A DNA stretch of 64,000 nt from Candidatus Thiodiazotropha sp. (ex Codakia rugifera) (GTDB lineage: Bacteria; Pseudomonadota; Gammaproteobacteria; Chromatiales; Chromatiaceae), in the NCBI GenBank assembly GCA_025656675.1, contig JAHXHN010000002.1, forward strand, positions 723,302-787,301, given 5' to 3'. Of this stretch, positions 1-64,000 are shown piece after piece; positions within the stretch are counted from its first letter, which is position 1, and each line of letters begins with the position of its first letter. The notes beneath the pieces were generated by a model. That model was not told the origin of the DNA, made no database searches, and saw nothing but the letters and a program-made list of their open reading frames with translations. The position numbers and the translations under genes are program-made.

Positions 1-502
1 CTGAATGGAGGTGGCGGCGGCAAATGCCCCACTGGTGATCGGCCTCTTCCACAGCAATTTCGAGATGCTCTACATGACCTAGAGCAGCGTGATCTTCAAG
101 CAGTGGTATGAGGGATTCCATGATGTACCAGGCCAGCATCTCGGCCGTGGTATTCGCAATAGGCAGGGTCAGACAGTTTTCAATAGGCAGGGAGAAACGT
201 TTTCCATAACTTGAAACCTCAATCTGACCCTCCTTATTCAGTATGCTAACTTCATTACTGCCACCGGGCAGCAATATCTTGTCATGCAATTGCCGGCAGA
301 TGCCGGCTGCCAATCGGTTGAGCTGAACGAAGTCGATGACAAAGGCATCGCTGTTGTTTTCGCCCGAGGCCTGGATACGGACATGGAAATTGTGGCCGTG
401 CAGGTTTTCACAACTGTTATTGAAGGTGATGAAATGTGCCGCATTGAAATGCAACTCGCCCGGATTGACGCTGACTGCGAATTGTTGAGTCGGCTTCGAC
501 AA
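1..502 (-). CDS. 6-pyruvoyl-tetrahydropterin synthase (PTPS/QueD) family protein, 3' end cut by window
   Basis: Translation of the minus strand from a TTG at 502 gives about 167 residues running off the left edge. The start follows AGGAG by 7 nt, and an in-frame TAG lies just upstream, so TTG is the best start. The protein shows the PTPS pattern: FNAAHF near the N-terminus followed by NLHGHNF, the His residues that bind zinc in this family. A VIDF segment and a later TTAEMLA segment resemble PTSEVLA of E. coli QueD. PTPS-fold enzymes act on dihydroneopterin triphosphate and feed queuosine or pterin synthesis. With folP nearby, a folate-like or methanopterin role is possible. The family call is good; the exact reaction is open. 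Confidence 0.75.
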   Translation of the reverse strand, partial: MSKPTQQFAVSVNPGELHFNAAHFITFNNSCENLHGHNFHVRIQASGENNSDAFVIDFVQLNRLAAGICRQLHDKILLPGGSNEVSILNKEGQIEVSSYGKRFSLPIENCLTLPIANTTAEMLAWYIMESLIPLLEDHAALGHVEHLEIAVEEADHQWGICRRHLHS

Positions 503-692
503 AGAAACTCTCCTGAACTATGAGGCTATTATCGCTAAGGGTTAGTGTTGACTGGCCCTAAGTAACAGTTGCGGTGAGTCTATGCCCCTCAACTGCTGGT
601 TGGATGCACGATACTGCCTATGTAACGCGTTATAGATCTTCTAGCATTCAACGTGCCAGGTGGAAAATTGCCTAGTTCTTCATGAGTCCTGA

Positions 693-2645
693 CTAACGGG
701 GGGGATTGATCCCGTAGCGCTTCATCCGTCGATAGAGCGTGTTGCGGCTGAGGGTCAGCTTTTTTGCAACCCGGCTGACGTTCCAATGCATATCCTCGAG
801 TTCGCTCAACAGGACATCGCGTTCAGCGATCGCCAGGGAATTGAAAGTGGAATCGGGGTTGTCGGCCAACTCCTCTTCATAGATGGCAGTGCAAATCTCT
901 TCGGGTAGATCATTGACAGTTATAATCCCGTTTTCACACATTGCCGTTGTGGTGCGAAGCACATTGAGAAGCTGTCTGATATTGCCGGGCCAGGCGAAGT
1001 TTTCCAATATCCTCAATGCTTCCGGAGCCCATTCCAATTCCACAGTGTTACCGGCTTCCTGCTGTCCGATCTTTTGAATCAGCTGAAGTTTATCCTTGCG
1101 ATCACGCAGGGGGGGCATAGTCAGTGAGATGCCGTGTAATCGGTAATAGAGATCCTCGCGAAATTCCCCTTCCTCAACCATGCTCTGGATATCATGGTGG
1201 GTGGCACTGATCAGCTTGATGGAAACCTTGATCGGCGTTTCGCCACCGAGGGGGATGACTTCCCGCTCCTCAAGTACCCTGAGTAGGCGTGCCTGCAGAT
1301 GCAGCGGCATATCACCGATCTCATCCAGGAACAGTGTGCCGCCATCAGCCTGCGCGATCTTGCCGCGGTTTCCATCCCTGCTTGCACCGGTAAAGGCTCC
1401 CGGCCGGTAACCGAAGAGCTCACTCTCGATCAGTGACTCGGGCAGCGAAGCGCAGTTAACGGCTATGAAGGGTTTATCGCGACGAGAGCTGGCTTTATGC
1501 AGTGCCCGTGCAAACATATCCTTGCCGGTGCCCGTCTCTCCGAACAGCATGTAGGGTATATCCCGTTCGATTACCTTGAGAACGGTTTCCACGTTTTTCT
1601 TCATGCGAGGTTCATCGAAATGGAGCGAGTCTAATGCCTCAGCGCGTCCATGATAGATTTTTGTACTCTTTTTACTGCTGTTGAAAACGCCGATCGGTGC
1701 AGGATTAGGCGTACAGTTTTCCGGTGGCTGCAGGGTGGCGAAGAAGCGTCTGCCCTGTTGCGTCTCCCGAATGGGAAAGGCGTGTGTATGGGTTTGTTTG
1801 AGCAGGGTGGGGATGGAGGTCGTGAACAGGTCATTGATAAGGTGACCAACGATCTGCTTTGGTTTTTCGAGATTGAGCTGGAACATGGCGCTGCGATTGA
1901 CAGCCAGTATCTTTCCTTCCAGATCAAAGGCTATGGCGCCCTCGCCCAGGGTGCTGATGAACTCTGAGCGGGCATGAAAGCGAAGGACGAAGGCATTCTT
2001 CATGGCGCAGAAGAAGACACGATTTTCAATGACTTGCGCTGACATGTTCAATAGCACCATGGTGTGCTGCTGAGCCATTTTCGATTCACTTGAGGCGTCG
2101 AGAACCGCCAGGGTTTCACCGTGGGGGTCAAATATCGGGGCAGCAGCACAGGTCAGGCTGGCATTCCGGGCAAAATAATGGGAACTCTTATGGATAACCA
2201 GCGGCTTTTTTTCCACCAGGCAGGTACCCATACCATTGGTGCCCTGTGCCGCTTCGTTCCAGACAGCGCCCAATTGCATACCGGCATGGGCCGCAGCCTC
2301 GGTGAAGTGGGGGTCGCCAATATAATTCAACAGCACCCCATCACGATCAGTCAGCATGATGGCGTGACCAGAGCCTGCCAGCTGCTGGTATAGATTGGTC
2401 ATTTCCAGTCGGGCAATATCCAGTAACCGGCAATATTGATGAAGCCGTTCGTTGAGATCGGATTGTTCGATGATGACCGGATCGGGTGTCTCACCCGGAT
2501 CGAGCCCGAGGTCGTCCTTACATCGCCGCCATGAGCGAAGCGTCAGGTCATCGATTGTCGTGCTGACCGGTTGATTCCCTTCCAATGCCGTTCGCACGAA
2601 TTCGGCGTGACCGGGATTCTCCTGGTGCAGGATCGTTTGTTCCAC
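693..2645 (-). CDS. acoR: AcoR-like sigma-54-dependent transcriptional activator
   Basis: This 650-residue bacterial enhancer-binding protein has an N-terminal GAF-type sensor region (about 60-220) and a linker with a PAS-like look (about 225-300). The sigma-54 AAA+ domain has Walker A GETGTGKD at 369-376, the sigma-54 contact loop GAFTGA at 416-421 and Walker B GGTLFLDE at 435-442. A C-terminal Fis-type helix-turn-helix lies at about 620-645. The domain order and the N-terminal sequence match the AcoR family, which controls acetoin or alcohol oxidation genes. It stands alone, divergent from folP. Its leader carries TGACAA repeats related to palindromes in the 13.9-14.3 kb divergent promoter region, so it is the obvious candidate activator of the PQQ accessory genes. 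The inducer cannot be read from sequence. Confidence 0.88.
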
Positions 2646-2736
2646 AATCGCTCTCCTCCGTGGTAAGGGCTTTCTGTGTTAAACCCTCAGTACAATCCCC
2701 ACATGTAAAATTAGATATTGAGGTACCATTTATTAG

Positions 2737-2812
2737 TATGACAACAAGTCTATGACAAGATCTCAGTTATGACAAATATTAACCCCTGTCCAGCCAACCT
2801 AACTTATTGTCA
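2737..2812. promoter_or_regulatory. Cluster of TGACAA/TTGTCA half-sites between acoR-like gene and folP
   Basis: TATGACAA occurs three times, at 2737-2744, 2751-2758 and 2768-2775. An inverted TTGTCA sits at 2807-2812 next to the folP start. The same half-site makes the palindromes at 14004-14019 and 14130-14147. I infer that these are binding sites for the adjacent AcoR-like activator, giving autoregulation or control of folP. No sigma-54 -24/-12 element was found here. Confidence 0.45.
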
Positions 2813-2815
2813 GTC

Positions 2816-3634
2816 ATGAAAATATTGCAGCCATTGGTGATGGGGATTCTGAATCTGACACCGGATAGCTTTTCCGATGGCGGGTGCTATGGCTCAGTAA
2901 CAGCCGCTGTTGAGCGAGGGCTGGAAATGGTACAGGAAGGGGCGGATATCATTGATGTTGGCGGGGAGTCTACCCAACCTGAGGCTTCAAGGGTTGATGC
3001 ATCAGAACAGCTCAGACGGGTACTCGAGACCATTGAACAGCTAAGAGAGCGGTTACCCCAGAATTTTTTAATCAGTATTGATACCACATTGAGTGAGGTG
3101 GCTTTCCAGGCAATTAATAGCGGGGCGACCATGATCAACGATATTTCTGCCGGACGTGACGATCCTGAATTGCTGACTGTTGCGGCAACTGCAGATGTAC
3201 CGCTTGTATTGATGCATATGCAAGGCTCACCTGAAACCATGCAGCAGGCGCCATCCTATCGGGATGTGGTCAGAGAGGTGATGGGTTTTCTGCAGAAACG
3301 GGTTGATGTTGCACTTGAGGCAGGGGTAAAGCGTGAGAACCTGATACTGGATCCCGGGATCGGGTTTGGCAAGGGGCGGGAGCACAACCTGCAGTTATTG
3401 GGTTCATTGCAGCGCATGGCGGAAATGGGTTACCCGCTTCTCCTCGGTGCCAGCCGAAAGCGTTTCATGGGTTCAATCTGCGAGATCGAAAGGCCAGCGC
3501 ACCTAATGCCGGCTACCTGCGCCTCCACCGCACTGGGTGTAATGGCGGGGGTTCGTATATTCCGGGTACACGATGTCTGGCAGAATCGCCAGGCCGCCGA
3601 TGTGGCCTGGGCGATCCGGTCTGTATCGATGTAG
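2816..3634 (+). CDS. folP: Dihydropteroate synthase
   Basis: The enzyme condenses 7,8-dihydropterin pyrophosphate with p-aminobenzoate to give dihydropteroate in folate synthesis. It has the family hallmarks in order: VMGILNLTPDSFSDGG near the N-terminus, DVGGEST, a SIDTT strand, INDISAG, LMHMQG, LDPGIGFGK, GASRKRFMG and a C-terminal RVHDV. Length (272 residues) is normal. ATG at 2816 is preferred; an in-frame TTG at 2807 would add three residues. It is not in the usual ftsH-folP-glmM context but sits between a sigma-54 activator and formate dehydrogenase. It may therefore be an extra copy or belong to a C1-cofactor set with the PTPS gene; this is inference. Confidence 0.93.
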   Translation: MKILQPLVMGILNLTPDSFSDGGCYGSVTAAVERGLEMVQEGADIIDVGGESTQPEASRVDASEQLRRVLETIEQLRERLPQNFLISIDTTLSEVAFQAINSGATMINDISAGRDDPELLTVAATADVPLVLMHMQGSPETMQQAPSYRDVVREVMGFLQKRVDVALEAGVKRENLILDPGIGFGKGREHNLQLLGSLQRMAEMGYPLLLGASRKRFMGSICEIERPAHLMPATCASTALGVMAGVRIFRVHDVWQNRQAADVAWAIRSVSM

Positions 3635-3687
3635 GGAAATGGGTAAGAACGATCAAACAGCGGTTTTAATCAGAAGATCAGTTTAAG

Positions 3688-3898
3688 TGTCCGCAAATGT
3701 TTTATTATTTACTTTATAAATCAAGTTTCGGTACGGCGTTGGCATCCTCTGTTATGCGAACGATTGGAGACATCTTTCTCTGTCTGGATGATGAGCCTGA
3801 CATGAAATTTTCGTATGCTTTGATTGATGATGGTCAGGATGCCACGTGAGTGGAAATCGTTATGCGCATTTGCGTTTATTCGCGATCATTTGCGGACA
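3688..3898. repeat. Non-coding 211-bp segment bounded by a perfect 12-bp inverted repeat
   Basis: The 357-bp gap between folP and formate dehydrogenase holds TGTCCGCAAATG at 3688-3699 and its exact reverse complement at 3887-3898. The TGT...ACA outer ends and the short non-coding interior are reminiscent of a miniature inverted-repeat element or a decayed insertion sequence. No clear target-site duplication and no transposase coding were seen. Apart from this I see no gene in 3635-3991. Confidence 0.35.
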
Positions 3899-3991
3899 AA
3901 TCACCCTGAACGGGTGAGATGATACGTATGATCTACCCACCTTCTCGGGAGAAAAGCCTGAAATTCTAAAGGCTGATTCTCATGCCACTCC

Positions 3992-6736
3992 TTACTCACC
4001 AGGCGCTACCCGGATGGCGCAGAATTTGAATTCGGGTATCTTGGCATCCGGATCCAGGGCCTCGTTGGTGAGCAGATTGGCCGCTGCCTCCTGATAACAA
4101 AAGGGAAGGAAGACCTGTCCAGGTTGCAATCCGCTGTCAGCCCTGGCGAATGCAGTGACTTCGCCACGTCGCGACTGCAGGCGGATCGGAGCGCCCGGTT
4201 GGACATTGATCCGGGTGAGTTCTCCAGGGTGGAGACTGGCGACCGGTAGCGGTTCGATACGGTCGAGCACTTCCGAGCGGCGTGTCATGACGCCTGTGTG
4301 CCAGTGTTCCAGCTGACGGCCGGTAATCAGTATCCAGGGATAGGCTTCATCCGGCAATTCGTCCGCATTGGTGAAGGGGGCAGGTGTGAAGGTTGCCTTC
4401 CCGGAAGAGGTCGGAAACTGTTCGGTAAAAATTACCGGCTGCCCCGGATCATCCTCATCCTGGCAGGGATAGGTCACTGATCCCGCCTCTTCCAGTCGCT
4501 CCCAGGAGATACCGGCGATGCTGGGCATGGCCTGTCGCATCTCGGAAAAAACCTCCCTCGGATGGTTGTAATGCCAGCCCAGCCCCAGCCGGTTGGCCAA
4601 TGCCTGAATGATCTCTAGATCCTGTCGTGCCTGACCGGGCGGAACCAGGGCCTGACGACCCAACTGCACGCGCCGGTCAGTATTGGTGAAGCTACCGTTC
4701 TTCTCGGCAAAGGCCGAAGCCGGCAGGATGACATCGGCATACCAGGCCGTTTCGGTCATGAAGATATCCTGCACTACCAGGTGATCGAGTCCGGCAAGTG
4801 CCATACGTGCATGATTCAGGTTGGGATCGGACATGGCCGGATTCTCACCCATGATATACATACCTTTTATTGTGCCCTCGGTAATGGCATGCATGATCTC
4901 TACCACAGTAAGACCGGGATTCGGATCCAGTGGCTGGCCCCATAAGGCTTCAAAGCGGGCTCTGGCATCCGGGTTGTCGACCCGTTGATAATCGGGAAAG
5001 ACCATTGGGATCAAACCGACATCTGATGCACCCTGTACATTGTTCTGCCCACGCAGGGGATGCAGACCGGTGCCTGGACGGCCGATCTGCCCGGTCATCA
5101 GGGCCAGAGAGATGAGGGCGCGGGCATTGTCAGTGCCATGCACATGCTGAGAGACGCCCATACCCCAAAAGATGATTGAGGCTTTTGAAGAGGCATAGAG
5201 ACGCGCCACTTCGCGGATGGTGGCTGCATCGATACCACACACAGAGGCCATGGCATCGGGCGTAAACGGCAGCAGGTGTGATTCCAGTGCCTGAAAACCA
5301 TGGGTACGTTCGGCAATGAATTTTCTATCCACCAGATCCTGCTCGATCACAGCGTGCATGATGGCATTGAGCAGGGCCACATCGGTGTCAGGTTTGAAGT
5401 GGAGAAAGTGCGTGGCATGTTTGGCAATTGCAGTACGGCGGGGATCCATCACAATCAATGTCTTGCCTGCCCTGACCTCATTCTTCATGAATGTGGCGGC
5501 TACCGGATGATTTTCAGTGGTGTTGGAACCGATGATCAGGATCAATTCCGCATCGCTGACATCCGCTACCGGATTGGAGACTGCGCCGGAGCCGATCATC
5601 TCCAGCAAAGCCACCACGGAGGAAGCATGACAGAGACGGGTACAGTGATCCACATTGTTACTGCCAAAGCCGGTGCGGATCAGTTTCTGAAATAGATAGG
5701 CCTCCTCATTGGAGCACTTGGCGGAACCGAAGCCGGCGAGTCCGGCAGGACCCAATTGATTACCCAGGTTACGGAGTCCCGCAGCGGCGAAATCCAATGC
5801 CTCATCCCAGCTTGCTTCACGAAAATCCTTAAAAGGGTTTTCCCGATCAAGACCAAGTGCAGCCTGTTTTGGTACATCTTTCCGTCGAATCAACGGGACA
5901 GTCAGGCGTTGGGGATGGTGGACATAGTCAAAGCCGTAACGCCCTTTGACACAGAGTCGGCTGTTATTCGCCGGTCCATCACGACCGGTAACAAAATGTA
6001 TCTGGTTATCACTGATATGATAGGTAAGCTGGCAACCCACACCACAGTAGGGGCAGACAGAATCGATCTCTTTTTCGACCACTGTCTGGCCCACTCCCTT
6101 GGCCGGCATCAGTGCGCCTGTGGGACAGACCTGTACACACTCGCCACAGGCGACACAGCTGCTCTCTCCAAGCGGGTCTTGAATGTCGAACGTGATGGTG
6201 GACGCACTGCCCCGTCTGGCATAACCGATCACGTTGTTGACCTGTTCCTCACGGCAGGCCCGCAAGCAACGGGTACACTGAATACAGGCGTCAAGGTTGA
6301 CTGCGATGGCGGGGTGTGAGAGGTCAGTCGCCGGTTGTTGTCGGCCAGGAAAGCGGGGTTTCCCAAGTTGCAGTTTCATAGACCATTGGTCGAGTTCACT
6401 GGTCGGACTATAGCGGGTTTCTGCAATATCGGATTGAAGCAGTTCCAGCACCAGTTTTTGTGCCTTTCGGGGACGTGTGCCGTTGCTGTTGACCACCATT
6501 CCCTCGCTGGGTGTTCGACAGCAGGAGGCTGCCAGAACCCGCTCACCCTCAATCTCAACCATACAGGCACGGCAGTTGCCATCGGCTCGTAGTCCCGACT
6601 TGTAGCAGAGATGGGGAATCTCTGTGCCGGTACGTTGTGCGGTCTCTAGCAAAGTCTCACCCGGGACGGCGCTAACGGGTCTGCCGTCGAGGATGAAATT
6701 GATTGCCTGATCTGAGGGCAGCGTATTATTCGCCAT
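3992..6736 (-). CDS. fdhA: NAD-dependent formate dehydrogenase, catalytic alpha subunit (FdsA/Fdh1A type)
   Basis: This is the soluble molybdenum- or tungsten-bis-pterin formate dehydrogenase, which oxidises formate to CO2. The N-terminus is a [2Fe-2S] domain (C44, C55, C58, C72/73). Ferredoxin-like cysteine clusters follow at about 151-161 and 194-204, then the [4Fe-4S] motif CPYCGVGC at about 228-235. The metal ligand is Cys369 in HCTRLCHAS, followed by the catalytic His370. Length (914) suits the family. It overlaps the upstream fdh1B-type gene by 11 bp and shares its operon. A perfect-spacing sigma-54 promoter lies ahead of the operon. Whether Mo or W is used cannot be seen, but the closest remembered relative is Methylorubrum Fdh1, a tungsten enzyme. 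Confidence 0.93.
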   Translation of the reverse strand: MANNTLPSDQAINFILDGRPVSAVPGETLLETAQRTGTEIPHLCYKSGLRADGNCRACMVEIEGERVLAASCCRTPSEGMVVNSNGTRPRKAQKLVLELLQSDIAETRYSPTSELDQWSMKLQLGKPRFPGRQQPATDLSHPAIAVNLDACIQCTRCLRACREEQVNNVIGYARRGSASTITFDIQDPLGESSCVACGECVQVCPTGALMPAKGVGQTVVEKEIDSVCPYCGVGCQLTYHISDNQIHFVTGRDGPANNSRLCVKGRYGFDYVHHPQRLTVPLIRRKDVPKQAALGLDRENPFKDFREASWDEALDFAAAGLRNLGNQLGPAGLAGFGSAKCSNEEAYLFQKLIRTGFGSNNVDHCTRLCHASSVVALLEMIGSGAVSNPVADVSDAELILIIGSNTTENHPVAATFMKNEVRAGKTLIVMDPRRTAIAKHATHFLHFKPDTDVALLNAIMHAVIEQDLVDRKFIAERTHGFQALESHLLPFTPDAMASVCGIDAATIREVARLYASSKASIIFWGMGVSQHVHGTDNARALISLALMTGQIGRPGTGLHPLRGQNNVQGASDVGLIPMVFPDYQRVDNPDARARFEALWGQPLDPNPGLTVVEIMHAITEGTIKGMYIMGENPAMSDPNLNHARMALAGLDHLVVQDIFMTETAWYADVILPASAFAEKNGSFTNTDRRVQLGRQALVPPGQARQDLEIIQALANRLGLGWHYNHPREVFSEMRQAMPSIAGISWERLEEAGSVTYPCQDEDDPGQPVIFTEQFPTSSGKATFTPAPFTNADELPDEAYPWILITGRQLEHWHTGVMTRRSEVLDRIEPLPVASLHPGELTRINVQPGAPIRLQSRRGEVTAFARADSGLQPGQVFLPFCYQEAAANLLTNEALDPDAKIPEFKFCAIRVAPGE

Positions 6737-8429
6737 GTTCCAACTCCTCGGGAAAATAGCGTAAAACGCTCAACATTGGATTGGGTGCCGCCTGTCCCAG
6801 ACCACAGATAGAGGCATCCATCATGACCACGGAGAGTTCTTCCATCAGTGTTCTGTCCCACTGTTTCTGTTCCATGAGTGCCACGGCTTTCTCGGTACCG
6901 ACGCGACAGGGGGTGCATTGGCCGCAGGACTCATGGGCAAAAAAGCGCATTGCATTCTTTGCCGCTTCCCGGGCGCTGTCGTGTTGCGAGAGGACGATAA
7001 TGGCGGCTGAGCCGATAAAACAGCCGTGGGGCTGCAAAGTGTCAAAATCGAGTGGAATATCGGCCAGTGAGGCGGGCAGGATGCCCCCGGAAGCCCCTCC
7101 AGGGAAGTAGCCATAGAGTGTATGTCCCTGCGCCATGCCACCACAGTATTCATCTATCAACTCGCGCAGAGTGATACCCGCCGGTGCCAGATGAACGCCG
7201 GGTTTGCTGACCCTGCCGCTGACCGAGAAGGTACGTAGCCCCTGACGTCCGTGACGCCCCTGACCGGCAAACCAGTCAGCACCTTTTTCCAGCAGCTCCC
7301 TGACCCAATAGAGGGTCTCCATATTATGTTCCAGGGTGGGACGACCGAACAGTCCGACCTGGGCGACATAGGGTGGCCGCTGGCGGGGCATACCGCGTTT
7401 ACCCTCGATCGATTCGATCATCGCAGACTCTTCGCCGCAGATGTAAGCCCCGGCGCCCCGGCGCAGATGGATGGGAGGCATGGGATAAGGCGGGTCAGCC
7501 TGCAGGCGGGTCAACTCTTTTCTCAGCAGGGACCGGATGGCAGCATATTCATCGCGCAGATAGATATAGATCCCGGCAATATCGACTACCCGGGCAGCAA
7601 TCAGCATCCCTTCGATAAAACGGTGTGGGTCCTGTTCCAGGAGATGACGGTCCTTGAAGGTCCCTGGCTCACCTTCGTCGATATTGACCGCCATCAGTCG
7701 TGGACCGGATTGCTCCCGTAAGATGCGCCATTTGCGACCGGCTGGAAAGCCAGCGCCTCCCAGGCCTCTGAGGTTGGCATCCTCGAGAAGTTGAATGACC
7801 TGCTCCACTGACATCTTTTCCGTGTCATCGGACCCCTGGGTATCGATTCGGCCCAGAAGCTCATAACCGCCATCGGCACGATAAGTGTGGTAATCACGGT
7901 AAGCAGGTATCTCCGGCTGTATGCTGTTGCTGTCGACAAGCTGTTGTACTTTTTCGACCGTGGCAACAGCAACCTGATTTTTTCCCACTACCGCCACCGG
8001 CGCCTCCTGGCAGCAGCCGACACAGGGTACCCGTTGTACACGCACGCCATCACCCAGTGTGGACTGCAGATTATCGAACAACGCTTCGGCACCGGCCAAC
8101 GAACAGGATATCGAGTCACAGACCCGAACGGTCAGTGGGGGTGGGGCTGTTTCACCCTCTTTCACCAGATCGAAATGGTGATAGAAACTGGCCACCTCAT
8201 AGACCTCAGTGGCGGAGAGATTCAACTCTTGAGCAAGGGCAACCAGATGATCGGCAGAGATATGTCCCTGACTGTCCTGGATGCGATGCAAATGTTCGAT
8301 CAGTAAATCGGCGCGGCGCGGTGCATTTCCCAGCAGGTCTTTCACCTGGTTCAGGGCGGCTTGATTCACAGTGCGGCCTTTGGGGCGACCGTGCCGTCTT
8401 CTATGTTCGGATTTGGTTTTTGTAGACAA
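6726..8429 (-). CDS. fdhB: NAD-dependent formate dehydrogenase beta subunit, NuoE-NuoF fusion (Fdh1B type)
   Basis: The diaphorase subunit passes electrons from the formate-oxidising subunit to NAD+. Residues about 25-165 are a NuoE-like [2Fe-2S] thioredoxin fold (C104, C109, C136, C140). Residues about 190-567 are NuoF-like, with NIDEGEPGTFKD, GAGAYICGEE (FMN/NADH site) and CGQCTPCRVGT for the [4Fe-4S] cluster. In most fds operons these are two genes; the fusion is typical of Methylorubrum Fdh1B, including the N-terminal RPKGRTV segment. The start is a TTG at 8429, because a TAA lies five codons upstream and no ATG is available. Confidence 0.92.
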   Translation of the reverse strand: MSTKTKSEHRRRHGRPKGRTVNQAALNQVKDLLGNAPRRADLLIEHLHRIQDSQGHISADHLVALAQELNLSATEVYEVASFYHHFDLVKEGETAPPPLTVRVCDSISCSLAGAEALFDNLQSTLGDGVRVQRVPCVGCCQEAPVAVVGKNQVAVATVEKVQQLVDSNSIQPEIPAYRDYHTYRADGGYELLGRIDTQGSDDTEKMSVEQVIQLLEDANLRGLGGAGFPAGRKWRILREQSGPRLMAVNIDEGEPGTFKDRHLLEQDPHRFIEGMLIAARVVDIAGIYIYLRDEYAAIRSLLRKELTRLQADPPYPMPPIHLRRGAGAYICGEESAMIESIEGKRGMPRQRPPYVAQVGLFGRPTLEHNMETLYWVRELLEKGADWFAGQGRHGRQGLRTFSVSGRVSKPGVHLAPAGITLRELIDEYCGGMAQGHTLYGYFPGGASGGILPASLADIPLDFDTLQPHGCFIGSAAIIVLSQHDSAREAAKNAMRFFAHESCGQCTPCRVGTEKAVALMEQKQWDRTLMEELSVVMMDASICGLGQAAPNPMLSVLRYFPEELEHGE

Positions 8430-8505
8430 TCGCTCTATCTCTAGTTAATTCGGACAGCAGATAAGCAGTCATGGAGTGAGGTTAATTATTGTAAACAACT
8501 AGAAC

Positions 8506-8520
8506 GCAACTTGTGTGCCA
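8506..8520 (-). promoter_or_regulatory. Sigma-54 (-24/-12) promoter of the formate dehydrogenase operon
   Basis: Read on the minus strand the site is TGGCACACAAGTTGC. It matches the sigma-54 consensus TGGCAC-N5-TTGC with correct GG-N10-GC spacing. The -12 GC falls at 8506-8507, placing a start near 8494, about 65 bp ahead of the TTG start codon at 8429. No TGTCA-N4-TGACA palindrome was seen upstream, so the activator is uncertain. Confidence 0.65.
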
Positions 8521-8689
8521 GTGTGAATATGTAGTCAGCATGTACCTAAGCAAGTTGGTGTATTCAACAAAGAGTGGCATGTTTTTCTCATGGGAGATAC
8601 CAACCCTAACGCCCATATTCAGATTGAGCAGGGCTATACGATCATTCTGGCACGCTTTCATCATGAATTACCGATGCATCACTGACCCA

Positions 8690-9673
8690 ATGGACTCAGC
8701 GCTAATGATAAAACACAGGCTAAGGGGTGAATTGAACAGGTGGCATTCCTTAAGACTTCGGACCCTTGTGGTGATGCTGCTGCTGTGTCTAGACACTGGC
8801 ATACTCAAGGCACAACCAAGTGAATTCATGGAAATCGCACCTGGCATCTATCTGCGGCCGGGGATTCAGCAAAATTTTGCCTCACACAATCGAGGACACA
8901 TCGCCAATATCGGTTTTATCGTGGGCAAACAGGCTGTTGCTGTGATCGATACCGGGAGTTCCTACCAAGAGGGATTGACCCTACGCCGGGCGATTCGTGA
9001 AATCACTGCCTTACCCATTCAATACGTGATTCTGACCCATATGCACCCGGACCATACCTTGGGAGCTGCTGCCTTTGACCAGGATGCCCCTGTATATATC
9101 GGTCATGCCCAGCTGAAAGATGCCTTGATCAGACGCCAGACCCACTATCTGGATAGGCTCAAGGAGGTATTGGGCAGTACAACGGAGGGAACCCGGCTGG
9201 TACTGCCCTCGGCGGGTGTTGAGGTCGGTCGGGCGGTGAGGTTGGAGTTGGGTGACAGGATTCTTGAATTACAGGCCTATCCAACGGCGCATACCAACAA
9301 TGACCTGAGTGTCTACGACAGGAACAGTGGGACATTGTGGCTTTCTGATCTGCTTTTTGTGGAACGGATACCCGTGGTGGATGGAAGCCTGCTGGGTTGG
9401 TTGGGGGTCATCGATTATCTGGATCAAAGCGAAGCCAAACGTGTAGTACCGGGGCATGGTCCGGTGGTCACTGAATGGAAAGCGTCACTGGCTGACCAAC
9501 GACGTTATCTCGATGCACTGCTGTCCGGTATCCGTGGGATCGTCAGACAAAACGGAACCATAGAGCAGGCGATAGAACAGGTGGGCCAGGAAGAAAAGGA
9601 TAACTGGCTGCTATTCGATGAGTACCATGGAAGGAATGTAACCGCCAGCTTTGTGGAACTGGAATGGGAGTAG
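8690..9673 (+). CDS. Metallo-beta-lactamase-fold hydrolase of quinoprotein (PQQ) systems
   Basis: The protein is exported, with a basic N-terminus and hydrophobic segment ending near LKAQ. Its zinc-binding core is THMHPDHTLG (HxHxDH), followed by a His in PTAHTNND, an Asp in LSDLLF and PGHGP near the C-terminus. It resembles the SoxH-related family annotated as quinoprotein relay system zinc metallohydrolase. These proteins occur beside PQQ-dependent alcohol/methanol dehydrogenases, and their substrate is unknown. The SoxYZ-like carrier gene downstream supports the assignment. The start is uncertain: the frame is open back to 8513, but residues before ATG 8690 or ATG 8705 do not look like a signal peptide. 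No strong ribosome site marks either ATG. Confidence 0.82.
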   Translation: MDSALMIKHRLRGELNRWHSLRLRTLVVMLLLCLDTGILKAQPSEFMEIAPGIYLRPGIQQNFASHNRGHIANIGFIVGKQAVAVIDTGSSYQEGLTLRRAIREITALPIQYVILTHMHPDHTLGAAAFDQDAPVYIGHAQLKDALIRRQTHYLDRLKEVLGSTTEGTRLVLPSAGVEVGRAVRLELGDRILELQAYPTAHTNNDLSVYDRNSGTLWLSDLLFVERIPVVDGSLLGWLGVIDYLDQSEAKRVVPGHGPVVTEWKASLADQRRYLDALLSGIRGIVRQNGTIEQAIEQVGQEEKDNWLLFDEYHGRNVTASFVELEWE

Positions 9674-9773
9674 GTATAAATCCCACAATGAATGGAGTGA
9701 TTTCAGGGTATGAACTGTTTGTGCGTTTTAACTTCCAATCTGGAAGGGTCTATGAGCCCGGCAAGTCGTATCA

Positions 9774-9808
9774 AAGCTGGTCTCTTTCTCTAATTTCCGA
9801 ACCAGCTT
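9774..9808. promoter_or_regulatory. 8-bp inverted repeat upstream of the SoxYZ-like gene
   Basis: AAGCTGGT at 9774-9781 pairs with ACCAGCTT at 9801-9808 across a 19-nt loop, about 40 bp before the next start codon. There is no T-run, so it is more likely an operator or leader hairpin than a terminator. Confidence 0.25.
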
Positions 9809-9846
9809 GGCCAGCGCCAATCTGTCTCATATGAGGATTAAGTGAA

Positions 9847-10695
9847 ATGACAACTGTTTCAAATTTGAAACACAATAAGGTAGTGCGAAAGATCGTCCAG
9901 ATTTCATACCTGACTTTTTTATTCGGTTCGCTGATGATCACAACCTTATCCGCAGCGGAGACGGATGGACGCTGGCATGAGATCAAGACCTCTCTGTTCG
10001 GCGATCGGGCAATCAAGGATGGTGAGGATGTCATCGGGTTGGAGACACCCTATCGTGCCCTGGATGCTGCAGTTGTACCGATCAGCATTGAGTCGAAGAT
10101 TACACAGAACCAGAACAACTACATCAAATCGCTCTACCTGGTGATTGATAATAATCCTTCGCCGATCGCTGCGGTCTTTCATTTTCCCGGTAAGCACAAT
10201 TGGCAGAGCCTGTCGACACGGGTACGCGTTAACGCCTATACAGATCTGCGTGTCATCGCTGAAATCAACGATGGGAATATTTACATGGTGAACAACTATG
10301 TCAAGGCATCGGGGGGATGTTCTGCACCTTCACTCAAGGATCCTGCTGCGGCGGCGGCACATCTGGGGAAAATAAAACTAAAGTTGCCGAAGGCATCCAA
10401 TTTAGGCGACTTGCTGTCAACCCAGTTGTTGATCAAACACCCGAATAGTTCCGGACTGCAGTTCGATCAAATCTCCAGGCAGTATATTCCGGCAAACTTT
10501 ATTCGCTCCATCCAGGTTACCTTTAATGATGAGGTTGTATTTACCGCCGATTCAGATATCTCCATCAGTGAAGATCCGAGCATTCATTTTGGATTCAGCC
10601 CTGAAGAGGAGGGGATATTGAAAGTAGAGGTAAAGGACTCCACCGGCCGGACCTTCAATCACAGTGTTGATTTACCCAACCAGGAGAAGGGTTGA
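9847..10695 (+). CDS. Quinoprotein dehydrogenase-associated SoxYZ-like carrier protein
   Basis: This periplasmic protein of 282 residues fuses SoxY-like and SoxZ-like domains. A signal segment (about 15-37) ends at LSAAETD. The SoxY half runs to about residue 160 and ends in KASGGCSAPS, where the Cys corresponds to the substrate-carrying Cys of SoxY's C-terminal GGCGG arm. The SoxZ-like half (about 175-280) has LSTQLLIKHPNSSG and IPANFIRSIQVTFND. In sulfur oxidation SoxYZ carries thiosulfate-derived sulfur on this Cys. This fused form is instead linked to PQQ dehydrogenase loci, where the cargo is unknown. It follows the MBL gene on the same strand. Confidence 0.88.
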   Translation: MTTVSNLKHNKVVRKIVQISYLTFLFGSLMITTLSAAETDGRWHEIKTSLFGDRAIKDGEDVIGLETPYRALDAAVVPISIESKITQNQNNYIKSLYLVIDNNPSPIAAVFHFPGKHNWQSLSTRVRVNAYTDLRVIAEINDGNIYMVNNYVKASGGCSAPSLKDPAAAAAHLGKIKLKLPKASNLGDLLSTQLLIKHPNSSGLQFDQISRQYIPANFIRSIQVTFNDEVVFTADSDISISEDPSIHFGFSPEEEGILKVEVKDSTGRTFNHSVDLPNQEKG

Positions 10696-10712
10696 GAACA
10701 TCGGGTACTCCA

Positions 10713-11087
10713 CTAGAAACAACGAAGTGTAGACTCAGCCTGCACTTCCCTTAACTTTGCCACTGTCGTTTTGGACCAGTTGGAATTCACGTAGATGGCA
10801 TTCCGTCCGGCCCCCGGCATCTGCTGAAGACGCAGTAGCGTCTCAATCTGTTCGTATTCACCATAGGGGATGGATTGAGCGATAAAATCGATACTACAGG
10901 AGCACTTCTGCAGCATTTCCGGGGTCTGCCCGTTTGATGCCATACAGCCAATGACATAATCAACTATGACTGGAGTTGGATAGGCCAGGGCCTTGTCCTG
11001 ATCCTTGCAGGGCTCATCTGCAACGGCCAGCGTGCAGAACAGCAGACCGGCAGACAACAGGGGTGCAAAGTGGTTTCTGGTAGACAT
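10713..11087 (-). CDS. Small cysteine-rich periplasmic protein, function unknown
   Basis: About 124 residues from ATG 11087, chosen because GAGG lies 9 nt upstream; ATG 11102 is also in frame. A signal peptide ends near AVADEP. The mature part holds five cysteines (DEPCKD, IGCMAS, QKCSCS with a CxC pair, and LRCF at the C-terminus), suggesting disulfides or metal binding. It is the last gene of a minus-strand group with the propeller and MxaD-like genes, 26 bp or more downstream of its neighbour, and converges on the SoxYZ-like gene. I do not recognise the family. The context implies a role in periplasmic alcohol oxidation or its maturation. Confidence 0.75.
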   Translation of the reverse strand: MSTRNHFAPLLSAGLLFCTLAVADEPCKDQDKALAYPTPVIVDYVIGCMASNGQTPEMLQKCSCSIDFIAQSIPYGEYEQIETLLRLQQMPGAGRNAIYVNSNWSKTTVAKLREVQAESTLRCF

Positions 11088-11128
11088 GGTAACTAACCTC
11101 ATCGTGTGCTTGATAACCGGATTATGCT

Positions 11129-11818
11129 TCAGCTCGCAGGTGTGAGTCGTTGGAAGATCATCGCTTCATCGATCGATGCACTTTTTCCGCTTTCATCCGG
11201 CACGACGGTATGAATACGATAGATGCCACCAGGGACCTGGTCAGAGAAAGTGATTTCATAACGCTTATTGATATACATCTTGAAATTGGTAACTGCCTTC
11301 GGATCTTCAGCGAAGGGTGTGACAATCACTTCAGTGCCATTAATCTCCTTTCCATCAAAGGCGAATTTGATATCGCGAATCTCTGTTGGTTGTTTGAATG
11401 AATCACGAATTCGGTTTCTGAAATAGCCATTCGATCCACCGCTATCTCTGCTCATGCGGGAGATATCCCGCTCCAGAAAATGGATAATCACAGGATTACC
11501 GGTATAGCCAACAGCTGGAGAGAAATCGATATGATGAGGACCGCTGAGGAAATCGAATTCCAGGTTTCGTCGGTTTTTTCCTACGACATCTGTAACCGTC
11601 ACTTTAATCTTATCGGTGAAGCTTTCCGCCCCTTTTGTAACACTTGAAAAGCTGTAACTCAGGCTACTTCCCTTAAAGACACCCTGCAGGTGATCTTTAA
11701 TAAACATCAGTTGCTGTGCTCTGTTGAGTTCAGCGGGAGGTGCTGCCTCGGCTGCGAATACCGATGCCATGATCAACAGTAGCGTCACAAGGGTGACGGC
11801 TTTATAGTGACGATACAT
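11129..11818 (-). CDS. Exported protein of unknown function in the PQQ accessory cluster
   Basis: A protein of 229 residues from ATG 11818, which has GGAG 10 nt upstream. The longer frame starts with a TTG at 11836. The N-terminus is a signal peptide (KAVTLVTLLLIMASVFAAEAA). The mature part is predicted to be mostly beta, with no cysteines, no haem motif and no recognised domain. It contains GTEVIVTPF and ends with an Ig-like looking stretch (YEITFSDQVPGGIYRIH), so a beta-sandwich is plausible. A 152-bp gap separates it from the small DSVLKRH protein upstream, so it might have its own promoter. Confidence 0.7.
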   Translation of the reverse strand: MYRHYKAVTLVTLLLIMASVFAAEAAPPAELNRAQQLMFIKDHLQGVFKGSSLSYSFSSVTKGAESFTDKIKVTVTDVVGKNRRNLEFDFLSGPHHIDFSPAVGYTGNPVIIHFLERDISRMSRDSGGSNGYFRNRIRDSFKQPTEIRDIKFAFDGKEINGTEVIVTPFAEDPKAVTNFKMYINKRYEITFSDQVPGGIYRIHTVVPDESGKSASIDEAMIFQRLTPAS

Positions 11819-11988
11819 TGAATAAGGTCTCCTCAATTCTTCAAGCTACGAGATCTATAGTAACCCATGCAACGTAATGCAAAGAATGCATCGTCAAGGG
11901 ATGATACGTACAGAAATCTCTGTATCCTTCAATATACAATAGCGAAATTTGCGTTGTATTTTTTTCTACATTTCTGAATAGATACTAG

Positions 11989-12264
11989 TCAGCTAAATAG
12001 ATTGCGCAGCCACCCGAAAAAACCCCTTGCCTGGACCAGTGTGTGGGCTGTTACCTGGGTCGGCACCGGCTTGCGTGATAGATTGGCAGTTCTTGGTGTT
12101 GCTGTACGAGCCATTGAAGGATGATATTTCAAGCTGGTGATGTGGTGACGTTTCAGGACTGAGTCCGTAGGGGGTGTCTGCAGCCAGATCTGTCGCTTGA
12201 GTTCATTGTCTGATTCGAAATGGCGTTTCAGCACAGAGTCTTCTGGAAAGATTGGAATCGGCAT
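11989..12264 (-). CDS. Small protein with duplicated DSVLKRH motif
   Basis: A 91-residue protein with a very strong ribosome site (GGAGGAG 6 nt before the ATG), so it is surely translated. The motif (E/T)DSVLKRH occurs twice, at residues 8-15 and 33-40. A Pro/Thr/Ala-rich linker follows. The C-terminus, RGFFGWLRNLFS, is aromatic and amphipathic and could bind membrane or a partner. There is no signal peptide, although the neighbours are exported. It lies 36 bp downstream of the YVTN propeller gene, in the same operon. I do not know a characterised homologue. Confidence 0.78.
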   Translation of the reverse strand: MPIPIFPEDSVLKRHFESDNELKRQIWLQTPPTDSVLKRHHITSLKYHPSMARTATPRTANLSRKPVPTQVTAHTLVQARGFFGWLRNLFS

Positions 12265-12300
12265 GGATATCTCCTCCTCGGGGTCTGTTGTATTGTAGAT

Positions 12301-13293
12301 TTAATGCCCTCCGGCGATAAACACGCCGAATGCGCGGGGGCTCTCTCCGGTTGGTATACGGTTGATGATTTCCAGTTTTTCCGTATCCAAAACAACCAGT
12401 TCGTTAGTGAACCAGTTGGCGATATAGATTCGTCCGTCTGTAGGGTCAGCGATGATGCCTTCTGGAAATTCACCAACTTTTAGTCGGCGGATCTCCCGTA
12501 ACTTATTTGCATCGATGACAGAGACTGAGTTGTCATGCTGATTGGTGACGAACACCCGTTGGCTGTTGGGTGTCACTGCAATGCCGTACGGTGTGCTGCC
12601 AACGGGTATGGTGGATATGACTTTTAATTTATCCAGGTCAATAACGCTCAGGTCATTACTGGCCACATTAGCAACATAGAGACGCTTTCCACGGCTGTCC
12701 ATGCGGATACCAAAAGGGCGCTTACCCACTTCGATGCGCTTTACCACCTGGTTCAGGTGAGTATCAATCACAGAAACAGTGTTGTCATCACGCTCTGCCA
12801 CATAGAGTCGCTCACCGTCCAGGTTCACTTCAAGGCCGGAAGGTGATTCACCGACCGGTATCTTTGCTAGGATCGATAGGTCTTCAGGGTCGAGGACATA
12901 CACCAGATCCTCATACCAGTCGGCTAGGTAGACACGACTTCCATCAGGCGTGACAGCAATGCCCAGTGGGCCCTGTCCAACCTGGCTGTGGGTAATCGTT
13001 TTGAGCTTAATCCCATCCAGAAGATAGACTTCGCGACTTTCCGGATTAGTCACATAGATGCGCTTGCCGTTATTGGATACAGCGACCCCGGCAGGCTTCG
13101 AGCCAACCTGTAAGGTTGCAGTCAGGCGTGATTCCTTCAGATTGATCACAGAGACCGAATCATCACCCTGATTAGTTATAAAGGCGTACTGTGCAGCGGA
13201 CCCTGGGGTACTTATCAGCAGTGCAATCAGGGCCAGAAACAATATCCCATAACGGGTTGAATGATTGAGTTGTATCTGAATCTCATTTTGCAT
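12301..13293 (-). CDS. YVTN-type beta-propeller protein of PQQ-dependent catabolism
   Basis: An exported protein of 330 residues with a signal segment (about 14-34). About seven propeller repeats follow, each with a variant of (R/E)xYVTN, xxSVSVID and a VGxxPxGI turn, typical of the YVTN/NHL family found beside PQQ dehydrogenases. There is no haem motif or catalytic signature, so a scaffold or docking role is likely. It is translated just after the MxaD-like gene (15-bp gap) and precedes the DSVLKRH protein. The second propeller at 15681-16682 is related but diverged, so the two are not a recent duplication. Confidence 0.85.
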   Translation of the reverse strand: MQNEIQIQLNHSTRYGILFLALIALLISTPGSAAQYAFITNQGDDSVSVINLKESRLTATLQVGSKPAGVAVSNNGKRIYVTNPESREVYLLDGIKLKTITHSQVGQGPLGIAVTPDGSRVYLADWYEDLVYVLDPEDLSILAKIPVGESPSGLEVNLDGERLYVAERDDNTVSVIDTHLNQVVKRIEVGKRPFGIRMDSRGKRLYVANVASNDLSVIDLDKLKVISTIPVGSTPYGIAVTPNSQRVFVTNQHDNSVSVIDANKLREIRRLKVGEFPEGIIADPTDGRIYIANWFTNELVVLDTEKLEIINRIPTGESPRAFGVFIAGGH

Positions 13294-13308
13294 GGTCTGG
13301 CCGGTTAT

Positions 13309-13842
13309 TTATGAGCCCTTTTCCAGCAGCTTCTTCAGATTCGACAGGCCGCTCTTGTAGACACCGGTCACCGCATCGACAGCGGCTTGATCGCTGAGTT
13401 CCGGTGGGGGCTCGTTGTTCGGGAAACCGCGATAGAAGGCACCCTTCCAGGTGACAATGCTTCCACCATCATCAGCAGGGGCTATGTTGAACCAGGAGGA
13501 GTAGTTGGTGACTGGAAGGACCTTTACGTCAACCTTCTCTATGCGGTAGAAAAACGAGTGTTTCTCGCTGTCGTATTTTTCCAGGATTTCATGGATTTTA
13601 CCGTCATTCGGCAGCATCAGTACCCGCTTGGCACCATTACTGTTGCCACCATCCCCCTCTGTTTTGATGACAGCCGGATGCCAGCTCATGTCATGAAAAT
13701 CCTTGACCACATCCCATACGGCTTGAGGAGAAGCTGAAATCTGCTCCTTGACGATGACCTTCTGGCGGGTAGGGCCATGGGCCTCAACCATCCCTGTATG
13801 GAATAAAATGATGGAGAAAAGGAGTGCGGCTGTTTTTATCAC
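13309..13842 (-). CDS. MxaD-like SRPBCC periplasmic protein
   Basis: A protein of 177 residues starting at GTG 13842, which has a perfect GGAGG five nt upstream. The frame extends to 13929, but those extra residues lack a signal sequence. The signal peptide ends near VEAHGP. The rest is a START/SRPBCC fold: VKEQISASPQAVWDVVKDF at the front, a central beta sheet and a C-terminal amphipathic helix (VYKSGLSNLKKLLEKG). MxaD, of the same fold, is reported to aid electron transfer between methanol dehydrogenase and its cytochrome. That role fits here but is inferred. It is the first gene of the minus operon behind a sigma-54 promoter. Confidence 0.8.
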   Translation of the reverse strand: MIKTAALLFSIILFHTGMVEAHGPTRQKVIVKEQISASPQAVWDVVKDFHDMSWHPAVIKTEGDGGNSNGAKRVLMLPNDGKIHEILEKYDSEKHSFFYRIEKVDVKVLPVTNYSSWFNIAPADDGGSIVTWKGAFYRGFPNNEPPPELSDQAAVDAVTGVYKSGLSNLKKLLEKGS

Positions 13843-13925
13843 GTAAACCTCCGTTGGTTTTCTTTCAGGTGTAGGCGGTTGTTTAAAAATAAATCCTGGG
13901 TAGGCCACATTATGATTGGTGTAAC

Positions 13926-13940
13926 GCAATATCCATGCCT
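13926..13940 (-). promoter_or_regulatory. Sigma-54 promoter for the minus-strand PQQ accessory operon
   Basis: Minus strand AGGCATGGATATTGC keeps GG-N10-GC spacing and an exact TTGC -12 box. The -24 box has one mismatch to TGGCAC in its first base and one in its last. It lies 84 bp upstream of the GTG at 13842, with the palindromes at 14004 and 14130 upstream of it. Confidence 0.5.
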
Positions 13941-14003
13941 GATCAGTGATAACCCGAGGGGTTGGTCGTTATGTGAGAGGCCGGGTATCTACTGGAAAAT
14001 AGC

Positions 14004-14019
14004 TTGTCACAGCTGACAA
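14004..14019. promoter_or_regulatory. Palindromic activator site 1 (TTGTCA-N4-TGACAA)
   Basis: A perfect 6-4-6 inverted repeat with spacer CAGC. Its half-site matches the repeats in front of the AcoR-like activator gene. Its centre is about 85 bp from the -12 box of the minus-strand sigma-54 promoter, a usual distance for an enhancer site. Confidence 0.55.
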
Positions 14020-14129
14020 AGGGCGGCTGTGTGGAAAATGACATGACGAATGAAGGTTTGGATATTGCCTATCATGCACCATACTTGTCATTCATTGTCT
14101 GATCGTTGAGACACTTCGACCCAATAGAG

Positions 14130-14147
14130 CGTGTCAGTATTGACACG
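14130..14147. promoter_or_regulatory. Palindromic activator site 2 (CGTGTCA-N4-TGACACG)
   Basis: A perfect 7-4-7 inverted repeat with spacer GTAT and the same TGTCA-N4-TGACA core as site 1. The two centres are 127 bp apart, about twelve helical turns. This site is about 129 bp upstream of the plus-strand -12 box. Further half-sites TTGTCA (14085-14090) and TTGTCT (14095-14100) lie between the palindromes. Confidence 0.55.
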
Positions 14148-14253
14148 ATCTGGTTCAAGGGTATCGATGCATGGATTCGACAGGAAAGCCATTCTTCTGA
14201 TTATCAGATGCAGATGGCTTGTATTAACCTAGGTTATAGCAAGTTAGCAGGAG

Positions 14254-14268
14254 TGGTATAAAAATTGC
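14254..14268 (+). promoter_or_regulatory. Sigma-54 promoter for the plus-strand PQQ ABC operon
   Basis: TGGTATAAAAATTGC has the exact TGG-N8-TTGC layout of a sigma-54 promoter; the -24 box continues as TGGTAT instead of TGGCAC. Expected start is near 14280, about 50-60 bp before the first gene of the operon. Confidence 0.5.
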
Positions 14269-14328
14269 CAAATCATTCATCAGGTATATGAATTTGGCTT
14301 ATCTTGAGGTTGTTAGCTGGCGCTGCAT

Positions 14329-15564
14329 GTGGGAGTTGTCTTGAAAAGATTGTCTTGGAAATCAAAAAAAAAGATAGATAGTCTGTTTTCGTTCGCTTTA
14401 CTTGTCGTTCTCTTCGGACTGCTTCTACCCTGTGTCGCCCTTGCGGCTGACAGAGAGATATCAATTGCCTTACTGGGATTGGAAGAAAAGCGCCATGTCC
14501 CACTCTCTCTGCTTGAACCGATTATTGATGACAATGGCCTGGCAGGTGCGGAGCAGGGGATTCGTGACAACAATACCACCGGCCGCTTTACAGGTCAGTC
14601 CTACAAACTCACCCAGGTAGAGGTGAAACCTGGAGAGTCATTGGAGCGTGCGTTCAAAGCGTTGCATACCCAGGGAATCAGGCTGTTCTTGCTCAATCTT
14701 CCCGCTGACCAGCAACTCAAGTTAGCAGACCTGTCTGAAGCACAACACAGTCTGTTATTTAATATTGGAGCGCATGATGACAGCCTGAGACGTCACGCCT
14801 GTCGGCCGAATCTGTTGCACACCTTACCCAGCCGGGCCATGCTGGCGGATGCGCTGGCGCAGTATCTGGCTTGGAAGCGTTGGCGCAAATGGTTTCTGGT
14901 GGTTGGCCGGCACCCACAGGACGAGGCTTATGCAGCGGCCCTCAAGCGTGCTGCGAAACGTTTTGGCGGTAAGATTGTAGAACAGAAGAAATGGACCTTC
15001 GAGCCGGGTGCCAGGCGTACCGATTCAGGCCACACCAAGGCACAGCAGGAGGTTAATGCGTTTACCCAAACGGGGGACTACGATATTTTGTTGGTCGCCG
15101 ACGAAACGGATGAGTTTGGCGAATACCTGGGTTATCGGACTTTCCGCCCCCGGCCGGTTGGCGGTACACAGGGGCTTTCACCCGCTGCCTGGAGCCGGGT
15201 GCATGAGCAGTGGGGTGCCACCCAGTTTCAGCGTAGGTTTCATAAAAAAACCGGGCGTTGGATGTCGGAACGGGACTACGCGGCCTGGTTGGCTGTTCGC
15301 AGCATTGGCGAGGCGGCTACCCGTACCTCCACTTCTGATGCAGATGAACTCCGTGCTTTCATTATGAGTCCTAAGTTCAAACTGGCAGCCTTTAAAGGGG
15401 GTCCGGTCACTTACCGCGAGTGGAATGGGCAGTTGCGTCAGCCACTGCTGGTCACTTCACCAAGGGTGATGGTCTCGGTCTCGCCCCAGAAGGGATTTTT
15501 ACATCAGTTTTCCACCTTGGATACATTGGGATACGACCGTCAGGAAACGGATTGTACTAACTAG
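14329..15564 (+). CDS. Periplasmic binding-protein-like component of PQQ-associated ABC system
   Basis: A protein of about 411 residues with a signal peptide (about 19-41, ending CVALAAD). It has a two-lobed type I binding-protein fold: an N-terminal lobe starting with ISIALLGLEEKR and a second lobe with KRWRKWFLVVGR. It matches the TIGR03863 type, annotated as the ABC transporter substrate-binding protein of PQQ-dependent alcohol dehydrogenase systems. The ATPase and permease follow in the same operon. The ligand is unknown. The start may be GTG 14329 or TTG 14341; the latter has GGGAG five nt upstream and is the better one. Regulation is probably by the sigma-54 promoter just upstream. Confidence 0.85.
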   Translation: MGVVLKRLSWKSKKKIDSLFSFALLVVLFGLLLPCVALAADREISIALLGLEEKRHVPLSLLEPIIDDNGLAGAEQGIRDNNTTGRFTGQSYKLTQVEVKPGESLERAFKALHTQGIRLFLLNLPADQQLKLADLSEAQHSLLFNIGAHDDSLRRHACRPNLLHTLPSRAMLADALAQYLAWKRWRKWFLVVGRHPQDEAYAAALKRAAKRFGGKIVEQKKWTFEPGARRTDSGHTKAQQEVNAFTQTGDYDILLVADETDEFGEYLGYRTFRPRPVGGTQGLSPAAWSRVHEQWGATQFQRRFHKKTGRWMSERDYAAWLAVRSIGEAATRTSTSDADELRAFIMSPKFKLAAFKGGPVTYREWNGQLRQPLLVTSPRVMVSVSPQKGFLHQFSTLDTLGYDRQETDCTN

Positions 15565-15680
15565 CTGTTAACACTCATCCAACCGTCGGGAGTCAGCCTG
15601 ATAGGCCCGGTTTCCGGATGGACACAAACAACAATGCGTCGGGATCGATCTAAATCCCTGAAATAACCAGGAGTGGCACT

Positions 15681-16682
15681 ATGCGATTGTTTGATTCAAC
15701 CTGCTACAGTCTCTGTCGCGGTTCGGCGATAGGGCTGCTGATGGCGACCTGTCTGCTGGTCAGCCCCGGTCTGCGGGCTTATACCATCTATGTGTCGAGT
15801 GAGAAGGACAATACCATTACGCTGGTCGATGGAGAAACTTATAAAATTCTACAGAAAGTGGAAGTGGGGGAACGGCCAAGGGGTATAGCCCTCAGCATGG
15901 ATGGTGCGCTGTTGTATGTCTGTACCAGCGATGCCGATCACATCGAGGTGTTGGACCTGGAAACCTTGAAGGTCACCCATGTGCTGCCGTCGGGTCCTGA
16001 TCCTGAGTTGTTGGTGCTGGGACCGGAAGGGCGCTATATCTACGTCGCCAATGAAGATGACAATATGGTGACTGTGGTCGATACAGAAAAGCGGGAAAAG
16101 GTGAAAGAGATCCAAGTGGGTGTGGAGCCGGAGGGCATGGCTATCAGTTCTGATGGTAAGTGGCTTGTGAATACCTCGGAAACCACCAATATGGCCCACT
16201 TCATCAACCTGGAGACGCTGGAGGTTGAAGATAACGTGCTGGTGGACCAGCGACCTCGTGTGGCTCAGTTCACAACAGATAACAAACAGGTCTGGGTCTC
16301 TTCGGAGATAGGAGGCACAGTGAGTGTGATCGATGTGGCAAGCCGGAAGATCATAAAGAAGATCGGCTTTGAGATACCGGGCATTCAGAAAGAGTCCATT
16401 CAACCTGTCGGTATCAAACACAGCAAGGATGGCAAACTTGCCTTTGTGGCCTTGGGGCCGGCCGCCAGGGTCGCGGTCATCAAAACCGGCAGTCTCGAGG
16501 TGGTCAAGTATCTACTGGTCGGACAGCGGGTGTGGAATATGGATTTCTCACCGGATGAAAAACAGATCTTCACCACCAATGGAGTGAGTAATGATATGTC
16601 GGTAATTGATCGTGAACGCCTGAAGGTAAAAAAATCCGTTCAGGTAGGGCGTATGCCCTGGGGGATAGTGGTTCGTCCATGA
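15681..16682 (+). CDS. PQQ-dependent catabolism-associated YVTN beta-propeller protein
   Basis: 333 residues with a signal peptide ending near GLRAYT, followed by YVTN-family repeats. Examples are YVSSEKDNTITLVDG, YVCTSDADHIEVLDL and YVANEDDNMVTVVDT, with VGxxPxG turns between. This is the propeller type (TIGR03866) that travels with the PQQ-linked ABC transporter. AGGAG lies upstream of the ATG, and its stop overlaps the ATPase start by 4 bp, indicating coupled translation. It shares architecture with the propeller at 12301-13293 but has diverged. Confidence 0.9.
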   Translation: MRLFDSTCYSLCRGSAIGLLMATCLLVSPGLRAYTIYVSSEKDNTITLVDGETYKILQKVEVGERPRGIALSMDGALLYVCTSDADHIEVLDLETLKVTHVLPSGPDPELLVLGPEGRYIYVANEDDNMVTVVDTEKREKVKEIQVGVEPEGMAISSDGKWLVNTSETTNMAHFINLETLEVEDNVLVDQRPRVAQFTTDNKQVWVSSEIGGTVSVIDVASRKIIKKIGFEIPGIQKESIQPVGIKHSKDGKLAFVALGPAARVAVIKTGSLEVVKYLLVGQRVWNMDFSPDEKQIFTTNGVSNDMSVIDRERLKVKKSVQVGRMPWGIVVRP

Positions 16683-17416
16683 GTGCAGCCGCCCTTGAGT
16701 TGACGGAAGTCAGTTTCTCCTATGCCAAGCGTCAAGTACTGAAGGATGTCACCTTCACCCTGTCGCCAGGTGAATTCTGTGTGCTGTTAGGCATCAATGG
16801 AGCAGGGAAAACGACACTTTTTTCCCTGATTACACGTCTGTTTGTCTGTCGTGGTGGTGAGATCAGTATCTACGGGCATAATCTTAGACAACAGACGTTG
16901 AAAGCCCTTGGACAACTCGGTGTGGTGTTTCAGCAACCAACCCTCGATCTCGATCTGAGTCTGCTGCAGAACCTCAGATACCACTGCGCATTACAGGGAT
17001 TGAATGCCCATGATCAGGAAAAGGGTATGCAAGCAGCCCTTGTAGCGATAGGGCTTGGTGATCGCGCAAACGATAAAGTCAGACAATTGAGCGGCGGTCA
17101 ACGGCGTCGAGTGGAACTGGTCAGGGCATTACTCCATCAGCCTCGCCTGCTGCTGGCTGATGAGCCCACGGTTGGGCTTGATATCCATAGTCGCCAGGCT
17201 ATTCTGCAACAGGTTCGTGAACGCTGTAGCCAGGATGGCATTGGGGTGTTGTGGGCCACCCATCTGGTGGATGAGGTGGAGCCAGGTGACCGCCTGGTCA
17301 TACTGCATGATGGTAAGGTGATGGCACAGGGCAGCGCGGCCCAAATCATGGAAGCGTCGGGTGCCGAGAACGTGAAACAGGCGTTCAATCGGCTAACTCA
17401 GGGTGTAGAGACTTGA
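16679..17416 (+). CDS. ABC transporter ATPase of PQQ-dependent alcohol dehydrogenase system
   Basis: A nucleotide-binding subunit of 245 residues: Walker A GINGAGKTT at about residue 39, a Q-loop near VVFQQP, signature LSGGQRRRVEL, Walker B LLLADEPT and a switch His in ATHLVDE. It matches the PQQ_ABC_ATP type (TIGR03864). The partner permease starts within its stop codon (TTGA overlap). The transported substrate is not known; an efflux or maturation role in the periplasmic oxidation system is inferred from context. Confidence 0.93.
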   Translation: MSAAALELTEVSFSYAKRQVLKDVTFTLSPGEFCVLLGINGAGKTTLFSLITRLFVCRGGEISIYGHNLRQQTLKALGQLGVVFQQPTLDLDLSLLQNLRYHCALQGLNAHDQEKGMQAALVAIGLGDRANDKVRQLSGGQRRRVELVRALLHQPRLLLADEPTVGLDIHSRQAILQQVRERCSQDGIGVLWATHLVDEVEPGDRLVILHDGKVMAQGSAAQIMEASGAENVKQAFNRLTQGVET

Positions 17417-18216
17417 CGCTGCTTCAGTATCTTCGCTGCCTGATAGGCATACTGGCCCGTGAGGCATTGCGATTTCTCCACCAGCGTGAGCGTTTCTTCG
17501 GTGCCCTGGTACGTCCTCTGGTCTGGCTGTTCATCTTTGCAGCAGGGTTTCGCTCGGTACTGGGCGTGTCGATCATCCCTCCCTATGAGACCTATATCCT
17601 CTATGAGGAGTATATTGTCCCGGGTCTGGCGGCAATGATCCTGTTGTTCAGTGGCATGCAGAGTTCACTCTCCATGGTCTATGACCGGGAGATGGGCAGT
17701 ATGCGGATGTTGATGGTCAGTCCATTCCCCCGCTGGTATCTGCTGTTTTGCAAGTTGATCGCCGGCTCCCTGGTTTCGATCGCACAGGTCTATCTATTCC
17801 TGTTTATCGCCTGGTTTTGGGAAGTGGAGCCACCTATGGTCGGTTACCTAATGGTTTTTCCGGCCCTGCTGTTATCCGGTTTGATGCTGGGTGCACTCGG
17901 TTTGCTGCTCTCCTCGGCAATCAAACAGCTGGAAAACTTTGCCGGGGTGATGAACTTTGTGATCTTCCCGATGTTTTTTGCCTCATCAGCCCTCTATCCC
18001 TTGTGGCGAATCAAGGATTCCAGTGTGCTGCTCTACGAAATCTGCCGTTTCAATCCTTTTACCCATGCCGTGGAATTGATCAGGTTCTCGCTGTATGGCG
18101 AGATCAATTGGATAGCACTTTCCGCAGTAGTCGGCTGCCTGTTGCTGTTTATGGCAGGTGCCCTGTATGGCTATGACCCGGCGCGTGGTCTGATGACCCG
18201 CAAGCAGGGTGGATGA
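17413..18216 (+). CDS. ABC-2 type permease of PQQ-associated transporter (PedC-like)
   Basis: 267 residues starting with a TTG that overlaps the ATPase stop. About six membrane segments are visible (VWLFIFAAGF, GLAAMILLFSGM, VYLFLFIAW, LLLSGLMLGALGLLL, MNFVIFPMFF, LLLFMAGALYG). It belongs to the ABC-2 export-type permeases found in alcohol-oxidation loci of pseudomonads (PedC-like). It follows the ATPase as expected for a one-ATPase, one-permease exporter. Confidence 0.9.
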   Translation: MTLLQYLRCLIGILAREALRFLHQRERFFGALVRPLVWLFIFAAGFRSVLGVSIIPPYETYILYEEYIVPGLAAMILLFSGMQSSLSMVYDREMGSMRMLMVSPFPRWYLLFCKLIAGSLVSIAQVYLFLFIAWFWEVEPPMVGYLMVFPALLLSGLMLGALGLLLSSAIKQLENFAGVMNFVIFPMFFASSALYPLWRIKDSSVLLYEICRFNPFTHAVELIRFSLYGEINWIALSAVVGCLLLFMAGALYGYDPARGLMTRKQGG

Positions 18217-18234
18217 ACTGGAGTGTCACTATCA

Positions 18235-18870
18235 ATGAATAAACAATCTGTCATGACTTCAATCATACTCAGCATTAATTTAGTGACGGGGATGAATCTA
18301 GCTCACGCTGCGCCCCGGATGGATGAAGATCCTGATTGGCCCTGTGAGCAGGTCCTGGTGCCGGAAGTTGCGGCTGCCGTGGTGTGGGCCGGTCCTCCTG
18401 TCGCAGGTTTGGAAGATGAGTGGCAGCAGCACAAACGGGTCAATGAGCTGGTGCAAAGTATTAGTACGGCTGAAGCCGATGCAGACACTGTGGAACATGA
18501 GGTCGAAGCATTCGCCTCACTACAGCAACCACAGGAGAAGGATCGAAATCTGACCCTGTTGTTTGCCGGTGTGTTTGAGGTTTTGAGTGACCGGCGCGGG
18601 AAGATGCTCAAGGGTATCAAACGTTATTCCCAGGGCCAGGCGGCACGGGCAAAGAGGCTGGGTGAGGAGATGGATGAGATGATTCGCCTGGAGAACGATA
18701 GCTCCCAGGCGGCTCGAGAAAAACTGGGAATGATGCAGAAAGAGATGAAACTGAAGCAACGCATGTTCGATGAACGGGAAGCTTTCATCCAACATCTTTG
18801 CGAACGCCCGGTCGTGGTTGAGCAAAGACTGGGAATGGTGGCGCGTACAATCGCGGCCTATTTGGATTAA
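18235..18870 (+). CDS. Exported helical protein of unknown function, last gene of PQQ ABC operon
   Basis: 211 residues from ATG 18235 (a GTG at 18223 is also in frame). A signal peptide ends near LAHAAP, then a DWPCEQ motif near the mature N-terminus. The remainder is strongly helical and charged, with likely coiled coil at about 130-185. Two cysteines are present in the mature protein. It starts about 18 bp after the permease stop, so it is probably co-transcribed. I do not recognise a named family; proteins of this look recur next to this ABC set. Confidence 0.72.
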   Translation: MNKQSVMTSIILSINLVTGMNLAHAAPRMDEDPDWPCEQVLVPEVAAAVVWAGPPVAGLEDEWQQHKRVNELVQSISTAEADADTVEHEVEAFASLQQPQEKDRNLTLLFAGVFEVLSDRRGKMLKGIKRYSQGQAARAKRLGEEMDEMIRLENDSSQAAREKLGMMQKEMKLKQRMFDEREAFIQHLCERPVVVEQRLGMVARTIAAYLD

Positions 18871-18956
18871 CAGGCTCTAATAAAAAATCACCAGAGGTTG
18901 CACTAAAAGCACACGCCATTGAGCATAGCTGTTATACAGTCTGAAAGTTGCCCTTT

Positions 18957-19517
18957 ATGACCGATGCATCTGTCCTTGAGACTACACGTCTTCTGCTTCG
19001 CCCGATTGAACTATCGGATTCGCTGGAAATTCAGAAGGCTGCTGGTGCCCGTGAGATCGCCGATACCATGATCTCCCTTCCGCATCCCTATCCCGTTGGA
19101 GGTGTCGAGCGGTACATTGCCTTGCAACAGGCCGAACGAGACGCTGGAGGCTCAGTCACTTTCACCATAAAGCATAAAACGGAAGCTTGGTTCTGTGGCC
19201 TGATTGAGGTGCGTGATATCGATCGCACACACTCACAAGGGGAGCTTAGTTTTTGGCTGGCTATTGAGGCCTGGGGACGCGGTTACATGAGTGAAGCTGT
19301 CCAAACAGTGGTTCAATACGGATTTGAGAGCCTCGACCTTAACCGGCTCTATGCATACCATATGTTGCGCAACCCGGCTTCTGGACGAGTCCTTGAGAAG
19401 AATGGTTTCAAGCAAGAAGGATTACTGCGTCAGCGCGTACGAAAATGGGGACAATTCGAGGACGTGTTGTTGTGGGCCATCCTGCAACATGAGTGGCAGG
19501 ATAAGCTAGATAAGTGA
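18957..19517 (+). CDS. GNAT-family N-acetyltransferase (RimJ/RimL type)
   Basis: 186 residues from ATG 18957. It has the RimJ/RimL pattern ETTRLLLRPIELSDS at the N-terminus, ELSFWLAIEAWGRGYMSEA (acetyl-CoA P-loop region) in the middle, and LNRLYAYHMLRNPASGRVLEKNGF near the end, which is highly typical. It probably acetylates an N-terminus or an amino group of a small molecule; the substrate cannot be told. It starts a patch of unrelated single genes after the PQQ cluster. Confidence 0.88.
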   Translation: MTDASVLETTRLLLRPIELSDSLEIQKAAGAREIADTMISLPHPYPVGGVERYIALQQAERDAGGSVTFTIKHKTEAWFCGLIEVRDIDRTHSQGELSFWLAIEAWGRGYMSEAVQTVVQYGFESLDLNRLYAYHMLRNPASGRVLEKNGFKQEGLLRQRVRKWGQFEDVLLWAILQHEWQDKLDK

Positions 19518-19699
19518 ACCCATCATTAAAGTAAATAGAGTCGACTCGTACAATTGAACAATCACCATTTTGATGTTTCTGTCATTTAACCGTCCATTAA
19601 AGTGGTGTTATATCGTTGCTGGTTCAAACCACGAAGTACAGGTTTAAGGCAGTCAGCGATTTCATCGGTATACATGCCATCCGTGGCAGGTCATAAAGA

Positions 19700-20326
19700 A
19701 TGGTTTATTATTTGAGTATCGGAATTGTATTGGGATTATCTGCCGGTTTTGCTCCAGGTCCACTATTAACACTGGTGATTTCTGAAACGCTTGAACATGA
19801 TGTTAAATCAGGTGTTAAAGTGTCTCTTGCTCCAATTATCACCGATTTACCAATAATTATTTTAACTTTATTCGTTTTTTCACGGCTATCAAGTTTTCAT
19901 GACATACTAGGGGTGGTCTCATTGATTGGTGGCTGTTTTGTTTTATATATGGGGTACGAAAGTCTGCGTTCAAAAGGAGGTGAATTCAATCTTCAAAAGC
20001 CAAAATCCAACTCCTTGAGAAAAGGGATATTAACGAATGCGTTAAGCCCGCACCCTTATTTGTTCTGGCTTAGTGTAGGCGCTCCCGCAATGACGAAGGC
20101 ATTGACTATTAATATTATTTCGCCTTTGTTGTTTATTAGTGGATTTTATATTTGTCTAGTAGGATCAAAAATTTTATTAGCCATACTGGTCGGTAAATCA
20201 AAATCTTTTTTGAGCGGCAACGCGTACCTGTACACAATGCGTTTCCTTGGGTTGGTATTGGGTGTACTGGCATTTGCACTTTTTATAGACGGTTTAAAGC
20301 TGTTGGGGGTATTAGAGATCCAATAA
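19700..20326 (+). CDS. LysE-family amino acid/metabolite exporter
   Basis: 208 residues with six hydrophobic segments. The N-terminus GLSAGFAPGPLLTLVISETL is the LysE/RhtB signature, and a second conserved part is GILTNALSPHPYLFWLSVGAP. The gene is visibly more AT-rich than its neighbours (many ATT, TTA and AAA codons), suggesting acquisition. The ribosome site is weak. The exported compound is unknown. Confidence 0.88.
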   Translation: MVYYLSIGIVLGLSAGFAPGPLLTLVISETLEHDVKSGVKVSLAPIITDLPIIILTLFVFSRLSSFHDILGVVSLIGGCFVLYMGYESLRSKGGEFNLQKPKSNSLRKGILTNALSPHPYLFWLSVGAPAMTKALTINIISPLLFISGFYICLVGSKILLAILVGKSKSFLSGNAYLYTMRFLGLVLGVLAFALFIDGLKLLGVLEIQ

Positions 20327-20415
20327 TGAAAATGCAGCCAATGCATGAATCTGCACCTGATTTGCAATCAATAGCCCATGAAAACAAGAGCGTAATAACT
20401 TGAGTATGATGCTGA

Positions 20416-20724
20416 ATGTCAATAACTATAGAAGGAACGGAAAAACGACCTGATCAAATACCTTATAGGGAGGCGTTTCTCTATTGGTTGAAATTGGGTT
20501 TTGTCAGTTTCGGTGGGCCAGCCGGCCAAATAAGTTTGATGCATCAGGAGTTGGTAGAAAAACGCTGATGGATTTCTGAACATCGCTTTTTGCATGTCCT
20601 TAGTTATACAATGGTTCTACCCAGGCCTGAAGCATAACAACTGACCACTTATATCGGATGGTTGATGTATGGCATTTTAGAGTGGGATAGCTGCTGGCTT
20701 TCTTTTTGTTTTTACCGTCGGTGA
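20416..20724 (+). pseudogene. Decayed N-terminal fragment of a chromate transporter (ChrA family)
   Basis: From ATG 20416 the translation gives [18 protein letters not shown], then a MHQELVEK segment, the N-terminal signature of CHR/ChrA transporters. An in-frame TGA (20566) replaces an Arg codon and a TAA (20635) replaces a Gln codon. After YIGWLMYG the expected GIxAGxLFVxLPS stretch is only found by shifting frame twice around 20680-20715. Only about 100 of roughly 400 residues remain before the next gene begins. This is a clear pseudogene remnant. Confidence 0.8.
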
Positions 20725-20746
20725 ACCTTATTTCGAGCGACAAAAA

Positions 20747-21157
20747 ATGAAACAATGTCGAGAATGCCAGCATAAAGTTTCCGAACAGGCAACAGCTTGT
20801 CCAGGCTGTGGAGCGCCTTACCCGGCAAAGGAAAAATGGGATGGATGGGGTTTTGAATACAAAACGGAAACCACGATTCTTGGGTTACCACTACTTCATG
20901 TTTCTTTCAAGTTCCGCCCAAATCGTCTTCCGGTACCGGCAAAGGGTGTATTTGCAATCGGGCAGTTTGCCTATGGTATCTTTACCCTGTCCCAATTTGG
21001 TGTAGGGGTTATCAGTATTAGTCAGTTCACTATTGCGGGCTATGCTTTGGCGCAGTTTGCTTTTGCTTATTCATTGATTGCCCAGTTTGGGATCTACATT
21101 AACAAGGGTCAGGGCCAGCTGGTAATGAGCTTGGGTAAACTGCTTGGAATGTTCTAA
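20747..21157 (+). CDS. Zinc-ribbon protein with hydrophobic repeat region
   Basis: 136 residues. The N-terminus is a zinc ribbon: CRECxxKVSEQATACPGCG gives two CxxC pairs. After a linker, residues about 65-120 hold four or five 10-11-residue repeats ending in QF (FAIGQF, FTLSQF, VISISQF, YALAQF, SLIAQF). This may form a membrane-embedded or beta-helical stack. There is no catalytic motif. The function is unknown; such proteins are common in bacteria. Confidence 0.8.
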   Translation: MKQCRECQHKVSEQATACPGCGAPYPAKEKWDGWGFEYKTETTILGLPLLHVSFKFRPNRLPVPAKGVFAIGQFAYGIFTLSQFGVGVISISQFTIAGYALAQFAFAYSLIAQFGIYINKGQGQLVMSLGKLLGMF

Positions 21158-21318
21158 CAAAATACTAGTCACTGTTTGCTGGCATAGACTCGGATGTTCC
21201 TCTTCATTGCATACAGATTGGCAGGGCATTTGGTCTAACCAGTCACTCAAGTCGGGGACACTGTGAAATGGTGCTAGCGCTTTATGAGTCAACAGGTATT
21301 TTTGTATAAGGTATTACT

Positions 21319-21651
21319 ATGGCATGGCTTTATCTGGTAGTCGCTGGCTTGTTCGAATGCGGATGGGCGATCGGGCTTAAATATACTGATGGTTTCACAA
21401 AACTTTATCCTTCGCTTCTGACTGTCTCCGCTATGGCCATTAGTTTTTTTCTGCTATCTATAGCCATGAAAACCATTCCTGTAGGCACTGCCTATGCTGT
21501 CTGGACAGGCATTGGAGCAGTAGGCGTCGCGATATTGGGCATGCTATTGTTGGGTGAATCAAAAGACATCCTGCGAATAGTATGCTTACTCCTCATCGTA
21601 TCAGGAATCGTGGGATTAAAACTGGTTTCATCAACATCCGGCACTTCATAA
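21319..21651 (+). CDS. sugE: SMR-family transporter, SugE/Gdx type (guanidinium exporter)
   Basis: 110 residues with four transmembrane helices. Glu13 in [16 protein letters not shown] is the essential proton/substrate site. The sequence [20 protein letters not shown] is the SugE/Gdx signature, distinguishing it from EmrE. Family members exchange guanidinium for protons. No guanidine riboswitch features were found in the preceding 160 bp. Confidence 0.92.
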
Positions 21652-21701
21652 CAAACGGGTTATGTCGTTCGCTTTTTCAATTTAAAACTCACACTTTGAA
21701 A

Positions 21702-24700
21702 TTAACCTTCAGTTTCTCCTGTCGCCAACTGCGCCAGTTGTTCGTAGAGTTGATAGCGAGTCCTGATCTGTTGCTGTGCCTGGCGCAAAAAACGTTCGGA
21801 TGCTTCAGGATGGGTTCGCTGCAATACACTGAACCGGGTTTCGGTACTGGCAAAATCCCGATAGGGTATGGAGGGTTCTTTGGAATCGATCTTCAAGGGG
21901 TTCTCTCCCTTTTCGCTGCGTCGAGGATCGTAGCGGAACAGGGGCCAATGACCCGAGTCGACCGCCAGCTCCTGTTGCCGGATGTTGTATGACAGGTCGA
22001 CACCGTGGGCAATGCAGGGGGAGTAGCAGATGATCAATGAGGGGCCGTCGTAGGACTCGGCCTCCAGAAAGATGCGCAGGGTGTGTACATCTTTTGCGCC
22101 AAAAGCGACCTGAGCTACATAGACATTGCCATAGGCCATGGCCATCAGTGCGATATCTTTTTTGTTGGTCGGTTTGCCGCCAGCGGAGAATTTGGCCACT
22201 GCCCCCAATGGAGTGGCCTTGGAAGTCTGGCCACCGGTGTTGGAGTAGGTCTCGGTATCGAGCAACAGGATGTTGACGTTGCGTCCTGTGGAGAGCACGT
22301 GATCGACACCGCCATAGCCGATGTCATAGGCCCAGCCATCGCCGCCTACCAGCCAGACACTCTTCTTCGCCAGGCTGTCGGCGACTGCCAGCAGACTGCT
22401 GGCTTGGGGGGTGCCGATCTGACCCAGTTTCCCCTTCAGGGTTTCGATTCGTTCACGCTGCTCAAAGATAGCGGCCTCATTGTGCTGCTCGGCGCTGAGC
22501 AAGGCCTCAGTGAAATCATCACCCAACTGATCAGCCATCGTGGCAACCAGCTCCTTGGCATATTCACACTGTTTGTCGATGGCTATCCGCATACCCAGAC
22601 CGAACTCCGCATTGTCCTCGAACAGGGAGTTAGACCAGGTTGGACCCCGCCCTTCCGGATTGGTGGTGTAGGGGGTGGTGGGCAGGTTGCCACCATAGAT
22701 CGATGAGCAGCCAGTGGCGTTGGCGATCAGCATCCGATCACCGAAGAGTTGGGTGGCCAGTTTGATGTATGGGGTTTCGCCACAACCGACGCAGGCACCG
22801 GAGAACTCGAATAGGGGTTGCATGATCATCGCCCCTTTAAGGGTGGTCTCCTTCAGACGGCTGCGATCATATTCCGGCAGGCTGAGAAAGAAGTCCCAGT
22901 TGCTACGTTCCTGCTCGTGATAGGTCTGATCCTCAACCATATTCAGGGCCTTACGTTGTGGATTTTGCTTATCCCGAATGGGGCAGATCTCAACACAGAG
23001 GCCGCAACCGGTGCAGTCATCAGGGGCTATCTGGTAACTGATGTGGGTGCCGGGTTCGAAATCCTTGCCACCCTTGACCTGGATATGTAGGAAACTCTCC
23101 GGGGCATCCTCGGTGATGGCTTCCGGAAATACCTTGGAGCGGATGGCGGCATGGGGGCAGACCAATGGGCATTTGCCGCAGTGGGTACAGAGGTCCATCT
23201 CCCACTTCGGCAGCTGCAGGGCGATATTGCGTTTTTCATAGGCCGTGGTGCCCAGTGGCCAGGTGCCATCCGCTGGCATCAGGCTGACGGGTATGTAATC
23301 CCCTTTACCGGCGATAATAAGGGAGGTGACCTGCTGTACAAAAGCTGGGGCGTTGTCAGGCACCACGGACTTGTTCGACACGACTTCCCGGGAGAGTGTC
23401 TGGGGCAGTGGGATTCGATGCAGACCGGCCAGTGCGGCATCGATGGCGGAATAATTGCGATCCAGCAGTCGGGCGCCTTTCCTGCCATAGCTCTTTTTAA
23501 CCGCATCTTTGATCAATTCGATGGCTCTATTCTGCTCCAGCAGGCCAGAAATGGCGAAAAAGCAAGTCTGCATGATGGTGTTGATACGCCGGCCCATGCC
23601 GGTATCAGCAGCAATTTTGTAAGCATCGATGGTGTAGAAACTCAAATTCTTCCCGATCATCTGATGTTGCATCTCTCCTGACAAGCTGTCCCATGCCTGA
23701 TCTGGCTCGATATTGGTGTTGAGTAGAAATACACCGTTGACTTTTGCCTTGTCGAGCATCTGATAACGATCGAGAAAGATGGGTTGGTGGCAGGCAACGA
23801 AGCTTGCTTCATCGGCATCAATCAGGTAGGTGCTGTTGATAGGCTTGGGGCCGAATCGCAAGTGAGAGACGGTGACAGCACCGGATTTTTTGGAGTCATA
23901 TTGAAAATAGCCCTGGGCATGGTTTTCCGTCTCTTCGCCGATGATCTTGATGGAGTTCTTATTGGCTGAAACCGTACCGTCTGCACCGAGACCGTAGAAG
24001 ATACAGGCGGTGACACCCTGGCTGGCAGCCGGTCGAAAATGACTGTCCCAGGGCAAACTTGTCTTGCTGAGGTCGTCAATAATGCCGACAGTGAAGGGGT
24101 TTCTGGGTCTCTCCTGAATCAGCTCATCGAAGATGCCTTTAACCATCGCCGGGGTGAATTCCTTGGACGAGAGTCCATAACGACCGCCGGTGATGCGGGG
24201 CAACCGGTTGCGTCGCCCGTCACTATAGGCCTGAGCGAAGGCCCCCAGAACATCCTTATAGAGCGGTTCCCCGTCAGCACCCGGTTCCTTGGTGCGGTCG
24301 AGTACAGCGATCTTCTGTACGGAATCGGGTATGGCTGTCAGCAGTCGATCGGCGGCGAAGGGGCGGAACAGACGCACCTTGAGCATGCCGAGTTTCTCAC
24401 CTTCAGCGACCAGGTGTTCCACCGTCTCCTGCGCTGCACCGATACCTGAGCCCATCAGTACGATCAGGCGTTCCGGCTTTTCCGTACCGATATATTCGAA
24501 CAGGCTGTAGTGTCGACCGGTGAGTCGGGCAAACCGATTCATCGATGCCTGTAATATATCCGGTGCTTCCGCATAGAAGGGATTGACCGTTTCACGACCC
24601 TGAAAATAGACGTCCGGATTCTGCGAGGTGCCACGGATCACGGGATGATCCGGTGATAGGGCCCGTTCACGGTGAGCCGTCACCCGTGTTTCGTCGATCA

Positions 24701-25280
24701 TGGCCTTAATCGTGTCATGTTCGGGCAAGGCGATCTTGTTCACTTCATGGGAGGTGCGAAACCCATCAAAAAAATGAAGATAAGGAATCCGGCTCTCGAG
24801 GGTGGCTGCTTGTGCAATCAGGGCAAAGTCCGCTACCTCCTGCACACTGGCGGAGCAGAGCAGGGCGTAGCCGGTGGCGCGACAGGCCATCACATCACTG
24901 TGGTCACCGAAAATGGAGAGGGCCTGAGCAGCCAGGGAACGTGCAGAGACATGCAATACCGTCGGGGTCAGTTCCCCGGCGATTTTGTACATATTGGGGA
25001 TCATCAGCAACAGACCCTGGGAAGCGGTAAAAGAGGTTGAGAGTGAACCGGCCTGTAAGGCACCATGTACCGTACCTGCTGCACCTGCCTCACTCTGCAT
25101 CTCGATCACATCCGGTACCGTACCCCAGATATTCTTGATCCCCCTGGCAGACCACTCATCTGACCACTCTCCCATCGGTGAAGCGGGGGTGATGGGATAG
25201 ATGGCGATCACCTCATTGGTTAGGTGGGCGATATGGGCAGCGGCTTCATTGCCGTCGATAGTGACCATTTTCTCGGACAT
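21702..25280 (-). CDS. nifJ: Pyruvate:ferredoxin (flavodoxin) oxidoreductase
   Basis: A single-chain enzyme of 1192 residues that interconverts pyruvate + CoA and acetyl-CoA + CO2 using low-potential electrons. YPITPASPMGEW opens the pyrimidine-binding domain. A gamma domain follows, then two ferredoxin clusters (CTHCGKCPLVCPH and CTGCGLCVEICP). The C-terminal TPP domain has GCGETPY, GDGWAYDIGYGG and DTETYSNTGGQTSK, plus extra cysteines for the third cluster. Full length, ATG start. It is transcribed away from the hydrogenase operon, which suggests shared anaerobic electron flow. It may act in the synthase direction during autotrophy or as a fermentative oxidase. Confidence 0.97.
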   Translation of the reverse strand: MSEKMVTIDGNEAAAHIAHLTNEVIAIYPITPASPMGEWSDEWSARGIKNIWGTVPDVIEMQSEAGAAGTVHGALQAGSLSTSFTASQGLLLMIPNMYKIAGELTPTVLHVSARSLAAQALSIFGDHSDVMACRATGYALLCSASVQEVADFALIAQAATLESRIPYLHFFDGFRTSHEVNKIALPEHDTIKAMIDETRVTAHRERALSPDHPVIRGTSQNPDVYFQGRETVNPFYAEAPDILQASMNRFARLTGRHYSLFEYIGTEKPERLIVLMGSGIGAAQETVEHLVAEGEKLGMLKVRLFRPFAADRLLTAIPDSVQKIAVLDRTKEPGADGEPLYKDVLGAFAQAYSDGRRNRLPRITGGRYGLSSKEFTPAMVKGIFDELIQERPRNPFTVGIIDDLSKTSLPWDSHFRPAASQGVTACIFYGLGADGTVSANKNSIKIIGEETENHAQGYFQYDSKKSGAVTVSHLRFGPKPINSTYLIDADEASFVACHQPIFLDRYQMLDKAKVNGVFLLNTNIEPDQAWDSLSGEMQHQMIGKNLSFYTIDAYKIAADTGMGRRINTIMQTCFFAISGLLEQNRAIELIKDAVKKSYGRKGARLLDRNYSAIDAALAGLHRIPLPQTLSREVVSNKSVVPDNAPAFVQQVTSLIIAGKGDYIPVSLMPADGTWPLGTTAYEKRNIALQLPKWEMDLCTHCGKCPLVCPHAAIRSKVFPEAITEDAPESFLHIQVKGGKDFEPGTHISYQIAPDDCTGCGLCVEICPIRDKQNPQRKALNMVEDQTYHEQERSNWDFFLSLPEYDRSRLKETTLKGAMIMQPLFEFSGACVGCGETPYIKLATQLFGDRMLIANATGCSSIYGGNLPTTPYTTNPEGRGPTWSNSLFEDNAEFGLGMRIAIDKQCEYAKELVATMADQLGDDFTEALLSAEQHNEAAIFEQRERIETLKGKLGQIGTPQASSLLAVADSLAKKSVWLVGGDGWAYDIGYGGVDHVLSTGRNVNILLLDTETYSNTGGQTSKATPLGAVAKFSAGGKPTNKKDIALMAMAYGNVYVAQVAFGAKDVHTLRIFLEAESYDGPSLIICYSPCIAHGVDLSYNIRQQELAVDSGHWPLFRYDPRRSEKGENPLKIDSKEPSIPYRDFASTETRFSVLQRTHPEASERFLRQAQQQIRTRYQLYEQLAQLATGETEG

Positions 25281-25517
25281 ATCCTCTGATCCTGATTCGT
25301 TTATTACTGCCTGAATATGTCGACTCAGGCATTTGTGAAAGTGAGTTATTATTGGTTATGCACGCATTCTGATGCTTGTCAGCCTGCATGGCTGCAAGCC
25401 AATCTGCAGCCATTATTGAGCGGGTGATTGTGTGGTGAATCCATTGTTCTTTCAGTATGAGTTTCCATGCTATCGGTAAGACAAAAAAGTCCCGGTTCAT
25501 TGTCTAGACTTATACGT

Positions 25518-25538
25518 GGGTGGAAATGATCTCCACCC
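25518..25538. promoter_or_regulatory. 7-bp inverted repeat in the nifJ/hydrogenase divergent region
   Basis: GGGTGGA (25518-25524) and TCCACCC (25532-25538) with a 7-nt loop sit 43 bp before the hydrogenase beta-subunit start. This could be an operator or leader hairpin. I found no FNR box or sigma-54 promoter in 25281-25580. Confidence 0.3.
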
Positions 25539-25580
25539 CATCCATGTCGTAGCTTTGGATTTACTCTACGCCCAATCAGG

Positions 25581-26738
25581 ATGATGACCAAGCCCCGCAG
25601 TGGAGAGGCCGTGAACCCACAAGTCACTGATGTCGAGCGTCGACCGGGATTTCTTGCGCGTGATCATTTGCAGAAACTGTTCGATCTCATAATACATAGC
25701 GGTTACAGCATTTTAGGCCCGGTGGTCAGGGATGGTGCCATTGAGTTTTCAGAAATAACCGCTGTGGAGAGTCTTCCTCATGGGGTTGGTAATCAGCAGC
25801 AGCCAGGCCGATATCGTCTACAGCAGGGTGATAGCCCAAGTGTGTTTGCTTGGAATCACGGTCCACAGGGTATCAAGCCTCTCTGTTTTGCACCGAAAGA
25901 ACACCTCTGGTCCGAACAGCATCAAGGAACGGGTTTTCAGTTGACGTTGCCACAACAAAAACCCACTGCTGTGATAGGTGTCAGGGCCTGTGATCTGGCG
26001 GCCCTGGCCATTCAGGATAGACACTTTATGGCAGGTGAAGCCGCTGATCCGCACTACCGGAAGCGGCGCGAACAGCTGTTGTTGATTGGTGTGGATTGCA
26101 GCCACTCGGCAGAGACCTGCTTTTGTGTCTCCACGGGCGATGGTCCTGCATTGGACAAGGGATATGACATCGGCCTGAGTGAATTGAATGAGGGTTTTCT
26201 GATCTGGTCGGGGAGTACGAAAGGTAAGCAGATTATTCACAAACTGTCACTGCAACCCGCCGAAGACAGGCAACTGGAGCAGATGCTTCAGATAACCACA
26301 CAGGCTGCGGGAGCACAACAGCGCCAGCTGCCGGAAGCCGATTTGCTGATGGGGCTTTATCAGCGGCTTGAACATGGCCATTGGTGGGAAGTGGCTGAGC
26401 GATGCCTCTCCTGTGGCAACTGTACAGCAGTCTGCCCAACCTGTTTCTGTTACGACATGCAGCATGAGCTGGCATTGGATGGTAAGCGTGCACAAAGGGT
26501 ACGCCTGTGGAGTTCCTGTTTCAGTGCTGGTCACAGCAGCATGGCCGGTTTTCAGGTGCGCACAAACCCCATGCAACGCTATCGACAGTGGTTGACTCAT
26601 AAACTGGCGGGGTGGCAGGAGCAACAGGGACGCATCGGTTGTACCGGTTGTGGTCGTTGTATTGCCTGGTGTCCGGTTGGTATTGACTTGACCCAGGAAG
26701 CTGCAGCGATTTTATGGGAGGGTAGTCTCGATGTCTGA
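25581..26738 (+). CDS. hydB: [NiFe] hydrogenase (group 3b-like) beta subunit, 4Fe-4S electron-transfer protein
   Basis: 385 residues. A conserved N-terminal half has GVRACDLAALAIQD and CFCVSTGDGP. Two ferredoxin-type clusters follow at about 275-295 (CLSCGNCTAVCPTCFCYD) and 350-365 (CTGCGRCIAWCPVGID). This matches the beta subunit of bidirectional NAD(P)-linked hydrogenase/sulfhydrogenase. It wires the FAD subunit to the small subunit. It overlaps the next gene by 8 bp and begins the hydBGDA-type operon. Confidence 0.92.
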   Translation: MMTKPRSGEAVNPQVTDVERRPGFLARDHLQKLFDLIIHSGYSILGPVVRDGAIEFSEITAVESLPHGVGNQQQPGRYRLQQGDSPSVFAWNHGPQGIKPLCFAPKEHLWSEQHQGTGFQLTLPQQKPTAVIGVRACDLAALAIQDRHFMAGEAADPHYRKRREQLLLIGVDCSHSAETCFCVSTGDGPALDKGYDIGLSELNEGFLIWSGSTKGKQIIHKLSLQPAEDRQLEQMLQITTQAAGAQQRQLPEADLLMGLYQRLEHGHWWEVAERCLSCGNCTAVCPTCFCYDMQHELALDGKRAQRVRLWSSCFSAGHSSMAGFQVRTNPMQRYRQWLTHKLAGWQEQQGRIGCTGCGRCIAWCPVGIDLTQEAAAILWEGSLDV

Positions 26739-27564
26739 CCTGTTTCTCCCAAGGGTTGCAGTGATTGACCAACGGACACAGGAGTCATCGAATATATTTA
26801 CGCTGCGTATGCAGTTTGAAGATAGCGATGCTCAGGAGGCTTTTAACTTCTCACCCGGCCAGTTCAACATGGTTACACTGTTCGGTATCGGTGAGATCGC
26901 TATCTCCATTGTCAATGATCCGCTGGATAGCCACTTCTTTGATCACACCATCCGTATAGTGGGTCGGGTATCTGAAGGGCTGTCGAAACTTAAGCCGGGT
27001 GATCATGTGGGTATTCGTGGCCCATTTGGACGGGGATGGCCGATGCAGGAGGCCCAGGGTCGGGATGTATTACTGGTTACTGGCGGATTGGGCTGTGCCC
27101 CGTTGGTTTCGGTGATTCGCTATTTGATGAACCGAAGGGATCAATATGGACACATCAATATCCTGCAGGGTGTGAAGCATGCCAATGATCTGATCTGGCG
27201 TGAGCAGTATGAAAAATGGACGCAGGAAAAGGATGTCAAAGTGCTGCTCGCGGCCGATGTGGCTACCCAGGGTTGGCAGGGTCAACAGGGTATGGTGACC
27301 GAGTTGATTGACCAACTCAGTCTGCGAATCGGCCGGGTCATCGCCCTGTTGTGCGGACCGGAATTGATGATGATGGCCGCTATCGCCAATCTGCGCTCTC
27401 TCGGACTGCCTGATAATCAGATTTGGTTCAGTATGGAGCGCAACATGCATTGCGGCATGGGACAGTGCGGTCACTGTCAGATAGGGCCAAAGCTGGTTTG
27501 CAGAGACGGTCCGGTTTTCTGCTACTCGGAGCTGGCTGACTTTTTGGGGTCGAAGGGTTTCTGA
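26731..27564 (+). CDS. hydG: [NiFe] hydrogenase gamma subunit, FAD/NAD(P)-binding
   Basis: 277 residues of the ferredoxin-NADP reductase fold. FSPGQFNMVTLFGIGEIAIS binds flavin, GPFGRGWP and VTGGLGCAPLVSVIRYL bind the nucleotide, and the C-terminal CGMGQCGHCQIGPKLVCRDGPVF holds a [2Fe-2S] cluster. This subunit exchanges electrons with NAD(P)H. The gene name hydG follows the Pyrococcus hydBGDA convention and is unrelated to the [FeFe] maturase of the same name. Confidence 0.93.
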   Translation: MSDLFLPRVAVIDQRTQESSNIFTLRMQFEDSDAQEAFNFSPGQFNMVTLFGIGEIAISIVNDPLDSHFFDHTIRIVGRVSEGLSKLKPGDHVGIRGPFGRGWPMQEAQGRDVLLVTGGLGCAPLVSVIRYLMNRRDQYGHINILQGVKHANDLIWREQYEKWTQEKDVKVLLAADVATQGWQGQQGMVTELIDQLSLRIGRVIALLCGPELMMMAAIANLRSLGLPDNQIWFSMERNMHCGMGQCGHCQIGPKLVCRDGPVFCYSELADFLGSKGF

Positions 27565-27631
27565 CATGCTGAGTTTTAGTGAATCCATGCGACAGGCTGT
27601 GGCGTAAATTTGAAATGACCGGGATTAAACA

Positions 27632-28423
27632 ATGAGCAGGCAAAAACCTAAACTGGCTGTACATAAATTCAGTTCATGCGATGGGTGTCAGCTTGCATTG
27701 TTGAATCTTGGCGATGCCCTTTTGCAGCTGCCTGAGTTGTTTGAGATTGTTCATTTCGCCGAGGCAGGTCCCAATGCACCTGACAGTCAGGTGGCTATTG
27801 CTCTGGTGGAAGGCAGTATCTCTACACCCGAGGATGTGCATCGTATTCAGCAGGTGAGAGAAAACAGTCAATTTCTGGTTGCAATGGGAACCTGTGCTAC
27901 CGCGGGTGGGATTCAGGCATTGGTCAATTTTAATGATCGTGATAGATGGATGGCTGCTGTCTACCCCGATCCGCAACAGATTGATGTATTACGGACATCG
28001 AACAGGATTTCCGATTACGTCAGGGTCGATTTACGACTGCAGGGTTGCCCGGTGAGTTCAACCCAGGTGATAACTGCGTTAAGCGATTTGCTGTCGGGTG
28101 TGCAACCCATCGAGGAAGTTCAACCGGTTTGTATGGCGTGTAAACGCAATGGCGTGGTCTGTGTCATGGTGAGTAAGGATGAGCCCTGTATGGGACCGGT
28201 GACACTATCGGGTTGTGGCGCCCTTTGTCCTGCCAATGGGAGAGGGTGCTATGGATGCTACGGTCCATCTGAAACAGTCAACGATACCTCCCTTGCGGAT
28301 CGATTTAAATCGATGGGAATAGACCGGGAGGCTATGGCAAGACGCTTCCATTTTATTGCCAACAGCGCAGATGAATTCAAGGCGGCAGGGGAGCGACTGA
28401 AGGGCGATCCAGATGACCGATAA
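27632..28423 (+). CDS. hydD: [NiFe] hydrogenase small (delta) subunit
   Basis: 263 residues with the proximal-cluster motif SSCDGCQLALLN at 14-25. GTCATAGGIQ, LQGCPVS and a cysteine-rich end (CMACKRNGVVC, CMGPVTLSGCGALCPANGRGCYGC) bind three iron-sulfur clusters, as in cofactor-coupled bidirectional group 3 enzymes. There is no Tat signal, so the enzyme is cytoplasmic. It follows the gamma subunit after a 67-bp gap and overlaps the large subunit by 11 bp. Confidence 0.93.
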   Translation: MSRQKPKLAVHKFSSCDGCQLALLNLGDALLQLPELFEIVHFAEAGPNAPDSQVAIALVEGSISTPEDVHRIQQVRENSQFLVAMGTCATAGGIQALVNFNDRDRWMAAVYPDPQQIDVLRTSNRISDYVRVDLRLQGCPVSSTQVITALSDLLSGVQPIEEVQPVCMACKRNGVVCVMVSKDEPCMGPVTLSGCGALCPANGRGCYGCYGPSETVNDTSLADRFKSMGIDREAMARRFHFIANSADEFKAAGERLKGDPDDR

Positions 28424-29711
28424 TCGTGAAATACATATCAGGGTACCGGTTCTCACCCGGGTGGAGGGGGAAGGGGCCCTGGAACTGGACTTGGTCGATG
28501 GGGCTATAGAACGCCTCAATTTACGTATCTTTGAACCCCCCAGGCTGTTTGAGAAATTCATCGAGGGCTACGAACGTAACCAAGTGATCGATATGGTTGC
28601 AAGGATCTGCGGCATCTGTCCGGTGGCTTATCAGATGAGTGCTGTGCAAGCCTTTGAGCGGTTAGCAGGTTTCACTCCCTCGAGCTGGATGAAGGAGATG
28701 CGACGTGTCATGTATTGTGGCGAGTGGCTGCAAAGTCATGCTTTACATGTACATCTTCTGGCGGCTCCCGATTTCCTTGGCTTTGATTCGGCCATTGCGA
28801 TGGCGGCTGACTATCCTGAGACGGTGCGCCGTGGCCTTAAGCTTCAGACCCTTGGCAATGATCTGATCGCCCTGTTTGGTGGTCGTTCAGTGCATCCGGT
28901 GGGTGTCTGTGTCGGTGGCTTTTATCAGGCACCGAGTGTTGAAGCGGTGGATGCCATACTCGAACGTTTGCATGCAATACTGCAGGAGGCTGAAGATCTG
29001 GTCATGTGGAGTGCAGGTTTGACATTTCCCGATGATGAACAGTCATTTATCAGTGTCGCCATGAGTGATCCGAAGATGTATGCCATAGGTGAAGGGAATC
29101 TTATTTCCGGACAAGGCCTTGAAACAGATATCTGCTATTTTGAAAGCCATTTCAAAGAGCGTCAGTCGCCACACTCCACGGCCCTTCATTCCGAGCTGGA
29201 TGGGAGGCCCTACCTCACCGGTCCCCTGGCGCGCCTGAACCTCAATTTTCACCAACTGCCGAGGGCGGTACGTGCAGTGATGGATGGCTGTGGTATCGGC
29301 TTTCCCAGCCACAACATGTTCCACAGTATCGTGGCACGGGCGATTGAGCTTTATTTTGCCTTGTTCGAGGCGATTCGGTTGCTGGAGGATTATCGAGTTC
29401 CTGATCGATCCCGGGAAGAGGTCGGACAGGTGGAAGGTAACGCCTTTGGTTGTACCGAGGCACCACGTGGTACACTTTGGCACCGTTATGACGTAGATGA
29501 CAGGGGGATCGTCCGCTCTGCGCGTATTGTCCCGCCCACCAGTCAGAATCAGGGGCGTATTGAAGAGAATATTCGTCTTTCGCTGGAGCGGATGGGGTTG
29601 GATAGGGAGCATGATCAGATACGTCAACGTGCCGAGCAGGTGATTCGAAACTACGATCCCTGCATCTCCTGTGCAACCCACTTTCTAAAACTCAAGATCA
29701 GTCGTCGATGA
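28413..29711 (+). CDS. hydA: [NiFe] hydrogenase large (alpha) subunit
   Basis: 432 residues carrying the NiFe site: L1 motif RICGICPVAYQ (C66, C69) and L2 motif DPCISCATHF (C417, C420). A short C-terminal tail after His423 is probably cut by the protease encoded next. LTRVEGEG is the usual N-terminal signature. With the hydB-G-D-A order this is a group 3b-like NADP-coupled hydrogenase/sulfhydrogenase, able to oxidise or evolve H2 and perhaps reduce polysulfide. The subgroup is inferred from gene order and subunit type. Confidence 0.94.
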   Translation: MTDNREIHIRVPVLTRVEGEGALELDLVDGAIERLNLRIFEPPRLFEKFIEGYERNQVIDMVARICGICPVAYQMSAVQAFERLAGFTPSSWMKEMRRVMYCGEWLQSHALHVHLLAAPDFLGFDSAIAMAADYPETVRRGLKLQTLGNDLIALFGGRSVHPVGVCVGGFYQAPSVEAVDAILERLHAILQEAEDLVMWSAGLTFPDDEQSFISVAMSDPKMYAIGEGNLISGQGLETDICYFESHFKERQSPHSTALHSELDGRPYLTGPLARLNLNFHQLPRAVRAVMDGCGIGFPSHNMFHSIVARAIELYFALFEAIRLLEDYRVPDRSREEVGQVEGNAFGCTEAPRGTLWHRYDVDDRGIVRSARIVPPTSQNQGRIEENIRLSLERMGLDREHDQIRQRAEQVIRNYDPCISCATHFLKLKISRR

Positions 29712-30124
29712 ACCGTATCCTTGGGATTGGCTCACCTTTTGGTGCAGATCAATTGGGCTGGATCGCTATTGATATGTTGTTAACCTGTCACTTACCCAAT
29801 TCTGAACTGATCAAACTCGATCGTCCTGGTAGTGCGTTATTGGACTATTTTCGTGGGGTGAATCGGGTCATCTTGATTGATGCAGTGGAGAAAAATATAC
29901 GGCCTGGTTGTGTTGGGCTGGTTCAGGTTGAGCAGTTGGACCAGGTGAGGTGTCTCACATCCAGCCATGGGTTTGGCGTTGCGGAGGCGGTGGCATTAGC
30001 CAGCCAATTGGGTGAACTACCGCCCGAGCTCCATCTGATCGGCATTCAGACGGGGATGGATATCTCCCAGGTTCCAGCATTTGATGCCCCTGCGCTTGAG
30101 AGCCTTGTTCGTGAATTAATTTAG
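29708..30124 (+). CDS. Hydrogenase maturation protease
   Basis: 138 residues, overlapping the large-subunit stop by 4 bp. ILGIGSPFGADQLGW is the HybD/HyaD-type N-terminal motif; the Asp binds nickel. VILIDAVE is the second conserved strand with its Asp, and SSHGFGV holds a conserved His. It removes the C-terminal tail of the large subunit after nickel insertion. It is dedicated to this hydrogenase by position; no hypA-F genes lie in the window. Confidence 0.9.
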   Translation: MNRILGIGSPFGADQLGWIAIDMLLTCHLPNSELIKLDRPGSALLDYFRGVNRVILIDAVEKNIRPGCVGLVQVEQLDQVRCLTSSHGFGVAEAVALASQLGELPPELHLIGIQTGMDISQVPAFDAPALESLVRELI

Positions 30125-30193
30125 TATCCGTTCGGAAATGCACACCAGATTTTCATTTGTTTGCCGATAAGATTCTCGGAGGATATTCGGGAA

Positions 30194-32578
30194 ATGGTCA
30201 TGCAGCCAAAAAAAATCGGGCGGTTTCAGGTCGGTAAACAACTGGGAGCCGGAAACCAAGGCACCGTCTATCTCTGTCATGATAGTCAGCTGGAACGAAA
30301 AGTCGCCATCAAGCTGCTCGATAAGTCGTTGCAGGAGGCCTCATTCGGGGATGAAGCCCGTGCCATGAGCAAACTGCAACACCCTAATATCGTCTCCATC
30401 TATGAAGCGGGCAAGCACCAGGGTATACCCTATCTGGTCTTTGAATATGCACAAGGACAACTGCTCTCCGACCATATCAGCGGTGAGCCTCTTGAACTGG
30501 TAAAAGCCCTGCAGATCTTTCATGGCCTGCTGGAAGGTGTGGGACAGGCTCACAAAGCGGGTATTGTTCACCGGGATCTGAAGCCTGCAAATATCATTAT
30601 CAATAGCGATCAGGTGCCAAAAATCATGGACTTTGGTATTGCCCGAATGCTCTCTGAAGCCAAGGGTCCAGATCAACAACTGATTGGCACACCACGGTAT
30701 TTAGCACCAGAGTATATTCAAAAGGGTGAAGTGGGCCCTCAAGCCGATGTTTTTGCATTAGGGTTAATCCTGGACGAAATGCTGACTGGTATGCCGGTCT
30801 TCAGCGGGCATAAGCAACAGATTGTCATCGAGGCCATTCTTAAACTCGACCCCAAACCCCCATCGCAGTTTAATTCCTCGGTAGATGAAAAACTTGATCG
30901 CTTTATTCTTAAATCCCTGGAGAAGGACCCTGCGTTACGCTACAGCGACGCAGTGGAGATGTTGCAGGCATTCAACGAAATACGTAATCCTGCCAGTGAG
31001 AAAGTGAACATCGATGATGATGCCAGCGGCACGATTGAGTTCCTGCTTCGCCGTATGAAGCGAAAGAGTGACTTTCCCGCGCTTTCACAATCAGTACGCA
31101 GTATCAATGCAATGACCGATGCCAGCGATAAGGATGTCAATCAGATGGCAGGCGTTATAGTCAACGATTTTGCACTGACCAACAAGATTTTAAAAGTTGT
31201 CAATTCAGCTTACTATGGCCGCTTCTCAGGTAGGATAGGCACGGTGTCGCGGGCAGTGGTGGTTTTGGGCACCCAGTCAATACGTTCTTTGGCCGCTTCA
31301 CTGATCTTCTTTGAGCATATAGAGAATAAGCAGCAGGCTGAACAACTGCGGGAGATGGTGTCATCTGCAATGTTCCGCGCTACCTTGTCGCATCATGTTG
31401 CCGGTGAAATCGATCAAAGCGAAGCGGAAGCCTATTTTCTCACAGGTCTGCTGAATGATCTTGGCAAACTCCTGGTCGCTTTCTATTTACCTGAGGAGGC
31501 AAAAGAGATTGACCGCTTAGTGAACGGAGATGGTAAGGAACCGGTTACTGCACAACATAGCGTATTAGGTGTGAGTTATGAAAAGATCGGCATTGAAATA
31601 GCCGGGCAGTGGAACTTTCCCAAATCGTTGATCGATAGCATGAATCATTGGCAGGGTGACCATAAACCGGTCAATCGCGTGGAGCGGCGGCGAATGGTCA
31701 CTGCATTTGCTGACGAGGCCATGGAAGTTATTGTCGAATCAGGGCTCGACAACAAAAGCGCAATGGATGCCTTGACTAAAAAGTACTCAAAGGGACTCAA
31801 TCTCACGGGTAAAAGGGTTCGTCAACTTGCAGAAAGCTCTATTGAGGAGTTTCAGGAAGTTGCAAAAGCGATCTCTACTGATATTTCAGATCAATTCGTG
31901 GGCAGATTGACCAGCAATAACGATAATCTGCAACAAAGAGCCGATGCAGGAAAAATAAAAACTGATATTAGGGAGCAGGATGGATTGAGTGAGACGCAGA
32001 TTCTTAACGAGGGTGGCACCGAGAAAATCGATCAAGCGTCAATTGAGTCAGATGGTCCATCTACACCGGTGGATGCTGAAACTCTGTTAATGGATGGATT
32101 ACAGGAAGTAACCGGGATGCTGGTGGGGAATCACAGTGTCTCTGAAATCTGTAATGTCGTACTAGAAACCATGTATAGAGCGATTGGTTTTCAACGAGTG
32201 ATATTGGCACTGCTTGATCGAAAACGTGGTGAAATGGCTGGAAGGCTTGGTTTTGGTGATGGTGCTGATGAGTTTGCAACGCTGTTTAGATTTCCGACTG
32301 CCTACAGCGTAGATGTCTTTCATGGTGCTTTGAAAAATGCGGTTGATGTCTATATTGGTGATACGGCAGAAAAGAAGATTCAGGCGGATATTCCAAATTG
32401 GTATAAAGAGATCTCCATGGCAGGGTCCTTTATACTGTTTCCCCTCGTTGTCAATAAACGCCCTGTTGGATTGATCTATGCTGATCACTCCAGTCCTCAC
32501 GGATTGGTCATCGATAAAAAAAGACTCAACCTGCTCAAGTCGCTTAGAAATCAGATCGTACTAGCTGTTAAGCCCTGA
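30194..32578 (+). CDS. Serine/threonine protein kinase fused to HDOD and GAF domains
   Basis: About 794 residues. The kinase domain (about 10-265) is complete: GAGNQGTVYLCHD, AIKLLD (catalytic Lys), HRDLKPANI and DFGIA. The HDOD domain (about 285-490) has VNDFALTNKILKVVNSAYYG and a degenerate HD motif in LLNDLGKLLVAFYLPEEA. A polar linker leads to a GAF domain (about 640-794). The start is ATG 30194 behind GGAGG; an in-frame TTG at 30161 is less likely. It begins about 70 bp after the hydrogenase protease on the same strand, so it may be co-transcribed. The signal it senses is unknown. Confidence 0.85.
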   Translation: MVMQPKKIGRFQVGKQLGAGNQGTVYLCHDSQLERKVAIKLLDKSLQEASFGDEARAMSKLQHPNIVSIYEAGKHQGIPYLVFEYAQGQLLSDHISGEPLELVKALQIFHGLLEGVGQAHKAGIVHRDLKPANIIINSDQVPKIMDFGIARMLSEAKGPDQQLIGTPRYLAPEYIQKGEVGPQADVFALGLILDEMLTGMPVFSGHKQQIVIEAILKLDPKPPSQFNSSVDEKLDRFILKSLEKDPALRYSDAVEMLQAFNEIRNPASEKVNIDDDASGTIEFLLRRMKRKSDFPALSQSVRSINAMTDASDKDVNQMAGVIVNDFALTNKILKVVNSAYYGRFSGRIGTVSRAVVVLGTQSIRSLAASLIFFEHIENKQQAEQLREMVSSAMFRATLSHHVAGEIDQSEAEAYFLTGLLNDLGKLLVAFYLPEEAKEIDRLVNGDGKEPVTAQHSVLGVSYEKIGIEIAGQWNFPKSLIDSMNHWQGDHKPVNRVERRRMVTAFADEAMEVIVESGLDNKSAMDALTKKYSKGLNLTGKRVRQLAESSIEEFQEVAKAISTDISDQFVGRLTSNNDNLQQRADAGKIKTDIREQDGLSETQILNEGGTEKIDQASIESDGPSTPVDAETLLMDGLQEVTGMLVGNHSVSEICNVVLETMYRAIGFQRVILALLDRKRGEMAGRLGFGDGADEFATLFRFPTAYSVDVFHGALKNAVDVYIGDTAEKKIQADIPNWYKEISMAGSFILFPLVVNKRPVGLIYADHSSPHGLVIDKKRLNLLKSLRNQIVLAVKP

Positions 32579-33065
32579 TATCCGCCCATCCAAAACTTAT
32601 TCTGACTACCTGTCCTACTCAGCCACCATACCTCTGTGCTGGGAATAGGGGATCTACCCCATCAATCTCACTGTTTATAGGCTGTAGATGCTAATGGTAC
32701 TTACTGAACGGTTAAAGATTGATTATGCACAACCGTATGCAGCCGTGATTGGCAGGGTGGGCTCTGTCTGACCAGAATGTGCTGGAAGGCCATGCAAATA
32801 CCATTATTAACCCTTCAGATCACCTTAAGTTAGTCGGCATACACCAGCTATGCAACAGCAGGGAGTGGTAAGTCATCAGATGAATTATCAACCTGGATGG
32901 CTTCCTGAGGTGCCGGGTTGGTACTGTGTTCTCAGTGAATGGTAATACACAGGTTTTTTATGCCTGATGAGAATATGAAAGCACCAGATTAATGAAGATT
33001 ACGCTCCTTTAATCTGGTGCTTGATGGCAGGCTGTTTGGTTATGTCCTTAGTAGACTGTTGATGA
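32579..33065. other. Intergenic region without recognisable genes
   Basis: These 487 bp separate the kinase-HDOD gene from the convergent Ig-repeat protein gene. No credible coding sequence or RNA gene was seen. The only clear structure is the long inverted repeat at 32979-33022. Confidence 0.5.
32979..33022. terminator. 14-bp perfect inverted repeat, probable bidirectional terminator
   Basis: AAGCACCAGATTAA (32979-32992) pairs with TTAATCTGGTGCTT (33009-33022) across a 16-nt loop. It lies between two convergent genes, close to the stop of the minus-strand one, as expected of a terminator. There is no long T-run on either side. It could also be a dispersed repeat. Confidence 0.5.
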
Positions 33066-34583
33066 TCACTGTGTGGTCTTCGCAGCGATGTTTGAGAAGT
33101 CGCTCTCGTTACCATCACTGTCATAAGTGGTTACTGCGAAATAGTAGGTGCCGTTCTCGATATCCTCTATCACACAGTTATGGGTAGTGCTATCTGCGAA
33201 ATCCATGACTTGCTGAAGCGAATCTTGTGTATCGCCCATATAGACCTTGTATCCAGCTATTTCGCTCAAATCCAATGAACTGCCGTCTGTCCGTGTTGAA
33301 GGAGGTACCCAGGCCAGAGAGACACTGCCTGTAGTATTGACGGGTTCTGATGCTTCAACCATTAGATTTAGCGGAGCCAAGGATGCGGTTTCACTATTAT
33401 CCGTAACGGATACTACGATACCTTCGTAGAGTCCGGTGTCCTCTTCTCCGGGGGTACCACTCAGAACACCGTTGGTGCTATCAAAGCGGGCCCAATAGGG
33501 AAGGTTGGTTACTGTGAAGCTGATATTGTCGTCATCGGGGTCAGATGCATTGGGTGAAAAAATATAGGCATCACCTGCAATGACACTTTGCTCAGGTGTA
33601 CCCGTAATGACAGGTGCCTGATTGGTATTGTTGACGGTAATATTGAAAGCATTCAGTGATGCAGTTGCTTCGCCATCAGAGACACTGATACGAATGTTGC
33701 TGGTAGTGCCGGCATCATTCAGACTCGGAGTGCCGCTGAGTACGCCGGTGGAACTATTGAAACTTGCCCAGGAGGGTCTGTTGATGATGGAGAATGAGAG
33801 GTTAGTACTGTCAGTGTCACTGGCACTTGGAGCGAATCTGTAATTTTCACCTTCGGCAACGGATGTTGGGGGTGTGCCATTGATGGTGGGTGCCTGATTA
33901 GGATCGGCAGTGTCGGTGACAGTGATACTAAAGGCGCTTAGTGATGCAGTGGCACTGCCATCGGAGACGCTGATACGGATGTTACTGCTAGTGCCAGCAT
34001 CGTTCGAGCCCGGTGTGCCACTGAGTAATCCGGTAGATCGATTGAAGTTGGCCCAGGAAGGAGTATTGACAATGGAGAAGGTCAGGTTGTCGTTATCTGC
34101 ATCATTCGCATTGGGTCTGAAACTGTATGATTGGCCTTCGGCTACCTGTGTGGAAGGTGATCCACTGATGGCGGGTGGATTATTTTCAACCGGTACTTCG
34201 CCATCGTCGCCATCATCGTCACCCGTATAGGGATTATGCCTGCTTACACAATCAGCCGGTGCGCGGACAACACTGCTTTCTGCCCAGGTGGGACCACTTT
34301 CTGCACGAATCGCGCAGGGGACGAATGCGGGATTCCGGGTTTTGTATTTCCACACGCCCCGCTTGTTCACAGTTCGTCTTCCCAAAGAGATGGTTGTGTC
34401 GTGGAGATAAATCTCGACGTTACTACCTGGATTGCCTTTACCTTTGAATACCAGGAGGTCTTTGCTGTTTCTCCAGACAGCCCGATCAATCGATAAGGTG
34501 CTGTATGCCTGCGCAAGATTTATTTCAGCAGTGAATAGTGCTGGCAACAGAACAAGTGGAAAAAGCGTGTGTAATAACTTCAT
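33066..34583 (-). CDS. Secreted protein with putative Ig (He_PIG-type) repeats and fibronectin III-like end
   Basis: 505 residues with a signal peptide (about 1-26). An N-terminal domain (about 27-120) has a paired-Cys segment. Three tandem repeats of about 95 residues follow (about 137-415). Each has VAEGxxYxFxPxAxDxDxxxLxFSI, PSWAxFNxSTGxLSGTP and IRISVSDGxATASL, the putative-Ig/cadherin-like pattern. The last about 95 residues (AWVPPSTRTDGSSLDLSEI to the end) look like fibronectin type III. A surface or matrix role such as adhesion is inferred. The repeats are similar enough to vary in number. Confidence 0.82.
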   Translation of the reverse strand: MKLLHTLFPLVLLPALFTAEINLAQAYSTLSIDRAVWRNSKDLLVFKGKGNPGSNVEIYLHDTTISLGRRTVNKRGVWKYKTRNPAFVPCAIRAESGPTWAESSVVRAPADCVSRHNPYTGDDDGDDGEVPVENNPPAISGSPSTQVAEGQSYSFRPNANDADNDNLTFSIVNTPSWANFNRSTGLLSGTPGSNDAGTSSNIRISVSDGSATASLSAFSITVTDTADPNQAPTINGTPPTSVAEGENYRFAPSASDTDSTNLSFSIINRPSWASFNSSTGVLSGTPSLNDAGTTSNIRISVSDGEATASLNAFNITVNNTNQAPVITGTPEQSVIAGDAYIFSPNASDPDDDNISFTVTNLPYWARFDSTNGVLSGTPGEEDTGLYEGIVVSVTDNSETASLAPLNLMVEASEPVNTTGSVSLAWVPPSTRTDGSSLDLSEIAGYKVYMGDTQDSLQQVMDFADSTTHNCVIEDIENGTYYFAVTTYDSDGNESDFSNIAAKTTQ

Positions 34584-35108
34584 AACCTTGACCTCGAATA
34601 GCAGTATGCTTTTATGTTGTTCACTATGGCGGTCAAAGTGCTTTTTTATTCATACACAAGATCACAGTTTTGAGGGACGGAATTCACACTATTTGGTGTC
34701 GTCTTCAACAGTGTGATAGCGCTCGAAATAACGCACAAAAAAATGTCACATTTCACCCGAAATGGTCGTGTGACCTATTGCGTTTTTAAGTAATCCGGGT
34801 TGAGGGCAAGAAAACTGTGAACTGGTCGAATGAATAAATGATATTCACTCTCATCGAGCCACAATCAAGCTGATTTACGGGAAAAAATTCCTAATTTTTT
34901 TAACATCTGATTTGAATGGGATCTAAAGTAAGATGCACTTTAAATACCTACCGTTAAGGTACAGTATTGAGGTATTTGCAGGGCTTGTTATGGCGTTATT
35001 TTTTCCATGTGTCTTTGTAATCAGAATCCGCCTTCGGTTTCAGCCTCTGATCCTGCTTATTGGCTACAATTTGCTAATGATGGAAATTAAATTCCTGAGG
35101 AGAGCTTG
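34584..35108. other. Divergent intergenic region between Ig-repeat gene and yceI
   Basis: This 525-bp AT-rich gap should hold both promoters. Visible structures are nested inverted repeats at 34942-34977 (AAATACCT/AGGTATTT enclosing TACC/GGTA) and GTCACA/TGTGAC arms around 34750-34780. No gene is convincing. A 39-codon frame at 34990-35109 whose stop overlaps the yceI start is noted but not called. Confidence 0.35.
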
Positions 35109-35732
35109 ATGAGATTCCATACTTTGTCAGCATTCATCTTCTACTCATTCGCTTTCTGCCATCAGATCACGTGGGCATCTGACTATGTCATCGATACAGA
35201 GGGAAGTCATGCTTATATCCAGTTTAAAATCAGTCATCTCGGTTACAGCTGGCTGGTTGGGCGCTTTAATCGTTTCTCAGGTGATTTCAGTTATGATGAA
35301 AACAAGCCATCAGCGGCACATGTTGAGGTCGTGATCGATACAGCCAGTATCGACTCCAACCATGCACAAAGGGATAAGCATCTTAGGGACGAGGAGTTTC
35401 TAGACGTGGACAGTTACCCGCAAGCACGATTTGTGAGTACCTCATTCTTAGCGCTTGAAGATGGCAAGGCATTGCTCAAAGGTATTTTAACGTTACGAGG
35501 CATTTCGCACCCGATCACTATCGATGTTGAGCATGTGGGTTCCGGCAGTGATCCCTGGGGGGGGTACAGGCGAGGATTTACGGGTAAGACCCGACTGGTG
35601 TTAGCCGATTTTGGTATAACTAAATACTTGGGAGCATCCGCCAAGGAGATGGAGTTGTCACTAGGTGTCGAGGGGATACGAAAAAAGTCCAGGAATTCTC
35701 CAGGAAAACCAGGCAAGCTGCGTATTCGCTAG
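35109..35732 (+). CDS. YceI-family periplasmic lipid-binding-like protein
   Basis: 207 residues with a signal peptide ending near ITWASDY. The lipocalin-like YceI domain has the classic YVIDTEGSHAYIQFKISHLGYS opening, GRFNRFSGDF, DTASIDSNHAQRDKHLRDEEFLDVDSYPQARFVS and FGITKYLG. Family members bind polyisoprenoids or amphiphiles. A basic tail (KKSRNSPGKPGKLRIR) is unusual. ATG 35109 is chosen, with GAGGAG 5-6 nt upstream. Confidence 0.93.
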   Translation: MRFHTLSAFIFYSFAFCHQITWASDYVIDTEGSHAYIQFKISHLGYSWLVGRFNRFSGDFSYDENKPSAAHVEVVIDTASIDSNHAQRDKHLRDEEFLDVDSYPQARFVSTSFLALEDGKALLKGILTLRGISHPITIDVEHVGSGSDPWGGYRRGFTGKTRLVLADFGITKYLGASAKEMELSLGVEGIRKKSRNSPGKPGKLRIR

Positions 35733-35779
35733 ATGATCCTGCATGAGGTTATTCTGGGGCCAAATTAAAGGAAGGTTGC

Positions 35780-36181
35780 TCAGTGGACCATTTCCACGCG
35801 AAAACGTATTTTACGCCACGGATTTTCCTCTTCCAGCAGGCGCACGATTCTTGTCTCCAACAGTTCACCTCGATCGAGTAATTTAGCAATGGTGCGATTT
35901 TCGCGACGTGGTATGTACCCCAGGTGCTCATTCTTAAACCAAACCGCTATGGCATAGCGGTCATGTGGATTGCTCGGTTCCCGTCTGAGGCTGAGCTGCT
36001 CGCCGACACGTAAAAATGGCCAAATTGCCGGTGCTCGATGGTATTGAAAACCAGCTAGTGGCGACTCCTGCAAAATGATCTTTCTCTGTGCTTGGAATGT
36101 GGCTGTTTTAGCGTAAACTCGCTCCACAAGACTCAAGCCAATGGCATGCAACAAACTGACAAGAGCTGTTTTCCTTTTCAT
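35780..36181 (-). CDS. HIRAN-domain protein
   Basis: 133 residues from ATG 36181, which has GGAG 8 nt upstream. An N-terminal hydrophobic stretch could be a signal or anchor. The HIRAN domain (about 45-130) shows LAGFQYHRA, RVGEQLSLRREPSNPHDRYAIAVWF and HLGYIPRRENRTIAKLLDRGE. HIRAN modules bind DNA ends in helicase-like proteins; stand-alone short versions such as this are of unknown function. It is divergent from the next gene with only 18 bp between start codons. Confidence 0.82.
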   Translation of the reverse strand: MKRKTALVSLLHAIGLSLVERVYAKTATFQAQRKIILQESPLAGFQYHRAPAIWPFLRVGEQLSLRREPSNPHDRYAIAVWFKNEHLGYIPRRENRTIAKLLDRGELLETRIVRLLEEENPWRKIRFRVEMVH

Positions 36182-36199
36182 GTTGTGCTCTCCTGTGAG

Positions 36200-36694
36200 A
36201 TGAATGAATTTATCAGGGCTCATGGGTTCGGATTAAAGATTAACATTGACGGTGGCTCAATCCATGAGTCCGTGATTGAGGGTGATGGCTTTATGCTGGA
36301 GTATATTTTTTTTGATGAACGTCCATGGCAGGGATTCATCGACTATTTAAAAAAACTGGGTTTAAAACCGCTAGCGACTTCGGCTGAGGAGGGCTGGCTT
36401 GTCGCTTTGCCAGAGGATCTCGACGATGCCATGGATGAAAAGATAGAGGCGTATTACGATAAGATGTTGACGCTGAACGAAGCTTTGATCGCAGATCAGG
36501 AGGGCATGGATCATCTGCATAGAGCCGGTGTGAATGTCACGCTTGCGGATGGGCGGGTGGTGCAGGCTGAAATCGACCCAGTACTGATGCAACGGCTATT
36601 GGAGGCTGTCTCACCGGAAGAGTTGGGGGAATTTGTGAATGCTATCGCCGATGCCGTCGAACACCCAGACCAGCGCCCCTTCTGTCAACGTTGA
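36200..36694 (+). CDS. Conserved-looking cytosolic protein of unknown function
   Basis: 164 residues from ATG 36200; the frame is open further upstream, but that would overlap the divergent HIRAN gene. The protein is acidic, with no membrane segment and no cysteine pattern. Readable blocks are VIEGDGFMLEYIFFDERPWQGFIDYLKKLGL, EKIEAYYDKMLTLNEALIADQEGM and VTLADGRVVQAEIDP. I do not recognise a family. Its end overlaps the convergent small membrane protein by 10 bp. Confidence 0.7.
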   Translation: MNEFIRAHGFGLKINIDGGSIHESVIEGDGFMLEYIFFDERPWQGFIDYLKKLGLKPLATSAEEGWLVALPEDLDDAMDEKIEAYYDKMLTLNEALIADQEGMDHLHRAGVNVTLADGRVVQAEIDPVLMQRLLEAVSPEELGEFVNAIADAVEHPDQRPFCQR

Positions 36695-36912
36695 ACCTCT
36701 CCATCCTGCACAGCCTGGCGCCTCTTCTCCTCTCCCTGTTGGAGTGATTGTTCAACCGAAAGTCGCGCAGCTTTTTTCTGCTCCACCATTTCGATATACT
36801 CCTTTGGCGTTTGGTTGATGCTGGTTTCAGGTGGATTGTCACTACTCTTCATGACATACAGAATGCCGAAGATGAGGACAATGAGGACGGCAAAAAAGGC
36901 GGTATTACTCAT
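36685..36912 (-). CDS. Small membrane-anchored protein
   Basis: 75 residues: one N-terminal transmembrane helix (about 4-21, FFAVLIVLIFGILYVM), then a charged, helical tail rich in Lys/Glu/Gln (about 35-75). A GGAG-like ribosome site precedes the ATG. Function unknown; it looks like a single-span scaffold. Confidence 0.65.
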   Translation of the reverse strand: MSNTAFFAVLIVLIFGILYVMKSSDNPPETSINQTPKEYIEMVEQKKAARLSVEQSLQQGEEKRRQAVQDGEVQR

Positions 36913-37166
36913 TAATAAATCTCCTTACCCTCTGAGCGTTAACTCGAAGATGGATCTATAGATTTCTCTCCTCAAATGGTACATCACATCCACCCTGGAG
37001 CTAAGCTTAGTGTAGTGTCTTGTATAAATGGCAACGCCATTCCCGGTGAGGTGCGTCTAGCTGTTAACGGCTTCTCGTCATACTGATGGGTGGGAGCCCT
37101 TTGCATAAGGTGCTACACAAGAGTTAAGCGTATGGTTAATAATTTTTTTGGCCAAGGTTAACTGTG

Positions 37167-37832
37167 TCAATGGTCTAAGCCATGGAGTTGTAAAATCGTC
37201 CAGTTGCGCTCAGTGGCGATCTTGGTCAAGGTTTCGTCAGGGTCAACAGCAATCGGGTATTCCACGCTCTCCAGGAGTGGTAGATCATTGTGCGAATCGC
37301 TATAAAAAAAACTTCCCCGAAGATCTTGCTGCCGCTCTTTCAGCCAGCTTTGCAAGCGGTTGACCTTACCATCCCTGAAACTAGGCTCTCCCGCTACTTC
37401 CCCGGTATAGTGGCCATCCAGGACCTCAGGTTCGGTAGCAATGATGTCATCTATGCCAAACTGTCGGGCAATGGGCGTGGTGATGAATGAATTGGTAGCG
37501 GTGATGATCAAAAGCTGATCACCTGCGGCTTTGTGGTTTTCAACCAATTGCCGGGCTTGCTGACTGATAATGGGTGAGATCTTGCTGTCCAGAAACTCCT
37601 GGCGCCAATCAAGCAGTTGCTCAGTCCTGTTATCCCGTAGTGGTTTCAGGGAGAAACGCTGGAATTCAATGATATCCAGTCGACCGGCCTTGTATTCCTC
37701 GTAAAACCGTTCATTTTCCCGCCGATATTCTTCGCCATCAACGATGCCTTTCTCTACCAGGAATTCACCCCAGAGGTAGTCGGAGTCTCCCGCAAGCAGC
37801 GTATTGTCGAGGTCAAAAATTGCCAATGCCAT
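37167..37832 (-). CDS. HAD-superfamily IB hydrolase (phosphatase)
   Basis: 221 residues. Motif I is FDLDNTLL at 6-13 (nucleophile Asp), motif II is ITATNSF at about 110-116, and motif IV is YSDSHNDLPLL at about 177-187. The cap is of the PSPase/SerB-like IB type. It probably removes a phosphate from a small metabolite (phosphoserine-like or histidinol phosphate-like); the substrate cannot be assigned. It is divergent from rppH. Confidence 0.9.
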   Translation of the reverse strand: MALAIFDLDNTLLAGDSDYLWGEFLVEKGIVDGEEYRRENERFYEEYKAGRLDIIEFQRFSLKPLRDNRTEQLLDWRQEFLDSKISPIISQQARQLVENHKAAGDQLLIITATNSFITTPIARQFGIDDIIATEPEVLDGHYTGEVAGEPSFRDGKVNRLQSWLKERQQDLRGSFFYSDSHNDLPLLESVEYPIAVDPDETLTKIATERNWTILQLHGLDH

Positions 37833-37999
37833 GAATTATCCCGGGTTTTAACTGAATCTGTACGCCTGCCAAGGGGATACCCTGTAAACAGTAACGGAAT
37901 TTCCATAATTAGCAAAGGCTTATGTTTTGTCACCTTGCTGCTCAAAGGCGAATATGGAAGAATCTATGTTATCGATTTTGAAATGATTTGGCCTTGACC

Positions 38000-38524
38000 T
38001 TGATTGACTCCGACGGTTTTCGACCCAATGTAGGCATTATTCTGTGTAATGACAATCGCCAGCTATTTTGGGGGCGCAGGGTCGGACAGGATGCTTGGCA
38101 GTTCCCCCAAGGGGGTATCAAACAAGACGAAACCCCGGAACAGGCGATGTATCGGGAGCTCCGGGAGGAGGTGGGGCTAAGGTCTGATCAAGTCGCAATT
38201 ATGGGTGCTACCCGCAGCTGGTTGCGTTACCGACTCCCTGAGCGCTACATCCGTCGCCACCGTGAACCTTTGTGTATCGGTCAGAAACAGATTTGGTTTC
38301 TGCTGCGTGCCGAATGTGGTGAAGACGCATTCTGCTTGGATCACTGCGAAATCCCGGAGTTCGAGGAGTGGCGGTGGGTCAAATACTGGCAACCAGTGCG
38401 TGACGTGATCTATTTCAAACGAAATGTCTATACCAAGGCCTTGGAGGAGCTTGCACCACTGCTCTATCCGGAAGGGGCTCCCGTGCGGTCACACTCAAGT
38501 TATTTACGGCAGAATCGTCGTTGA
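38000..38524 (+). CDS. rppH: RNA 5'-pyrophosphohydrolase
   Basis: The Nudix hydrolase removes pyrophosphate from mRNA 5' ends and so triggers decay. The Nudix box [23 protein letters not shown] is intact. Flanking signatures also match Rpp[12 protein letters not shown] at the N-terminus, [18 protein letters not shown] and [15 protein letters not shown] 38000 is the likely start because it aligns with the MIDxDGxRPN beginning of E. coli RppH; TTG 37988 is the alternative. It is followed by ptsP, the usual partner in gammaproteobacteria. Confidence 0.95.
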
Positions 38525-38572
38525 TGCTGCGAGGGGAGATGGTTTATACCCCCCGGAACGGTATACCGTTTC

Positions 38573-40834
38573 ATGCTTGATACCCTGCATCGTATCGTTA
38601 AAGCGGTCAATACGGCTCCCGATCTGGAGCACGCTTTGGCGATTATTGTCACCCAGGTTAAAAGAGCTGTTGATGCGGATGTCTGCTCTGTCTATCTGAC
38701 TGATTTCGAACGACGTGATCATGTTCTTAAAGCGACCGAGGGGTTGCTTCAGGATGCTGTGGATAAAGTGAGACTACCCTACCATCGGGGTCTCATCGGT
38801 CTGGTCTGCGAGCGGGCCGAACCTGTGAATCTGGCGGATGCACCTAGCCATAGTCGTTATCTCTTCACCCATGAGACGGGGGAGACTCAGTACAAGGGCT
38901 TTCTTGGCGTACCCATCATCCAGAATCGAAAGGTGCTGGGTGTCTTGGTGGTGCGTCAGATAGACCAACGCACCTTTGCCGATGGTGAGGTGACTTTTCT
39001 GTTTACCCTGGCGGCACAGCTGGCTGGCGCCATTACCCATGCCCAGGCAAGCGGAAATCTGACTACCCAAAACGATCTGTCACCGCCAAAGCGCTTTTTG
39101 CGCGGACAACCTGGAGCTCCGGGCGTTGCAATGGGGACAGCCGTTGTGGTGTATCCCCCCGCTGATTTGGAAGCTGTTCCTGATAAGCCTGCACAGAACC
39201 CGGATCAAGAGGAAGAGGATTTCAGAACTGCTGTAGCCGCAGTGGTAGAGGATCTGATGGCGATAGAGGATCGCTTTGAAGAGAGCCTGCCTGCTGAGGA
39301 CAGGGCGTTATTCGATGCCTGGTTGATGATGTTGGGCAGTGACTCCCTTATCGGTAACACGGTCAGGCGAATTCATGAAGGCAACTGGGCATCCGGGGCT
39401 CTGCGTGAAACCATCGAGGAACATGCCAAGGTATTTGATGCCATGGAGGATATCTACCTTCGTGAACGTGCCTCGGATGTACGTGATTTAGGGCGGCGCA
39501 TTCTGATGCATCTGCAACAGAAGGTTTCTACACCCAGTGACTACCCCAAAAATACAATTCTGGTGGGGGATGAAGTCAGCGCGATGCAACTTGCAGAGGT
39601 GCCCCATGGGCATCTGACGGGTGTGGTATCAGCCCACGGAGCGAGCTTCTCCCATGTGGCGATACTTGCCAGAGCATTGGAGGTGCCGGCCGTGATGGGA
39701 TTGAGCAACATGCCTGTCAGCCGCATGGAAGGGCGTTCGTTAATCCTGGATGGGTATTTGGGCCGTGTCTATGTCTCTCCGGCTCCGTCTGTGGTTCAGG
39801 AGTATCGTAGGCTTGCTGATGAGGATCGTGAGCTCTATCAGGAGCTGGAGGCGGATAGGGATCTTCCCTGTGAGACTACCGATGGTACAAGAGTACCCAT
39901 CTATCTCAATACAGGTCTGATTTCTGAGCTGAACACCCTTGGAATAGAGGAGTCGGAAGGTGTGGGCCTCTATCGGACTGAGTTGCCATTCATGGTGAGA
40001 GACAGTTTTCCCGGTGAGTCGGTACAGGTGGCAAACTATCGAAAAGTACTTAAGACATTCCACCCTCGTCCGGTAACCATACGTACCCTGGATATCGGTG
40101 GCGACAAGCCGCTACCCTATTTCCCTGTCAACGAATCCAACCCGTTTTTAGGTTGGCGGGGTATTCGCATCTCTCTCGACCACCCTGAAATTTTTCTCAC
40201 TCAGGTGCGTGCAATTCTGCGTGCCGCTATCGGTTTGAACAATCTGCGTCTGTTGCTGCCAATGATCAGTCATGTGCAAGAAGTGGATGATGCAATGATG
40301 CTGATACAGCGTGCTCATGATGAGCTGATTGAAGAGGGTTTTGAGGTCACCATGCCCAAAATCGGTGTAATGATCGAGGTACCTGCTGCTGTCTATCAGG
40401 TAGATGCGCTGGCCAGGCGTATCGACTTTCTGTCTGTCGGTACAAATGATCTTACACAGTATTTGTTAGCGGTTGATCGTAACAATGCCCATGTCGCGGA
40501 GATCTATAATGACCTGCATCCAGCTGTACTGCGAGCCTTGATCCAAATCGTAACGTCTGCTAAAGCCCTTCAAAGAGAGGTCAGCGTTTGTGGTGAGATG
40601 GCTGGCAATCCTGCTGCGGCTGTACTATTGCTTGGCATGGGGGTCGACAGCCTGAGTATGAATGGAGGTAGCCTGTTACGGGTCAAATGGGTGATTCGTT
40701 CAGTCTCATGCGGTCGTGCAAAAGAGTTGTTACAGGCGGCATTGCGCTATGAGCGGGCATCTGAGGTAAAGGCACTGTTGAGTAATGCCCTGGAGGATAT
40801 GGGGCTGGGTGGTCTGATGCGTGCAGGACGATAG
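38573..40834 (+). CDS. ptsP: Phosphoenolpyruvate-protein phosphotransferase of the nitrogen PTS (EI-Ntr)
   Basis: 753 residues: GAF domain (about 15-160), EI N-domain (about 175-400) with phospho-acceptor His361 in GASFSHVAIL, and the PEP-binding TIM barrel, with GGDKPLPYFP, GWRGIRISL, GVMIEVPAA, SVGTNDLTQYLLAVDR and VCGEMAG. It passes phosphate from PEP to NPr in the regulatory PTS linked to nitrogen and potassium status. It starts 48 bp after rppH, an order conserved from E. coli. Confidence 0.97.
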   Translation: MLDTLHRIVKAVNTAPDLEHALAIIVTQVKRAVDADVCSVYLTDFERRDHVLKATEGLLQDAVDKVRLPYHRGLIGLVCERAEPVNLADAPSHSRYLFTHETGETQYKGFLGVPIIQNRKVLGVLVVRQIDQRTFADGEVTFLFTLAAQLAGAITHAQASGNLTTQNDLSPPKRFLRGQPGAPGVAMGTAVVVYPPADLEAVPDKPAQNPDQEEEDFRTAVAAVVEDLMAIEDRFEESLPAEDRALFDAWLMMLGSDSLIGNTVRRIHEGNWASGALRETIEEHAKVFDAMEDIYLRERASDVRDLGRRILMHLQQKVSTPSDYPKNTILVGDEVSAMQLAEVPHGHLTGVVSAHGASFSHVAILARALEVPAVMGLSNMPVSRMEGRSLILDGYLGRVYVSPAPSVVQEYRRLADEDRELYQELEADRDLPCETTDGTRVPIYLNTGLISELNTLGIEESEGVGLYRTELPFMVRDSFPGESVQVANYRKVLKTFHPRPVTIRTLDIGGDKPLPYFPVNESNPFLGWRGIRISLDHPEIFLTQVRAILRAAIGLNNLRLLLPMISHVQEVDDAMMLIQRAHDELIEEGFEVTMPKIGVMIEVPAAVYQVDALARRIDFLSVGTNDLTQYLLAVDRNNAHVAEIYNDLHPAVLRALIQIVTSAKALQREVSVCGEMAGNPAAAVLLLGMGVDSLSMNGGSLLRVKWVIRSVSCGRAKELLQAALRYERASEVKALLSNALEDMGLGGLMRAGR

Positions 40835-40846
40835 AGCGCCCCTGTT

Positions 40847-41692
40847 TCATTTGCCCAGGGCATGCAGAATGGATTGGATTTCATCTGCCGACTCATCAAG
40901 TATCTCTTTTGTGGTTGCTTCAGTCAGTTTTAGCCGTTGTGCTGCTGTGACCTGAGACCAATCGAAATCATCACCCAGTTGGTCCCAGTAGGCACACAGG
41001 TTAGCTGTAGTAACCACATCTGTGATGTCTGGAGGTCCGGCACGTGGGCGTTCCAGGTCATCGTGTTCATTGGCGGCGGTTGCCATCTCTTCACTGAATG
41101 TCCACGTCTCGAGGATTGCCTGTCCGATGCCTGTATGCCAGTTCTTGAGTAATGCCTCTATCGCTATCTTATCGTTAAAGAGCTCAGGGTGTTGCTCTAA
41201 TCGTGTGAGGATATAGAATTTTCCGATATCGTGCAGCAGACCGGCTAACATGGCCTCATCAGGTTTAATAGATGTGAGCTTTTTTGCGATCATGTAAGCG
41301 ATTGCTGAGACATGCAAAGAGTGATGCCACACCTCTTCCAGGTGATCTTTAATTCTGTTACTGACTGAGCTGGAATGGAATATCTGTTCGACTGCAAGGG
41401 AGACTGCCGTATTGTATGCCAAGTCATAGCCAAGGCGGGCAATGGCAGTACGCAGATCCTTGATGTGAGCACCGCTACGGTTGGAAAAGTTAGAGTTTGC
41501 CACTTTTAGAAGTCGGGCGGAAAGTACTGGGTCAGAGCCTATGACTTTCGCAACCTTTTCAGCTGAAACACTTTCCTCTTCCAAGGCTTTTTTGACACGT
41601 ACAGCGATATCGGGAAAAGCGGGAAGTTTCAGCTCCCCTGAAGAGAGTTCATTGCTGAGGTCCTGTATAAACTGAAAAGCGATATCATTCAT
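40847..41692 (-). CDS. HDOD-domain signalling protein
   Basis: 281 residues from ATG 41692. The HDOD domain spans about 20-215 (LPAFPDIAVRVKKAL, VIGSDPVLSARLLKVANS, LRTAIARLGYDLAYNTAVSLAV). It retains an HD-like LLHDIGKFYIL motif, so residual phosphohydrolase chemistry is possible, though most HDOD proteins act as regulators. It converges with ptsP, only 12 bp apart. No output domain is present. Confidence 0.88.
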   Translation of the reverse strand: MNDIAFQFIQDLSNELSSGELKLPAFPDIAVRVKKALEEESVSAEKVAKVIGSDPVLSARLLKVANSNFSNRSGAHIKDLRTAIARLGYDLAYNTAVSLAVEQIFHSSSVSNRIKDHLEEVWHHSLHVSAIAYMIAKKLTSIKPDEAMLAGLLHDIGKFYILTRLEQHPELFNDKIAIEALLKNWHTGIGQAILETWTFSEEMATAANEHDDLERPRAGPPDITDVVTTANLCAYWDQLGDDFDWSQVTAAQRLKLTEATTKEILDESADEIQSILHALGK

Positions 41693-41860
41693 TGGTCGAT
41701 TACCGAAAGACAAAGTTCACTAGCTTACACTGGCTAGTACCGATTTTTGTTCTGTAGCGACTTGAATGGGTATTTCTGTAGTTTTTACCGGCTTCATTTA
41801 TGGTATTTAAGCCTGTCAAATTTGCTTTTTGATGGGACTATCTACCACTTAGCTCGCTAT

Positions 41861-42529
41861 TTATAGTGATCCCCAACTGTTACGTCGGCGTTGAAAACGC
41901 AAATGTGGCAGAATCAATCCGATGAGAATGCCGGCAATGATGACACCTGCGCCAATCAGGAACCAATCACGAGTGGCTTGATTACTAAGATCACGGTTTT
42001 CCTGTTTGAGGTCTTCTGCTTCTCTGGTCAGGTCGGCTACCTGCTTGCGCAGTTCATTTCGTTCATTTGAGATGCGTATCGCATTGGAGGCCGTTCTTTG
42101 GATGCTCTGTAGCTCCTGTTCCTGTTTATTCTTGATCTGCTGCAGGCTCTTGTGTTCTGCCAGAAGTTCCCGGTGATTCTTCTGCAGGTTGGCCAGGTTG
42201 CTGCGTAGTTCCCCAGGTGCCGCCTTGAGGGCTTCGATCTCTTTACGCATGGTTTCCAGCTGGGTACGTGCAATGGGCTCGCTTAAAAGCTGGCGGGTGA
42301 GTACGTATCCCTCTCTGGTGCCGATTCGAATCTTGCTATAACCGGATTCCGAATTGGTCGATATGACGTCCAAGGCTGTGCCGGTGTTGAGATAGCGCAC
42401 AATGCGATGTTTGGTACTCTCGCCTGTACGCATGGCAATCTTGAAGGTGTCGGTGACATAAAGGGTTTTTGCCTGTGCCAGCAGGGGCAGTAGTAACAGG
42501 CAGAAGATCGGAAAAATGAATTTCTTCAT
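41861..42529 (-). CDS. SH3-domain envelope protein with coiled coil (TIGR04211/YgiM type)
   Basis: 222 residues from ATG 42529. A signal peptide ends at LAQAKT. A bacterial SH3 domain (about 22-85, LYVTDTFKIAMRTGESTKH, LDVISTNSESGYSKIR, GYVLTRQL) is followed by a long coiled coil (about 90-185). A C-terminal transmembrane helix (WFLIGAGVIIAGILIGLILP) with a basic end completes it. The layout matches YgiM-like proteins; the role is unknown, probably envelope-related. Confidence 0.9.
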   Translation of the reverse strand: MKKFIFPIFCLLLLPLLAQAKTLYVTDTFKIAMRTGESTKHRIVRYLNTGTALDVISTNSESGYSKIRIGTREGYVLTRQLLSEPIARTQLETMRKEIEALKAAPGELRSNLANLQKNHRELLAEHKSLQQIKNKQEQELQSIQRTASNAIRISNERNELRKQVADLTREAEDLKQENRDLSNQATRDWFLIGAGVIIAGILIGLILPHLRFQRRRNSWGSL

Positions 42530-42617
42530 GGCAATATCTCGGTCCGACGGGAAAGGGGCATTGTACAACTCAAAGTTATCCTTGTTTCGAAACAGGCCAC
42601 ATTTTTAATCAGCTGCA

Positions 42618-43523
42618 TTATCTGCCCAGAAGGAGGAATTCCATAAGCGCTTTTTGTGAATGGAGGCGGTTCTCCGCTTCATCCCAGACCACGCTCTCTT
42701 TTGCATCGATCACCGATGCGGTTACCTCTTCGCCTCGATGAGCAGGTAGGCAGTGAAAAAACAGTGCATTCTTGTCTGCTTGCATCATCAGTTCTTCATT
42801 GACCTGGTATTGGGCAAAAGCCTTTTCACGCAATGCCTGTTCCTCTTCCTGGCCCATACTGGCCCAGACATCAGTGACTATCAGGTCGGCACCACGGGCT
42901 GCAGTGAGCGGATCTCGAACAATTGAGGCTTGCTCAGCAGCAGCTGTCAGAATTGTCTGGTCAGGATCGTAACCTTCGGGGCAGGCTATATTCAAGTGAA
43001 ACCCGAATTGTCTGGCCGCGTTGATATAGGAGTGACACATATTGTTGCCGTCCCCGATCCAGGTGACGCGTTTACCGCGAATATCGCCTCGATGTTCGAA
43101 ATAGGCCTGCATGTCTGCTAGTAGCTGGCAGGGGTGCAGGAGATCAGTGAGCGCATTGATCACGGGTACGCGGGAGTGGGAGGCAAACCTTTCAAGCAGC
43201 TCCTGATCGAAGGTACGGATCATAATAATATCGAGCATCCGTGAAAGCACCCGCGCGCTGTCCTCGATCGGTTCTCCCCGTCCCAACTGAGTGTCTCTTG
43301 GCGAGAGAAAGAGTGCATGTCCTCCGAGCTGTGACATGCCCACCTCAAAAGAGACTCGGGTTCGGGTGGATGATTTTTCAAATATCATCCCTAAATTTTT
43401 ACCCTTCAGTGGTGTATGTATATCACCGCGATGTTGCATCCGTTTGAGCTCAGTGGCCCTGCGCACAATACCGTTTAATTCGTCGCTGCTGAGATCGAGA
43501 AGTGAAAGAAAGTGCCTGGTCAT
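42618..43523 (-). CDS. argF: Ornithine carbamoyltransferase
   Basis: 301 residues. The carbamoyl-phosphate motif is STRTR (in [13 protein letters not shown]), DLLHPCQ and a Trp-Met-like DVWASMGQE loop are present, and [10 protein letters not shown] near the C-terminus binds ornithine. It converts ornithine to citrulline. ATG 43523 with GAGG 8 nt upstream is preferred to the upstream TTG. It lies 21 bp after argD, as a two-gene arginine operon. Confidence 0.96.
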
Positions 43524-43544
43524 AATTGCTGCCTCGGTAGGCAA

Positions 43545-44714
43545 TCAGAGAAAACTGTCGATTAGGGTGCAGACGCTGTCGATGATTTGGTCGCACTCAG
43601 CATCGCTGATAATCAATGGGGGCAGCAAACGTATCACCTTGTCGGCGGTGACATTGATCAGCATCCCCTGATCAAGGGCACGGGTGACCAGTTCAGCGCA
43701 TGGACGATCCAGTTCGATACCGATCATCAGACCGGAGATACGGATCGATAGCACGCCTTGATGCACGCCAAGTTTCGATTCAAAACCGGCTCTCATGCGT
43801 TCACCAAGCTGAGCGGTCCGTTCTGTCAGCTGTTGGGATTCAATAACATCCAGCACGGTCAGTGCGACCCGGCAGGCGAGTGGATTGCCTCCGAAGGTCG
43901 AACCATGGTTTCCAGGGGCAAAAACCTCAGCGGCAACGCCACGGGCCAGGCACGCACCGATAGGCATACCATTACCCAGTCCCTTAGCCAAGGTCATGAC
44001 ATCAGGAAGGATATTGTTATGCTGATGTGAAAACAGCTGACCTGTACGCCCCATGCCGGTCTGAATTTCATCCAGCATCATCAGCCATTCGTTCTTATCG
44101 CAGACTTCACGGATTTTATTGAGATAATCCACATCGGGAATATTGACACCACCTTCGCCCTGGATTGGCTCGACCAGGACTGCAACCACGCTGTTGTTGC
44201 TGTGAGTGATCTCGTTAATCGCCTCAATGTCGTTGAAGGGGACACGAACAAACCCTTGTACCAAGGGCTCGAATCCAGCCTGAACCTTGCGATTACCTGT
44301 CGCTGATAGTGTGGCCAGGGTACGCCCGTGGAAGCTTTGATCCATAACGATTATGGCTGGGTTTTTGATCCCTCTTTTGTTGCCATAAAGGCGGGCAATC
44401 TTAATAGCCGCTTCATTCGCCTCGGCACCTGAGTTGGCAAAAAAGACCCTATCCATGGCTGCCAGGGCGCAAAGTCTGTCACCCAGTCTGTTCTGGTTGG
44501 CGATACCGTAGATATTAGAGGTGTGGAGCAGGCTTCCCGCCTGATCGCACAGTGCCTCACGGATCTCAGGATGTGCGTGGCCGAGTCCACAGACGGCAAT
44601 ACCGGCAATGGCATCGAGATAGGCGTTTCCCTGATCATCCCACAAGCGAGCGCCTTCGCCCCGTTCGAATGTCACAGGTAACCGTTTGTATGTTGTCATC
44701 AAAGAGTCGGCCAT
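43545..44714 (-). CDS. argD: Acetylornithine aminotransferase
   Basis: 389 residues of the class III PLP aminotransferase fold. ATG 44714 gives MADSLMTTYKRLPVTFERGEG, the usual beginning. Further motifs are IAVCGLGHAHP, NSGAEANEAAIK, FHGRTL, LDEIQTGMGRTG and the PLP lysine in TLAKGLGNGMPIG. It makes N-acetylornithine from the semialdehyde. A terminator-like hairpin lies 18 bp upstream of the start, hinting at attenuation. Confidence 0.96.
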   Translation of the reverse strand: MADSLMTTYKRLPVTFERGEGARLWDDQGNAYLDAIAGIAVCGLGHAHPEIREALCDQAGSLLHTSNIYGIANQNRLGDRLCALAAMDRVFFANSGAEANEAAIKIARLYGNKRGIKNPAIIVMDQSFHGRTLATLSATGNRKVQAGFEPLVQGFVRVPFNDIEAINEITHSNNSVVAVLVEPIQGEGGVNIPDVDYLNKIREVCDKNEWLMMLDEIQTGMGRTGQLFSHQHNNILPDVMTLAKGLGNGMPIGACLARGVAAEVFAPGNHGSTFGGNPLACRVALTVLDVIESQQLTERTAQLGERMRAGFESKLGVHQGVLSIRISGLMIGIELDRPCAELVTRALDQGMLINVTADKVIRLLPPLIISDAECDQIIDSVCTLIDSFL

Positions 44715-44731
44715 TTGCAAACCCATAAAAC

Positions 44732-44757
44732 AAAAAAGGCATCCTGGGAAGGACGCC
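44732..44757 (-). terminator. Intrinsic-terminator-like hairpin in the argD leader
   Basis: Read on the minus strand: GGCGTCC, a 6-nt loop, GGATGCC (one G-U pair), then TTTTTTG. It ends 17 bp before the argD ATG. No minus-strand gene lies upstream, so it either attenuates argDF or stops antisense transcription. Confidence 0.55.
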
Positions 44758-44957
44758 AGTTTACTCAATAATTAACGCCAAAATGGCAGGCAATCGATTA
44801 GTTTACCCAGCTGAATGACTTTTTTCAAACTTCTGTGCTGTGCAGGCTGAAGGGAGGGTTAAATAACACCCACTGCAAGTGGTTGGAGAATGGTTGTCGC
44901 TTAGGCACAATGAGGCATCTATGCCTTGATCAGACAGTACTACGGAGGAGACGAGCT

Positions 44958-45416
44958 ATGTCTATCGCAATGACTCTACATCTGTTGGGTGTCATTATTT
45001 GGGTGGGTGGGATGTTTTTCGCACATATGATCTTACGGCCAGTCCTCAATAAGCGGTTGGAGCCACAAGATCGTTTACCGCTATTGGTTGATATTTTCGG
45101 TGGTTTTTTCCCTTGGGTGTGGGCTGCGGTAATCACTATTCTTATCAGCGGATTTTGGATGCTTTTTACAAATTATAAATCTGAAATCGGATTGTGGCTG
45201 GTTATTATGGCATTGGTTGGGATCGTGATGGCTGCCATTTTCATGTTCATTTATTTCTTCCCCTATCGTCAACTGGGTACGGCCCTGAAAAACAGTGACA
45301 AACCGAAGAGTGTGGCATCGGTCAACCTGATTCGACAGTTAATTCTCGTCAATCTGGTGCTTGGGCTTCTCGTCACTGTGGTGGCGATTATTGGGAAATA
45401 CGGACTGTTATCATGA
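44958..45416 (+). CDS. CopD-like integral membrane protein
   Basis: 152 residues from ATG 44958, behind GGAGGAGACGAGCT. Four transmembrane helices are visible: TLHLLGVIIWVGGMFFAHM, FFPWVWAAVITILISGFWML, LWLVIMALVGIVMAAIFMFIYFF, and LILVNLVLGLLVTVVAIIG. The first, with HLLGVIIWVGGMFF, matches the CopD superfamily (putative copper- or haem-related membrane domain). Transport or electron transfer is unproven. Confidence 0.85.
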   Translation: MSIAMTLHLLGVIIWVGGMFFAHMILRPVLNKRLEPQDRLPLLVDIFGGFFPWVWAAVITILISGFWMLFTNYKSEIGLWLVIMALVGIVMAAIFMFIYFFPYRQLGTALKNSDKPKSVASVNLIRQLILVNLVLGLLVTVVAIIGKYGLLS

Positions 45417-45457
45417 TTTCTATATTCACTGCAAAGACAAAAAACTGATCAGATATT

Positions 45458-47146
45458 ATGACTAATACAATGACTGGATTTGCATTTCGTCTCACTTCTT
45501 TTTTCTTTTGCATAGTTTTTTTATTGATTTCCACTCAATCGATTGCAGAAGATGAAGTGGTGGGAGTTAGTGGCAAAGAGAGCAATACGCTTTCTACCCT
45601 TCTTAATCTGGTTACGATTAAGGGAAATATCGAGAATGATATCAAGGCACTGAGTAAACGTATCGCAGTTGCGGATTCTGAAACTCAGAAGGCATCATTA
45701 AAGCAGCAACTGGCAAAGCTTGATGCAGACCTTACGTTAACTAAACATAACTTCGAAAATATCTCTGCGGGTGTCGATCTCACGAGTCTGCGTAGTAAGG
45801 ACGAAACTCAGATCGACCTCAAGAAAGAGTTGTTTTCGCTGTTGAAGCCCGCACTCGATGAGATGAAAGATATGACATCGAAAGTGCGTCAAAAGTCTGA
45901 ATTAAAGGAGAAAATCACCTACTACGGTGAAAGACTGGGTGTATTGGAAGGGGCATTAAGAAACATTGACCAACTGCGTCAGAAAAGTGATTCGGAAAAG
46001 TTGCAGTCATCGCTTGACTCACTCGCGGACGGCTGGCGAAAAGATCAGGCTTTCATGAGTAGCGAACACCAGGCGGCAAGGTTACAGCTTGATGAGCTGT
46101 TGGCTGCTGAAGTCTCGATAACAGATGCCTCTCAGAACTACCTGAAAAACTTTTTTCAACGACGTGGACTCTACCTGATAGAAGCATTATTGGTGGTTAC
46201 AGTCATCATACTTCTGTCTCGGTTTAGCCATAAGGCTATGCGACGCTTGATGCCTGGCTTTAAAAAGAAACATCGTAGCTTTCGTATCAGACTTTTAGAG
46301 CTAATACACAGAATAGTAACCACTTTGCTGGTCATCCTGGGTCCTATGGTTGTCTTCTACGTGGTTGAGGACTGGGTATTATTCAGTTTGAGCATTTTAT
46401 TGTTGTTAGGTATGGCTTGGGCACTTCGGCAGGCGCTACCTCGCTATTGGCACCAAATCCAACTTTTTCTGAATATCGGATCTGTACGCGAGGGTGAGCG
46501 TATATTAATGGATGGATTGCCTTGGCGTGTTGAACAGATCAATGTCTTTTCCACACTCGAAAATCCAGAAGCTGGAATTAAACAGCGGGTGCCGATTGAT
46601 GATCTGGTCGATCTTAAATCGAGGCCATGCGACCTGGATGAACCCTGGTTTCCCTGTAAAAAGAGTGATTGGGTGATACTCAGCGATGGAGTAAGAGCCA
46701 AAGTAACAGGGATATCACCTGAACTCGTACAACTGGTTGAACGGGGCGGTGCGCAGTTGACTTACCAGACCGGCGACTTTCTCGCTGCATCCCCACGCAA
46801 CCTGTCGACCAACTTCCGTATAAAGGAGGTAATCGGTGTTAGTTATTCACTGCAGAAAGAGAGTACCGGAACGATACCGGATGTACTGCACCGCTATATC
46901 CAGCAACGAGCCGAATTGGAGGGTTACGGAGAGCAGTTGCTCAGTCTGCGTGTTGAGCTCTCCTTAGCCAACAGCTCTTCCCTCGATATTGTAGTAATTG
47001 CTGATTTTAAAGGTGAATTAGGCGATCTTTACAATCGTCTGCGTCGTGCCATTCAACGTTGGAGTGTAGATGCCTGTACTGAAAACGGATGGGAGATTCC
47101 CTTTCCTCAGGTGACGGTGAGTGGTGCTCTCAATGAGCTTTCGTGA
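45458..47146 (+). CDS. MscS-superfamily mechanosensitive channel-like protein
   Basis: 562 residues. A signal peptide ends near STQSIAEDE. The periplasmic region (about 35-220) is coiled-coil rich. Transmembrane helices lie at about 235-255, 285-305 and 308-325. The MscS-type beta domain follows (SVREGERILMDGLPWRVEQIN, RVPIDDLVDLKSRP). A second similar unit comes after it (PCKKSDWVILSDGVRAKVTGI, TGDFLAASPRNLS), giving an apparent tandem beta domain before the alpha-beta end. The canonical Gly/Ala-rich pore helix is not obvious. Confidence 0.8.
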   Translation: MTNTMTGFAFRLTSFFFCIVFLLISTQSIAEDEVVGVSGKESNTLSTLLNLVTIKGNIENDIKALSKRIAVADSETQKASLKQQLAKLDADLTLTKHNFENISAGVDLTSLRSKDETQIDLKKELFSLLKPALDEMKDMTSKVRQKSELKEKITYYGERLGVLEGALRNIDQLRQKSDSEKLQSSLDSLADGWRKDQAFMSSEHQAARLQLDELLAAEVSITDASQNYLKNFFQRRGLYLIEALLVVTVIILLSRFSHKAMRRLMPGFKKKHRSFRIRLLELIHRIVTTLLVILGPMVVFYVVEDWVLFSLSILLLLGMAWALRQALPRYWHQIQLFLNIGSVREGERILMDGLPWRVEQINVFSTLENPEAGIKQRVPIDDLVDLKSRPCDLDEPWFPCKKSDWVILSDGVRAKVTGISPELVQLVERGGAQLTYQTGDFLAASPRNLSTNFRIKEVIGVSYSLQKESTGTIPDVLHRYIQQRAELEGYGEQLLSLRVELSLANSSSLDIVVIADFKGELGDLYNRLRRAIQRWSVDACTENGWEIPFPQVTVSGALNELS

Positions 47147-47306
47147 ATTTGATCTATGCTTCCATTTAGCGTCGATCCGGAAACACTGATACAGAAATCG
47201 TAAAGATCACACATGAATCTGGACTTTGGGATCACATATTTTTTAAAAAAAATAGCAGTTTCTGGGAAGGCACAAGCTGACCGTATCTAACAATCGGGGA
47301 GATATG

Positions 47307-47504
47307 ATGAAACTGGAATATGATGTCATCGAAGATCAGTATGACGATACCACACACATCAGAAGCATGACGGAGCAGGCTCGCGTGCCCGGAGGGGGCT
47401 GGTTGTTACGCACTACGCTCTATACACCACATCACATCAGTGTGAATGTGGTGAATCTAGCCCAGGCGAAAAAAAAGAAGACGCTGTATAAACCGGTTCG
47501 TTAA
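47307..47504 (+). CDS. Small protein of unknown function
   Basis: 65 residues from the second of two adjacent ATGs; GGGGAG sits at a better distance from it. Acidic N-terminus, a central GGGWLLRTTLYTPHHISVNVVNL beta-rich part and a Lys-rich tail (AKKKKTLYKPVR). No known domain. It ends 5 bp from the convergent moaA stop. Confidence 0.6.
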   Translation: MKLEYDVIEDQYDDTTHIRSMTEQARVPGGGWLLRTTLYTPHHISVNVVNLAQAKKKKTLYKPVR

Positions 47505-47509
47505 GGTCC

Positions 47510-48484
47510 TCAACCTCCAAGGGCCGACATGGGTCGGATGATGGCGGTTGGCGATTCGTCGAAGTGATGCCTCTCCGGTTTGCGTGCAATAGCTGATTTG
47601 ATAGCTTCACGTATCTCTTGGTCTGATGCACCAGCACGCATCATCGGTCGTAATGCGAGACTATCCTCCTGACCGAGACAGAGATGCAGGTCACCTGTTA
47701 CAGACATTCGTACACGATTACAGGTGTCACAGAAGTGCTGTGATTGGGGGGTAATAAAGCCGATAACCAGGTTGGATTCATCAATTTGGAAATAGCGTGC
47801 CGGACCACTGCCACGCATTGCAGCCGGTTTTAGACTGTATCGCGTCCTAAGCCGAGTTTCGATCTCTGAGAGAGGCATATAGTGTTCAGTGGCTGACTGC
47901 CCGCCTTTTCCTACCGGCATGGTTTCGATGAAGCGCAGTGTCAATTCATGCTCCATGCAATACGCCACCATACTTTCGACTTCATCATCATTGATGCCAC
48001 GCATGATGACCATATTGAGCTTAATCGGGGATAAACCGCAGGTTTTGGCATATTCGATGCCCTCCAGAACCGGTTTCAGCTGACTACCGGTGATCTCCTG
48101 GAATTTCTTCTCATTGAGGGAATCGAGACTGATATTGAGACGCCGTACACCCGCTGCACTTAATGATTTGGCAAACTGACTGAGTCGGGATGCGTTGGTG
48201 CTGAGCGATAACTCTTCGATACCAGGGATCCCGGATATCCGACTAGCGATCTCATCCAGCTCCTTGCGTACAAGGGGTTCCCCGCCAGTGAGCCTGACAT
48301 GTTTCACTCCCAGTACTGCAAATTGACTGACCAGTCGCTCAATTTCACCGGGTGTCAGCCAATCACTGGGTGTTTCGAAATCTCTATGGCTTCTGGGAAG
48401 GCAGTAGAAACAACGAAAATCACAACGGTCTGTGACAGATAAGCGTAGGTACTCAATATGTCTGCCGAACGGGTCACTTAGCAT
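47510..48484 (-). CDS. moaA: GTP 3',8-cyclase (molybdenum cofactor biosynthesis protein A)
   Basis: A radical-SAM enzyme of 324 residues converting GTP to the first pterin intermediate of molybdenum cofactor. The N-terminal cluster is CDFRCFYC; VRLTGGEPL and SLSTN follow. The second cluster has CDTCNRVRMSVTGDLHLC, and the protein ends in GG as needed for activation. It lies downstream of napC on the same strand, consistent with Mo supply to NapA and formate dehydrogenase. Confidence 0.96.
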   Translation of the reverse strand: MLSDPFGRHIEYLRLSVTDRCDFRCFYCLPRSHRDFETPSDWLTPGEIERLVSQFAVLGVKHVRLTGGEPLVRKELDEIASRISGIPGIEELSLSTNASRLSQFAKSLSAAGVRRLNISLDSLNEKKFQEITGSQLKPVLEGIEYAKTCGLSPIKLNMVIMRGINDDEVESMVAYCMEHELTLRFIETMPVGKGGQSATEHYMPLSEIETRLRTRYSLKPAAMRGSGPARYFQIDESNLVIGFITPQSQHFCDTCNRVRMSVTGDLHLCLGQEDSLALRPMMRAGASDQEIREAIKSAIARKPERHHFDESPTAIIRPMSALGG

Positions 48485-48535
48485 GGTCGCCTCTCGCCCA
48501 ATCGAATTTATTTATGTGCCTATGATTCAACGAGA

Positions 48536-48566
48536 CTGGGGAGCAGGTCAACTGTTTTCTCCCCAG
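48536..48566. terminator. 8-bp inverted repeat downstream of napC
   Basis: CTGGGGAG (48536-48543) and CTCCCCAG (48559-48566), loop 15 nt, between napC and moaA. No T-run follows on the minus strand, so this is a weak or Rho-assisted terminator at best. Confidence 0.4.
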
Positions 48567-48603
48567 ACCGGTGAAAAGTTATTAAGAATACCTAGGGTTG
48601 GTA

Positions 48604-49176
48604 TCAAAAATCTGCATTTGGATCAAATCCTTCGGGTAAGGAGTGAGCAATGCCTTTATGGCAGTCGATGCAGGTCTTTTTCGGTGCATTACCGTCGACT
48701 GCATCCCAGTAGTGAGGGTCATGCTGTTCCGAGCTGCGTGGAGCCTGTTTATCCAGGTCCATGGAGATGAATTTGTGGCAGTTGCGGCATTCACGGGAGT
48801 CGGTTTTTTTCATGGAACGCCAGACGTTCTGTGCCAATTCAAGCCGTTTTTCCTCGAATTTCTCGGGTGTGTCGATAGTACCCAGCATCTTGTGGTATAG
48901 CTCATTGGTCGCCTGGATCTTGCGCACGAACTTATGTATCCACTCTTTGGGTACATGACAGTCAGGGCAGGTAGCCCGGACGCCGGTCCTGTTGGAAAAG
49001 TGAACCGTTTCTTGTAGTTCCAGATATACCGTCTGCTCCATTTCATGACATGAAATGCAGAAGGTCTCTGTATTGGTCATTTCCATCGCGGTGTTGAATC
49101 CACCCCATAGTACGATACCGGCGACGATACCGATAACGATCAGGAACAGACCACCTCTTTTTTTTGCTTCGCTCAT
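48604..49176 (-). CDS. napC: NapC/NirT-family tetraheme cytochrome c
   Basis: 190 residues anchored by one N-terminal helix (GGLFLIVIGIVAGIVLWGG), with four CxxCH haem sites: CISCH, CPDCH, CRNCH and CIDCH. It takes electrons from the quinol pool and hands them to NapB/NapA. It is the last gene of napFDAGHBC. Confidence 0.96.
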   Translation of the reverse strand: MSEAKKRGGLFLIVIGIVAGIVLWGGFNTAMEMTNTETFCISCHEMEQTVYLELQETVHFSNRTGVRATCPDCHVPKEWIHKFVRKIQATNELYHKMLGTIDTPEKFEEKRLELAQNVWRSMKKTDSRECRNCHKFISMDLDKQAPRSSEQHDPHYWDAVDGNAPKKTCIDCHKGIAHSLPEGFDPNADF

Positions 49177-49214
49177 TGTTACACCAAATTTGTTTTGTAC
49201 TACTGCCAGCCTGG

Positions 49215-49240
49215 TTGGGCCTCCTGGTCAGGAGGCCCAA
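49215..49240. other. Strong intercistronic hairpin between napB and napC
   Basis: TTGGGCCTCCT and its exact reverse complement, with a GGTC loop (11-bp stem). It has no T-run on the minus strand, so it more likely stabilises or processes mRNA than terminates. Confidence 0.5.
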
Positions 49241-49247
49241 AGCATGG

Positions 49248-49673
49248 CTATTTCGCACCCTGAAAGTTGTTCTGTACCAGTGGATCGGCGCCCATCTGGG
49301 GTGCATGACACTGATTACAGAAATAGCGGCGACTGGAGACTGTCTTCAGTACCTTGCCGTCACGATCCTCATAGTGGCTATCACCCACTTTAGGCGCTTT
49401 CTCTTTCTCATAGGTGGCTTCACTATGGCACTTCATGCAACCATTATTTTTCAGGTTGATTTCGTACTTGTCCACTTCATGAGGAACCATAGGTGGTTGC
49501 AACTTGTAACTGCGTTCGATACCGCCCTTGACATTGACGAGCTTTAAATTGGCTGGCTTTTTTGCTGCGTTATTCAGTTCATCGCCACGCAGTGATTGAA
49601 CATCAGCCAGCAACGCAGTCGACAAGAACATGGCTGCTATTGCCGCTATGGTTAATAGTGCGATCTTTTTCAT
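49248..49673 (-). CDS. napB: Diheme cytochrome c subunit of periplasmic nitrate reductase
   Basis: 141 residues from ATG 49673 (GGAG 6 nt upstream; two earlier ATGs are weaker). A signal peptide ends near LLADVQ. Two haem sites, CMKCH and CNQCH, and the family segment PPMVPHEVDKYEI are present. It transfers electrons to NapA in the periplasm. Confidence 0.95.
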   Translation of the reverse strand: MKKIALLTIAAIAAMFLSTALLADVQSLRGDELNNAAKKPANLKLVNVKGGIERSYKLQPPMVPHEVDKYEINLKNNGCMKCHSEATYEKEKAPKVGDSHYEDRDGKVLKTVSSRRYFCNQCHAPQMGADPLVQNNFQGAK

Positions 49674-49721
49674 ACCTTTCTCCATCATCACTCTCTAAAC
49701 AGAAATTGTTTGATGTACCGG

Positions 49722-50630
49722 TCAGACCCGGACACCCCGATTGATTTCATCCTCACGCTTGTACTCGTCTATTTTAATGGCGTGACGACCGCCATAACTG
49801 AAAACATCTTTGGCACAGATATCGATGCAACGTCCGCAATTGGTGCAGTCAGAAGAGAGAATCACGGGACTCAGGCCCTTTTTCTCTCCCTTCAGCGCCG
49901 GCTTGATGACTTGCGGCTCCGGACAAACCACGTAGCACTCCATGCAATCGTTGCAGGCTTGACGCTGGAGGGCATTCACCTTCAGCAGACTCTTGCTTCC
50001 GACCAGGTTGTAGAAGGCGCCTACCGGACAGATATGCCCGCACCAGCCATCCTTTGCCACCAGCAGATCGAACAGGAAGATCCCGGCGATCATGATCCAG
50101 GCGGCTCCCATGCTGAACACGATTCCACGGAACATCATGGAAACCGGATTGACCAACTCCCAGACAATCCCGCCGGTTACGACCAATGGCAGAATCAATG
50201 TAAGTGTCAGCATCCAGTAACGTGTCGTTCGTGAGATCTGCGAAGTCGTGCGGATACCCAGCTTACGTCTTAGCCAAGCGGCTAAATCGGTAACCATATT
50301 GACCGGACAGACCCAGGAACAGTAGACACGACCACCCACCAGCATGTAGAAGAGCAGTACGATCACGACACCAATGATGGCGGCTGTCTCTGGGACAACA
50401 CCGGATAGCATGGCTTGCAGCAGGACATAGGGATCGGTCAGTGGAAGAAAATCCAGGGTCAGACTGGAAGCCAGGTTTCCCTTCACTATCCATAACCCAA
50501 ACCAGGGTCCGGTCAGAAACAGCGCCAGAATCCCGAGCTGACTGAGCCGGCGCAGGATCAAGAACTTATGGGACTTGAACCAGCCCTTTGCTGCAATCGC
50601 ATCATCACCCAATGTTGTCATATCGACCAT
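49722..50630 (-). CDS. napH: Quinol dehydrogenase membrane component NapH
   Basis: 302 residues from ATG 50630, directly after the napG stop. Four or five membrane helices are visible. The CSWVCPVNMVTD and CGHICPVGAFYN motifs mark the NapH/NosR family, and two ferredoxin clusters lie near the end (CNDCMECYVVCPEP, CTNCGRCIDICAKDVF). With NapG it forms an alternative quinol-oxidising route. Confidence 0.95.
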   Translation of the reverse strand: MVDMTTLGDDAIAAKGWFKSHKFLILRRLSQLGILALFLTGPWFGLWIVKGNLASSLTLDFLPLTDPYVLLQAMLSGVVPETAAIIGVVIVLLFYMLVGGRVYCSWVCPVNMVTDLAAWLRRKLGIRTTSQISRTTRYWMLTLTLILPLVVTGGIVWELVNPVSMMFRGIVFSMGAAWIMIAGIFLFDLLVAKDGWCGHICPVGAFYNLVGSKSLLKVNALQRQACNDCMECYVVCPEPQVIKPALKGEKKGLSPVILSSDCTNCGRCIDICAKDVFSYGGRHAIKIDEYKREDEINRGVRV

Positions 50631-50631
50631 A

Positions 50632-51489
50632 CTACTTGTCCATAAATCCGCTATTGAGTGTATCCAGAGGATTGGAAGAGAACGGTGTCTCTTCTGCCTC
50701 ACCTTCAATGATCAAACCTTCACCTTGCAGGTCGTAACGCACCCCTTCGGGCAGGTTATAACGATGCTCGGTGTCGGGTGTGACCAATGACTCGCCCGCT
50801 TTGTCTTTCTCCTTCCAGCCCAAACGGTAATGCTTGCCCAGCTCGCCTTTTGCCAGATGCATTGGGAAGATCTTAATGGCAGCCTCTTCCAGAATGCAGG
50901 CACGTTCACACAATCCACAGCCGGTACAGGCATCGGAGTGCACCACCGGAATAAACAGCGCATGCTTTCCAGAACGCGTGTTGTGCTGCATATCCAGGCT
51001 GATGGCGCGACCCCGAATGGGACAGACGTTAAAGCAGACTTCACAGCGCAGGCCGTGAAACGCAATACAGCTCTCCTGATCGATGACGACCGCCAAACCC
51101 ATGCGTGACTCTTCGATATCTTTCAAGTCGTGATCCAGTGCATTGGTCGGGCAGGCCACCACACAAGGAATGTCCTCACACATTTCACAAGGCCCGGTGC
51201 GGGCGATGAAATAGGGCGTTCCCGTGGCGACCTCATCCCCGACTTCACCCAGAAAAAGGATGTCGTAAGGGCAGTCCCGTACACACAGACCACAGCGAAT
51301 ACAGGCTCCGAGAAAATCCTCCTCCGGTAGGGCACCGGGTGGACGTACGTAGTTAGCCGGCATGGATGAGGCTCGATTGGAATAGGCACCCAGGCCCAGT
51401 CCAACCAATCCCACGCCACAGGCTGTCTTGAGCATGTTGCCCAGGAACTGCCGCCGGTTTAGTTCACTTTTTTTCTCAGATTCTGACAT
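50632..51489 (-). CDS. napG: Ferredoxin-type protein NapG
   Basis: 285 residues. A Tat-type signal (NRRQFLGN) leads to a periplasmic protein with four [4Fe-4S] motifs (CIRCGLCVRDCP, CEMCEDIPCVVACP, CEVCFNVCP, CTGCGLCERACI). It works with NapH in quinol oxidation for nitrate reduction. An 81-bp gap containing a hairpin separates it from napA. Confidence 0.95.
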   Translation of the reverse strand: MSESEKKSELNRRQFLGNMLKTACGVGLVGLGLGAYSNRASSMPANYVRPPGALPEEDFLGACIRCGLCVRDCPYDILFLGEVGDEVATGTPYFIARTGPCEMCEDIPCVVACPTNALDHDLKDIEESRMGLAVVIDQESCIAFHGLRCEVCFNVCPIRGRAISLDMQHNTRSGKHALFIPVVHSDACTGCGLCERACILEEAAIKIFPMHLAKGELGKHYRLGWKEKDKAGESLVTPDTEHRYNLPEGVRYDLQGEGLIIEGEAEETPFSSNPLDTLNSGFMDK

Positions 51490-51534
51490 GACTGATTGAT
51501 ACTGCGATTCAGCTTATCCGTTTCCAGTTAAAAG

Positions 51535-51559
51535 GCCGGTCCGGTTGACCCGGACCGGC
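51535..51559 (-). terminator. Hairpin with short T-run between napA and napG
   Basis: GCCGGTCCGG and CCGGACCGGC form a perfect 10-bp GC-rich stem with a 5-nt loop. On the minus strand it is followed by CTTTTAA. It sits just after the napA stop and could partly terminate, lowering napGHBC relative to napFDA. Confidence 0.55.
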
Positions 51560-51570
51560 ATTTGTACAAG

Positions 51571-54141
51571 CTAGGCGCGTGAGATCTTCACTGCACACTT
51601 CTTGTAATCCGTCTCTTTAGACAACGGATCGGTTTGGTCCAGCGTGAGCTTATTGACCAGACGACCGGCATCGAACCAGGGAACGAAGACAAGGCCTTCT
51701 GGACACTTGTTACGGCCCTTAGTATCGATCTTACAAACGATCTCGCCCCGACGGGAGCTGATCTTGGCTGTAGCACCGTTACGTAACCGACGCTTCTTGG
51801 CATCTTTCGGGTTCATATAGATCACGGCATCGGGTACGGCACGATAGAGCTCAGGCACACGACGTGTCATTGAGCCGGAGTGCCAATGCTCCAGTACGCG
51901 ACCGGTGCAGAGCCACAGATCAAACTCTTTATCTGGTGGCTCGGCTGCAGGTTCATAAGGTGCGGTGATGATATTGGCCCGTCCGTCCGGCTTACCGTAG
52001 AACTTGACGCCTTCACCTTTGGCAACATGCGGGTCATAACCTTCACGGAAACGCCACAGGGTCTCCTTACCGTCAATCACCGGCCAGCGCAGACCGCGCA
52101 CCTTGTGGTAGGTGTCGAACTCAGCCATCTCATGGCCTTTCTTTGGAATGCCTTCAGCCGAGTTGAACAGGCGGTACTCTTCGAACAGGCCCTTTTGAAC
52201 GTAGAAACCAAAGTCGGCAGACTCGTGGTTGTTGTACTTGTTGCCGCGGCTGTCGGTGACCTGTTCCGCAGGGAACTTGTTGACCTCACCGTTGGCGTAG
52301 AGTACGTCGTAAAGGGTTTTGCCCGCATATTCCGGTTTTTTGGCAATCAGATCAGCCGGCCAGACGTCCTCAACCTTGATGTACTTGGAGAACTCCATGA
52401 GCTGCCAGACGTCGGATTTTGACTCGCCTGGTGCGGATACCTGTTCGCGCCAGAACTGAGTGCGTCGCTCGGCGTTGCCATAAGCACCCTCTTTTTCGAT
52501 CCACATGGCAGTCGGCAGGATCAGGTCTGCAGCCTGGGCCGAAACTGTCGGGTAGGGGTCGGAGACGGTGATGAAGTTATCCGGGTTGCGCCAACCGGGA
52601 AGACTCTCGTCATTCATGTTGGCAGCGGCCTGCATATTGTTGTTACACATGACCCAGAAGGTATTCATCTTGCCGTCTTTCAGTGCACGATGCATGGCGA
52701 CCGCGTGAATCAGCGTCTTGCCCATGGGCTTGCCGCTGATGTCCGATTGATCGGCTTTATCAGTTTTACCGTTAGCCCGGGGAATAGTGCCTGCAGGCAG
52801 CTTCCAGGTCTTCTCGGCAAACTTACAGTGTGCATCTTTCTTGGTCACCAGATCGGCGGGCAGACGGTGAGTGAAGGTGCCGACTTCGCGTGCGGTACCG
52901 CAGGCAGAAGGCTGACCGGTCAGTGAGAAGGGGCTGTTGCCCGGCTCGGCAATCTTGCCCATCAGCAGATGGACGTTGTAGCAGAGGCCGTTGACCCAGA
53001 CACCGCGGGTATGCTGGTTGAAACCCATGGTCCAGTAGGAAGCGACCTTCTTGTTGGGATCCGCATAGGCCTTGGCCAGTCTCAGCAGCTTGTCCTTGGG
53101 CACCTTGGAGAGCTTGGAAGCGTGCTCCAATGTGTAAGGTTCCACTGACTTGGCGTACTCTTCAAAACTGATTTTGGAGAGCTTGCCCTTATTCCGGTTC
53201 TTGGCCGCTTTTTCACGGGGATCCGAGGCGCGCAAGCCGTAGCCGATATCGGTCGGGGTCTTGGTGAAATTAACGTGCTTGTCGATGAACTCCTTATTAT
53301 ACGCCTTGTTCTGGATGATGTAGTTGGCGATATAGTTGAGGATGGCCAGATCGGTCTGCGGTTCGAAAACCATACCGTTATCGGCCAGCTCATAACAACG
53401 ATGCTCATAGGTGGAGAGTACGTGGACTTCACAACCCGGCTTGGTCAGGCGGGTGTCGGTAAGACGCGACCAGAGGATCGGATGCATCTCCGCCATATTG
53501 GCGCCCCAGAGCACGAATACGTCAGCATGTTCCAGATCGTCATAGCAACCCATCGGCTCATCGATACCGAAACCACGCATGAAGGCGCCCACAGCGGAAG
53601 CCATACAGTGACGGGCATTTGGCTCAAGACTGTTGGAACGGAAACCCGCCTTCAACAACTTTGAGGCCGCATAGCCTTCCCAGACGGTCCATTGGCCGGA
53701 ACCGAACATGCCGATACCCTTAGGACCTTTGGCCTTGCGGGCTGCGACCCATTTTTCGGCCATGGTCTTGAAGGCCTCGTCCCAGGAGACCGCCTCGAAC
53801 TTACCGTTCTTGTCGTACTTACCGTTGGTTTTACGCAGCAGGGGCTTGGTCAGGCGATCCTCTCCGTAGAGAATCTTCGGTAAAAAGTAACCCTTGATAC
53901 AGTTCAGGCCCTTGTTGACCGGTGCGTCAGGATCGCCCTGACTGGCCACCACCTTGCCGTCCTTGACACCCATCAGAACGCTACAGCCGGTACCGCAATA
54001 ACGGCAAGCTGCCTTGTCCCAACGGATACCATCATCTGCGTCGGCTGCTACGGCATTAGTTACCGGCAGGGTAACGCCAGCCACTGAGGCTGCTGCTGCC
54101 ACTGCGTTGCTCTTAATAAAATCTCGTCTAGTTAATTTCAC
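51571..54141 (-). CDS. napA: Periplasmic nitrate reductase catalytic subunit
   Basis: 856 residues with a Tat signal TRRDFIK and cleavage near NAVAAD. The [4Fe-4S] site is CRYCGTGC (C46, C49, C53) with C81. The molybdenum ligand is Cys179 in NARHCMAS. The remainder is a full bis-MGD molybdoenzyme, including [12 protein letters not shown] near the C-terminus. It reduces nitrate to nitrite in the periplasm. The start overlaps napD by 14 bp, indicating coupled translation. Confidence 0.97.
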
Positions 54142-54397
54142 GGTTCATTTCCTCCATCGACTCTTCACCGCCATAGTGGTAAATCAGTACTGTATTTACG
54201 ACGCCTTCAACGTCGCGTAATGCATTCATTTTGTCAGACACCGGAGAGACCGTTTCACCCTCGTCCTCCACAGTGACAATCAGTTTGTCTTCCTCCAGTC
54301 CTCCATGGACCTCAACCCCATGGAATGCTTGCAGGCGTTCCGAGACCAAAGGTCCCGACGCCGGCTTGGTATGAACGATTAGACTGCATATATTCAT
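54128..54397 (-). CDS. napD: NapD, chaperone for NapA export
   Basis: 89 residues from ATG 54397. [11 protein letters not shown] at the start and the short ferredoxin-like fold are typical; NapD binds the NapA Tat signal. GGAG lies 10 nt upstream. It lies between napF and napA in the operon. Confidence 0.93.
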
Positions 54398-54424
54398 GAA
54401 TGAATATCTCCCCACATTGATGTG

Positions 54425-54937
54425 TTATGCCGCATGTTCCTGCTGCGTAGGTGTAATGGTTATGGAATGACTGGGACAGACCGACACGCATTCGCCACAA
54501 CCAGAACAACTGAGCTGGTCAAGTAGTGGTGTTGAGCGTCCTCCCGTCTCCAGTTTGAAACGGATCGCAGATTCATCGCAGATATCGCCACAGCTTCTGC
54601 AGACCACGCCATTGATTGACAGGCATGATTCATCGATCATGACATCCAGTGTCCATGGTGGTGACGTCAGTTCGGTAGGAAAGGTTAAAGCCTGGTGCTT
54701 GCAAGCCTTAACGCAGTCTCCACAAAAGGTGCAATGTCCATGCGAGAAGTTGACTATCGGGAAACCCTCCGCTCCATTCTCGATGACATTGGTTGGGCAA
54801 GCATCGGTGCATTCAGCGCAACGCTGACACAGATCGGTGAATAGTGACTCTGGTTGAGACCAGGGGGGGCGAATCCCGCGACGGCGGCCACTCAGGTCAC
54901 CGCGGAGTAACTGAAATCTATCGATGGATGTCCGCAA
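54425..54937 (-). CDS. napF: Ferredoxin-type protein NapF
   Basis: 170 residues from TTG 54937, with GAGG 8 nt upstream and an in-frame TAA just before it. It has RRRGIRPPW at the N-terminus and iron-sulfur motifs CQRCAECTDACPTNVI, CTFCGDCVKACKH, CRSCGDICDE and CSGCGECVSVCP. It is a cytoplasmic partner of NapA maturation. First gene of the nap operon. Confidence 0.94.
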   Translation of the reverse strand: MRTSIDRFQLLRGDLSGRRRGIRPPWSQPESLFTDLCQRCAECTDACPTNVIENGAEGFPIVNFSHGHCTFCGDCVKACKHQALTFPTELTSPPWTLDVMIDESCLSINGVVCRSCGDICDESAIRFKLETGGRSTPLLDQLSCSGCGECVSVCPSHSITITPTQQEHAA

Positions 54938-55041
54938 CAGTTATGCCTCAAATGAGGGTGGCAAAAAAGTTGTCATCTAGCGTCGATTTTGCGCCAATCA
55001 ATGACTGGTGTGAAGTGTTTCACTTGGTCTGAACAACTGCT

Positions 55042-55055
55042 TTGATACGGATCAA
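55042..55055. promoter_or_regulatory. FNR/ANR box upstream of nap operon
   Basis: TTGATACGGATCAA is a perfect TTGAT-N4-ATCAA site, about 110 bp upstream of the napF start. It implies activation under oxygen limitation. Confidence 0.75.
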
Positions 55056-55125
55056 ATTTTGATGGGATAAATTGAGCAAAAATTAAATAAATTCAAAGAG
55101 TCACCAAATTATTGGTAGAGCAAAA

Positions 55126-55162
55126 TACCCCAAATTGGGTAATAGGTATTAACTTAGGGGTA
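55126..55162. promoter_or_regulatory. NarL/NarP heptamer cluster with a 7-2-7 inverted pair
   Basis: TACCCCA-AA-TTGGGTA (55126-55141) has the 7-2-7 layout of NarL/NarP sites. Two further matches to AKRRGTA lie at 55142-55148 (ATAGGTA) and 55156-55162 (AGGGGTA). The NarXL pair is encoded just upstream, so nitrate control of nap is likely. Confidence 0.65.
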
Positions 55163-55199
55163 GAGCGAGGTAAGGCTGCTGGAAATTGTGAGGTGAAAT

Positions 55200-55217
55200 A
55201 TTAGGGTTCACCCTAAT
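55200..55217. promoter_or_regulatory. Perfect 8-2-8 palindrome in the narL-nap intergenic region
   Basis: ATTAGGGT-TC-ACCCTAAT. It does not fit the NarL heptamer orientation or FNR consensus. A third TTAGGGT occurs near 55281. It may be a site for another regulator. The 436-bp gap 54938-55373 otherwise shows only the sites listed. Confidence 0.4.
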
Positions 55218-55373
55218 TTATAAGTATCTGAGAAATTTCCTATGTAACAAATTGATGATTTGACCACTAACTGATGTAGTTAGGGTTGCAGAATCCTTGG
55301 TACCCTCTTGGGATGATTGCCCGTAATCCTAAATGACAATTGCTAATCGTTGACTGGTATTTGGACAGGTAAC

Positions 55374-56036
55374 TTATCGCGCTGTATTTTTTTCCGTATT
55401 GAGTGCCCACACGGCAGCCTCAGTTCTGGAGTGAAGATTGAGCTTTTTCAGCAGGTGCTTGACATGCACCTTGACTGTACCCTCTGAGATCTCCAGCGTC
55501 TTGGCAATCTGCTTGTTGCTCATGCCGTGAGAAATCTGCTGCAGAATCTCCCGCTCTCTAGCGGTAAGGGCGGTAATTGAATCTTGCTCGTTAATCCTGT
55601 CATCTTCCCTCAGTGCCTTAGCGAGCAGTTGTGTCAAGTGGTCACTGATCACCACAGTGCCCTGTACCGCTTTGCGAATAGATCTTAGAATATCCTCAGG
55701 TTCCATATCCTTGAGAAGGTAGCCGTCTGCGCCGCTTCTCAGAGCAGTCAGCACATCCTCTTCGTTATCGGAGACGGTCAACATGAGAATTCGCGAGTCG
55801 ATATCCTGATCCTTGATGGCCTTAAGCGTTTCCAGCCCGTTCATGCCCTTCATATTGATATCGAGCAGTATCAAGTCTGGATTAAACTGCTTCGCCACTG
55901 ACAGGCCATCCGGTCCGTTGGCTGCTTCGCCAATCAATTCCAGCGTATCATCCATGCCGATCAGGTCAGAGACCCCTTTTCTGAAGAGTGGATGGTCATC
56001 GATGGCAAGAATGGTATGTTTTCGTGACTCAGGCAT
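55374..56036 (-). CDS. narL: Nitrate/nitrite response regulator NarL
   Basis: 220 residues. Receiver domain: acidic pair D13/D14, phospho-acceptor Asp59 in ILLDINMKGMNG, Lys in LLKDMEPEDI. LuxR-type DNA-binding domain at about 152-200 (LTAREREILQQISHG, SEGTVKVHVKHLLKKLNLHSR). Similarity to E. coli NarL is evident throughout. It overlaps the end of the sensor kinase gene by 8 bp. Confidence 0.95.
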   Translation of the reverse strand: MPESRKHTILAIDDHPLFRKGVSDLIGMDDTLELIGEAANGPDGLSVAKQFNPDLILLDINMKGMNGLETLKAIKDQDIDSRILMLTVSDNEEDVLTALRSGADGYLLKDMEPEDILRSIRKAVQGTVVISDHLTQLLAKALREDDRINEQDSITALTAREREILQQISHGMSNKQIAKTLEISEGTVKVHVKHLLKKLNLHSRTEAAVWALNTEKNTAR

Positions 56037-57963
56037 TTTTTAACTGCTCGACTAGCATCTTCTTGGATTCACTGTTAGTTGCATCTGTGATGCTAAAACT
56101 GAGATTTATCTGAGTGCCCCCGGTTGGGGACTCGTTGATATTCAGACTTCCCCCTAGCCATTCAGCACGTTCTTTCATAATAGGTAATCCATAGTGTTGC
56201 ATCATATCACCTTCATCATTGATCCCGATGCCATCGTCCTCAATAGAGACTTTTACCAAACCTTGTTGGTTACATTCAAGACTCACACTGGCCTGGGTGG
56301 CATTGGCATGACGAATAACATTCGAAAGGGCTTCACGTATGATCTGGATTATGTGTATCTCGGCGTTGGGTGTGAATTGACAATTGCCGATATGATTGGT
56401 GTATTCAATGGGGATGCCAGATCGATTAGCGAACTCCTCAACGGTTTGCCCCACCACCTTGCCCAGATTGGCATCGGTGACTCTGAGTCGGAATGTGGTG
56501 AGTAGTTCACGGAGCTGACGATAGGCGCCATTGAGGGCCGAGCGCAGGGCGGCAGTAACCGAAAGAATCTCTTTTTTATCACTGTCTTCGTTGATTGCTT
56601 TTTCCAGTCGGGATACCTGAATCTTCAGATATGAAAGTGATTGGGCGATGGAATCATGAAGCTCTCTGGCTATGACGCTACGTTCCTCCATTAATGATAC
56701 TTTACGTTTCTGGGTTACCTGCTGAGCAACATTGATTGCCAGAGCAATATTGCTTGCAACGGTTTCTAAAAGGCGCTCCTGCCACTCTTCCAACTGCATC
56801 ACATCAGGATATTCGACTAACAAAACACCGTATTGCTGGGTTTTGTCGCGAACCGGTGTGGAAAAGATGTTAACTGAATTATGTGTATCAAATGCAGTAA
56901 TCTTGAACGTATGAGACTTGCCTTCCCCAAGGCAGCTAGCGCACTGATTATCCAGTTTGTCCTGTAATAGGATATCGGTTTTTCTCGTGGATGCGTAACG
57001 ATAGGCTTGATCGTCTCCAGGTTGGCCAAGGCAGATAGTGCCGTTGTTGACCCCGATTAAGGACTCAATATCGTGTATTACTGCGACCAGAACATCCTCA
57101 CTCAAAGAAGAGTCACTCAGTCTTTTGGTGGCGGAATAGAGTAATTCCAGGGTGTGGTTGCTTCTTTCAAGATCGTGGGTTTTCTCACGTACTCTAGACT
57201 CGAGATCCGCATAGGTTACAGAGAGATCTTCCGCCATTACATTGAAAGCCTGGCCTAGCTGGCCTAGCTCATCTTCGCTGAGGTATCGGCTTCTGATTGA
57301 GAAATCACCATGCCGTGCCGCATTAGCACAGGCAAGTAGATTGCGAAGAGGATTGAGTACATAACTTTTGGTGAGATAGAGACTGACCAACGTGACCAGA
57401 AAAGTAAGACTCAGCAGCACAATCTGTATGATCCTCAGCTGCTGGTTTTTCTCCTCTGCATCTATTTCCAGTGCCTCCACGAAACGGTGGATATCATCAA
57501 CAAAGCTGTCCACCAGTGCAAGATAGTTACGTAAGCTGGTGTCGAGTTGACGCCTTTGCTGAGATGAGAGTGAGTCAGTCGCACTCAGCTTCAAGTAATC
57601 TTTCAGATTAGGAAGCATGGTTTCACGCCAGTGTGATTCGACTTCGTGATAGGTGTCAGTAACCTGTTTGTTTGGTCCTTTTGTCAGTACGTCATGAATA
57701 CGCGGACTGAGCAGACGTTGATTATATTCTGTCACCAGTTGACTGGTTCGTGTCGTTGCAAGCTCATGATGGAATTTGGTTCGGTGTACCAGGCTGCTGG
57801 CAATTCGATAGGATTGCATACGCAGTGTCCCCGCCTGGTTGATTGCAGCAGCATAGCCTTCAGCGGTCTCGGCAATAATCATCGAACTGACCATACCTGA
57901 TACAGCCAGGATGAAGAGAATGGTTATCACAGTACCGAATCGGAGTAGCAGTGAGTTTTTCAA
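56029..57963 (-). CDS. narX: Nitrate/nitrite sensor histidine kinase NarX
   Basis: 644 residues. Two transmembrane helices (about 8-30 and 180-198) flank a periplasmic sensor with the P-box INQAGTLRMQSYRIA at 41-55, the nitrate-binding signature. A HAMP domain is followed by a central GAF-like module with CASC (compare CQLC in E. coli NarX). The HisKA_3 kinase has His436 in ARELHDSIAQ and ends in a DDGIGI ATPase box. The start is TTG 57963; no ATG is available close by. Confidence 0.93.
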   Translation of the reverse strand: MKNSLLLRFGTVITILFILAVSGMVSSMIIAETAEGYAAAINQAGTLRMQSYRIASSLVHRTKFHHELATTRTSQLVTEYNQRLLSPRIHDVLTKGPNKQVTDTYHEVESHWRETMLPNLKDYLKLSATDSLSSQQRRQLDTSLRNYLALVDSFVDDIHRFVEALEIDAEEKNQQLRIIQIVLLSLTFLVTLVSLYLTKSYVLNPLRNLLACANAARHGDFSIRSRYLSEDELGQLGQAFNVMAEDLSVTYADLESRVREKTHDLERSNHTLELLYSATKRLSDSSLSEDVLVAVIHDIESLIGVNNGTICLGQPGDDQAYRYASTRKTDILLQDKLDNQCASCLGEGKSHTFKITAFDTHNSVNIFSTPVRDKTQQYGVLLVEYPDVMQLEEWQERLLETVASNIALAINVAQQVTQKRKVSLMEERSVIARELHDSIAQSLSYLKIQVSRLEKAINEDSDKKEILSVTAALRSALNGAYRQLRELLTTFRLRVTDANLGKVVGQTVEEFANRSGIPIEYTNHIGNCQFTPNAEIHIIQIIREALSNVIRHANATQASVSLECNQQGLVKVSIEDDGIGINDEGDMMQHYGLPIMKERAEWLGGSLNINESPTGGTQINLSFSITDATNSESKKMLVEQLKNA

Positions 57964-58270
57964 TGCATGATTCTCTGGTTGCGTGTATAGGACACCCTAG
58001 TGATTGGATGGTTGAGACTATAAGCGAAGATTGTCGTGAAGGCACTGGTTGAATGCGATTGGATTGGAATATTGCACTATTTAGGGGAGACTGATGCCGT
58101 TTTTGATGGTCTTTTTATGATCAGACGACAGTGGCGATATAGGTATGAATCGTATTAAGTACTATATTCTAGCTAATCGATCGGGTGATACTTTCAATAT
58201 TAAGATAAGGTGAGAAGGCAGGAAGTCACCCGGCGGGGTTTGATATGCCTACACCAATCAGATAGCTATT
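57964..58270. other. Intergenic region with no recognised feature
   Basis: About 300 bp between divergent narX and yajD. It should contain both promoters; no clear boxes, hairpins or genes were seen. Confidence 0.3.
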
Positions 58271-58642
58271 ATGTCGTCAGATAGATCAAATGAAAAATTA
58301 GATAAGGTCGTGGCCCAGGCTCGTCGGGAACGGGAGGAGAGGGATAAAGGCTACCGGGAACGGGCGCTAAAGATGTACCCCTGGGTCTGTGGACGTTGTA
58401 CACGGGAATTTACCCGGGAAAACCTAAGGGAGTTGACCGTCCACCATCGTGATCATAATCATGATAATAACCCGCTGGATGGTAGCAATTGGGAGTTGTT
58501 GTGTATCTATTGTCATGATAACGAGCATTCGCGATATATCGAATCAGATGCCACAAAAGCCTCTGATGATATGCGTCAGAGCAGGAGCAGCACACATCAG
58601 CCCTTTGGCGATCTGGCAGCGATGCTTAAGGGAAAAAAATAG
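58271..58642 (+). CDS. yajD: HNH-nuclease-like protein YajD
   Basis: 123 residues, close to E. coli YajD: GYRERALKMYPWVCGRCTRE, LRELTVHHRDHNHDNNP, DGSNWELLCIYCHDNEHS and a C-terminal FGDLAAMLKGKK. Zinc cysteines CxxC and CxxC frame the HNH core. Cellular role unknown. Confidence 0.94.
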   Translation: MSSDRSNEKLDKVVAQARREREERDKGYRERALKMYPWVCGRCTREFTRENLRELTVHHRDHNHDNNPLDGSNWELLCIYCHDNEHSRYIESDATKASDDMRQSRSSTHQPFGDLAAMLKGKK

Positions 58643-58746
58643 TATTAGTAACCCGACTCAGGATACTTCATTGGAGGGCCAATGGCACACGCTTAAGCAT
58701 TCGGTACTGTGTCATTCCTATGAAGATTCCGGGTGAAATGCAGAAA

Positions 58747-60657
58747 CTAAACATTATTACTCAGCAATGGTAGTGGCACATGGAGCGCTGACCCTATTGC
58801 ACGTAACAGCTCAAGCTCCTGGGTGTCGATATGGGCATCAGTGAGAATGGTCTCTACCAGAGCGCCAATCAGACGCTCCTTTTCCGTGATCTTGAGCAGG
58901 TCGAGATGAGCCAATGCGTTGTCTAATGCACCAGGCCAGTCAGTTGGTATTTGCAATGGGCTTGGTTCCAAACCTATGCTTTGTATTCCTTTTTGGTAAC
59001 TGCGCTTTACCATTTCAATATCGCGATGGCCATGATCAGCGAGGATTGCAATCACATCCTGTACTGCTTGTGCTTGAGCTGCAAGGGTTTGGTTGCCACT
59101 TGTGCGGCTTTGGGAGGGGTTCATTGCATCTGTCAGATGCAGGCTGATCACTTTCGCCAATAAAAATTCAAATACCTCAATCCTACCGTCCTGGTGAATG
59201 ATATCAGTGACGGTTTCGAGCATGCGTTGGATGAATTTCTCGGGGCGCCGTTTGAGGGCGGGAAATGCGATTTCTAACAGGGGAAGACGTTGCTCCGGTC
59301 TTATCGGCAATGTAGATGTCAGTAAATGGCGGACCTGAGCTTCACTTTCCGCACCCAGCTTTTCGGCGATGGTGAACAGCTGCTGATCACGAATCTGCTC
59401 ATCATCGTCAAGCAGTACACAGAGTAATAATTCGGGTGCCCACTCGGTGGAACGAGCTGCTGATAACAGGCCGCCGGGTAGTGTGGCTGCTAACGCTGCT
59501 GCAGCGACAATGCGCTCCCAGTCGGGTTGACCTATACCTTCAATGATATGACGTGGGTCAAACGGGGTGCGTTTCGATGACTTTCTAGATTCCCTTTCAT
59601 CTCGTTCGTCCGCCTTGCGGGTACGTCGGCTTAAGCGTTTGGCGATTTCAACCAATTCCTCTTCCCGAAAGCCAGGTTCGATACGCTGTATGCGCTCGAC
59701 TATCGGCGGGTGAGTGGCAAGCATGGCTGCACTGTTACCCTGACCGAAAAGCATGTGACCAATCTCTTCGCTGTCTTTTTCCAGCAAGGTGCCATTGCTG
59801 TGTATCGCAATTTTTTTCAGTGCCCCGGCAATACCCTGTGGGTTGCGAGTAAACTGAACTGCCGAGGCATCAGCAAGGTACTCCCGTTGCCTGGACACTG
59901 CAGCCTTGATCCAGCGTGCGAAAAAAAGTCCGATATAGCCGATTGCTGTAAGGGCGACTGCAAATAGGATAATCGCGTTGCCGCCATTGTTTCTTGATCG
60001 CGACGAATAGCGACTGCCACTCAGGATTCGTCGGCCTGCAATGGCCAATAACAGAATGCCGAAAAGGGCACCCATGAGCCGTATATTGAGACGCATGTCA
60101 CCATTGAATATATGGCTGAATTCATGGGCAATGACACCCTGCAACTCCTCACGGTTAAGGCTCTCCAATGTACCGCGGGTCACTGCTATAGCAGCATCAC
60201 TGGGCGAGAAACCGGCGGCAAAGGCATTGATACCAGGCTCCTGTTCCATGATGTAGATCTCTGGAACGGGGACACCTGAAGCGATGGCGATCTCTTCGAC
60301 GACATTACGCAGACGTTGTCGCAGCGGGTCCTTAGGGTCGGTTTCAACCGGGACGCCACCCATCTGTCGGGCTACTGATCCACCTCCGTCTTTCAGGCTG
60401 GCGCTTCGGTATAAGCTTGCCAGTCCAATCGTAGCCCCGGTTCCCCCCGTACCGAACAGCAAGACGGTTGCATTGGCGGCGAGAAGACCCCCCAATGTGT
60501 TGGGAGCAACCAGCTGTGGATCACTGAGATAATTTCCGAATAAGATCAGCAAGACGCCATCGATTGCGATAATGATGACGATGACCGCAAGGATGAAAAG
60601 CAACACCAGTTTTCGGGTGTTGCGCTTGGCTTCATCCTGATGCTCGAAAAAGTTCAC
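58747..60657 (-). CDS. M48-family metalloprotease (HtpX-like) with long C-terminal extension
   Basis: 636 residues. Transmembrane helices lie at about 16-41, 58-80, 193-208 and 228-248. The zinc motif is HEFSH (in VIAHEFSHIFNGD) with the third ligand in RQREYLADASAVQF. The extension (about 350-636) is cytosolic and helical. Its end (DGRIEVFEFLLAKVISLHL and DAHIDTQELELLRAIGSAL) resembles TerB-like acidic helices. A LemA gene precedes it by 9 bp, a pairing seen in many bacteria. Membrane protein quality control is inferred. Confidence 0.9.
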   Translation of the reverse strand: MNFFEHQDEAKRNTRKLVLLFILAVIVIIIAIDGVLLILFGNYLSDPQLVAPNTLGGLLAANATVLLFGTGGTGATIGLASLYRSASLKDGGGSVARQMGGVPVETDPKDPLRQRLRNVVEEIAIASGVPVPEIYIMEQEPGINAFAAGFSPSDAAIAVTRGTLESLNREELQGVIAHEFSHIFNGDMRLNIRLMGALFGILLLAIAGRRILSGSRYSSRSRNNGGNAIILFAVALTAIGYIGLFFARWIKAAVSRQREYLADASAVQFTRNPQGIAGALKKIAIHSNGTLLEKDSEEIGHMLFGQGNSAAMLATHPPIVERIQRIEPGFREEELVEIAKRLSRRTRKADERDERESRKSSKRTPFDPRHIIEGIGQPDWERIVAAAALAATLPGGLLSAARSTEWAPELLLCVLLDDDEQIRDQQLFTIAEKLGAESEAQVRHLLTSTLPIRPEQRLPLLEIAFPALKRRPEKFIQRMLETVTDIIHQDGRIEVFEFLLAKVISLHLTDAMNPSQSRTSGNQTLAAQAQAVQDVIAILADHGHRDIEMVKRSYQKGIQSIGLEPSPLQIPTDWPGALDNALAHLDLLKITEKERLIGALVETILTDAHIDTQELELLRAIGSALHVPLPLLSNNV

Positions 60658-60666
60658 TAGCCGGAA

Positions 60667-61257
60667 TCAGTTGAATGTGACCTTTGGTACTTCGCGTTTT
60701 ACTTCATCTTCTATCTCAAGCAGGGCGGCAGCTTGGAAGTGGAACCAGCTTGAGATCAGATTGCTGGGGAATGATTCACGGTCGATATTGTATTGCATCA
60801 CCGAGTCGTTATAGGCCTGGCGGGCGAATGCCACCTTGTTTTCGGTGCTGACAAGCTCCTCTGAGAGCTGCATCATGTTCTCATTAGCTTTTAGATCAGG
60901 GTAGGCTTCTGCCAGGGCGAACAAGCGTCCAAGGGCGCCACTGAGCCCTTGCTCCGCTTCGCCCAGTTGTTTCATGGCCTCTGGGTCAGAAGGATCTTTT
61001 GCAGCCTGTTGCAGTCCGGATACTGCCCGGTTGCGGGCATCAATGACTGCCTCCAGTGTCTCCTTTTCATGTTTCATATAACCCTTGGCGGTCTCAACCA
61101 AATTGGGGATCAGGTCATGACGACGGGTAAGTTGAACATCGATTTGGGCAAAGGCATTCTTGTAGCGATTACGCCCGGCGATAAGCCTGTTGTACATGCC
61201 GACGCCGAATCCGATGACCGCTAATATAATGACCAGTAGCACGATCAGTGTTGTCAT
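60667..61257 (-). CDS. LemA-family protein
   Basis: 196 residues: an N-terminal membrane helix (about 3-22) and helical LemA domain with YNRLIAGRNRYKNAFAQIDVQL, RRHDLIPNLVETAKGYMKHE, FALAEAYPDLKANENMMQL and ARQAYNDSVMQYN. Function is unclear. It is coupled to the M48 protease gene downstream. Confidence 0.94.
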   Translation of the reverse strand: MTTLIVLLVIILAVIGFGVGMYNRLIAGRNRYKNAFAQIDVQLTRRHDLIPNLVETAKGYMKHEKETLEAVIDARNRAVSGLQQAAKDPSDPEAMKQLGEAEQGLSGALGRLFALAEAYPDLKANENMMQLSEELVSTENKVAFARQAYNDSVMQYNIDRESFPSNLISSWFHFQAAALLEIEDEVKREVPKVTFN

Positions 61258-61495
61258 TGCTTGTGACCCTCTTGCAGGTTTTGCCAGTGGCTGTGATAGA
61301 CAGCGATGTGACAGCAGCTCTATTAGTGTTAACAGGCCCTAGGCCACTTATGTCCGCTCGTTCTCGGTACAGCGTATTTCATCTACACCGAAATTCAATG
61401 ACATGATTCTAAGCTTCATTCAAAAAAAATGCAGCACTCAGCTCTTTGCCTTTGATGAGTTGTAACTGAAGTTTACAGCTGATCACACTGATTCA

Positions 61496-63052
61496 CTATG
61501 CTACCCGGTCATCCGCCACAAAGTAGGTCGGGTCCTCCATCATATTGACTTCAACCAGGTCACCGGCTTTAACGAGCAGGTTTTGACACTCTTGATTCAG
61601 ATGGCGGATATGTAGTGTCTTTTGTGCCCGCATATAGCGGTCAGCCAAGGTATCGATGGCCTCCAGACCTGAGTGATCATAGACGCGGGCATCGGCAAAA
61701 TCGACGATGACTTCTTGGGGATCGTTCTTAGGGTCGAATAGATCGGCAAAGGTCTGAACCGAGCCAAAAAACAGGGGGCCGTGAAGTTTATAATATTTGA
61801 TGCCGTATTTATCGGTGTGTGTTTCGGCGCGCATCTGTTTGGCGTGTTCCCAGGCAAACACCAGGGCTGAGACGATGACACCGACGATGACGGCAATCGC
61901 CAGATCGGTCAGTACCGTGACTACAGCAACCAGAATGCCAACGAAGGTATCAGCCAAAGGAATGCGGCCCAACAGGCGGAAGCTGGCCCATTCAAAGGTG
62001 CCGAGAACCACGATGAACATCACACCGACCAGTGCGGCTACCGGTATCATCTCTATCAGACCTGACCCAAACAGAATAAAGGCCAGAAGAAACAGCGCGG
62101 CCGATATGCCCGACAGACGACCACGCCCCCCTGAATTGATGTTGATCAGGCTTTGTCCGATCATGGCGCAGCCTCCCATACCACCAAACAGGCCGTTGAC
62201 CGTATTACCCACTCCCTGACCTATGCACTCTTTATTCCCCCGTCCACGTGACTCCGTCAGTTCATCTATCAGGCTCATGGTCAGCAGTGATTCAATCAGA
62301 CCGACACCGGCAAGGATAATAGCGTAGGGCAGAATAGTGTGTAGCGTATCCAGCGTCGGGGGAACCATGGGAATGTGGAAGGTTGGTAATCCACCCGCAA
62401 TCGTGGCGGTAGGGTCTCCTGACAGGTCACGAAGCACATCTTGAACAGAGCGTGTATCCAAATCAAGGAAAATGACTAACAGGGTTACGCTGACAATCGC
62501 AACCAGGGAAGCAGGCACTGCAGAAGTGAGTTTTGGCAGAATATGGATGATTGCCATGGTGAGGGCGACAAGTCCCAACATAATCAAAAGCGGAGTATCA
62601 GTAAGCCATACCATTGCACCGTTTTCAGTGGGAACCTGAAACTGTTTTAGCTGGGCGATAAATATGACGATGGCCAATCCGTTGACGAATCCCAGCATCA
62701 CTGGATGGGGAACCAGTCGGATAAATTTACCTAAACGCAGCAAGCCGGCGCTTATCTGGATCAGACCCGCCAGCAGCACTGCCGCAAACAGGTACTCGAT
62801 GCCATGCTCGGCAACCAGGGCCACCATGACCACAGCCATCGCGCCGGTTGCTCCGGATATCATGCCGGGCCTGCCACCTATGACTGCAGTGATTATCCCC
62901 ATCATGAAGGCCGCATAGAGACCGACCAAAGGCGCCACGCCGGCAACGAAAGCAAAGGCAACCGCCTCAGGCACCAATGCCAAAGCAACCGTCAGACCCG
63001 AGAGAACATCGTTTTTTACGCACTGTTTCCCAGGGCAGGTCAGTTGGAACAT
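61496..63052 (-). CDS. SulP-family inorganic anion transporter with STAS domain
   Basis: 518 residues. Ten or more membrane helices begin with the SulP signature [24 protein letters not shown] and [30 protein letters not shown]-terminal STAS domain (about 415-505, [20 protein letters not shown]) follows. Substrate may be sulfate or bicarbonate; both occur in this family. A 240-bp spacer separates it from lemA. Confidence 0.93.
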
Positions 63053-63204
63053 GGATTACCTCGCGTTGCTGATACAAAAAACCGCGCAGTATATCAGAAA
63101 ACAATAATATAATTAAATAAAATGCTTGATATTTTTCTATGGTCCGGTCAAATGGGCATTAGAAATCAAGACGAAATGGTTGAATCAACCAAGGAGAGCT
63201 ATCG

Positions 63205-63993
63205 ATGCGTTGCCATGAAGTGGATTACGAGATTCTCGGTTCAGAGATGCAGTTGGTTGAGGTCGAACTCGATCCAGGCGAGACCGTAATTGCCGAAGCT
63301 GGCGCCATGACCTATATGGAGGAGGGCATCGATTTTGAAACCAAGATGGGTGATGGTTCCAATGCCGATGAGGGATTGATGGGCAAGCTCTTCTCTGCCG
63401 GGAAGCGTGTGTTTACCGGAGAGTCTATCTTCACCACTCACTTTACCAATCGGGGCGTCGGTAAGCGTAGAGTCTCGTTCTCAGCCCCTTATCCAGGCAA
63501 TATTGTTGCATTGGATATGGCCAAGTTGGGTGAAAAAGTCACCTGCCAAAAAGATGCCTTTCTGTGCGCTGCTTTGGGCACCAAAGTCGATATCGCTTTC
63601 AACCGGCGACTTGGTACCGGTCTGTTCGGTGGCGAAGGTTTCATTCTGCAGAGACTTGAAGGGGATGGGATGGCTTTTATTCAGGCTGGTGGAACGATCG
63701 TTAAAAAGGTACTTTCAGGTGAAACACTGCGGGTCGATACTGGCTGTCTGGTAGGGTTTACGGACGGCATAGTATACGATATTCAACGTGCCGGTAATCT
63801 GAAGTCAATGGTATTTGGCGGGGAGGGCATGTTTCTAGCGACACTCAGTGGGCATGGCACCATCTGGTTACAAAGTCTTCCCTTCTCTCGCATGGCGGAT
63901 CGGATTCTGGGGAGCGCCCCTTCAGCCGGTGGCAGTGATAAAGGAGAAGGCTCCGTACTCGGTGGTATCGGCCGACTGTTGGATGGGGACTAA
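63205..63993 (+). CDS. AIM24/TIGR00266-family protein
   Basis: 262 residues. [47 protein letters not shown] and a repeated beta pattern (two-layer beta prism) are the family hallmarks. The family includes mitochondrial AIM24, with unknown biochemistry. A Gly/Ser-rich tail ends the protein. AGGAG precedes the ATG. Confidence 0.92.
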
Positions 63994-64000
63994 AATAATA

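Follow-up and report, generated by a model that had tools for sequence, protein, structure and literature searches.

A palindromic candidate enhancer between divergent sigma-54-type promoters co-occurs with one clade of GAF–AAA+–Fis activators in Candidatus Thiodiazotropha and related genomes

The divergent locus and its gene neighborhood

The locus considered here lies in a window (i.e., the whole stretch of DNA that was analyzed, 64,000 nucleotides) from a genome of Candidatus Thiodiazotropha (G000), a group of lucinid-clam symbionts, and features two operons on either side of a shared control region (13926–14268). The operon on the minus strand (12301–13842) codes for an MxaD-like protein with a PF10604 (Polyketide_cyc2) domain (13309–13842, with a GTG start chosen in annotation) and a beta-propeller protein with TIGR02276 repeats (12301–13293) that scores under the TIGR03866 cut-off. 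The MxaD-like protein has no NCBIfam match, and we infer the name mxaD from excerpts of Table 1 of PMC12172469. The operon on the plus strand (14329–18216) comprises four PQQ-associated genes, which code for the substrate-binding protein of a PQQ-dependent alcohol dehydrogenase system (14329–15564, TIGR03863), a PQQ-dependent catabolism-associated beta-propeller (15681–16682, TIGR03866), an ABC ATPase (16679–17416, TIGR03864) and a PedC-type ABC permease (17413–18216, TIGR03861), all above the respective cut-offs.

The window also codes for a sigma-54 activator with the GAF–AAA+–Fis architecture (693–2645, minus strand; PF01590, PF00158 and PF02954), our candidate for the reader of the palindrome described below. 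Its AAA+ sigma-54 interaction domain is recovered with a PF00158 E-value of 3.9e-67 and displays the GAFTGA loop in the translation, and a C-terminal Fis-type DNA-binding domain maps to residues 604–644 (PF02954, E=2.3e-10). Among the best 25 of the 28 NCBIfam models that it matched, there is no named equivalog above cut-off; against the DhaR model, for instance, it attains 305 of the 551 bits needed. Between the activator and the divergent operons lie genes for a dihydropteroate synthase, a formate dehydrogenase (3992–8429, minus strand; a NuoEF-like protein and the alpha subunit) that is a possible further target, a SoxH-like hydrolase and a SoxYZ fusion. Downstream of the activator are matches to pterin-synthase-like, dihydropteroate-synthase-like and formylfuran-phosphate-synthase-like families, all under the curated cut-offs, which have the look of genes for C1-oxidation cofactors. 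Elsewhere in the window (55374–57963, minus strand), a gene for a LuxR-type response regulator is joined by one for a sensor kinase with a PilJ-type sensor domain.

Two outward sigma-54-type promoters

A sequence-only reading of this DNA had described two outward-pointing sigma-54-type promoters with GG-N10-GC spacing in the control region, and both are indeed present: AGGCATGGATATTGC (13926–13940, minus strand) in front of the mxaD-like/beta-propeller operon and TGGTATAAAAATTGC (14254–14268, plus strand) in front of the PQQ-associated ABC operon. Taken from the window sequence alone, these 15-mers mean little: promoter-like 15-mers with at most two mismatches are found 72 times across the whole window against 72.8 expected, i.e., at chance level. 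They carry weight because they are conserved across the palindrome-bearing genomes, where a TGGCAC-N5-TTGC-like 15-mer with GG-N10-GC recurs at a conserved position on both sides. The mxaD-side promoter is retained with GG-N10-GC and at most two mismatches in all 14 such genomes and the ABC-side promoter, at the same tolerance, in 13, the remaining genome (G402) having a 3-mismatch candidate picked out by eye. A sigma-54-type promoter on the ABC side is also seen in G016, G007 and G446, all of which are without the palindrome. The cognate sigma factor gene, rpoN, would be expected in G000 given its 21 strong PF00158 matches, next to which there are 6 weak ones.

An invariant palindrome with a companion element

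Between the two promoters lie two palindromes with centers 127 bp apart, just as the sequence-only reading had it: TTGTCACAGCTGACAA at 14004–14019 and CGTGTCAGTATTGACACG at 14130–14147. The core of the latter, GTGTCAGTATTGACAC (14131–14146), is a GTGTCA-N4-TGACAC palindrome and our candidate upstream activator site. The two are the only exact instances of TGTCA-N4-TGACA in the window, and with up to one mismatch this motif is found 7 times against 2.9 ± 1.8 expected. In dinucleotide shuffles, the exact GTGTCA-N4-TGACAC was recovered 0 times in 2000 for each of 16 regions, and the palindromes are thus unlikely to be due to chance. Across the G000 genome, the shorter TGTCA-N4-TGACA turns up 19 times, compared with 2 occurrences of the reversed control. 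However, we rejected a genome-wide regulon defined by it because 13 of the 17 sites outside the locus are within ORFs of at least 90 amino acids; the other four lie outside such ORFs, one of them at a contig end. The full GTGTCA-N4-TGACAC occurs a single time in the G000 genome, which accords with the compact regulon that had been postulated.

An alignment centered on this palindrome (14 rows, 12 of them distinct) shows GTGTCA and TGACAC to be invariant with variable letters in the N4 spacer. It further revealed a companion element, TGGTTCA (14151–14157, plus strand, on the ABC side; consensus TGRNTCA), whose TG and TCA are invariant in 14/14 rows. In every row it is positioned identically relative to the palindrome, with 10 bp from the first base of TGACAC to its own. 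From the center of the palindrome to the −24 box there are 81–116 bp on the ABC side in the genus and 204 in G401, and 161–202 bp on the mxaD side in the genus and 109 in both G401 and G402. The palindrome thus stays fixed while its distances to the promoters vary (81–204 and 109–202 bp), as would be expected of an enhancer. As is typical of an upstream activator site, it is situated tens to a few hundred base pairs upstream of −24/−12 promoters and tracks one activator group (see below). Its N8 spacer between TGT and ACA, seen in 14/14, sets it outside the TGT-N10..12-ACA site class, and the NtrC, TyrR and CRP/FNR site types do not fit in their spacing. Conservation for some other reason, such as transcript structure, or through chance inheritance strikes us as exceedingly improbable. 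The palindrome is, to be sure, common to the nearest relatives by descent; yet the flanks align poorly between the subgroups, even as all 14 regions share the same letters at 12 plus 5 positions and the N4 letters vary, and the palindrome lies upstream of both promoters and hence outside both predicted transcripts.

The second palindrome (14004–14019), centered some 72 bp away from the −24 box on the mxaD side, is specific to its lineage. It is exact in one of the 14 regions, that of G000; G001 and G011 retain TGT-N8-ACA at this position, and no second TGT-N8-ACA was found in the remaining 11. Thus, the two-palindrome layout is specific to G000, and the second palindrome may be an auxiliary site in its lineage. 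The half-site had also been noted to recur before the activator gene. This is so for isolated half-sites (TGACA at 2739, 2753 and 2770; TGTCA at 2808), but they form no conserved palindrome in the alignment of 11 genomes, leaving autoregulation through them unsupported; by eye, we would guess that they may be parts of sigma-70 promoters.

Co-occurrence of the palindrome with one activator clade

We compared 22 genomes of Candidatus Thiodiazotropha with G401, G402, G446 and the L136 genome from outside the genus. The binding-protein gene, which is found in 14 of the 22 genus genomes, yields matches of 93–94% identity in Candidatus Thiodiazotropha and of 70–73% in symbionts of Ctena orbiculata. 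Orthologs of the activator are present in 12 of the 22 (at least 73% identity; the G011 copy is partial and at a contig end), as well as in G401 and G402 (68–69%). Together these 14 orthologs (13 and that of G000) form one clade in the tree (support 100/100) and share the signature YRRM in the recognition-helix region, where all 29 homologs compared display YRK. In 10 of the 12 genus genomes the activator lies 11–16 kb from the transporter gene on the same contig, as it does in G402 at 16.5 kb; the two are on different contigs in G010, G011 and G401.

All 14 genomes with an activator ortholog (12 from the genus, G401 and G402) bear GTGTCA-N4-TGACAC in the orthologous divergent promoter region, with a different spacer, TTAT, in G401 and G402. 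The motif as such occurs in 14 of the 22 genus genomes; besides the 12 that are activator-bearing, these are G002 and G004, where it is found at unrelated places. The palindrome is absent in all four genomes that have the transporter gene without an activator ortholog (G016, G007, G446 and the L136 genome). Two of these, G016 and G007, display the ABC operon with its sigma-54-type promoter and neither activator ortholog nor palindrome; xoxF was not found in them at the threshold used, nor was an mxaD-like gene in their 20-kb loci. The L136 genome, a Hyphomicrobiales MAG whose transporter gene is 53% identical, has neither site nor ortholog in an unmasked search. L137, a 44% fragment, was left out of the counts.

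The most informative case, G446, emerged from a search of 92 relatives of G402 that yielded the gene in G402, G401, G446, G412 and G429; G412 is G009 again, as its coordinates indicate, and G429 was left out, its contig beginning just 71 bp ahead of the matched gene and yielding no match to the activator. In G446 the gene order is SoxH-like, SoxYZ, beta-propeller, mxaD-like and ABC operon, and xoxF is also present. A sigma-54-like site is seen on each side, with only 18 bp between that on the ABC side and the matched frame downstream of it. No GTGTCA-N4-TGACAC with up to one mismatch was found in this locus; between its two promoters is a poor N6-like site with two mismatches. The best activator match in this genome has 59% identity, falls together with the four paralogs of the 58% type in the tree (support 97/96) and carries YRKM. 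Since G446 retains the mxaD-like, ABC, SoxYZ and xoxF genes, the site goes missing with the regulator and not with the target genes. On the opposing side, the site was found, at up to one mismatch in an unmasked search, in 0 of 13 loci of homologs outside the clade (48–62% identity).

By comparison across genomes, then, the site and the promoters are conserved, and the site is both linked to and co-occurs with a single activator clade. The earlier proposal that TGTCA-N4-TGACA is a probable operator of the linked activator is supported for one palindrome, which tracks the orthologs (14/14 with, 0/4 without), and not supported in its two-palindrome form. We attach no significance figure to this co-occurrence because the genomes are not independent (12 of them are from one genus). 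The absences are also few, at four genomes, of which G016 and G007 also lack xoxF.

With 21 strong PF00158 matches in G000, it is possible that another activator is at work. For example, a 43% paralog (C3:106743) or a 58% paralog (C3:56448) might bind the palindrome, leaving the linked activator to serve formate dehydrogenase. The former adjoins a second PQQ alcohol dehydrogenase gene. In G118 and G241, homologs of the linked activator (60–62%) are found next to genes for formate dehydrogenase, and 9 of the 11 genus genomes examined have another dyad, GTGC-N12-GCAC, at the promoter of this enzyme. Nevertheless, we regard this as unlikely: the 43% paralog is also present in G016, G007 and G446, all without the site, and of the 12 genus genomes that bear the site only 5 yielded the 58% paralog above threshold, one of them a fragmentary copy.

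Some further observations concern these paralogs and the genomes without the site. In L097, where the second PQQ alcohol dehydrogenase (C3:102679–104265) adjoins the 43% paralog, sigma-54-like sites are seen nearby. GGGAT-N2..4-ATCCC, present in the ABC region of four genomes, was considered as the site of this paralog and dropped, for among the loci of the paralog covered here only L079 showed such a dyad, with other letters. A GGGATAAWATCCC-like palindrome, possibly the site of another regulator, is present in the ABC promoter region of G016, G007, G010 and G012 (L094, L095, L091 and L093).

Variant sites at xoxF, formate dehydrogenase and a TonB-receptor gene

A gene matching TIGR03075, which we take to be xoxF on the strength of the literature and of sequence features, is found in 12 of the 22 genus genomes, the same 12 that have the activator. 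In all 12 it is preceded by a perfect TGGCAC-N5-TTGC promoter. Upstream of this promoter, by 259–261 bp in three genomes and 498–525 bp in nine, is a palindrome of the N6 form, GTGTCAC-N4-GTGACAC (L161–L172, L204), so called for the six letters separating its core half-sites. It is seen in 12/12 genus genomes and in G446; of the 12, 9 match all ten core positions and 3 have one mismatch. The site at xoxF of G401 is of the N4 form with one mismatch. Thus, the search of related genomes that the sequence-only reading had suggested turns up the N4 palindrome at the ABC/mxaD-like divergent promoters in 14/14, but at xoxF the N6 form in the 12 genus genomes. The presence of the N6 site in G446, which has no activator ortholog, makes this form independent of that activator clade. 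In L189, L190, L192 and L193, the four loci inspected, the N6 site is placed between xoxF and a divergent gene, which codes for an alpha/beta hydrolase in L193, the one scanned.

The formate dehydrogenase operon has its own predicted sigma-54-type promoter, TGGCACACAAGTTGC (8506–8520, minus strand), a 15-mer identical in G000 to that of xoxF. It is recovered with 0 mismatches in 13/13 activator-bearing genomes examined (11 from the genus, G401 and G402; it was not located in G011, where the first apparent candidate turned out to be the xoxF promoter) and has decayed in G016 and G007 (TGACAAAAGTATTGC). No GTGTCA palindrome was found at this promoter. The GTGC-N12-GCAC dyad mentioned above lies upstream of it (8506–8900 of the window and orthologous regions), the two genus genomes without it being G000 and G001. 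Downstream of fdhA, a sigma-54-like TGGCCC-N5-CTGC site is present in 11 of 15 loci (L084–L090 and L092–L095), including those of G016 and G007, and is not seen in G000 and G001.

A second GTGTCA-N4-TGACAC site is present in 7 of the 22 genus genomes, i.e., 7 of the 12 site-bearing ones. In L184, L185 and L186, GTGTCAC-NN-GTGACAC (an exact N4 site) is found upstream of a gene for a TonB receptor that is accompanied by ExbB, ExbD and TonB genes; there is no sigma-54 promoter with up to two mismatches at this receptor gene. In the three loci inspected in detail, a gene for a MoxY-type kinase and one for a putative LuxR-type regulator are near this site.

The N6 half-sites at xoxF, including that of G446, and GTGTCAC-NN-GTGACAC at the TonB receptor suggest that another protein may read such half-sites. 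This could be a regulator outside the sigma-54 system, e.g., the LuxR-type protein paired with the MoxY-type kinase, that recognizes the GTGTCA half-site at various spacings and has a modulating effect on the promoters. Such an arrangement would suit the location of GTGTCAC-NN-GTGACAC between the kinase/putative LuxR-type regulator pair and the receptor gene in L184 and L185, as well as the N6 variants in 12/12 genus genomes and G446, and MoxX is named in an excerpted figure legend on C1 genes in PMC6712303. Set against this are the restriction of the second N4 site to 7 of 12 genomes and the outcome of using the LuxR-type regulator as a query against 30 cluster sequences, which yielded only a 31% identical protein (window 55419–56012). 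Moreover, a LuxR regulator is not known to open sigma-54 promoters on its own. We consider this explanation improbable.

A proposed enhancer for two divergent operons

Returning to the linked activator, we propose that the palindrome at 14131–14146 is quite probably its enhancer and drives both the mxaD-like and the PQQ-associated ABC operons. Binding, looping, the signal and the direction of effect can be inferred along the following lines: The GAF domain would sense a C1-related signal, upon which the activator would bind the palindrome through its Fis-type helix-turn-helix and then oligomerize. It would next loop the DNA to the sigma-54 RNA polymerase at either of the outward promoters, such that a single site would switch on both operons. 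A broader and more doubtful conjecture, which we offer tentatively, is that the activator is a methanol switch of the lucinid symbionts. As such, it might read a three-part enhancer, GTGTCA-N4-TGACAC-N4-TGRNTCA, with 10 bp, or about one turn of DNA, from part to part, drive the two divergent accessory operons, and act on xoxF and formate dehydrogenase via variant sites. If true, a methanol oxidation system of the lanthanide type would here be under sigma-54 control through an enhancer, and the alternation of sulfide and methanol genes with the season would have an explanation. Lucinid symbionts are uncultured. The activator and the site make for a testable pair with natural controls in the genomes that lack both and in G446, where the genes are present but the pair is not.

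Relationship to known systems

The activator, the type of promoter and the enhancer logic are all of known kinds. Activators of the AcoR, DhaR, BmoR and MmoR type, which may be grouped in one family, share the same order of a GAF domain, an AAA+ domain with GAFTGA and a Fis helix-turn-helix. In contrast to these, the activator described here falls under the cut-off of the best 25 of its 28 matched NCBIfam models, and is linked not to acetoin, dihydroxyacetone or monooxygenase genes but to xoxF and to genes for a pterin cofactor and for formate dehydrogenase. NorR, another GAF–AAA+–Fis protein, reads GTCA-N3-TGAC sites. Their half-site is similar to that of the palindrome, whereas the latter has N4 spacing and adjoins genes of PQQ-linked oxidation, not of nitric oxide. 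According to excerpts of PMC6615313, activators of this kind are usually encoded close to their target operons, as is also seen here. The same excerpts report TGT-N10..12-ACA activator sites for FhlA, NifA and fifteen clostridial groups, the clostridial ones being mostly 100–250 bp upstream. The palindrome resembles these in its inverted TGT/ACA ends, predicted Fis-type reader and position upstream of a sigma-54 promoter, but differs in being TGT-N8-ACA (N10 at xoxF), in its longer invariant GTGTCA and in the additional fixed TGRNTCA.

The divergent locus contains the same genes as the PQQ-associated ABC/beta-propeller systems (TIGR03861–TIGR03866), for which no sigma-54 control was found in the open-access literature among the matches listed. 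Nor did those matches include the exact site, the TGRNTCA element or their pairing with this activator clade, and an open-access search on regulators of GTGTCA/TGACAC inverted repeats returned no title about sigma-54 activators. Hence, the site and its likely activator partner seem not to have been described before. The methanol cluster of lucinid symbionts itself has been described (PMC6712303, PMC11171427, PMC12172469 and PMC11237559), and the excerpts of these four papers name no sigma-54 activator for it. As reported in the excerpts of PMC12172469, mxaD, fdhA, MJ1427, xoxG and mch are among the top 100 symbiont transcripts in one season only, and aprA and aprB, of sulfide oxidation, only in the other; these excerpts name no regulator for the shift, to which the activator–site pair may be relevant. 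As to the layout of the cluster, the ABC operon lies about 61 kb from xoxF in G000 and about 6.6 kb from it in G001, a difference that points to a large insertion or rearrangement within this cluster (window 18900–64000 and beyond).
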